Below, piece after piece: positions 1-32,290 of a stretch of 32,290 nucleotides of DNA. The notes under the pieces were generated by a model. That model had not been told where the DNA came from. It searched no databases and saw only the letters and a list, made by a program, of their open reading frames with translations. Position 1 is the first letter of the stretch, and each line of letters begins with the position of its first letter. The stretch is from positions 1 to 32,290 of the forward strand of contig CAMYON010000062.1 in NCBI GenBank assembly GCA_947260025.1. Reading direction: 5' to 3'. The translations under genes were made by a program, and so were the position numbers. This stretch comes from an uncultured Gammaproteobacteria bacterium (lineage in GTDB: Bacteria; Pseudomonadota; Gammaproteobacteria; GCA-001735895).

Positions 1-368
1 TCAAGCTTGCCGATCTGCTGCAGCGGGTAGTCTCATCACTTGGCGGTATAGCTGCCGAGAAGCAGCTCGTGCTGCGGCTACCGACGGGAAAACTTCCTAG
101 CCTGCTGGTGGACGCCAAGTGGATGGAGCACCTGTTGTCCAACCTGATATTCGACGCGATCTCACATTGCCCCGCCGAGCAGGAGATTCGCGTCCAGGTG
201 CAGCGCGAGCACGAATACTGCTGTATCGACATCGAAACCCCGGTGGAAGAGGCGTTCGATTTGTCGCTAGTCCAGTCTTACGCCTCCTGTCTCAAGCTCG
301 AAATCGACAGCCGTCTCAGCGCCGACGATCGATTTCTCGTCAGCATCTCGAATATTAAAATTGTCTAG
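1..368 (+). CDS. C-terminal part of a degenerate sensor-kinase-like (HATPase) protein, truncated by the window edge
   Basis: The reading frame is open from base 3 and ends at TAG 366-368; the start lies outside the window. About 120 residues are visible. The segment around DAKWMEHLLSNLIFDAI resembles the N-box of a histidine-kinase HATPase domain (a helix with NLxxNA-like spacing), followed by a beta strand of the xIxVQV type. The ATP-lid signatures that normally follow (DxGxG, GxGLG) are absent, and the protein ends soon after, so the ATPase part looks degenerate. It could be a divergent kinase, an anti-sigma-like protein or a non-catalytic partner. It reads toward bhcB with a 68-bp gap, so it might share a transcript or regulate the cluster, but nothing in the sequence proves this. 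Confidence 0.4.
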   Translation, partial: KLADLLQRVVSSLGGIAAEKQLVLRLPTGKLPSLLVDAKWMEHLLSNLIFDAISHCPAEQEIRVQVQREHEYCCIDIETPVEEAFDLSLVQSYASCLKLEIDSRLSADDRFLVSISNIKIV

Positions 369-436
369 ATTATCGGATTGCATTCGGGCAACCTTTCCCT
401 CGGCGAAGGCTATCGTAACGATATAAGGTTGGCAGA

Positions 437-1390
437 ATGAAAATCCCGGATTTCGACGACGTTTGCGCGGCGCAGTCACGTATCAAGCCCTATGTCCACC
501 GCACCCCGATACTGACCTCGAGTCACCTCGATCAGCTATCCGGCGCAGAACTTTTCTTCAAGTGCGAAAACCTGCAAAAGGTGGGGGCGTTCAAGGCGCG
601 CGGCGCCGTCAATGCCGTGTTCGGCCTGTCCGATGCCGAAGCTGCCAGGGGCGTTGCCACGCATTCCTCCGGCAACCATGCCGGCGCGCTAAGTTACGCC
701 GCGATGCGGCGCGGCATCGAGGCGACCGTGGTGATGCCGCATAATGCGCCCGCAACCAAGAAAGCCGCGGTGCAAAGTTACGGCGGCAGAATAATCGAGT
801 GCGAGCCGACACAGGCGGCGCGCGAAGCAGCGCTGGCGCAGGTGGTCACAGAAACCGGCGCCGATGCGGTGCATCCTTACGACGATGTCCGGGTTATCGC
901 CGGGCAGGCCACCTGTGCACTGGAATTACATGAAGATGCCGGCAAACTGGATGCCGTGGTTGCCCCCATCGGCGGTGGCGGACTGATCTCGGGCACCTGT
1001 CTGAGCCTGTCGCAGCTATCTCCCGAAACCAGGATTTACGCGGCCGAACCGGCAAACGCCGACGATGCCTACCTGTCGTTCAACAAGGGTGAAATCGTCG
1101 AAAAGGATGCGCAACAATCGGTGGCGGATGGTCTCAAAACCAATCTCAAGCCCCGCACCTGGCATTTCGTTTCGAGCTATGTAACTGATATTCTGCTCGC
1201 CAGCGAAAGCGAAATACTGGATGCGATGTACCTGACCTGGGAGCGCATGAAAATTATTATCGAACCGTCTTCGGCGGTACCGCTGGCGGTCATGCTGAAA
1301 AACCGGGAGTTGTTTCGTGGTCAGCGCGTCGGCGTGATCATTACCGGCGGTAACGTCGATTTAAAAAATTGCCCCGGGTGTAAATCCTGA
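437..1390 (+). CDS. bhcB: Beta-hydroxyaspartate dehydratase (BhcB-like), serine racemase/threonine dehydratase fold
   Basis: This 317-aa fold-type II PLP enzyme most likely dehydrates 3-hydroxyaspartate to iminosuccinate in the cytosol. Visible are the PLP lysine in KVGAFKARGA (K53), the serine racemase-type SSGNHAGAL motif (S77-H81) that carries the second catalytic residue, and a tetraglycine phosphate-binding loop (PIGGGGLISG). The length matches serine racemase and hydroxyaspartate dehydratases. It lacks the ACT regulatory domain of biosynthetic threonine deaminase, arguing against IlvA. The ATG at 437 has a weak purine stretch upstream (AAGGTTGGCAG). A 21-bp gap separates it from a BhcC-like aldolase, the canonical partner that makes its substrate. 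The family also includes serine racemase and catabolic threonine dehydratase, so the specific call rests mainly on the neighbours. Confidence 0.7.
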   Translation: MKIPDFDDVCAAQSRIKPYVHRTPILTSSHLDQLSGAELFFKCENLQKVGAFKARGAVNAVFGLSDAEAARGVATHSSGNHAGALSYAAMRRGIEATVVMPHNAPATKKAAVQSYGGRIIECEPTQAAREAALAQVVTETGADAVHPYDDVRVIAGQATCALELHEDAGKLDAVVAPIGGGGLISGTCLSLSQLSPETRIYAAEPANADDAYLSFNKGEIVEKDAQQSVADGLKTNLKPRTWHFVSSYVTDILLASESEILDAMYLTWERMKIIIEPSSAVPLAVMLKNRELFRGQRVGVIITGGNVDLKNCPGCKS

Positions 1391-1411
1391 GGTCGCGGGT
1401 TCTGAACAAAG

Positions 1412-2560
1412 ATGAATGGGCTTTACGATAAATCGACCGTCGGTCTGAACATCCCGGCCGCGGTCGGCATGACGCTGGCTGATGTATGCACGCCGGCACT
1501 GATCATCGATCTCGACGCCTTCGAGGCCAACGTCGCTACGTTGCGCTCGCGCCTGCAGACGGCCGGGGTGCGCCTGCGCGCGCACGTCAAGACTCACAAA
1601 TCGGTCGATATCGCGGGCTACCAGATCGAGCAGGGCGGCGCCTGCGGTATCTGTTGTCAGAAAGTTGCCGAGGCCGAAGTCATGGTCGCCGGCGGAATCG
1701 GCGACGTGCTGGTTTCGAACCAGGTGACCGATCCCGGCAAAATCGACCGCCTTGCGCGGCTCGCGCTGAACGCCAGGCTGCTGGTTTGCGTCGATGATCC
1801 AACCAATGTCGACGACCTGTCGATGGCCGCACGACGTCACGGAGCCACGATCGAATGCCTGGTCGAAATCGATTGCGGCGCCGGACGCTGCGGCGTCGAG
1901 CCTGGTGCCGCCGCCGTCGTCATCGCGAGTAAAATTGCCTCCAGCAGCGGCCTCAAATTCGCCGGGCTGCAGGCCTACCAGGGCGCGGCGCAACATATCC
2001 GGAGTTTCGACGAACGCCGCAAAGCCCTCGACGAAGCTATCATGCAAACCCGCGATACGATCGATCAGTTGGCCGATGCCGGCCTGTCTTGTGATATCGT
2101 TGCCGGCGCCGGGACCGGGTCCTATCCCTTCGAGGCCAGTTCCGGTATCTACAATGAAATGCAGTGCGGGTCCTACATATTCATGGACGCGGATTACCGA
2201 CGAGTGCTCGATCAAAACGGCGAAGGTATTTCCGAATTCAGCAACAGCCTGTTCGTCTGGACCTCGATCATGTCGAAGACGCGCGCGCTGGAAGCAGTTT
2301 GCGACGCCGGCCTCAAGGTATTGTCGGCTGATTCGGGCCTGCCCGTGGTTTACGGCCGAGACGATGTCGAGTACATCTCGATTTCGGACGAACATGGTGT
2401 GCTGGCCGATCGGCACAATCGCCTGCGCCTGAACGACAAACTGAAGCTGATCCCGGGTCACTGCGATCCAACCTGCAACCTGCACGACTGGTATGTCGGC
2501 ATTCGCAACGACAGGGTCGAATGCCTGTGGCCGGTCAGCGCGCGCGGCATGGCTTTCTGA
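1412..2560 (+). CDS. bhcC: Beta-hydroxyaspartate aldolase (BhcC-like), DSD1/D-threonine aldolase family
   Basis: This 382-aa fold-type III PLP enzyme probably condenses glycine and glyoxylate to 3-hydroxyaspartate. The N-terminal alanine-racemase-like barrel carries the PLP lysine in HVKTHKS (K60). The C-terminal metal site reads PGHCDPTCNLHDWY with H350 and D352. The His-x-Asp pair is the arrangement known for the aldolase branch (D-threonine and 3-hydroxyaspartate aldolases), whereas the dehydratase branch (D-serine and D-threo-hydroxyaspartate dehydratase) uses His-x-Cys. It lies 21 bp after the bhcB-like gene and 20 bp before a small unknown gene, forming a three-gene rightward unit. D-threonine aldolase is the main alternative, but the dehydratase partner and the facing glyoxylate aminotransferase favour the beta-hydroxyaspartate role. 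Confidence 0.72.
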   Translation: MNGLYDKSTVGLNIPAAVGMTLADVCTPALIIDLDAFEANVATLRSRLQTAGVRLRAHVKTHKSVDIAGYQIEQGGACGICCQKVAEAEVMVAGGIGDVLVSNQVTDPGKIDRLARLALNARLLVCVDDPTNVDDLSMAARRHGATIECLVEIDCGAGRCGVEPGAAAVVIASKIASSSGLKFAGLQAYQGAAQHIRSFDERRKALDEAIMQTRDTIDQLADAGLSCDIVAGAGTGSYPFEASSGIYNEMQCGSYIFMDADYRRVLDQNGEGISEFSNSLFVWTSIMSKTRALEAVCDAGLKVLSADSGLPVVYGRDDVEYISISDEHGVLADRHNRLRLNDKLKLIPGHCDPTCNLHDWYVGIRNDRVECLWPVSARGMAF

Positions 2561-2580
2561 GCGACGCGATCCGGGACGCC

Positions 2581-3033
2581 ATGAAAACTATCCAGCTGAA
2601 ACCCGATCTTGCGCGGACCCGGCAGCTGGAACCCAACCACGAGCCGCTTTACAAACGCTTGCCGACCCACGATGAAGACGGCAAGTTTCTGAGCGATTTC
2701 ATGATGTTGATACCGGGTTTGAAGAACCTGTCGGAGTCAAATCTTAATGCCCGGATGAGCGCACTGCATTCATTACTGGGTGGACACGATGACGTCGTGT
2801 TCGCGGATTTGAATACCCCGCTAAATCTGCTGTGGGTTTCGGTCAGGGCCCGCCACGGGGTCATCCGCGAACTGGCGGCCGAGATTCAGCTGCGTGTCCC
2901 GGAGGCGCGACTGGTAGGCCACCCCGTGAAAGAACGACGCAGCCGCTTCGACGGGGTCAGGGCCTTTTGCCGTCTAAAATTGAAAGCGGGGCGAAGAATT
3001 TTGGCGAAAGCTAAAGAGAGCGGAGGATATTAA
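2581..3033 (+). CDS. Conserved-looking protein of unknown function at the end of the bhcBC unit
   Basis: This 150-aa soluble protein is not recognised. I chose ATG 2581 (MKTIQLKPDLARTR) rather than an in-frame upstream start at 2521, because the latter would overlap the end of the aldolase gene and encode an unlikely N-terminus. The middle (DVVFADLNTPLNLLWVSVRA) looks like a folded alpha/beta core, and the C-terminus is strongly basic with many Lys and Arg. There is no signal peptide, membrane segment or cysteine cluster. It follows the bhcC-like gene by 20 bp in the same direction, which suggests co-expression. Its last codons and stop lie inside the terminator hairpin. A structural or nucleic-acid-binding role is possible, but nothing here establishes one. 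Confidence 0.65.
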   Translation: MKTIQLKPDLARTRQLEPNHEPLYKRLPTHDEDGKFLSDFMMLIPGLKNLSESNLNARMSALHSLLGGHDDVVFADLNTPLNLLWVSVRARHGVIRELAAEIQLRVPEARLVGHPVKERRSRFDGVRAFCRLKLKAGRRILAKAKESGGY

Positions 3034-3051
3034 ATTCCTCCGCCCTCTTTT
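3013..3051. terminator. Bidirectional intrinsic terminator between the bhcBC unit and bhcA
   Basis: Two 15-base arms (3013-3027 and 3036-3050) pair with a single mismatch. The right arm ends in CTCTTTT, giving a U-run for rightward transcripts, and the left arm begins with AAAG, giving a short U-run for leftward ones. It sits between convergent genes, so it can serve both. The TAA stop of the small unknown gene (3031-3033) falls in the loop. Confidence 0.8.
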
Positions 3052-3060
3052 ACAGGTTGA

Positions 3061-4329
3061 TTAACGACTGGCGAGATAGCTGCTCAAATCGTCCAGGATT
3101 TTATCCTTGTCGACCGGCGCGCCCATTTCGATCATCGCATCGGCGAAACGGCCGACGATGTCGGTGATCGCAGCGGGGGTCAGCTGGTTCAGAATCCCGA
3201 TCCGGACCTGGGTCGGCTCGGACAGGGTCGGCCAGATGGCAAAACCGCGCGCGCGGCAGTTACCGACCAGCTCCTTCTCCTTACCGGCGAGATCGGCGGG
3301 CAGGTTGCATACCACCAGGCTGGTCATGTTCGAAGTCACTTCGCAACCCATGGCTTCGACCGCGCTGCGCAGGCCCTTCTCGTAAAACGCGTAGTCGGCC
3401 GCCTTTTGCGCACGACCGTGCTGCAGCAACAGGCGCAGCGCCTCGTGGAACGAAGCCACCGCGTAGCCGGAATGCGTGCGGTGATAGGCCGCCGCCTCGA
3501 CGTCCTGGCCATCGTTGATACACCAGTGGCGCGCGTCGAGAATCGGGTTGTGCAGGTAGCTCGGGCAACCGCGCTGCTTGATCAGGTCGATGACCTTGTC
3601 GTTGAAGCTGATCGGTGCATAGGTCACCGGCAGACCGAGGATCCCTTTCTGCGGACAGGAAGCCCAGGTGGTTACCGCCGGGTAGTCATCGATATTGAAA
3701 TCGGTGATACCCAGGCTGGAAACACAGTCGATGATGCCCATGACGTCGTGCTTCGCGCAGGCGTCGTTGAAGCCCTGCAAATCGTTGATACGACCACTAC
3801 CGGTTTCCCAGTGCGCCATCACGGCCCACATCGGCTTGTGTTCGGCCAGCGCGGCCTCGACGACTTCACCGGTGACCGACTGGCCGTGCGGTACGTTGAC
3901 GGTGACGACATTTTCCGGCTTCGGATCGAGCGGGTTGGCCGCCAGCTCTTCATTGTTGGCGACGTGCATGCGCACGCTCAGGTCATCGATGCCGCTGAAG
4001 GTGCCGTTGACGAAGCAAACTACCTTGTCACCCTTGAGAATCGGCATGAACGCGGTGTCCAGCGCGCTCCATCCGGTGCCGCATACGGCATAGGTGTACA
4101 AATTGCTGGTGCCGAACACCTCGCGCAGCATGAACTTGGCTTCCTTCATTCCGCGCACGACGTCGGCCTGCATGTGATCCGCGACACCGGCCGCGGCGAA
4201 GCGCTCGAGTACGCGCGGATCGGTGTTGCCCGGGCCGGGGCCGGCCGCCAGCGTATCGGGGATTACTAGTTGTGGGAAAATTCCAAATTCCCCTTCGGTT
4301 TGGTAATCAATATCAGGTTGGGTTGACAT
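3061..4329 (-). CDS. bhcA: Class V glyoxylate aminotransferase, probable aspartate-glyoxylate aminotransferase (BhcA-like)
   Basis: This 422-aa fold-type I PLP enzyme of the alanine/serine/aspartate-glyoxylate aminotransferase group would convert glyoxylate plus an amino donor to glycine plus an oxo acid. Visible are the AAGPGPGNTDPRVL substrate-loop motif (28-41), the Asp that contacts the PLP ring nitrogen in IIDCVSSLG (D201), and the PLP lysine in SCPQKGILG (K228). The start is ATG 4329 (MSTQPDIDY), with GGAG about 12 bases upstream; longer in-frame extensions only read through the neighbouring gene. It is the last gene of a leftward operon headed by an IclR regulator. In the beta-hydroxyaspartate cycle, BhcA uses aspartate as donor and releases oxaloacetate. 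Alanine or serine as donor cannot be excluded from sequence. Confidence 0.68.
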   Translation of the reverse strand: MSTQPDIDYQTEGEFGIFPQLVIPDTLAAGPGPGNTDPRVLERFAAAGVADHMQADVVRGMKEAKFMLREVFGTSNLYTYAVCGTGWSALDTAFMPILKGDKVVCFVNGTFSGIDDLSVRMHVANNEELAANPLDPKPENVVTVNVPHGQSVTGEVVEAALAEHKPMWAVMAHWETGSGRINDLQGFNDACAKHDVMGIIDCVSSLGITDFNIDDYPAVTTWASCPQKGILGLPVTYAPISFNDKVIDLIKQRGCPSYLHNPILDARHWCINDGQDVEAAAYHRTHSGYAVASFHEALRLLLQHGRAQKAADYAFYEKGLRSAVEAMGCEVTSNMTSLVVCNLPADLAGKEKELVGNCRARGFAIWPTLSEPTQVRIGILNQLTPAAITDIVGRFADAMIEMGAPVDKDKILDDLSSYLASR

Positions 4330-4357
4330 GTCGTTAAGTTCTCCAGTTACAAAAAAT

Positions 4358-4756
4358 TCATGGCATGGCCGCGGCGCCCGCGCGCGCGACAATACCGTCT
4401 TCATTCGCTTTCGCCCCGCTAATACCGATGGCGCCAACAGTTTCGCCCTCGTAGGTAAGCGGTTCACCGCCTTCCAGCGGCATGATTCCCGGCATTTCCA
4501 GGTAACCGGGCTCGCCGTTGTTGACGCGATCGGCAAACACGCTGGTCGGGCGTCGAAACAACAACGCGGCCTTCGCCTTCTTCACCGCCACATCGATGCT
4601 GCCGAGCTGCGCCCCTTCGCGCTGCAGGTACATCAGGTGGCCGCCGTCGTCGACGATCGCGATCACCATGTCCCAGCCGTTCTCGTCGGCAGACTGTTGC
4701 GCCGCTGCTGCGACCGCCTTTGCGGTTACCAGATCGATACAGTTTTTTCGTTTCAA
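4358..4756 (-). CDS. GlcG/HbpS-family (DUF336) protein
   Basis: A 132-aa protein with the hallmarks of the GlcG/HbpS heme-binding-like family: an N-terminal helix with AxAAAxxxA spacing, VIAIVDDGGHLMYLQREG, a KKAKAALLFRRPTS segment, and a C-terminal GExVGAIGISGA strand-loop. Length is typical. The start appears to be TTG at 4756, with GGAA-type purines just upstream; the nearby ATG is out of frame. It lies 21 bp after the IclR gene and 28 bp before the aminotransferase gene, all leftward. The E. coli homologue glcG sits in the glycolate operon beside malate synthase G, so association with glycolate/glyoxylate genes recurs, but its biochemical function there is not established. Heme binding is a family property, not something seen here. 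Confidence 0.75.
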   Translation of the reverse strand: MKRKNCIDLVTAKAVAAAAQQSADENGWDMVIAIVDDGGHLMYLQREGAQLGSIDVAVKKAKAALLFRRPTSVFADRVNNGEPGYLEMPGIMPLEGGEPLTYEGETVGAIGISGAKANEDGIVARAGAAAMP

Positions 4757-4777
4757 TTCGGTTCCATTCCTGCCGGG

Positions 4778-5620
4778 TCAGACTTTTACAGCGGGGATAC
4801 GCCCGCCCAGCTCACGCGTAATTTCGGCGGCGGTCTGGCGCACGGCGTTACCCATTTCGCCAAGACGACCGTCGACGATTCGCGCCTTCGGACCAGACAG
4901 TGAAATTGCCGCCAGTGCCTGGCCGTTTTCGTCAAAAATCGGCGCCGCCACGCAGCGCAATCCGACCGCATGCTCCTCGTCATCGAGTGCGTAACCCTGC
5001 TGCCTGACCTGCTTGAGCTCATCGCGCAGCGTGGCAGGGCTATCGATGGTGTGATCGGTGTACCTCGCCAGCCCGCGCTGCTGCAGTATGCGCGTCACCC
5101 GCTGTTCCGGCATGTTTGCCAACATCGCCTTGCCAACCCCGGACGCATGGATCGGCGAGCGGCTGCCGAGCCTGACGATCATGCGCATCACTTCCTGCGA
5201 TTCGACCTGGCTGATAAACACCACTTCGCCATCGTCGATGACGCCCAGGTTCACGGTTTCACCGCATTCGTCGACCAGCGCGTTCATATACGGTCTGGCG
5301 CTGGCGACGAAGTCGCGTCGCTTTAAAAAAGCGTTCCCGACGGTAAAGGCCTTCAGGCCGATAAACCACGACCCCTCGTCAGGATCCTGCTCGACAAAAT
5401 CGAGCTCCTCGAAGGTGCTGAGCAGGCGATGCACGGTCGCTGCCGGCATCCCCAGCTGGTAAGACAGGTCGGTCAGATGCATCCCCGTGTCCGATTCAGA
5501 CAGGCGCTCGAGCAGGGTCAGCGCGCGCGTCAAAGACTGATTTTTACCGTCGCGCGCGCGTGCTTTCCCGCCCGGGGGACGGCCTCGCTTTCGAGCGATA
5601 CTGGCTACCGTATTCGTCAT
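4778..5620 (-). CDS. bhcR: IclR-family transcriptional regulator (BhcR-like)
   Basis: This 280-aa regulator has a basic N-terminal tail (KRGRPPGGKARAR), an IclR-type winged helix (about residues 27-90, with LTDLSYQLGMPAATVHRLL as the recognition region) and a C-terminal effector domain (GETVNLGVIDDGEVVFISQ, then SRSPIHASGVGKAMLA and GLRCVAAPIFDENG). ATG 5620 is preferred over an upstream in-frame TTG at 5671, which would add residues unlike the family. No strong ribosome site is visible. It is the first gene of the leftward operon with the GlcG-like and aminotransferase genes. In Paracoccus the IclR protein BhcR controls the beta-hydroxyaspartate genes and responds to glyoxylate; the same role here is inferred from position. 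A candidate operator lies about 160 bp upstream. Confidence 0.75.
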   Translation of the reverse strand: MTNTVASIARKRGRPPGGKARARDGKNQSLTRALTLLERLSESDTGMHLTDLSYQLGMPAATVHRLLSTFEELDFVEQDPDEGSWFIGLKAFTVGNAFLKRRDFVASARPYMNALVDECGETVNLGVIDDGEVVFISQVESQEVMRMIVRLGSRSPIHASGVGKAMLANMPEQRVTRILQQRGLARYTDHTIDSPATLRDELKQVRQQGYALDDEEHAVGLRCVAAPIFDENGQALAAISLSGPKARIVDGRLGEMGNAVRQTAAEITRELGGRIPAVKV

Positions 5621-6048
5621 GACGCGCACACTAGCACCGAAATCTACCCGGAACCTGCTTGAACGCGACAATAATTAATTTAAAAATGCATTCCAAAATA
5701 TTTAACTTGCCTGCGAAATAAAAATCTAAGTCTTTGTTTTTAATATATTTAATTTCAAGATGCGCGATTATTTCATAATTTCCATAAAATGGAAATATTT
5801 TCCATGGGATATATAACCCTAACCCCGATGCAGTGTTGACCATGATCGTGACGCAGGCGCAGGACCCGGTTTTTATCCCCTGCCTGCGCAGGTATTGCCT
5901 ACCACCCGGGTCAAGAAACCTGATCAACAATAATCCCCAGGCCGGGTCAAAACCGCTTCAGTGTGATCCCCGTCCAAGAATTTTTCTTACAATTCAACAA
6001 CATTGAGCCATAATGTCAGATTAAACCTTTAATTTGCATGGAGACAGG
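5621..6048. other. 428-bp divergent control region, AT-rich in its left half
   Basis: This gap separates the leftward bhcR operon from the rightward reductase gene. Bases about 5665-5820 are strongly AT-rich compared with the GC-rich surroundings, as expected of a promoter zone. It contains the IclR-type operator at 5778-5805. Bases 5852-5892 can form a GC-rich hairpin (CGCAGG repeats facing CCTGCGCAGG). Two near copies of CCGGGTCAAxAACC lie at 5906-5920 and 5942-5954. A TACAAT at 5988-5993 could be a -10 for the rightward gene but lacks a convincing -35. I see no open frame worth calling and no riboswitch signature. Confidence 0.6.
5778..5805. promoter_or_regulatory. IclR-type operator with three alternating half-sites, probable BhcR binding site
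   Basis: Half-sites TTTCCAT (5779-5785), ATGGAAA (5789-5795) and TTTCCAT (5799-5805) alternate in orientation, each separated by 3 bases, so they repeat every 10 bp, one helical turn. The first pair extends to perfect 8-bp arms (5778-5785 and 5789-5796). The second pair, TGGAAATATTTTCCA, differs by one base from the published IclR-family palindrome TGGAAATNATTTCCA as I recall it. The site lies between the regulator gene and the divergent reductase gene. Which protein binds is inferred. Confidence 0.7.
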
Positions 6049-7008
6049 ATGCGGATTGCAGTTTATGGCAGCGGTGGTGTAGGCGGCTATTTCGGTGGTC
6101 GCCTGGCGCAGTTCGGCCAGGATGTGGTTTTCATTGCGCGAAACGAAACCCTGACGGCGCTGCGCACGGAGGGATTGAAGGTCGGCAGCATCGCCGGCGA
6201 CTTCGTTATCGACAAGATCCAGGTCACCAATAATCCGGCCGAGGTCGGTGTGGTCGACTACGTGCTGTGCTGCGTCAAGAGCTGGCAGGTCCCGGCCGCG
6301 GCCAGGGCGATGAAACCGATGGTAGGCCCCGACACGCTGGTTGCCCCGCTACAAAATGGCGTCGAAGCGCCTTACCAACTGGGCGAGGTGCTCGACCCGG
6401 CCAACGTACTCGGTGGACTATGCGCCATTGTCGCGTTCATGGCGGGCCCGGGGCACGTCAAACACAGCGGCGCAAACCCGCTGATACGCTTCGGTCACCT
6501 GGACAATCATGCCGATCCGCGGGTCAACACCCTGTCCGAGATTTTCAATCACTGCAGCGGCGTCAAATCGAGCATTCCGGACGATGTGCTGGTGGCGATG
6601 TGGCAGAAATTCATGCTGATTACGCCCTGGAGCGGGCTCGGCGCGGTCTCTCGCGCACCGCTTGGCGTTTTACTGGAGCAACCGGAAACGCGAGAACTGT
6701 TGATCCAGGCCACCGAGGAAATTTACCAGCTGGGACGCGCCCGGGAAATCAACCTGCCGGACGACAGCGTCGCGCGGACGATAAAGACCCTCGAGGATAT
6801 ACCGCCGAACTCGACCACGTCGATGCAGCGCGACCTGGTGCGCGGCAGGCCCTCGGAACTGGATGCCCAGAGCGGGGCCGTGGTACGCCTGGCCCACGAG
6901 GTCGATCTGGAGACGCCGGTAAATCGCTTCTTGCTATACAGCCTGCGCTCGCTCGAGCTGCGCGCACGCGGAGCGCTCAGCTTCAACCGGCGCTCATCAC
7001 CACGTTAG
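6049..7008 (+). CDS. PanE/ApbA-family NAD(P)H-dependent reductase (ketopantoate reductase-like), substrate unknown
   Basis: A 319-aa protein with an N-terminal Rossmann domain (MRIAVYGSGGVGGYFGG; NAD(P)-binding glycines 7-17), the LQNGVEAP loop (N103) and the C-terminal helical PanE domain. The catalytic lysine is present in WQKFML (K187), as is the glutamate in PSELDAQSG (E270). The two asparagines that bind ketopantoate in E. coli PanE (N180, N184) align with I191 and S195 here, so the natural substrate is probably not ketopantoate. ATG 6049 follows GGAGACAGG, a better start than an upstream TTG at 6034. It is divergent from the bhcR operon across the operator region and converges on malate synthase with a 19-bp gap. 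Reduction of a small oxo or imino acid from the glyoxylate pathway is possible but unproven. Confidence 0.72.
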   Translation: MRIAVYGSGGVGGYFGGRLAQFGQDVVFIARNETLTALRTEGLKVGSIAGDFVIDKIQVTNNPAEVGVVDYVLCCVKSWQVPAAARAMKPMVGPDTLVAPLQNGVEAPYQLGEVLDPANVLGGLCAIVAFMAGPGHVKHSGANPLIRFGHLDNHADPRVNTLSEIFNHCSGVKSSIPDDVLVAMWQKFMLITPWSGLGAVSRAPLGVLLEQPETRELLIQATEEIYQLGRAREINLPDDSVARTIKTLEDIPPNSTTSMQRDLVRGRPSELDAQSGAVVRLAHEVDLETPVNRFLLYSLRSLELRARGALSFNRRSSPR

Positions 7009-7027
7009 TTCGCAAACCCGCTCCGAG

Positions 7028-9214
7028 TCAGGAATCCTGGCGCGGCCTGCGGCTCAGAGCCTTGTATTCCCGGCGCCGCGGGTGCAGCACAAACTCGGTG
7101 TAACCGTTGGCAAACTCTCTGCCCTTGAACACCAGGTCGAGCGCGCCCTGGAAAGCGATACTGTTGTCGAAGTCCGGCGCCATGTCGCGATACTCGGGAT
7201 CGCCCGCGTTCTGACGATCGACAATTTCCGCCATTTTTTCGAATACCTGGTGCACCTGTTCATCGGTGGTGATTCCATGATGCAGCCAGTTGGCAATATG
7301 CTGACTCGAAATTCGCAGGGTGGCGCGATCTTCCATCAGGGATACGTCGGAAATATCGGGCACCTTGGAGCAGCCGACGCCCTGCTCGATCCAGCGCACC
7401 ACGTAACCGAGAATGCCCTGCGCGTTGTTTTCGAGCTCACGAATCAGGTCACCCTGGTTAATCTTGCGCCCGTCCAGCAACGGGATCGTCAGTATATCGT
7501 CGAGGCTGGCACGCGCGCAGTTGGCCAGCTGTTGCTGGCGCGCAATGACATCGACCTGGTGGTAATGCATCGCATGCAGGCAGGCGGCCACGGCCGAGGG
7601 CACCCATGCGGTGCTGGCGCCGGCGCGCGGATGCGCAATCTTCTGCTCCATCATCGCCGCCATGTTGTCAGGCGCGGCCCACATGCCCTTGCCAATTTGC
7701 CCGTGGCCGGGCAGCCCGGTTTCGAGCCCAATGTCGACATTCCAGTCCTCGTAGGCGAGCAGCCAGCGCGATGACTTGATTTCATTCTTCGGGATGACCG
7801 CGTCGGCTTCCATGCTGGTATGGATCTCGTCGCCGGTACGGTCGAGAAAACCGGTATTAATGAACACCACGCGATCGCTGGCGACCCGGATACATTCTTT
7901 CAGGTTGACCGTGGTGCGGCGCTCCTCGTCCATGATGCCGATCTTGAGGGCGCCGGCCTCGATACCGAGCGCATCCTCGACCATGGCAAACAGCTGCACC
8001 GCGGCCGCGACTTCCTCCGGCCCGTGCATCTTGGGTTTGACGATATAGACGCTGCCGGTACGGCTGTTGCTGAACTCGCCGTTACCGAGTAAATCGTGCT
8101 TGGCGGCGAGCGCGGTGACCATCGCGTCGAGAAAAGTTTCCGGCACTTCCTCGCCGTCACAGGTGACCGCGTCGGTGTACATATGGGTGCCTACATTGCG
8201 CACGAACATCAGGCTGCGCCCCGGCAGTCGAAAACTCTCGCCACGCGGCGACAGATACTCGGGATCGGGATTCAGGCTGCGCTCCAGCGCCTCGTCGCCA
8301 CGCATCACCGTGGTCTTTAGATCGCCCTTCATCAGGCCCAGCCAGTTGCGGTAAACCCGTACCTTGTCTTCCGCGTCGACCGCGGCCACCGAGTCCTCGC
8401 AATCCATGATGGTGGTAATCGCCGACTCGATGCGCACGTCGTAGATATTGGCCAGATCGCCCTGGCCGATGTAAAAGCCCTCGCCGATCAAAAGTTCGAT
8501 GTGCAGGTTGTTGTGCCGAAACAGGATCGCGCTGGGCTCGTTTGGATCACCGCGGTATCCGGCGAAACATTCGCGCCAGCCGAGCTCGGTTTTACTGCCG
8601 TCTCCCATCACCGCGACCAGTTTGCCCGAGGTCACCTGGTAGCGAATCACGTAGCTGTGACTGCCGACCGCGAGCGGCACCGCCTGGTCGAGAAAATCGC
8701 GCGCGTAGCGAATAACCTGCTGACCGCGTACCGGGTTGTATTTCGCGGTTTTTTTGCAGCCCTCGACCTCGAGAATGATATCGGTACCATAAAGCGCATC
8801 GTAGAGGCTGTACCAGCGGGCATTGGCCGCGTTGAGGGCATAACGCGCGTTGTCTACCGGCACCACGAGTTGCGGACCGGCAATGACGCCTATCTCGTCG
8901 TCGACGTTCGGCGTGGTGACCTGAAATTCTCCGCCCTCCGGCACCAGGTAACCGATTTCCTCGAGATATGCCTTGTACTCGGCGGCATCGATCTGTCCGA
9001 AATGGTTCTTGTGCCAGGCGTCGAGTTTGGCCTGGATATCGTCTCGCAGCTGCAGCAGGCGACGGTTATCGGGACCCATTTTCTGGTTGATGTCGGCAAA
9101 GGCCTGCCAGAACCGGGCGCTATCGACGCCAGTCCCGGGCGCTATATCTTTTTCTACTAGTTCGTACAGGGCACGGTCGACGCTAAGACCGCTGATTTCA
9201 ACTCGGCTGCTCAT
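7028..9214 (-). CDS. glcB: Malate synthase G
   Basis: This 728-aa cytosolic enzyme condenses glyoxylate with acetyl-CoA to malate. Its length matches malate synthase G (E. coli 723 aa) rather than the shorter malate synthase A. Signatures include [18 protein letters not shown], the [18 protein letters not shown] segment, and [20 protein letters not shown] followed by [11 protein letters not shown]. The start [10 protein letters not shown] has GGAAG on the coding strand about 10 bases upstream. It is convergent with the PanE-like gene, so it is controlled separately from the promoter at 9215 onward. It offers a second fate for glyoxylate beside the beta-hydroxyaspartate genes. No copy of the bhcR-type operator is visible upstream of it. 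Confidence 0.95.
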
Positions 9215-9340
9215 CGGTATTACTTCCAGTTATTGTTTTACCCGGGAGATCGTTCCCGTAATTCAGCTCCGCAGTATATCCCGACAAACGAGGAAAACCA
9301 GTGACGAGTGCCTAATTATTGGGAAGCTTTATAGCCAGAT

Positions 9341-10231
9341 TTAAACACTCTGGGGCATTGCTACCGCCTTGAAACGGCGCTGCCTGAGCGCCCATACGGT
9401 GTTCAGTGCGAGGGTCGATAACACGATAGAACCGCCGATCAGGGTATAGATACCGGGTTTTTCACCAAGCGCCAGCCACACCCAGACCGGCCCCAGCACC
9501 GATTCCAGCAACAATAGCAATCCGACCTCGGGCGCCGGAATATAGCGCGGTCCGATAAACATCAGCGCGCTGCCGAGCGGCAGCATGTAGATGCCCATGA
9601 TCAGCAAATAGCCCAGGTCGGATTGCGTTATCGAAAACGGCGCGGCCAGCGGCAATACCAGCAAAGCGGTCAGGATGCCGCTACAGGAGATCGCCGCAAT
9701 GGTCGAGGCGTCCGGAAAGCGGCGCACGAAACTGAAACCGCAGGCAAGAAAAAAGGAGCCCAGCAGCGCGACCATATCGCCGAGACGGCTGCTCGCATTA
9801 TCGTCGCTACCCGTTGCGATGACGGCAATGCCGAACGCCACCAGGCCGATCGCGATCAGCGTGCGGCGTTCGATTTTCTCGTTTAACAGCACGCGACTGA
9901 TGATGGCCGCGAACAGGGGGGTCGTGCTGAGGATGATCAGGGTATTGGCAACGCTGGTATGGGTGATCGCAAAAATGAACGAAATCGTGCCCAGCGAGTA
10001 GGCGACGACCTTTAACAGCGCGGCGCCCTTCAGGGTTTTATATTGCTGCCAGACACGATTCGGGCAGGTAAAACCGAGCACCAGCCACATGCCGAACGAC
10101 AGCAATAGCGCACGCCAGAAAATCATGGTCCAGTGGTCGGCGACGATAAGACGCGTCAGCAGGCCGTCCGGTGAAATGATCAGGACGCCGCAGGCCGTGA
10201 TCAGCAAGCCTTTTGCATGAGTCGATAGCAT
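9341..10231 (-). CDS. EamA-domain (DMT superfamily) membrane transporter
   Basis: A 296-aa inner-membrane protein of about ten hydrophobic segments in two EamA repeats. The first repeat includes FWRALLLSFGMWLVLGF and the second begins near LGDMVALLGSFFLACGFSF. The conserved N-terminal pattern (GVLIISPDGLLTRL) and the RVLLNEKIERRTLIAIGLVAFGIAVI segment that closes the first repeat are typical of drug/metabolite exporters of this superfamily. The substrate cannot be read from sequence; members export amino acids, nucleosides and other metabolites. It is divergent from the ThDP-enzyme gene across 233 bp and lies 126 bp downstream of the malate synthase start in the same direction. That makes it an upstream gene on the same strand, without a visible terminator between them. 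Confidence 0.85.
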   Translation of the reverse strand: MLSTHAKGLLITACGVLIISPDGLLTRLIVADHWTMIFWRALLLSFGMWLVLGFTCPNRVWQQYKTLKGAALLKVVAYSLGTISFIFAITHTSVANTLIILSTTPLFAAIISRVLLNEKIERRTLIAIGLVAFGIAVIATGSDDNASSRLGDMVALLGSFFLACGFSFVRRFPDASTIAAISCSGILTALLVLPLAAPFSITQSDLGYLLIMGIYMLPLGSALMFIGPRYIPAPEVGLLLLLESVLGPVWVWLALGEKPGIYTLIGGSIVLSTLALNTVWALRQRRFKAVAMPQSV

Positions 10232-10464
10232 GCCCGGGATTCTATGGTTATTCGGAGATCTACGCCCGCACTTTTTCGCGTGGCGCCGAATCGACTCGAA
10301 GATTACCCGCAGACTAGCGCGCTAAACGATCCGCAATATCCGGTCGCGCCGTAAAATGAATCAACTTTCGGCGAGCACAGGCATTGCTTTTTAAGCGGAT
10401 CATGGCGAAGATACGGACAGCCCGATCACAGGCGCCGACCGTGTAATATGCGACGCCAGGAACA

Positions 10465-12189
10465 GTGGCAGAAACCGATAAACAATTACTAACCAATCGC
10501 AGCCCAACTATTTTGACCAGGAACAACAAGTCCCGCAGCGGCGCCGAAGTTTTAATCGACGCGCTCAAGATCAACGGTGTCGAACGCATCTTCTGCATCC
10601 CGGGGGAAAGCTACCTCGCGGCGCTGGATGCACTGTTCGATCGCAGCGAAATCTCTGTCATCGTCTGCCGCAACGAAGGTGGCGCAGCCTACATGACCGA
10701 GGCCGAGGGCAAGCTTACCGGCAGGCCCGGCGTGTGCTTCGTCACGCGCGGCCCCGGTGCCACCAACGCCAGCGGCGGCCTGCACGTGGCGTTACAGGAT
10801 TCGACGCCGATGATCCTGCTAATCGGGCAGATCGCGCGCAAGGATATCGATCGCGAGGCCTTCCAGGAGATCGATTACCGCCGCATGTTTTCGGAGGTCG
10901 CCAAGTGGGTCGCGCAGATCGACGACGCCGACCGCATCCCGGAGTATCTCAATCGCGCCTTCAGCGTCGCCACCAGCGGACGCCCCGGCCCGGTGGTGCT
11001 GGCGCTGCCCGAGGATATGCTCACCGATTTGACAGACAGCGGCGACGCGGGGCAATGGCGCGGGGTTAAAATCAGCCCGGCCAGCGAAGATGTCCGGCAG
11101 GCAGCCGCAATGCTCGCCGACGCCGAACGTCCCGTTATCATCGTCGGCGGCAGCGGCTGGAGCGACACGACACGCCTGCAACTGGAAGCATTTGCCGAGG
11201 CCCACGCGATCCCGGTTGCCAACTCGTTCCGCTGCCAGGATTATTTCGATAACGATCACCCCAACTATGCCGGCGACCTCGGGCTCGGCGTTAATCCCGC
11301 GCTAACCGGGCGCATCGCCGACGCCGACTGCATGCTGGTGATCGGCGCGCGCCTCGGCGAAATGACCACCGGCGGATTCAAACTGATCGATATCCCCTGC
11401 CCGCGGCAGCGCATGATACACGTCCATGCGGGCGCGGAAGAGCTGGGCCACATTTACCAGCCCGAGCTGGCGATCAACGCCAGCAGCGATCGCTTCGTCG
11501 AAGCGCTGGCGGCCCTCGACCCCGTCGCGGCACCCGACGACTCGCGCCGGCAGCAGGCGACGCAGGCGCACCAGGATTACCTCACCTGGAACCGATCGAT
11601 CGAGGTCGAGGGCGAACTGCAGTTTGCCGATATCATCCACGGTATCAGAAACCAGACCGACAACGAGGCCATCATCTGCAACGGCGCCGGCAACAATACC
11701 GGCTGGCTGCATCGCTTTTTCCGCTATCGCAAATATCGAACCCAGCTCGCGCCTACCAGTGGAACCATGGGTTACGGCCTGCCGGCTGCGATCGCCGCCA
11801 AGTTGCGCTACCCCGAGCGCTGCGTAGTGGCAGTTTGCGGCGACGGCGACTTCATGATCAACGTGCAGGAACTGGCGACCGCAATGCAGTACGGGGTGAA
11901 CATTATCGTCATCGTGGTCAACAACGGCATCTATGGCACCATCCGCGCGCACCAGGAACGCGAGTACCCGGAGCGCGTGATCGGCACCGACATGATCAAT
12001 CCCGATTTTGTCGCGCTCGCCGAGGCGCATGCTGCCCACGGCGAACGGGTGGTCAGAACCAGCGAATTCGAAGCCGCCTTCGAACGTTGCCTGGCTGCAT
12101 CGAGACCCGCCCTGATCGAGATTCAGATGGCTCCCGAAATCCTGACTCCGACGGCTACGGTGCAAAGCCTGCGCGCCGCGAAAACCTGA
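10465..12189 (+). CDS. Thiamine diphosphate-dependent enzyme of the acetolactate synthase family, reaction unknown
   Basis: A 574-aa protein with the three-domain POX/AHAS architecture. The N-terminal pyrimidine-binding domain carries the cofactor-activating glutamate (E71 in VCRNEGGAAYMTEA) and the RGPGATNASGG segment. A central nucleotide-binding-like domain follows (RPVIIVGGSGW). The C-terminal PP domain has GDGDFMINVQELATA with the NN of VVNNGIYGT. The retained glutamate argues against glyoxylate carboligase, which has valine there, despite the glyoxylate-rich surroundings. The start is GTG 10465 with a weak AGGA; a downstream start is possible because the first 20 residues are outside the domain. 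It precedes oadGAB, which has its own promoter. Candidates include a 2-oxo acid decarboxylase or carboligase; no small AHAS subunit is adjacent. Confidence 0.75.
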   Translation: MAETDKQLLTNRSPTILTRNNKSRSGAEVLIDALKINGVERIFCIPGESYLAALDALFDRSEISVIVCRNEGGAAYMTEAEGKLTGRPGVCFVTRGPGATNASGGLHVALQDSTPMILLIGQIARKDIDREAFQEIDYRRMFSEVAKWVAQIDDADRIPEYLNRAFSVATSGRPGPVVLALPEDMLTDLTDSGDAGQWRGVKISPASEDVRQAAAMLADAERPVIIVGGSGWSDTTRLQLEAFAEAHAIPVANSFRCQDYFDNDHPNYAGDLGLGVNPALTGRIADADCMLVIGARLGEMTTGGFKLIDIPCPRQRMIHVHAGAEELGHIYQPELAINASSDRFVEALAALDPVAAPDDSRRQQATQAHQDYLTWNRSIEVEGELQFADIIHGIRNQTDNEAIICNGAGNNTGWLHRFFRYRKYRTQLAPTSGTMGYGLPAAIAAKLRYPERCVVAVCGDGDFMINVQELATAMQYGVNIIVIVVNNGIYGTIRAHQEREYPERVIGTDMINPDFVALAEAHAAHGERVVRTSEFEAAFERCLAASRPALIEIQMAPEILTPTATVQSLRAAKT

Positions 12190-12214
12190 AATCCGTGCAT
12201 TTCAATAGTATAAT
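12186..12214 (+). promoter_or_regulatory. Sigma-70-type promoter for oadGAB
   Basis: A perfect -10 hexamer TATAAT (12209-12214) lies 17 bp after CTGAAA (12186-12191), which matches four of six -35 consensus bases. It is in the 60-bp gap before oadG, and the -35 overlaps the stop codon of the preceding gene. No operator is recognised. Confidence 0.6.
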
Positions 12215-12249
12215 CCGCGCTCTTTGTCGCATAAGCCGAACCTCTCGTT

Positions 12250-12477
12250 ATGGAAAGTGAGCAGCTACTAGTGCAGAGTTTGCAGTTACTCGGCCTGGGC
12301 ATGGGCGCAGTCTTCATCATCCTGATCCTGTTGATCGGGCTGATTTCCATCGTTTCGAAAATTGTTCCGGTTGAAGTCAGCAGCGTTGCGGCAGCACCGG
12401 CGGTACAACCTGCCGTCAACAACGATCATATCGCCGCGATCACGTCGGCGATTCACCAATATCGAAAGCGCAGGTAA
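12250..12477 (+). CDS. oadG: Oxaloacetate decarboxylase gamma subunit (sodium pump)
   Basis: This 75-aa protein has one N-terminal membrane helix (about residues 13-37, [20 protein letters not shown]), an Ala/Val/Pro linker and a short C-terminal segment beginning [17 protein letters not shown]. That layout is typical of OadG, which anchors the alpha subunit to the membrane beta subunit and helps assemble the complex. It is followed 5 bp later by oadA and then oadB, the canonical G-A-B order. The single membrane helix, size and context make the assignment firm although the family is poorly conserved. Confidence 0.88.
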
Positions 12478-12482
12478 TTTTT

Positions 12483-14210
12483 ATGTCGAATCCTCTTTTG
12501 ATAACAGAGCTGGTTTTACGCGACGCATCGCAATCGCTGCTGGCGACGCGAGTTCGCATCGAGGACATGCTGCCGATCGCGGAAAAACTGGACAAGGTTG
12601 GTTTCTGGTCAATGGAAACCTGGGGCGGGGCAACTTTCGACGCCTGCATCCGTTACCTGGGAGAAGACCCCTGGGAGCGCTTGCGCAAGATCAAGGCGGC
12701 GATGCCGAACACGCCGATGCAAATGCTGCTGCGCGGCCAGAACGCTCTGGGCTATCGGCATTACGCCGACGACGTGATCGAAAAATTCGTCGAGCGCTGT
12801 GCCGCAAACGGCATGGACGTATTTCGCATCTTCGATGCGATGAACGACATGCGCAACTTCGAAACCGCGGTCAAGGCAACCGTCGCGGTGGGTAAACACG
12901 CGCAGGGAGCGCTGTCCTACACCTTGAGCCCGGTACATAACGTCGACCTGTGGGTCGACATGGCGAAGCAGCTCGAAGACATGGGCTGCCACTCGATCTG
13001 CATCAAGGACATGGCCGGGCTGCTGCATCCCTATACCGCCGAGGAAATGGTCAGCCGCATCAAGGAAACCTGCTCGGTGCCGCTTGGAATCCACTGCCAC
13101 GCAACCACCGGGCTGTCGACCGCGACGCTGATGAAGGCGATCGACGCCGGTATCGACATGATCGATACCTCCATTTCTTCGATGAGTTTGACCTATGGCC
13201 ATTCGCCGACCGAAACCTTCGTCGCGATCATGCAGGAAAGCGATCGCGCCACCGGTATGGATCTCGACCTGCTGGAGGAAATCTCGCTCTACTTCCGCGA
13301 CGTGCGCAAGAAATACGCGAAATTCGAAGGTGCGCTCAAGGGCGTCGACCCGCGCATTCTGACGGCGCAGGTGCCGGGCGGGATGCTGACCAACCTGGAA
13401 AACCAGCTGCGCGACCAGAACGCCAGCGACCGGCTCGACGAAGTGCTGAAAGAAATTCCGACAGTGCGCAAGGACCTGGGTTACGTGCCGCTGGTGACGC
13501 CGACCTCGCAAATCGTCGGCACCCAGTCGGTAATCAACGTGCTCAGCGGTGAGCGTTACAAGTCCATCAGCAAGGAAACCGCGGGCGTGTTACGCGGCGA
13601 ATACGGCGCCACCGCGGCGCCGGTCAACGACGAACTGCAGACCCGCGTACTCGCCGGGGACGAACCGGTCACCTGCCGCCCGGCCGACCTGATCGAGCCC
13701 GAGATGGACAAGCTTACGAACGAGCTCAAGGACATCGCTAAGGAAGAAAATATAAAGCTCTGCGACAATGAAATCGACGACGTGCTGATCTACGCACTGT
13801 TTCAGCAAGTCGGTATCAATTTTCTGAAAAATCGCGACAACCCGGATGCCTTCGAGCCCGCGCCGGGTCAGGAACCCAAGGCGGCACCAGCCCCCGCGGT
13901 CGCAGCCGCGCCGACAGCCGCCGCGCCCGGCGACGTGGAAAGCTATCGAGTCAGTGTCAACGGTACCCAGTATGACGTTATCGTTGGACCAGGGGATGCC
14001 GATATCAGCCAGATTACTCCCGTGACGGCAAGCCCGGCAGCCACGCCCGCGACGGCCCCAGCGCCGGCCCCAGGCGACCCGGTGTTCATCGTCGAGGCGA
14101 TGAAAATGGAAACCGAGATCCGCGCCAGCGCCAGCGGTACGGTGCAATCGATCGCGGTCAAGAAAGGCGATGCGATTACCTCCGACCAACACCTGATGAC
14201 CATCGGTTAG
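12483..14210 (+). CDS. oadA: Oxaloacetate decarboxylase alpha subunit, biotin-containing carboxyltransferase
   Basis: A 575-aa cytoplasmic subunit that transfers the carboxyl group of oxaloacetate to biotin, giving pyruvate. The N-terminal carboxyltransferase barrel (about 1-280) shows the [14 protein letters not shown] opening, where many family members have DAHQSLLATR, the metal-binding histidines of [10 protein letters not shown], and the catalytic lysine in CIKDMAGLL. An OadA/PycB conserved domain follows to about 450, then an Ala/Pro-rich linker, then a biotinyl domain with EAMKMETEI (biotinyl K541). Oxaloacetate from the aminotransferase step of the beta-hydroxyaspartate route would be a natural substrate. 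A pyruvate carboxylase B subunit looks similar, but the flanking OadG and OadB settle the role. Confidence 0.95.
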
Positions 14211-14216
14211 GCCCGC

Positions 14217-15350
14217 ATGGAACAGGGTCTCCTGCAGCTCTGGGCATCGACCGGGTTGTACAATTTTACCCCGGGTCAGGCGATCATGATCGCCGTTGGC
14301 GTGGGCCTGATATATCTCGCCGTGGCCAGGGGTTTCGAGCCGCTGCTGCTGGTCCCGATCGGTTTCGGCGGGATACTCGCCAATATCCCGATTGCGGGTA
14401 TCGCCGGTCCGGACGGTCTCCTCGGCATTCTCTATCACGCCGGCATCGAAACCGGCGTGTTCCCGCTGCTGATCTTCATGGGTGTCGGCGCGATGACCGA
14501 CTTCGGGCCGCTGCTGGCGCGGCCCAGCCTGATGATCCTCGGCGCCGCGGCGCAGTTCGGTATTTTCTTCACGCTATTCGGCGCGATCGCGATGAACCTG
14601 TTGCCAGGGATGGAATTCACCATGGCCGACGCTGCCGCGATCTCCATCATCGGCGGCGCCGACGGACCCACCGCGATTTACGTCGCTTCGCGGCTGGCAC
14701 CCGACCTGCTGGGTGCGATTGCCGTAGCGGCCTATTCCTATATGGCGCTGGTACCGATCATCCAGCCGCCGATCATGAAGCTGCTGACCACCGAGGAAGA
14801 GCGCAAGACCAAAATGACGCAGTTGCGCCACGTGGGCAAGCTCGAAAAAATCCTGTTTCCACTGCTGCTGTTGCTGGTGGCTATCTTGCTACTACCGTCG
14901 GCGACGCCGCTGGTCGGTATGCTGTGCTTCGGCAACCTGCTCAAGGAATGCGGGGTAGTCGAGCGCCTGAGCAGTACCGCGCAAAACGAATTGATCAATA
15001 TCGTGACGATATTCCTCGGCCTGGCGGTTGGCTCCAAGCTCGCCGCCGATATATTCCTGAGTGCCGAAACCCTCGGCATTCTGCTGCTCGGGATGGTTGC
15101 GTTTTCGATCGGCACCGCGGCCGGCGTAATCATGGGGAAGATCATGTACCGCGTCACCGGCAAATCTGTGAATCCGCTGATCGGCGCGGCCGGTGTCTCA
15201 GCGGTACCGATGGCGGCACGCGTCGCCAACAAGATCGGGCTGCAGGCCAATCCGCAGAATTTCCTGCTGATGCACGCCATGGGCCCCAATGTCGCCGGTG
15301 TAATCGGCTCGGCTGTCGCTGCCGGCGTACTGCTCGCTATCGTCGGCTAA
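14217..15350 (+). CDS. oadB: Oxaloacetate decarboxylase beta subunit (sodium-pumping membrane subunit)
   Basis: This 377-aa integral membrane protein decarboxylates carboxybiotin and exports sodium ions. About nine hydrophobic segments are visible. The conserved [16 protein letters not shown] motif contains the aspartate needed for sodium transport, and the C-terminal [19 protein letters not shown] and [15 protein letters not shown] segments are characteristic. Length is slightly below the roughly 430 aa of some OadB proteins but within the range of the OadB/MmdB/GcdB family. It starts 6 bp after oadA. The equivalent subunits of methylmalonyl-CoA and glutaconyl-CoA decarboxylases are close relatives, so specificity comes from OadA. 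Confidence 0.95.
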
Positions 15351-15450
15351 TCAAACGGATGAAATTGTTACGGATTTCAGTTAACTTAACGGCGCTCACG
15401 GTCAGCCAATCCAGCTTCGCCTGCGCCTTCAACACCAGGAGATTATCTCA

Positions 15451-15771
15451 ATGACTTTGTTCAAACCGACACTTACGATACTCGTCGTTTCACTGCTAAC
15501 CCCGCTCAGCGCGCTGGCTGAATCGTGGAGCTGTCGCCACGACAATGACGTGCGTGAAGTCCACGTCGTGCAAACCACCGAAGCCCCGGTACCCTGCCAG
15601 GTTGTCTATAAGAAACTAACCGAGGGCGTCGAAGACCAGGTGCTGTGGAATGCACAGAATGATGCCGCCTATTGCGCGGATCAAGCCGCAGGCTTCGTCA
15701 CCAAGCTCGAGTCCTGGGGCTGGACCTGTGTCGAAACCATCCAGGACGACGCTGCCGCTACCAACGAGTAG
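15451..15771 (+). CDS. Small exported protein of unknown function
   Basis: A 106-aa protein with a clear Sec signal peptide (hydrophobic core LTILVVSLLTPLSALA, probable cleavage after ALA near residue 23). The mature part of roughly 83 residues has four cysteines (in SWSC, PVPC, YCAD, WTCV), suited to two disulfides in the periplasm, and an acidic C-terminus. AGGAG at about 15438 provides a good ribosome site. It follows oadB by 100 bp on the same strand and may share its transcript. It converges on the choline dehydrogenase gene with 15 bp between them. I do not recognise the family. Confidence 0.7.
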   Translation: MTLFKPTLTILVVSLLTPLSALAESWSCRHDNDVREVHVVQTTEAPVPCQVVYKKLTEGVEDQVLWNAQNDAAYCADQAAGFVTKLESWGWTCVETIQDDAAATNE

Positions 15772-15786
15772 CTCCCGGTACGACGC

Positions 15787-17454
15787 TCAGGTAGCAGCAG
15801 AACGCTGCAGGGTTTCCCAGTCCTGACCTAGGCCAACCGCGGCGTCGGACGGCGGCAGCATACCCTTGCCCTTGATGATGTCGGCGGCGCGCTCGGCGAG
15901 CATGATCGTCGGCGAGTTGAGATTGCCGTTGGTGATGGTCGGGAAAATCGACGAGTCGACCACGCGCAGGGCCTCGATGCCGCGCACGCGGGTTTCGGAA
16001 TCGACCACCGCCATGTCGTCCTCGCCCATGCGGCAGGCGCAGGAGGGATGGTAGGCCGACTCGACCGCGCCACGCACGAAGGCGTCGATTTCGTCATCGC
16101 TTTGCACGCCTTCTCCGGGCTGGATCTCGGGGCCGCGGTAGGCATCCATCGCCGGCTGGCCAATAATTTCCCGCGTCAACCGCACGCAGGCGCGGAAGGC
16201 CTCGATATCTTCCTCGTGCTGCAGGTAATTGAAAATAATTTCCGGCTTGTCCTGCACGCTCGGGGTGCGCAGCCTGACCGTGCCGCGGCTGCGCGGCTTG
16301 TTGTGCCCGACGTGGACCTGGAAGCCATGGCCATCGAAAGCGGCGTTGCCGTCGTAACGCATCGCGCCCGGCAGAAAATGGTACTGGATGTCGGGCCACT
16401 TGATACCGGCTTTGGAACGGATGAAAGCGCAGGACTCGAAGTGATTGGTTGCACCGAGGCCTTTCCTGGTCAGGAGCCAGCGACTGCCGATCAGGAATTT
16501 ACGCCAGGGATTGAGCTCGGCGTTGAGCGAGATCGGTTTATTGCAACGAAACTGGAAGTAGAACTCGAGGTGGTCCTGCAGGTTTTCGCCGACCCCGGGT
16601 AAATCGTGAACTACTTCGACGCCGGCCTGCTGCAGCACCGCGCCCGGGCCGATACCGGATAGCTGCAGTAAATGCGGCGAGGCAATCGGTCCAGCGCTCA
16701 GAATGACCTCGCGCTTTGCGCCCAGGGTTTGCTTGCCGCCGTCGCGCACGAACTCGACGCCGGTGGCGCGTTTGCCCTCGAGCAGGATACGCTGGCTGAG
16801 CGCGCCGGTAATGACTTTCAGGTTGGGGCGGTCCAGCGCCGGTTTCAGGTAGGCGTTGGCGGTCGACCAGCGCACGCCGTTCTTGACCGTCATATGCATC
16901 GGCCCGAAGCCTTCCTGCTGGCGGCCGTTGTAATCCGCGGTTTTCATATACCCGGCCTGCACGCCGGCCTCGATAAAGGCGCGGTACAGCGGGTTGTACA
17001 TATTGTTGCCGTTGTTGACCGCGAGCGGCCCGTCATGCGCGCGATACTCGTCGCTGCCGAAGGCCCAGTTGTCGGCTTTTTTAAAATAGGGCAGGCAATT
17101 ACGGTAAGCCCATTCCCGCGCGCCCTGGTTCTCCCACTCGTCGAAATCGAGTGCGTGACCACGCACGTAAACCATGCCGTTGATCGAAGAGGACCCGCCC
17201 AACACCTTACCGCGCGGGCAATGCATACGCCGATTGTCGAGATAAGGCTCTGGTTCCGATTCGTAAAACCAGTTGTACTTCTTCATGTTCATCGGGATCG
17301 ACAAGGCGGTCGGCATCTGGATAAAGATGCTGTTATCGCTGCCGCCGAATTCGAGCAGCGCAACCGTGGTATCCAGGTCTTCGCTGAGACGATTGGCGAG
17401 CACGCAACCGGCCGAGCCGGCACCGACGATGATGTAATCGAATTTCTCGGTCAT
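15787..17454 (-). CDS. betA: Choline dehydrogenase (GMC oxidoreductase family)
   Basis: This 555-aa flavoprotein oxidises choline to betaine aldehyde, the first step to glycine betaine. The N-terminal FAD site is [17 protein letters not shown], followed by the GMC signature [19 protein letters not shown] and the C-terminal catalytic motif [10 protein letters not shown], then [12 protein letters not shown]. Length equals E. coli BetA (556 aa), and long stretches ([37 protein letters not shown]) closely resemble it as I recall that sequence. Homologues act on other alcohols, so some caution remains. No betB aldehyde dehydrogenase or betI regulator is adjacent. It is divergent from the arsenic cassette across 299 bp and fits the betaine-oriented genes farther right. 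Confidence 0.82.
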
Positions 17455-17734
17455 GTAATCACCTGTTACAGAGGCGCGATCTGAATTGCACTTAAGGCAG
17501 TCATAACCGCCTAAGCGGAGGGTCCGTATCCTGAACCGACTGAAAACGAGTTTCGCAAGATCCCCGCTTCCGCGGGGGATGACTCAACCAGGTAACTGCC
17601 ATCGAGGTCCGATCTTATTATTTCTTGTGCATTTTGTCGTCAAAGATTTAACACTCGACACAGTTATCCGGGAAGCCGGCATGTCATGCGTAAATTCGAG
17701 CGAAGGCGATGAAAAAGCTTGATTTGAATTAATA
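17455..17734. other. Intergenic region between betA and arsR
   Basis: About 280 bp without a supportable gene. It holds a short hairpin CCGC-CTAA-GCGG near 17502-17513, a REP-like hairpin at 17559-17583 and an AT-rich stretch approaching arsR. A TAATAT at 17730-17735 could act as a -10 for arsR but no matching -35 is evident. Promoters for betA and arsR are expected here but not clearly readable. Confidence 0.4.
17559..17583 (-). repeat. REP-like hairpin, copy 1
   Basis: CCCCGC (17562-17567) faces GCGGGG across a TTCC loop. Read leftward it begins GTCATCCCC and ends GGATC, the same outline as the copies at 19813-19848 and 28516-28535. It is intergenic. Confidence 0.6.
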
Positions 17735-17752
17735 TGTCGATTATCGTCGACA
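17735..17752. promoter_or_regulatory. Candidate ArsR operator overlapping the arsR translation start region
   Basis: A perfect inverted repeat, TGTCGA (17735-17740) and TCGACA (17747-17752) with a 6-base spacer, ends one base before the arsR ATG at 17754. It occupies the place where a ribosome site would be. Position and symmetry suit autoregulation by ArsR; binding is inferred. Confidence 0.5.
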
Positions 17753-17753
17753 A

Positions 17754-18119
17754 ATGGACATACCTAACGCGGCAAAAGCGCTCAGCGCACTATCGCAGGC
17801 ATCCCGGCTCAGGGCTTTCAGGCTGCTGGTGGGCAGCGGCACCGAGGGCATGGCGGCTGGTCGTATTGCCGATGCACTGGATATTCCGCACAACACCCTG
17901 TCGACGCACCTGTCGACACTCGTTAATGCCGGCCTGGTCAACTCCAGGCGCGAGAGCCGCTCGATCATCTACAGTATCGACTTCGAGGGCACCCGCGCGC
18001 TGTTCACCTTCCTGATGGAAGAATGCTGCCAGGGCAGTCCCGAGGTCTGCCTGCCAGCACTGGAAAGCCTGCTGCCGCGGTGCTGCGACTCAACCAAACC
18101 TAGTGGAGTAAATTCATGA
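17754..18119 (+). CDS. arsR: ArsR/SmtB-family arsenic-responsive repressor
   Basis: A 121-aa winged-helix repressor. The helix-turn-helix is visible around AGRIADALDIPHNTLSTHLSTL, followed by the wing (SRRESRSIIYSID). The metalloid-site cysteines are not in the E. coli position (CxC in the DNA-binding helix). They lie at the C-terminal end: C91, C92 and C99, plus C110 and C111. This resembles the C-terminal three-cysteine arsenite site described for Acidithiobacillus ArsR. ATG 17754 has no clear ribosome site; the operator palindrome abuts it. The stop overlaps the arsI start (ATGA), showing translational coupling. It probably represses the three-gene cassette. Confidence 0.88.
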   Translation: MDIPNAAKALSALSQASRLRAFRLLVGSGTEGMAAGRIADALDIPHNTLSTHLSTLVNAGLVNSRRESRSIIYSIDFEGTRALFTFLMEECCQGSPEVCLPALESLLPRCCDSTKPSGVNS

Positions 18120-18577
18120 AGCGTCTGCACGTCAACCTTTCCGTCTCCGATCTCGATTCATCCGTCGGTTTCTACAATTCATTGTTCAATGCGGAACCCG
18201 CCGTACTGAAGGAAGATTACGCCAAGTGGATGCTGGATGACCCGCGCGTCAACTTTGCCATTACCACTCGCGGTGAGCGCAAGGGTCTCGACCATCTCGG
18301 CATCCAGGTCGAAAACAACGACGAACTCGGTGAAGTCTATTCGCGCCTCAAAACCGCCAGCGCGCCGGTGATCGAGGAAGGCGAGACCACCTGCTGCTAC
18401 GCCAACTCGGAGAAAAGCTGGATCTTCGATCCTGACAGCATTGCCTGGGAAACCTTTCTGACGCTTGGCGAAAGCCCGGTTTACGGCACCGATACCATCA
18501 AGAATGCCAATCCCGATACCTCCTGCTGCGGCCGCTCGCAACCCGAGGCCGCGAAAACGGAATCCAGCTGCTGCTAG
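18116..18577 (+). CDS. arsI: ArsI/CadI-family dioxygenase, probable organoarsenical C-As lyase
   Basis: A 153-aa vicinal-oxygen-chelate (glyoxalase-fold) protein. Candidate Fe(II) ligands are H5 (RLHVNLSV), H60 (LDHLGIQVE) and E112 (AWETF), matching the 2-His-1-Glu layout of ArsI. The vicinal cysteine pair in TTCCYANS (C93, C94) corresponds to the pair that binds trivalent methylarsenite in characterised ArsI. The C-terminus has two further CC pairs (TSCCGRS and a terminal CC), a metalloid-binding tail seen in the family. It should cleave the carbon-arsenic bond of methylarsenite or aromatic trivalent arsenicals, yielding arsenite for the Acr3 pump. It overlaps arsR by 4 bp and precedes acr3 by 43 bp. 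CadI-type metal binding without lyase activity is the alternative. Confidence 0.82.
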   Translation: MKRLHVNLSVSDLDSSVGFYNSLFNAEPAVLKEDYAKWMLDDPRVNFAITTRGERKGLDHLGIQVENNDELGEVYSRLKTASAPVIEEGETTCCYANSEKSWIFDPDSIAWETFLTLGESPVYGTDTIKNANPDTSCCGRSQPEAAKTESSCC

Positions 18578-18620
18578 CAGTATTCCGACTCGATAAACCA
18601 ATACTGGAAGCGAAACAATA

Positions 18621-19643
18621 ATGGGCATATTCGAACGTTACCTGTCACTTTGGGTGGCACTTTGCATCGTGGCCGGCGTGGCCGGCGGCGTGACAATGCC
18701 GCAACTTTTTCAGCTGGTTGCCGGCTTCGAATATGCCAGCGTCAACATGGTAGTCGCGGTACTCATCTGGATCATGATTTATCCGATGATGGTCAACGTC
18801 GATTTCGCCTCGATCAAGGATGTCGGCAAGAAGCCGCGCGGCCTGTGTATCACGCTGGTGGTCAACTGGCTGATCAAGCCCTTCACCATGGCGGCGCTCG
18901 GCGTGCTGTTCTTCGAACACGTGTTTGCCGGACTGGTCGATCCGCAAACCGGCCGGGAGTACATCGCCGGCATGATCCTGCTGGGAGTTGCCCCCTGCAC
19001 CGCGATGGTGTTCGTCTGGAGCCAGATGGTGCGCGGTGACGCCAACTACACGCTGGTTCAGGTCTCGATCAACGATATCATCATGGTGTTTGCATTCGCA
19101 CCGATCGCGGCGTTGCTGCTCGGCGTGACCGATATCGTGGTGCCCTGGGAGACACTGCTGCTGTCGGTAATCCTGTACGTGGTAATTCCGCTGGCAGCGG
19201 GCTACATGACGCGCAAGATGCTGGACAATACGGGCAACCACGAACACATCGCGGATTTCACCGCGAAGATCAAACCCTTCTCGGTCATGGGATTGCTGGC
19301 AACTGTCGTACTGCTATTCGGATTCCAGGCACAGACCATTATCGACAAGCCGATGGTTATCGTGTTGATCGCGATCCCGCTGCTGATCCAGAGTTACGCC
19401 ATATTCGCCGTCGCCTACGGCTGGGCCTACCTGTGGCGCGTGCCCTTCGACACCGCGGCGCCGGCCGCGCTGATCGGTACCTCCAACTTCTTCGAACTCG
19501 CAGTGGCGGTCGCGATTAGCCTGTTCGGACTGAACTCGGGCGCCGCACTCGCCACCGTCGTCGGCGTGCTGGTCGAGGTGCCCGTCATGCTGTCGCTGGT
19601 GGCCTTTGCCAACCGCACCCGGCCCCATTTCGCGCAGACCTGA
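18621..19643 (+). CDS. acr3: Acr3-family arsenite efflux permease
   Basis: A 340-aa inner-membrane carrier with about ten membrane segments that exports arsenite. Visible family features are the opening [46 protein letters not shown], and [13 protein letters not shown] with the conserved essential cysteine (C126). The [10 protein letters not shown]-like segment near the C-terminus (here [15 protein letters not shown]) is also typical. Length matches Acr3 rather than the unrelated ArsB. It is the last gene of the arsR-arsI-acr3 cassette. There is no arsenate reductase (arsC) in the cassette, so it seems built for arsenite and trivalent organoarsenicals rather than arsenate. Confidence 0.93.
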
Positions 19644-19736
19644 AATCGCCGGCTGCGGTTACCGGTTCAAAGCCTCGACTTCGTTCACAAATTCGACGGC
19701 AACCCTCGCGCTCGGCTGGCGCCCCTGGCTGCAGGT

Positions 19737-19764
19737 AAAAAAAGCCTGCACCAGGAGTGCAGGC
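19737..19764 (-). terminator. Intrinsic terminator for leftward transcription
   Basis: A perfect 8-bp stem (19744-19751 with 19757-19764, 5-base loop) is followed leftward by seven A on the plus strand, that is a run of seven U in the leftward transcript. It would end transcripts of the oxidase gene at 19887-21230. Rightward it lacks a U-run. Confidence 0.85.
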
Positions 19765-19812
19765 CAATAACGGAGTATTTATCCTCTGACGGACATCGTG
19801 GATTCGTTACGA

Positions 19813-19848
19813 GATCCCGGATATTCGCTACGCGAATTCCGGGATGAC
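19813..19848 (-). repeat. REP-like hairpin, copy 2
   Basis: Read leftward it runs GTCATCCCGGAATTCGC, a short turn, then GCGAATATCCGGGATC, an imperfect inverted repeat. It is the longest of the copies and abuts the 47-bp palindrome at 19844-19890. Confidence 0.65.
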
Positions 19849-19890
19849 AACGAGGCCACCGTGTGATTCACACGGTGGCCTCGTTGTCAT
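19844..19890. repeat. Perfect 47-bp palindrome at the 3' end of the oxidase gene
   Basis: Two 23-base arms (19844-19866 and 19868-19890) are exact reverse complements around the single base T at 19867. The right arm contains the TGA stop of the leftward oxidase gene (19887-19889) and the left arm overlaps the REP-like copy by 5 bases. There is no U-run next to it, and the true intrinsic terminator lies about 80 bp farther left. It may protect the mRNA 3' end or be part of a repeat element. Confidence 0.85.
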
Positions 19891-21230
19891 GACCAGGGAA
19901 ACGGGCTGTTCGATACCGGATGCAGTCTGCCCTCGGCGTAACGCGAGAAGCGGAACGGCTCGAGCAGCGAGCTCTTCTGCCCGCACAGCTCCTCGGCCAC
20001 CAGCTTACCGACGCCGAGCATCTTGTAACCATGATTGGAATCGGCGATCAGGTAGCAGTTTTCACGAAACACGTCGAACACCGGGAAACTGTCCGGGGTA
20101 AACGAACCGATGCCGCCCGAGGGCTCGTTCTTGTAGTACTCGAACTGGCCTTCGAACCGCTTCTGGCAATGCGCCAGCGCCGAGGTCCACATATGCGCGA
20201 AATCCTCACCGACTACGAAATCGGGCGAATCGACGCCGTAGGGATCGACCGCGACGTCATCGGGATCGGTGTCGATCGCGTAAGGCGCGGCGCCGCCCTG
20301 GATACCGCCGAAGTGAAAGTCGGGCTTGTAGTAAATACCCCACATCTGGTCGGTGATCAGGCTGCCGTCGAAATCCGAGTACAGCGGCTCGTTGCTGTCG
20401 ACGTGGATCACCGGCGGGAACTTGCCATCGTTGGTTTTCTGCAGCTCCGGGTCGACGCCGAGAGTGCCTTCCTGCAAGGACCAGTAAATCCACATCGGCA
20501 CGTTGTCGTGCACGTGGCCATCGGCACCCTTGATGCTGATGGTCTTCGGCAATTCGAGCATGTCCCATACGGTCTTGGCCCAGGGGCCCGCGCCGATGAC
20601 GATCTGGTCGCAACCAATCTCGCCCTTGTCGGTTTCCACCGCCCGCACCGCGCCGCCGGCCGAATCGCTCTTGAAACCGGTGACGGTGCAGCCGGTCAGG
20701 ATACGCACGCCCTCGTTTTCCGCCTTGGTAGCAAGTGCGTACATCGCTTTGGTGTTATTCGCGTACCCGCCGCGCTTTTCGTGCAGCACCGAAGTGATGC
20801 CTTTGGCCTGCCAGTCATGGAACAGGGTCTTCATGTATTCCGCGGATTCCTTTTCGCCTTCGATGAAGGTCGACTCGTAACCGATTTCCTTTTGCTGACG
20901 CGCGATGCTGGCGACGTCATCATGCATGCTTTCCGGGCTGATCTGCATGTAGCCGACCGGGTGATAGCTGTAACCCTCGGGGTCGGTCTCCCAGACACCG
21001 ACGCTATGCGCCATCAGTTCGCGCATTGCCGGCTGGAAGTAATTATTACGTACCACCCCGCAGGCGATGCCGGATGCTCCCGCGGCGATGCCACCCTTGT
21101 CGACCACGAGGATATCGCGCCCGTCGCCCTTGCCCTGGGCCTTGAGCTGTTGCGCCAGGTGGTAAGCGGTACTGAGACCGTGTATACCCGCACCGATAAC
21201 CAGATATTTTACATGAGAAGGAATCGCCAT
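19887..21230 (-). CDS. DAO-family FAD-dependent oxidoreductase, sarcosine/dimethylglycine oxidase-like
   Basis: This 447-aa flavoprotein belongs to the D-amino-acid oxidase/sarcosine oxidase beta-subunit group. The FAD-binding motif is YLVIGAGIHGLSTAYHLAQ near the N-terminus, with VVDKGGIAAGASGIACGVVR next. A second flavin-contacting strand is QIVIGAGPWAKTV, and the C-terminal FAD loop is YLIADSNHGYKMLGVGKLVAEEL. Such enzymes oxidise secondary and tertiary amines, for example N-methylglycines. The folate and aminomethyltransferase domains of full dimethylglycine dehydrogenase are absent, and no sarcosine oxidase alpha, gamma or delta genes are adjacent. A single-subunit N-methylglycine or related amine oxidase is the best guess from context (betA, MttB-family gene, GbdR-like regulator). 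The substrate is not proven. Confidence 0.72.
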   Translation of the reverse strand: MAIPSHVKYLVIGAGIHGLSTAYHLAQQLKAQGKGDGRDILVVDKGGIAAGASGIACGVVRNNYFQPAMRELMAHSVGVWETDPEGYSYHPVGYMQISPESMHDDVASIARQQKEIGYESTFIEGEKESAEYMKTLFHDWQAKGITSVLHEKRGGYANNTKAMYALATKAENEGVRILTGCTVTGFKSDSAGGAVRAVETDKGEIGCDQIVIGAGPWAKTVWDMLELPKTISIKGADGHVHDNVPMWIYWSLQEGTLGVDPELQKTNDGKFPPVIHVDSNEPLYSDFDGSLITDQMWGIYYKPDFHFGGIQGGAAPYAIDTDPDDVAVDPYGVDSPDFVVGEDFAHMWTSALAHCQKRFEGQFEYYKNEPSGGIGSFTPDSFPVFDVFRENCYLIADSNHGYKMLGVGKLVAEELCGQKSSLLEPFRFSRYAEGRLHPVSNSPFPWS

Positions 21231-21262
21231 TGATCAATCCGCCTTGTTCTATGTTTCGCAAT

Positions 21263-21289
21263 GTGGAGTCCCGTTTAACGGGACCCCAC
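21263..21289 (-). terminator. Hairpin between the patB-like and oxidase genes
   Basis: GTCCCGTT and AACGGGAC pair perfectly around one T. The stem extends past one mismatch to GTGG/CCAC, about 12 pairs in total. It lies 114 bp downstream of the patB-like stop and 33 bp upstream of the oxidase start. There is no U-run, so it could be a weak terminator, a processing site or a leader structure. Confidence 0.45.
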
Positions 21290-21402
21290 GTGAAGATGCA
21301 CGAGAATATCGGAAACCGCCGGCCTGGCGCCGAACTAGAACGACCTAAGAAAAGACAATTACGACATGCCGTTGGCGCGGCATCGAAGCGGCCTGGAGGG
21401 CG

Positions 21403-22551
21403 CTAGGCCAGAGATTCAACGGCTTTACGGATGCGTTCCACCGCCTGTTCGACGCGACTGCGGGGGCAGCCGAAATTGAGACGCATGAAGCCATTGTCGC
21501 CAAAATCACGTCCTGGAGACATGCCGACGCCGGCGTTTTCGAAGAATTCCATCGGATCTTCGAGCCCGAGCGCGGAGACATCGATCCAGGCCAGGTAAGT
21601 TGCCTCGATCGATCCCAGGCTCAAGCCGGGAATACGGTTGATTGCATCGATCAGGTAGTCCCGGTTGGCGGCAAGGTAGGCGCACTGCTGGCGTATCCAC
21701 TCGTCGCCGAACTCGTAAGCCGCCTCGGCCGCGGCCAGGCCCATGACATTGACGTGCGGCACGATATAGGGACTGACTTTCATCTGCGCACGCAATTCCG
21801 GCTGGCGCACGATCGCGAAGGCGCAGCCGAGCCCGGCCAGGTTAAAAGTCTTGCTCGGCGCCATCAGGGTAATGCTGCGCTGCTCGATTTCAGGGCCCAG
21901 CGATGCAATCGGGAGGTGTTTCCTGATCGGGTCAAGAATCAGGTCGCAATGAATTTCATCCGAGCACAGCAGCATGTCCCGCTGTATAACGAACTCGGCA
22001 AGGCGCTGTAACTCGCTTTCGCGGTAAATCGCGCCGCCCGGGTTTTGCGGGTTGCATAGCAGCAGCAACTGCCCCGGACGCGTGGGCTGCTGCTCGAGCC
22101 AGTCCAGGTCGATGATCATGCGATCCTCTTGCATGCGCATCGGTACCGGCAGGCCGATTTGCGCGTTCATCTGCGGCGCCTTAGCGAACGGCGGGTAAAT
22201 AATTGCTGGACGAAAGACTTCGTCACCAGGCTTGCCGGTGGCGCGACAGGCGAGGAACAGCGCGCCGACGATACCGGGTAAAAATACCAGCCAGTCGGGT
22301 TCGATCTGCCACTGGTACAAGCGGCGCATGCGCTCGACCAGCACTTCGATCAGGTGCTCCGGCGTATGCCCGTAACCGAACACGGGGTGATCGGCGCGAC
22401 GATGCAACGCCTGCTGGACTTCGGGCAATACCGTGAAATCGGTATCCGCCACCCACATCGGTAAAATATCGCGGCCGCGGTACTTTTCCCACTTGGCGCT
22501 GGTGGCGTTGCTGCGGTCGATCTGTCGATCGAAATCGTAAATTTCGCTCAT
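21403..22551 (-). CDS. PatB/MalY-type PLP-dependent C-S beta-lyase or aminotransferase
   Basis: A 382-aa fold-type I PLP enzyme. The N-terminus reads YDFDRQIDRSNATSAKWEKY, then ILPMWVADTDF, the hallmark of the MalY/PatB subgroup. LLLCNPQNPGG binds the substrate carboxylate, CSDEIHCDL holds the aspartate for the pyridine ring, and SKTFNLAGL holds the PLP lysine. ATG 22551 is preferred, since the extra residues from the upstream start at 22608 are not family-like. Members cleave cystathionine, cysteine or S-substituted cysteines to pyruvate and ammonia, and some act as aminotransferases. It is the upstream neighbour of the DAO-family gene on the same strand (172 bp gap) and divergent from the GMC gene at 22743. 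Nothing shows which thiol substrate it uses. Confidence 0.82.
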   Translation of the reverse strand: MSEIYDFDRQIDRSNATSAKWEKYRGRDILPMWVADTDFTVLPEVQQALHRRADHPVFGYGHTPEHLIEVLVERMRRLYQWQIEPDWLVFLPGIVGALFLACRATGKPGDEVFRPAIIYPPFAKAPQMNAQIGLPVPMRMQEDRMIIDLDWLEQQPTRPGQLLLLCNPQNPGGAIYRESELQRLAEFVIQRDMLLCSDEIHCDLILDPIRKHLPIASLGPEIEQRSITLMAPSKTFNLAGLGCAFAIVRQPELRAQMKVSPYIVPHVNVMGLAAAEAAYEFGDEWIRQQCAYLAANRDYLIDAINRIPGLSLGSIEATYLAWIDVSALGLEDPMEFFENAGVGMSPGRDFGDNGFMRLNFGCPRSRVEQAVERIRKAVESLA

Positions 22552-22742
22552 GTAAGCCCGTCGTCTGGTTGTAGCGGCGATCATATTCGAAGCCATAACC
22601 GCATCCAAGCTTTTTGCTACCCGGCATGCCTTATTCAGTGCCCGCCGCGGCGCGTGTTAAATATCTCGCGGCCGTGAACCGTTAACCCGGACGGTTACCA
22701 TTAGGGATTGACCTGTCTCGATACAGTTGCGATGCTCTGCGC

Positions 22743-24374
22743 ATGAAAGCCGAATACGATTACATCATCCTGGGCGCGGGCTCGGCCGGCTGCGTGCTCG
22801 CCAATCGCCTCAGCGAAAGCGGTGAGCACTCGGTGCTGATCGTCGAGGCTGGCGGGGTGGATAGCAAACTCATGATCCACATCCCCGCTGGAGTACACAG
22901 CGTTTACAAGGACCCGTCGATCAACTGGAACTACGAAACCGAGGCCGAGGCCGAACTCGAGCAACGCAAGGTCGAACTACCGCGCGGCAAGGTATTGGGC
23001 GGCTCGTCGTCGATCAACTCGATGGTGTACATGCGCGGGCATCCGAAAGATTATGATCGCTGGAACGACGAGCTCGGCCTCGATGGCTGGAGCTACGCCG
23101 ACTGCCTGCCCTATTTCAAGGCCGGCGAAACCTCCGAGCGCGGCGCCAACGAATGGCGCGGTGACAGCGGGCCGCTCGGCGTCGCCCGCGGCAAGCTCGA
23201 AAATCCGCTGTTCGACGCTTTCCTCACTGCCGGTGAAACTTCCAAGCAGGGCAGGTCAGACGATCTCAACGGTTATCAGCCCGAGGGTCTGGCACGTCTC
23301 GACAGCACCATTCGCGACGGGCGTCGCTGCAGCGCCGCGGTGGCGCATCTTAAACCCGCGCTGACGCGCTCCAACCTGGAGCTGGTGACACACGCACTGG
23401 TCGAGCAAATCCTGCTGGAAAACCACCGCGCCACCGGCGTCCGCTTCCAGCACCAGGGCAAGGTTCAGGTGATTCGCGCGCGGCGTGAAGTGATATTGTC
23501 CTGCGGCGCGATCAAATCGCCACAGGTGCTGATGCTGTCGGGCATCGGGCCGGCGGCAGAACTGAAAAAGCACGGCATCACGCTGCGTCACGAAATGCCC
23601 GCGGTCGGGCAAAACCTGCAGGATCATCTGAAACTGAACTGCAGCTGGCGCTGTACCCAGCCGATCACCTATCACCGCGTCAGCCGACCGTGGAATAAAC
23701 TGAGGATCGGTGCGCGCTGGCTAACCAGCAAGGACGGCTTCGGCGCATCCAATATCTGGGAAGCCGGGGGCTTGATTCGGGGCAACGATAAGGTCGACTA
23801 TCCGAACCTGCAGTATCACTTTGCGCCGATTTCAGCGAAATTTCACGGCCGCAAGATTGTCCTGTCGCAGGGTTTCACGCTGCAGGTCGAGCAGCTGCGG
23901 CCGGCGAGCTCGGGCCATATTGCGCTGACCTCGGGCAATCCGCTCGACCGGCCCGCGGCTCATTTCAATTACCTGTCCGAGGCCCGGGATTTGCGCGAGC
24001 TGGTGGAAGGTTTTCACAAGCTCAACCAGTTGATCATGCAGCCCGCGTTTATCGCTTTTCGCGGCGAACGCACCGAACCGATGCCCGAGGTTAAGTCGGA
24101 ATCGGAAATCGAGGACTGGATACGCGCCACCGCGTCGACCGACTATCATCCCAGCTGCAGTTGCCGCATGGGCAAGGGCGAAAACTCGGTGGTCGACGCC
24201 GAACTGAAAGTTCACGGCCTCGACGGATTACGCGTGGTCGACGCCTCGGTGATGCCGGCTATCGTCAGCGGCAATCTGAACGCGCCGACGCAAATGATCG
24301 CAGCGCGCGCGGCCGATTTCATCCTCGGTAAAACGCCGTTACCCCCGGAACACGCCCGTTTTCACTTTCAGTAA
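22743..24374 (+). CDS. GMC-family FAD-dependent alcohol dehydrogenase/oxidase
   Basis: A 543-aa protein with the GMC architecture: FAD site [17 protein letters not shown], signature [21 protein letters not shown], substrate domain, and the C-terminal catalytic histidine segment YHPSCSCRMGKGENSVVD followed by VSGNLNAPTQMIAARAADFI. It is a paralogue of the choline dehydrogenase at 15787-17454. It lacks the BetA-like stretches (for example [10 protein letters not shown] is replaced by QRKVELPRGK), so another primary alcohol is likely: an alkyl, polyol or other substituted alcohol. It is divergent from the patB-like gene and converges on the DadA-like gene with 122 bp between them. Substrate is unknown. 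Confidence 0.85.
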   Translation: MKAEYDYIILGAGSAGCVLANRLSESGEHSVLIVEAGGVDSKLMIHIPAGVHSVYKDPSINWNYETEAEAELEQRKVELPRGKVLGGSSSINSMVYMRGHPKDYDRWNDELGLDGWSYADCLPYFKAGETSERGANEWRGDSGPLGVARGKLENPLFDAFLTAGETSKQGRSDDLNGYQPEGLARLDSTIRDGRRCSAAVAHLKPALTRSNLELVTHALVEQILLENHRATGVRFQHQGKVQVIRARREVILSCGAIKSPQVLMLSGIGPAAELKKHGITLRHEMPAVGQNLQDHLKLNCSWRCTQPITYHRVSRPWNKLRIGARWLTSKDGFGASNIWEAGGLIRGNDKVDYPNLQYHFAPISAKFHGRKIVLSQGFTLQVEQLRPASSGHIALTSGNPLDRPAAHFNYLSEARDLRELVEGFHKLNQLIMQPAFIAFRGERTEPMPEVKSESEIEDWIRATASTDYHPSCSCRMGKGENSVVDAELKVHGLDGLRVVDASVMPAIVSGNLNAPTQMIAARAADFILGKTPLPPEHARFHFQ

Positions 24375-24397
24375 GACTTTCGACTGGCGTAATTCCG

Positions 24398-24408
24398 GTC
24401 ATCCCGGG
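24398..24408 (+). repeat. Truncated REP-like head
   Basis: GTCATCCCGGG matches the head of the REP-like copies, but no matching second arm follows. It lies between convergent genes, as other copies lie at gene ends. It is short enough to be chance. Confidence 0.3.
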
Positions 24409-24496
24409 TTAAATTAAAATCCAGACACCAGCAAACAGGTCTCGATACGGGCTAGAAGTTACCCATCGCTACACAACCGACGCTCTTTTCAAATGC

Positions 24497-25738
24497 CTAA
24501 AGGTAGCGCGCGGGTCTGCAGGCTTCGGGTGAGAACGGCTGCGGCTTGCCCTCGATAAAATTGGCAATCAGCAGGCCGCTGATCGGTCCCATAGTCAGCC
24601 CCATGTGCGAATGCGCAAACGCGAGCCACAGGTTCTGGTGCCGCGGCGCCGGCCCGATTATCGGCAGCGTATCCGGCACCGTCGGGCGCCGGCCCATCCA
24701 GGGTTCAGGCAATAATTCCTGGTCTATGGCAATCGCCTCGCGCACCCGGGGCATGACACGGGCAACCTGGCGCGGGTCGGGTCGGGCCTCGCGCCGCGTG
24801 AGGTTGCTGCCGGTGGTGACGCGCAGCCCCATTTCCATCGGTGCCATGACGTAACCGGCATCGACATCGAAGATCGGACGCGATAGTCCTGTACCCGGCG
24901 CCGGGCTCACGACCGTGTGATAACCGCGCTCGATTGCGAGCGGATTGGCATAGCCGAGTTGACCGATTATCTCGGGCGTCCAGGCGCCCATGCAAACCAC
25001 CAGTTTTTCGACGCTCTCCGATCCCCGGTCGGTCGTCAGTTCCCAGCCGTCTTGCGCTGGACGCAGGGCGCTTATCCCGGCGCGCTGAACTTGACCACCG
25101 GCATCGACAAACATTTGTGCGTAAGCCTTGCAGAGTTTCTCGGGATTTCGAATCGAAATCGACTCGTCGATCAGGACGCCCTGGACGAAGATGCGCTTGA
25201 GGTCCGGCTCGAGCTGCCAAACCTCGTCCGGATCGAGCAAGGTATGCCTGACGCCGCATTGCTGCAGCAGTTCACGCTCCAGTCGATCGCGTGCAAAAGT
25301 ATCTCGGTGGCGATAGAGCTTCAAGCCGCCGCCTGAATTTAGCAGGGGTTGCAGCCCCGCGGCCTCGATCCATTGCCGGTGCATATCGATCGACGCCCGC
25401 GTCAGCAGGCTCATCGCATCGCCGTCGACGAGGAAGGTTCGTCGCCGGCAGCGCTGCAGGAAACGTGTCAACCACGGCAGCAGCGATAGCAGGTGCGGGT
25501 AGTGCATCAGGAAATCGGCATCAAGATTGAGCAGCAGGCGATGCAGCCGCGGCAACAGCGCCGGATCGGCAATCGGCGTGATGTTGCTGTAGCTCAGGAT
25601 ACCGGCATTGCCGGACGAGGTTTCCTCGCCGGGGCCGCGGCGATCGATCAGCGTCACCTGGAACCCGCGGCGCTGCAGTTCGAGGGCGCAGCTAATGCCG
25701 ACGATGCCGGCGCCGAGTACGGAAACGGATCGATTCAT
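24497..25738 (-). CDS. DadA-like FAD-dependent D-amino acid dehydrogenase
   Basis: A 413-aa flavoprotein of the DAO superfamily. It has VSVLGAGIVGISCALELQRRG as the FAD-binding motif, then ETSSGNAGILSYSNITP, a DadA-type segment (SxxNAG). The C-terminal part has GRRPTVPDTLPIIGPAPRHQNLWLAFAHSHMGLTMGP, typical of D-amino acid dehydrogenases that pass electrons to the respiratory chain. Length is close to DadA (about 430 aa). Possible substrates are a D-amino acid, cis-4-hydroxy-D-proline or an N-methyl amino acid. It starts 2 bp after the stop of the GATase1-AraC regulator gene, so the two are an operon and the regulator probably senses its substrate. No alanine racemase is near, arguing against the standard dadAX system. 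Confidence 0.8.
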   Translation of the reverse strand: MNRSVSVLGAGIVGISCALELQRRGFQVTLIDRRGPGEETSSGNAGILSYSNITPIADPALLPRLHRLLLNLDADFLMHYPHLLSLLPWLTRFLQRCRRRTFLVDGDAMSLLTRASIDMHRQWIEAAGLQPLLNSGGGLKLYRHRDTFARDRLERELLQQCGVRHTLLDPDEVWQLEPDLKRIFVQGVLIDESISIRNPEKLCKAYAQMFVDAGGQVQRAGISALRPAQDGWELTTDRGSESVEKLVVCMGAWTPEIIGQLGYANPLAIERGYHTVVSPAPGTGLSRPIFDVDAGYVMAPMEMGLRVTTGSNLTRREARPDPRQVARVMPRVREAIAIDQELLPEPWMGRRPTVPDTLPIIGPAPRHQNLWLAFAHSHMGLTMGPISGLLIANFIEGKPQPFSPEACRPARYL

Positions 25739-25740
25739 GG

Positions 25741-26688
25741 CTAGCCCTTGCGTTCGGTGGCAATCTGCGAACGATGGCTGCGGGGTGAACTGCCAAAGTG
25801 CTTGCGGTAACAGGCGGTAAAATAGGACTGGGTTTCGAAGCCGGTAGCGATCGAAATATCGATCACGCTGCGATTGGTGTTCAGTAACAGCTGCTTGGCA
25901 TGCGCCAGCCTCAACGACAGGTAGTACTGGCTCGGCGTGACGGAGCGATACTTGTGAAACAGGCGCTCTATCTGGCGCAGTGACAGGTTACAATTCTGCG
26001 CGATCGACGGTAACGCGAGCGGCACCTCGATGTTGTTTTCCATCAGGTCGATGACATCGATTAACTTCGGTGCGCTCATCGCCAGGTCGATACGATCGGC
26101 CATCTGCTGCGAATCGATCTCGGTGCGTATGCGATCGTGCTGAAACTGTTGCGAAATTTGCTGGGCAAGCTGCCGTCCGTGCTGGTTCTCGATCAGCTTG
26201 AGCATCATGTCGAGCGCCGCGGTGCCGCCGGAACAGGTAAACCGGCGCTCGGCGATTTCGTAAAGGCTAAAGGCCACTTCGAGTTGCGGATAAAGCTCCT
26301 TGAACACGGGGATGTTTTCCCAGTGAATGGTGCAGCGGCAGTCATCCAGCAAACCCGCACGCGCCAGGATAAAGCTGCCGGAACTGGCGGAACCCAGGTT
26401 TACCTGCTGCTTGTCGAGCGCCTTGAGCTGCCGGAGGGTAGCCGCGTTGTCGAACTCCTGGGCGGTATTGGGCGCGACGATGACCAGGGTCGACAGATTT
26501 TTGGCATCACCCAGGGGGCTGGTGGGCACGGTAATCCCGCAGGATGCCGCAACCGGCTCCCGGTCCGGGGCGTAATATTCCCATTGGTAGAGATCTTTGC
26601 CAGAAAGACGGTTGGCGGCGCGCATCGAGTCGACGACGCAGCTGAACGGGATGATCGGGTAACCCTCGATCAATAAGATGCCAATCAC
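25741..26688 (-). CDS. GATase1-like domain AraC-family transcriptional regulator
   Basis: A 315-aa regulator. The N-terminal DJ-1/PfpI-like domain (about 1-170) includes IGILLIEGYPIIPFSCVVDSMRAANRL and SASSGSFILARAGLLDDCRCTIHWENI. The nucleophile position, occupied by cysteine in the GbdR-like gene at 30758, is serine here. The C-terminal AraC domain has SLRQIERLFHKYRSVTPSQYYLSLRLAHAKQLL and the second helix-turn-helix SVIDISIATGFETQSYFTACYRKHFG. The start is GTG 26688. It is operonic with the DadA-like gene and divergent from the MttB-family gene across 229 bp, so it may control both. Relatives (GbdR, CdhR, ArgR-type) regulate catabolism of quaternary amines and amino acids. Its ligand is unknown. 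Confidence 0.85.
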   Translation of the reverse strand: MIGILLIEGYPIIPFSCVVDSMRAANRLSGKDLYQWEYYAPDREPVAASCGITVPTSPLGDAKNLSTLVIVAPNTAQEFDNAATLRQLKALDKQQVNLGSASSGSFILARAGLLDDCRCTIHWENIPVFKELYPQLEVAFSLYEIAERRFTCSGGTAALDMMLKLIENQHGRQLAQQISQQFQHDRIRTEIDSQQMADRIDLAMSAPKLIDVIDLMENNIEVPLALPSIAQNCNLSLRQIERLFHKYRSVTPSQYYLSLRLAHAKQLLLNTNRSVIDISIATGFETQSYFTACYRKHFGSSPRSHRSQIATERKG

Positions 26689-26917
26689 TTCGGTGTTGTC
26701 GCTAATAGCGCGGGTCTCCGTAACGAATCTGCTGAACTGCGCTCACATTCTAGCGACTTTAGCGGTATCCTCCAATTTGGGCAATACGTGGTCGGTGATC
26801 GATAATGACGCTGGCAAATAGTTCCGGGTCGCGCATGCGCCAGCCCGAAAATGCGGCAAAAACCATACTTGGTCGCTTGATCAGGCAATTCCGAAACGGG
26901 AATAGCAGGAGTTTACC

Positions 26918-28480
26918 ATGAGTGAAACAAATCGACCGGCCAGGGGCCGACGCGGCCGTGGCGGACGCGATGCCCGCCGCGCCGAGAAACCGGTTGTCGC
27001 CAGCGCACCCTATATCACGCGCAAGATTCCATGTTTCGAGGTGCTCGACGAGGAAGGCCTGCAGCTGATCGAGAATAACGCCGATACCATCCTCGAGGAA
27101 GTCGGGATCGAATTCCGTGATATGCCCGAAGCGCTCGATATTCTGAAGCAGGGCGGCGCCGAAATCGACGGTGTGACGGTGCGCTTTCCGCGGGGCATGT
27201 GCCGTTCGATCATCCAGGCGTCGGCCCAGGCCGAGTATACGCAGCATGCCCGCAACCCGGCACGCAACGTGCAAATCGGCGGCAAGAATACCGTGTTCGT
27301 GCCGGCTTACGGCAGCCCCTTCGTGTTCGATCTCGACAAGGGACGGCGTTACGCGACTATCGAAGACTTCCAGAACTTCGTCAAACTGGCTTACGCGTCG
27401 CCTTCACTGCACCATTCCGGCGGAACGATTTGCGAACCGGTCGACGTCCCGGTCAACAAGCGTCATCTCGACATGGTTTATTCGCACATCAAGTACTCCG
27501 ACAAACCCTTCATGGGCTCGGTGACCGCTCCCGAACGCGCGCAGGACACGGTCGACATGATCAAGATCATCGCCGGCGACAACTACCTCGACCCTGAAAC
27601 CGGTCGTCCCCGAACCTACGCAACCAGCCTGATCAACGCCAACTCGCCGATGACTTTCGACGACACCATGCTGGGTGCGGCCAAGGTCTACGCCGAGAAC
27701 AACCAGGCCACGATCATCACGCCGTTCATCCTGGCCGGAGCCATGTCACCGGTTACCGTGGCTGGCACCGCGGCCCAGTCGCTGGCCGAGGGCCTCGCCG
27801 GCATGACCTTCGTGCAGCTGGTCAATCCGGGTGCGCCGATGATATTCGGCAGCTTCGCGAGCTCGATGTCGATGCAGTCGGGCGCGCCTACTTTCGGTAC
27901 TCCCGAACCGGCGCTGGTGCTTTACACGATGGCTGCGCTGGCGCGCCGACTGGGCGTTCCGTTCCGTTCCGGCGGCGGGCTGTGCGGCTCCAAACTGCCG
28001 GATGCGCAGGCGGCTTACGAGGCCGCGGCCACGTTAATGCCGGCAGTCATGGCCGGGGTCAACTTCGTACTGCACACCGCGGGCTGGATGGAAGGCGGGC
28101 TATCGATGGGTTATGAAAAATTTATCATGGACGCCGACCAGGCGGCGATGATGGCGATCCTGCTGCGCGGCGTCGACCTGACGGAAAATGGCCAGGCGAT
28201 GGACGCGATTCGCGAAGTCGGGCCGGGCGTGCATTTCCTCGGCTGCGACCACACCCAGCGCAATTTCAAGGACGCGTTTTACCTGTCGCCGATTACCGAC
28301 AATAACAGTTTCGAACAGTGGGAATCGGAAGGTAGTCTCGATCATGCGCAACGCTGCAACAAGCGTTTCAAGAAGCTGCTGGCCGAGTATGAAGCGCCGC
28401 CACTCGATCCCGCCATCGACGAGGCTTTGCTCGACTTCGTCAAACGTCGCAAGGACTCGATGCCCGACTCACAAGTATAA
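26918..28480 (+). CDS. MttB-family (non-pyrrolysine) methylamine/betaine:corrinoid methyltransferase
   Basis: A 520-aa protein of the trimethylamine methyltransferase (MttB) superfamily. Family segments visible are FEVLDEEGLQLIENNADTILEEVGIEF near the N-terminus, the glycine-rich APTFGTPEPALVLYTMAALARRLGVPFRSGGGL region, and a C-terminal LSPITDNNSFEQWE. No in-frame UAG occurs, so it lacks pyrrolysine. Characterised non-pyrrolysine members demethylate glycine betaine, proline betaine or carnitine, passing the methyl to a corrinoid protein. An Arg-rich tail (residues 6-21) precedes the domain. AGGAG 7 bases before ATG 26918 is a strong ribosome site. No corrinoid protein gene is in the window, but a RACo-type activator begins beyond the right edge and ends at 31808. 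Substrate betaine is inferred from betA and the GbdR-like regulator. Confidence 0.82.
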   Translation: MSETNRPARGRRGRGGRDARRAEKPVVASAPYITRKIPCFEVLDEEGLQLIENNADTILEEVGIEFRDMPEALDILKQGGAEIDGVTVRFPRGMCRSIIQASAQAEYTQHARNPARNVQIGGKNTVFVPAYGSPFVFDLDKGRRYATIEDFQNFVKLAYASPSLHHSGGTICEPVDVPVNKRHLDMVYSHIKYSDKPFMGSVTAPERAQDTVDMIKIIAGDNYLDPETGRPRTYATSLINANSPMTFDDTMLGAAKVYAENNQATIITPFILAGAMSPVTVAGTAAQSLAEGLAGMTFVQLVNPGAPMIFGSFASSMSMQSGAPTFGTPEPALVLYTMAALARRLGVPFRSGGGLCGSKLPDAQAAYEAAATLMPAVMAGVNFVLHTAGWMEGGLSMGYEKFIMDADQAAMMAILLRGVDLTENGQAMDAIREVGPGVHFLGCDHTQRNFKDAFYLSPITDNNSFEQWESEGSLDHAQRCNKRFKKLLAEYEAPPLDPAIDEALLDFVKRRKDSMPDSQV

Positions 28481-28487
28481 ACAATCC

Positions 28488-28504
28488 GGGCGCCGCAGGT
28501 GCCC
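28488..28504 (+). terminator. Short hairpin after the MttB-family gene
   Basis: GGGCGCC (28488-28494) pairs with GGTGCCC (28498-28504) with one G-U pair and a 3-base loop, beginning 7 bp after the stop. The U-content after it is weak (CACTTTAAAT), so it is at best a poor intrinsic terminator. Confidence 0.4.
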
Positions 28505-28515
28505 CACTTTAAATC

Positions 28516-28535
28516 GTCATCCCCGCGAAAGCAGG
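28516..28535 (+). repeat. REP-like hairpin, copy 3 (partial)
   Basis: It reads GTCATCCCCGCGAAAGCAGG: the same head as the other copies, with a short GC stem around GAAA and a decayed second arm. It lies between convergent genes. Confidence 0.5.
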
Positions 28536-28543
28536 TCCGTCTA

Positions 28544-30445
28544 TTAACTGGTTGCCGCTGCGGGTTTACCGATTACGTCAGCCCTGCCATGCTCAACCAC
28601 CTGGTTGCGCCCGTTGTCCTTGGCCTGGTAGAGGGCGTCATCCGCCAGCCGATAAATCAAGTCCATTTCCGCTGACTGGTCTCCACTGCAGTGATGGGTT
28701 TTCAGGCCGATGGATATCGTCACCACCGGCCCGACCGGGTTGTGCTCATGCGCAAGCTCCAGCGCTTCCACCGAGGCGCGCAGATTTTCGGCCAAGACAA
28801 CAGCGTCGGCGGCGTCTTCAACGGTAACGATGACGGCAAATTCTTCGCCGCCGATGCGGAAGGCAAAGTCACCCGCGCGCCGTAACGTCTCCTGGAGCAC
28901 CCTCGAGATTTGCTGCAGAACATTGTCGCCCTGTTGATGCCCGTAGTTGTCGTTGTAGGGTTTGAAATAATCGACATCGATAATCATTAGCACAAAAGTT
29001 TTCTTCTCGCGCTCGGCGCGCGCCATTTCCTGCGGAAACAGGTTGTTAAAATGACGCCGGTTGAACAACGAGGTCAACTCGTCGGTGACCGAAAGCGCTT
29101 CGGCCAGCTTCTTGTTGGTGATATCTTCGCGAATCGCGGTATAGCCGGAAATGTTTCCCTGTTCGTCGAAGTTGGGAGAAATATAGGCCTGCACCCAGTA
29201 GTAGCCGCCATTCTTTTTCTTGTTCTTGATTTCGCCTTCCCAGGTTTTACCGCTCGAAATCGTGCTCCACATATCTTCGTAAATCGATTCAGGCATGTCC
29301 TCATGGCGGACAATCCTGTGAGTAGCACCTAACAGTTCTTGCTGGCTGTATCCGGATATTTCACAAAACGCGTCACTGGTAGACGTGATTACGCCTCTCA
29401 CATCCGTCGACGACGTAATCACGTGCTTATCGACTATATCGACGTAGCTGACCAGTTCGTTGTTAGCCTGCTCCAGTCGGTGATGAGCATCCTGTACCCG
29501 CTTCTCGGCCTCGATTCGCCTGGCAACCTCTCTCGACAGGCGTCGGTTCCAGAACAGGATGATGCCGATCACCAGAAACACCACTGCCAGCACCTTCCAT
29601 AACAGTTCGTAATCGAATCCATGCTCATAGCGCAGTTTTATCCAGTTTCGATAAATCTGGTCACGTTCCTGCTCGGTGATGGAGTCGAGCGCCTTTTGCA
29701 ATATCGGGGTGAACTCCGGCCAGTCGTTTCTGACCGCCATCGACAGTTCATAGCTGTACGGGGTTTCACCGGAAATCTTGATATTGGTCAGGCCTTCACG
29801 CCGGATGACATCACTGACGGTGGCGATATTACCGATGTAGGCATAGACCTTGCCGTGGGAAAGTTTTTCCAGCGCGTCCGCGACGTTATCCGCCAGGTAA
29901 AGATCGAGATTGGGGTGGTCTTTTTCCAGCAAGTCCTGGGTTGCGTAACCTCGCACCACGGCGACGGTCTCGTTCTTCAGATCCCTGATGCCATTGACGT
30001 ATGCAACCTGGTCGCTAGTGACGATGACCATCGGAAACGACAGGTAGGGTTGGGTAAAATCGGCATATTCGCGTCGTTGCGCGGTCGCAACAACGCATGA
30101 AAACATATCGAGCTCACGCTTCTTGACGGCGTCGACGACCTCTGACCAGGGCTTTTCCTTTTCGATATCGAAACGGATACCCAGCTTCTGTCCGACCAGG
30201 TTTATGTACTCGGCCGCCATCCCGACATAGTTGCTGTCATCGTCGACGTATTCGAAGGGCGACCAGTCGATATCGACCGCGAGCCGAATCGACGGGTGCG
30301 CCTGCAACCACTGTTGCTCAGCTTCACTAAGCTCGATCGTTGGCGTCGATGCCAGCAAAGCGTTTGGCATAGCCATCAGGCTGGCCGCCAGAACGGCAAT
30401 GATGATCTTTACGATTTTGAGTCTCTCAATCAAACCTGTACCCAT
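28544..30445 (-). CDS. Membrane diguanylate cyclase with periplasmic solute-binding sensor, PAS and GGDEF domains
   Basis: A 633-aa protein. An N-terminal signal/membrane segment (about 12-33) precedes a periplasmic SBP_bac_3-type domain (about 50-270, opening with SIRLAVDIDWSPFEYVDDDS and ending QIYRNWIKLRY). A membrane helix (about 283-299) and a short coiled coil (300-335) follow, then a PAS domain (about 340-445, GYSQQELLG, ending GYTAIREDITNKK) and a GGDEF domain. The active site is GGEEF (532-536) and an inhibitory I-site RxxD is present (R523-D526), so it should be an active, product-inhibited diguanylate cyclase. There is no EAL domain. The sensor resembles amino-acid-binding domains, so a periplasmic amino acid or amine is a reasonable ligand. 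It converges on the MttB-family gene. Confidence 0.92.
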   Translation of the reverse strand: MGTGLIERLKIVKIIIAVLAASLMAMPNALLASTPTIELSEAEQQWLQAHPSIRLAVDIDWSPFEYVDDDSNYVGMAAEYINLVGQKLGIRFDIEKEKPWSEVVDAVKKRELDMFSCVVATAQRREYADFTQPYLSFPMVIVTSDQVAYVNGIRDLKNETVAVVRGYATQDLLEKDHPNLDLYLADNVADALEKLSHGKVYAYIGNIATVSDVIRREGLTNIKISGETPYSYELSMAVRNDWPEFTPILQKALDSITEQERDQIYRNWIKLRYEHGFDYELLWKVLAVVFLVIGIILFWNRRLSREVARRIEAEKRVQDAHHRLEQANNELVSYVDIVDKHVITSSTDVRGVITSTSDAFCEISGYSQQELLGATHRIVRHEDMPESIYEDMWSTISSGKTWEGEIKNKKKNGGYYWVQAYISPNFDEQGNISGYTAIREDITNKKLAEALSVTDELTSLFNRRHFNNLFPQEMARAEREKKTFVLMIIDVDYFKPYNDNYGHQQGDNVLQQISRVLQETLRRAGDFAFRIGGEEFAVIVTVEDAADAVVLAENLRASVEALELAHEHNPVGPVVTISIGLKTHHCSGDQSAEMDLIYRLADDALYQAKDNGRNQVVEHGRADVIGKPAAATS

Positions 30446-30757
30446 ATTTTCTGCGTAAACCGGATAGAATCATCTTCTCTAATCTATCCAGAACGAGCGC
30501 GGTCGCTGCTTTTGCGGCGACAACATATGTATCGGCAGCTGCAAGTATTTCCTGAAGTATTCTTATAGGTTTTTATAATAACAACCGCTATTCGCGATCG
30601 GGCGCTTACGAGGTAATCTTTTTCCGTCCTCGATAACGGGTTCGAGCCGGCTGCTACAGGCTAAAAACCGCGTGCAATAGCAGGATGAAGGGACTAGTCT
30701 TTTGCGGGCTTTATCAAGTGGTGATCAAATTGCGGGCAGTCCGCTACAATCAGCCCT
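30446..30757. other. 312-bp divergent intergenic region upstream of the GbdR-like gene
   Basis: This separates the cyclase gene (leftward) from the GbdR-like gene (rightward). It contains a candidate promoter at 30722-30750 for the rightward gene. No gene-sized frame or recognised operator is visible. A TTCGAGC motif at 30641-30647 resembles a tRNA T-loop, but no tRNA fold surrounds it. Confidence 0.4.
30722..30750 (+). promoter_or_regulatory. Candidate promoter of the GbdR-like gene, possibly giving a leaderless mRNA
   Basis: TACAAT (30745-30750) lies 17 bp after TGATCA (30722-30727), a poor -35 match. The -10 ends only 7 bp before ATG 30758 and no ribosome site is present, so transcription would start at or next to the initiation codon. 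Confidence 0.4.
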
Positions 30758-31789
30758 ATGAGTGACGAGAAACCCGCTTCAAAACCCGAACACTACGGTT
30801 TTTTGCAGGTCCCCAACTATTCGATGATCGCGTTCTCTTCGGCCATCGAACCCTTGCGTATGGCCAACCGCGACGCCGACACGGAACTCTATCGCTGGAG
30901 CGTCTACACCATCGACGGGCTGCCGGAAAAAGCCAGCAACGGGCTCGAAATCACGCCCGACGGCAGCATCGAAAGCGCTGACGATGTTTCGATCCTGTTT
31001 GTCTGCGGTGGCGCCGAAATCGCCGAGGCCTGGTCGAAGCAGCTGCAGTTCTCGCTGCGCCGCATCGCCAAGCGCAGCGGAATAAAACTGGGCGCCCTGT
31101 GTACCGGCAGCTACCTGCTGGCACGGGCCGGCCTGCTGGACGGTTACCGCTCCACCATCCACTGGGAAAACATTGCCAGCCTGCGCGAGGATTTTCCCGA
31201 AGTCGTGGTAACCGATGACCTGTTCCTGATCGACCGCGACCGAATCACCTGCGCCGGCGGTCAGGCGGCGATGGACATGATGCTGAAAATGATCGAAAGC
31301 CGGCATGGCAACAAACTGGTGACGCACATATCGGAGCAATTCATGTGCGAGCGCATTCGCAGCTCGGACGATCGTCAACGCATCCCGCTGCACCTGGCGC
31401 TGGGCTCGAATCAACCGAAGTTGACCGAAGCAGTAACCTTGATGGAGGCCAACATCGAGGAACCGATCAGCCTGGACGAGCTATCGAGCTATGTCGGCAT
31501 CTCCCGCCGTCAGCTCGAACGTCTGTTTCAGAAACACCTGAATTGCGTGCCGACGCGCTATTACCTGAATCTGCGACTCAATCGCGCGCGCCTGCTACTA
31601 TTGCAAACCAGCAAGTCGATCGTCGATATCGCACTTGCCTGCGGATTTATTTCCGCGCCGCATTTCAGCAAATGCTATCGCGACCTGTTTGGCATTCCAC
31701 CGCGCGACGAACGTCGCAAGCTGCAGGCCAGGGCGGCCGGCGAACAGGTCGATCTTCCGCTCGAGGACGAGCGCCTGGCCGGAAACTAG
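30758..31789 (+). CDS. gbdR: GbdR-like GATase1-AraC transcriptional activator
   Basis: This 343-aa regulator has a DJ-1/PfpI-like ligand domain (about 12-190). It includes HYGFLQVPNYSMIAFSSAIEPLRMANR, the cysteine at the nucleophile elbow (C115 in GALCTGSYLLARAG) and ITCAGGQAAMDMMLKMIE. A C-terminal AraC domain follows (about 230-325), with SRRQLERLFQKHLNCVPTRYYLNLRL and SIVDIALACGFISAPHFSKCYRDLFGIPPRDER. The latter is very like the Pseudomonas glycine-betaine regulator GbdR as I recall it, which activates choline, betaine and dimethylglycine catabolism genes. That agrees with betA, the MttB-family methyltransferase and the DAO-family oxidase nearby. It converges on the RACo-type gene with an 18-bp gap. 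CdhR and ArgR-type paralogues share the architecture. Confidence 0.8.
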   Translation: MSDEKPASKPEHYGFLQVPNYSMIAFSSAIEPLRMANRDADTELYRWSVYTIDGLPEKASNGLEITPDGSIESADDVSILFVCGGAEIAEAWSKQLQFSLRRIAKRSGIKLGALCTGSYLLARAGLLDGYRSTIHWENIASLREDFPEVVVTDDLFLIDRDRITCAGGQAAMDMMLKMIESRHGNKLVTHISEQFMCERIRSSDDRQRIPLHLALGSNQPKLTEAVTLMEANIEEPISLDELSSYVGISRRQLERLFQKHLNCVPTRYYLNLRLNRARLLLLQTSKSIVDIALACGFISAPHFSKCYRDLFGIPPRDERRKLQARAAGEQVDLPLEDERLAGN

Positions 31790-31807
31790 CCAGGCTCGAA
31801 AGACAAC

Positions 31808-32290
31808 TCAGACCGGCCGACGACGACGCGAGCGGCGCTTGCGGCCTTCGTCACCGGTTTGTTCCGCTTTGGGTTTGGCCGGCGGGAAGTTCACCACTTT
31901 AGCCAGCTCTTCATAGGCATCGGTTTTATGCGGAATCGCCATTGCCTCGATGAAATACTCCTGAAATTTCGGCTCGATCGCGGTCTCGACTTTTTCGACC
32001 TTGGGCAGTATCTCGCCAATTTCGAGACGCGACGGAAAATTCAGCAGCGCGATACGCGCACCGGTGCCGGCGGCGTTACCGACCGAGCCGACCTTGTCGA
32101 GGTTACAATCCGGGATCAGTCCGAGCACCATCGCGTACTTGACGTCGATATGGCTGCCGAAGGCACCGGCAAACCCGATGCGATCGACTTTCTCGATGCC
32201 CATGCGATCGATCAGCAGGCGCGTGCCGGCGTGCAGCGCGGCCTTGGCAAGCTGGATTGCGCGCACGTCGTTTTGCGTAATTCGAATCGG
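31808..32290 (-). CDS. C-terminal part of a RACo-type corrinoid activation protein (ASKHA/DUF4445), truncated by the window edge
   Basis: The frame is open to the right edge; about 160 residues to the stop at 31808 are visible. ITQNDVRAIQLAKAALHAGTRLL, RIGFAGAFGSHIDVKYAMVLGLIP and VGSVGNAAGTGARIALL are characteristic of the C-terminal actin-like (ASKHA) domain of reductive activators of corrinoid proteins. These use ATP and a [2Fe-2S] cluster to reactivate cob(II)alamin to cob(I)alamin for methyltransferases. The ferredoxin domain would be beyond the window. The C-terminus ends in an unusual Arg-rich tail (GRKRRSRRRRPV). With the MttB-family gene about 3.3 kb away it implies a corrinoid-dependent demethylation system. 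Confidence 0.82.
   Translation of the reverse strand, partial: PIRITQNDVRAIQLAKAALHAGTRLLIDRMGIEKVDRIGFAGAFGSHIDVKYAMVLGLIPDCNLDKVGSVGNAAGTGARIALLNFPSRLEIGEILPKVEKVETAIEPKFQEYFIEAMAIPHKTDAYEELAKVVNFPPAKPKAEQTGDEGRKRRSRRRRPV

Follow-up and report, generated by a model that had tools for sequence, protein, structure and literature searches.

The window is the whole of the 32,290-nucleotide stretch analysed here, contig 62 of a 3.59-Mb genome assembly (94% complete) from an uncultured gammaproteobacterium. It carries a glyoxylate island, in which the following features were located.

437-1390, plus strand: BhcB-like dehydratase of the BhcD-less type (542 bits, cut-off 550)
1412-2560, plus strand: BhcC-like aldolase of the BhcD-less type (609 bits, cut-off 690)
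3061-4329, minus strand: AT5, a class-V AGT/SGAT-like glyoxylate aminotransferase, the constant partner of the reductase and not BhcA
4358-4756, minus strand: HbpS/GlcG-like protein (PF03928), found in only some congener loci
4778-5620, minus strand: BhcR, IclR-family regulator (NF045644, 353.9 bits, cut-off 350); start predicted, reading frame open to 5671
5790-5804, no strand assigned: perfect IclR-type palindrome TGGAAATATTTTCCA, putative BhcR operator by its resemblance to the IclR box
5986-6014, plus strand: promoter-like block CTTACA-17-CATAAT, kept 5′ of the reductase gene in most orthologous loci
6049-7008, plus strand: PanE/ApbA-family reductase of 319 residues, assigned from domains, fold and orthologue alignment
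7028-9214, minus strand: malate synthase G, convergent neighbour of the reductase, lost in some congeners
9341-10231, minus strand: EamA-family transporter, conserved in the locus

The reductase gene starts at an ATG (6049) that has GGAG directly 5′ and is kept in the orthologues, and its stop ends at 7008; an alternative in-frame TTG lies at 6034. The protein exceeds the curated cut-offs of Pfam ApbA (PF02558, 124 bits) and ApbA_C (PF08546, 95 bits). It is also above the cut-offs of two NCBIfam models that carry the name 2-dehydropantoate 2-reductase, TIGR00745 (248 bits against 141) and NF005091 (273 bits against 252). The AlphaFold2 model (mean pLDDT 87.5) matches ketopantoate reductases (KPRs) over its full length, the top Foldseek matches all being KPR-family, and it matches D-mandelate dehydrogenases of the KPR fold as well. 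The gene is thus genuine and intact and encodes the full KPR fold. Lys-187, Glu-270 and Asn-103 are invariant in 23 orthologues and Ser-258 is nearly so; the NAD(P) motif is also present. Retention of the catalytic Lys and Glu had been claimed in the initial annotation and is upheld by the alignment. The PanE/ApbA KPRs of E. coli (1KS9/2OFP), T. kodakarensis (5HWS) and R. eutropha (3HWR) share with the reductase both Pfam domains, the full-length fold, the catalytic Lys and Glu, the NAD(P) motif, Asn-103 and Ser-258. We tentatively regard the protein as a soluble NAD(P)H-dependent 2-oxoacid reductase with a Rossmann and a helical domain, in which Lys-187 would serve as the general acid; its substrate we infer from what follows.

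The substrate pocket differs from that of E. coli PanE. The same annotation had reported that two ketopantoate-binding asparagines are replaced by Ile and Ser, and this holds across the orthologues: the position of E. coli PanE Asn-180 is Ile-191 in 22 of 23, and that of Asn-184 is Ser-195 in all 23. Two more pocket asparagines are also replaced, Asn-194 by Leu-205 (Leu, Ile or Val among the orthologues) and Asn-241 by Ser-255, equivalences that we place by counting from the Lys-176/Lys-187 and Ser-244/Ser-258 anchors along the E. coli sequence. In E. coli PanE, Asn-98 and Lys-176 contact the 2-oxo group, Asn-184 and Ser-244 the carboxylate, and Asn-194 and Asn-241 the 4-hydroxyl of ketopantoate (PMC10127515); Asn-180 contacts the α-hydroxyl (PMC3478992). 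Mapped onto the reductase, these published contacts show that the general 2-oxoacid machinery has been retained and that the residues holding the 4-hydroxyl of ketopantoate have been altered. The KPR-like protein 2QYT of P. gingivalis (29% identity) has the same pocket pattern beyond the catalytic Lys, with Ile at the fourth position from it and a P-I/L-G motif; it is a structural-genomics entry for which we know of no assay, so the likeness cannot decide the substrate. Other gammaproteobacterial families have homologues (47-52% identity) with Ile/Val at 191 and Gly/Ser at 195, whose genes adjoin cinA and an lspA-like gene, or polA, far from bhc genes. Since the same altered pocket occurs away from bhc genes, the missing asparagines do not point to iminosuccinate; the pocket residues by themselves cannot name the substrate.

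Reduction of 2-oxoacids other than ketopantoate by enzymes of this fold is established. The D-mandelate dehydrogenases 3WFI/5X20 and 8WL1 have the fold of the reductase and are recognised 2-hydroxyacid dehydrogenases, not KPRs (Wada 2008 and Chambellon 2009, as cited in PMC4353338); they differ from it in sequence (around 22% identity) and in acting on bulky oxoacids. KPR-fold enzymes of L. lactis and E. faecalis that reduce other 2-oxoacids are likewise cited in PMC4353338. If the gene were that of an ordinary PanE, a ketopantoate reductase, relocated into the glyoxylate island, the passing of both 2-dehydropantoate 2-reductase models would be accounted for. This would also suit four outgroup genomes (G120, G243, G345 and G096) in which panB is present and the sole strong KPR (PF02558) match is a homologue whose pocket is similar. 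Set against this are the replacement of all four pocket asparagines of E. coli PanE (PMC10127515, PMC3478992) and the presence of panB in congeners G004, G010, G015, G016 and G018, where the intact reductase is absent. A KPR paralogue with the canonical Asn pair (KPR3) is moreover widespread, and the distribution of the reductase follows AT5, not panB; its gene is tied to a glyoxylate aminotransferase and not, as in the PanE/ApbA KPRs, to pan genes. IlvC can also supply ketopantoate reduction in other bacteria, Corynebacterium for example (as cited in PMC4353338), so in the four outgroup genomes either the reductase subfamily reduces ketopantoate or IlvC does. We consider the relocated PanE unlikely. 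The earlier view that the substrate is probably not ketopantoate is supported by the altered pocket; the four genomes with panB and only an altered-pocket KPR make that inference unsafe, and a non-ketopantoate substrate is plausible but not secure.

The reductase was previously described as divergent from bhcR across a shared operator. The divergence stands, and the sharing is only partly shown because the palindrome lies 245 bp from the reductase ATG (170 bp from the likely start of bhcR) and the reductase has a conserved promoter-like block of its own; its control by BhcR is therefore only putative. The palindrome at 5790-5804 is the only exact match in the 32-kb window, where four matches with up to two mismatches were found against 0.8 expected; exact or near copies occupy the same place in congeners, exact in several. 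BhcR of Paracoccus regulates the bhc genes, and its proposed site there is a palindrome lying upstream of bhcA (PMC11323563). Two promoter-like sites were found against 1.0 expected in shuffles, so that the block at 5986-6014 is identified mainly by its conservation. In three loci that are missing bhcR (L070, L071 and L073), the place of the IclR box in the AT5-reductase intergenic region is taken by a different conserved block, CTATGTCAGnnTCGACA, which suggests another regulator there.

We note that the aminotransferase at the place expected for bhcA is not BhcA, a point overlooked in the initial annotation: AT5 scores 55 bits on the BhcA model NF045640 (cut-off 650), and the true BhcA of G011 scores 719. 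AT5 matches no NCBIfam equivalog and no Pfam family at an E-value of 0.001. The family is well conserved and occurs in serine-cycle clusters of Rhodobacteraceae and methanotrophs, and its nearest solved relatives are alanine/serine-glyoxylate-type aminotransferases. In Rhodobacteraceae (Leisingera and others) the AT5 orthologue (around 70% identity) is the only aminotransferase in a serine-cycle cluster with malate-CoA ligase, a CitE-like lyase, glyoxylate/hydroxypyruvate reductase, PEP carboxylase, glycerate kinase and SHMT. These relatives, together with its position as the sole aminotransferase in such clusters, make serine-glyoxylate aminotransferase the most likely assignment, serine being the predicted amino donor; we know of no assayed member. 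The serine-cycle locus of Methylobacter also contains an SgaA/BhcA-like enzyme, and the serine-glyoxylate enzyme of that organism is therefore not necessarily AT5. A role as ureidoglycine-glyoxylate aminotransferase, prompted by similarity to PucG and by purine genes adjoining in congeners, is possible but not preferred, as AT5 also occurs in serine-cycle clusters without purine genes. In four Methylobacter loci (L122, L123, L147 and L164) AT5 lies directly downstream of oadAB, which is also in the island of the window; a functional link between oxaloacetate decarboxylase and AT5 is therefore possible.

The relation between AT5 and the reductase was followed through 31 genomes of the genus, mostly incomplete metagenome assemblies. 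Both genes occur in 22 genomes, AT5 only in three, the reductase only in one and neither in five (Fisher p = 0.0018, ignoring kinship), so that 22 of the 25 AT5-bearing genomes have the reductase. The divergent AT5-reductase pair lies on one contig in 20 genomes. The pairing persists where bhcR, glcB or bhcBC is absent; in G011, G012 and G021 the two genes are directly divergent with no bhcR between them. Against a partnership, G016 keeps AT5 without the reductase, and G015 keeps AT5 with only a remnant of it. G015 retains glcB, bhcR, glcG and AT5 and no bhc enzymes, and the decayed, stop-ridden remnant (L184, 6953-7459, minus strand) lies between glcB and bhcR. Separately, G006 has two copies of the reductase-bhcR-AT5 locus (on C385 and C2), which reflect duplication or strain mixture. 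On balance the reductase is probably the partner of AT5 and not a substitute for BhcD.

Substitution for BhcD had been the leading proposal: with bhcD lacking nearby, the reductase would convert the iminosuccinate formed by BhcB to aspartate and so close the β-hydroxyaspartate cycle. The lack of bhcD is borne out and extends to the whole 94%-complete assembly, which holds two OCD-family genes in all, neither of them BhcD. One is EutC (528 bits, cut-off 472) and the other is similar to pyrroline-2-carboxylate reductase; the two are located in an ectoine cluster and score 189 and 125 bits on the BhcD model (cut-off 500). BhcD (NF045643) resembles the reductase in being NAD(P)H-dependent and in occurring in β-hydroxyaspartate loci of the same genus. 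It differs in belonging to the ornithine-cyclodeaminase/mu-crystallin family, an unrelated domain, and the reductase matches only KPR-family and G3P-dehydrogenase-type models, outside the BhcD family (NF045643/PF02423). The reductase is found in every reasonably complete genome with BhcD-less BhcC and shares a contig with bhcC in ten, as a substitute might.

The wider distribution argues the other way. BhcD scores above the cut-off in 8 of the 31 genomes, the intact loci being canonical bhcR-bhcABCD, and four of these (G011, G012, G013 and G021) also have the reductase. In G021 the reductase and bhcD are 1.5 kb apart, within a 6-kb stretch ordered glcB, reductase, AT5, bhcD. Conversely, the reductase is present without BhcB, BhcC or BhcD in G024 and G027; in G002, G029 and G030 it occurs with BhcB and without BhcC. 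Four genomes (G004, G010, G016 and G018) have the canonical bhc set without the reductase. The BhcD-less kind of bhcC is found in 14 of the 31 (593-618 bits where complete, cut-off 690). We note that BhcB and BhcC of the window (437-2560) score just below the curated cut-offs, and that this type never occurs with its own bhcD in the genus. In the reductase tree, G008, G024, G027, G011 and G012 fall outside one nested clade (98/99 support) to which all genomes in the tree with BhcD-less bhcBC belong, and the basal loci are without that type; the most parsimonious reading is that the reductase was present in the locus earlier than the BhcD-less bhcBC. Nor is regeneration of aspartate obviously needed, because the aminotransferase beside the reductase is not BhcA, which uses aspartate. 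On gene co-presence and the tree across the 31 congeners, and with the altered pocket occurring away from bhc genes, substitution for BhcD was dropped as the leading reading; such a role is unlikely, and the full proposal of closing the cycle through iminosuccinate is very improbable.

The family, fold, catalytic residues and pocket changes of the reductase are thus established, as are its genomic tie to AT5 and its independence from BhcD; the description as an altered-pocket KPR-family enzyme belonging to a glyoxylate island is sustained. AT5 would transfer the amino group of serine to glyoxylate, yielding glycine and hydroxypyruvate, and the reductase would clear the oxoacid produced by AT5, reducing hydroxypyruvate to D-glycerate. 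In genomes that have BhcC and BhcB, glycine and glyoxylate would feed these enzymes. The best explanation we can offer, held tentatively, is a 2-oxoacid reductase of the glyoxylate island that serves AT5, most plausibly by this reaction; hydroxypyruvate in particular is a possible substrate that we propose with somewhat greater reserve. It is proposed mainly because the reductase and hydroxypyruvate reductase never share an AT5 locus: among 80 AT5 loci the former was found in 16, the latter in 24 and both in none. G024 and G027 have AT5 and the reductase without a close orthologue of the serine-cycle hydroxypyruvate reductase. Such an orthologue is, however, found elsewhere in the genome of the window (on C28, 77% identical to an AT5-locus copy) and likewise in most congeners. 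A second enzyme of this kind would be redundant, which counts against hydroxypyruvate, and simple non-orthologous replacement of the serine-cycle enzyme is weakened. Our paper searches gave no link between ketopantoate-reductase-family enzymes and serine-glyoxylate aminotransferase or hydroxypyruvate reductase.

The surroundings of the gene, which include malate synthase G, OadAB and a glyoxylate-linked regulator, would also suit another oxoacid of the island, and KPR-fold enzymes acting on other 2-oxoacids are known. The reductase might then act on oxaloacetate (giving D-malate), glyoxylate (giving glycolate) or tartronate semialdehyde (giving glycerate). Reducing glyoxylate would waste carbon assimilated elsewhere in the island. 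Tartronate semialdehyde, one of the substrates first suggested, has no evident source here, as the ThDP enzyme close by differs from the glyoxylate-carboligase type: it retains the usual Glu (RNEGGAA), unlike glyoxylate carboligase, which is absent among its best 25 NCBIfam matches. The idea of a supply through this enzyme was dropped, which weakens tartronate semialdehyde as a substrate, and as a group these other oxoacids are a doubtful choice that we nonetheless take seriously.

Reduction of hydroxypyruvate in the service of AT5 would also fit a linear, BhcD-less β-hydroxyaspartate route. AT5 would make glycine from glyoxylate, its amino donor being serine and not aspartate. From glycine and glyoxylate, BhcC and BhcB of the BhcD-less type would form oxaloacetate and ammonia, iminosuccinate hydrolysing spontaneously, and the reductase would return hydroxypyruvate to central metabolism as D-glycerate. 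Beyond bhcBC, in six congener loci (L092, L093, L101, L104, L105 and L107), the flank corresponding to the left of bhcB in the window carries purine catabolism genes: xanthine dehydrogenase (xdhA, xdhB), hydroxyisourate hydrolase, OHCU decarboxylase and PuuE allantoinase. Their place beside the island makes purine breakdown a plausible source of glyoxylate, and the linear route is possibly fed by it. The complete route is speculative and, as a whole, rather unlikely; as a mode of glyoxylate assimilation it would differ from the β-hydroxyaspartate cycle described in Paracoccus (2019 Nature paper, as cited in PMC11166783).

The finding on the reductase itself is modest, and the BhcD-less linear route is the better and more novel lead; the comparison points to bhcBC loci that are without BhcA as well as BhcD. 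Confirmation of hydroxypyruvate or another oxoacid as the substrate would mean reassigning a subfamily whose present annotation is ketopantoate reductase, and would account for part of how uncultured Gammaproteobacteria assimilate glyoxylate.
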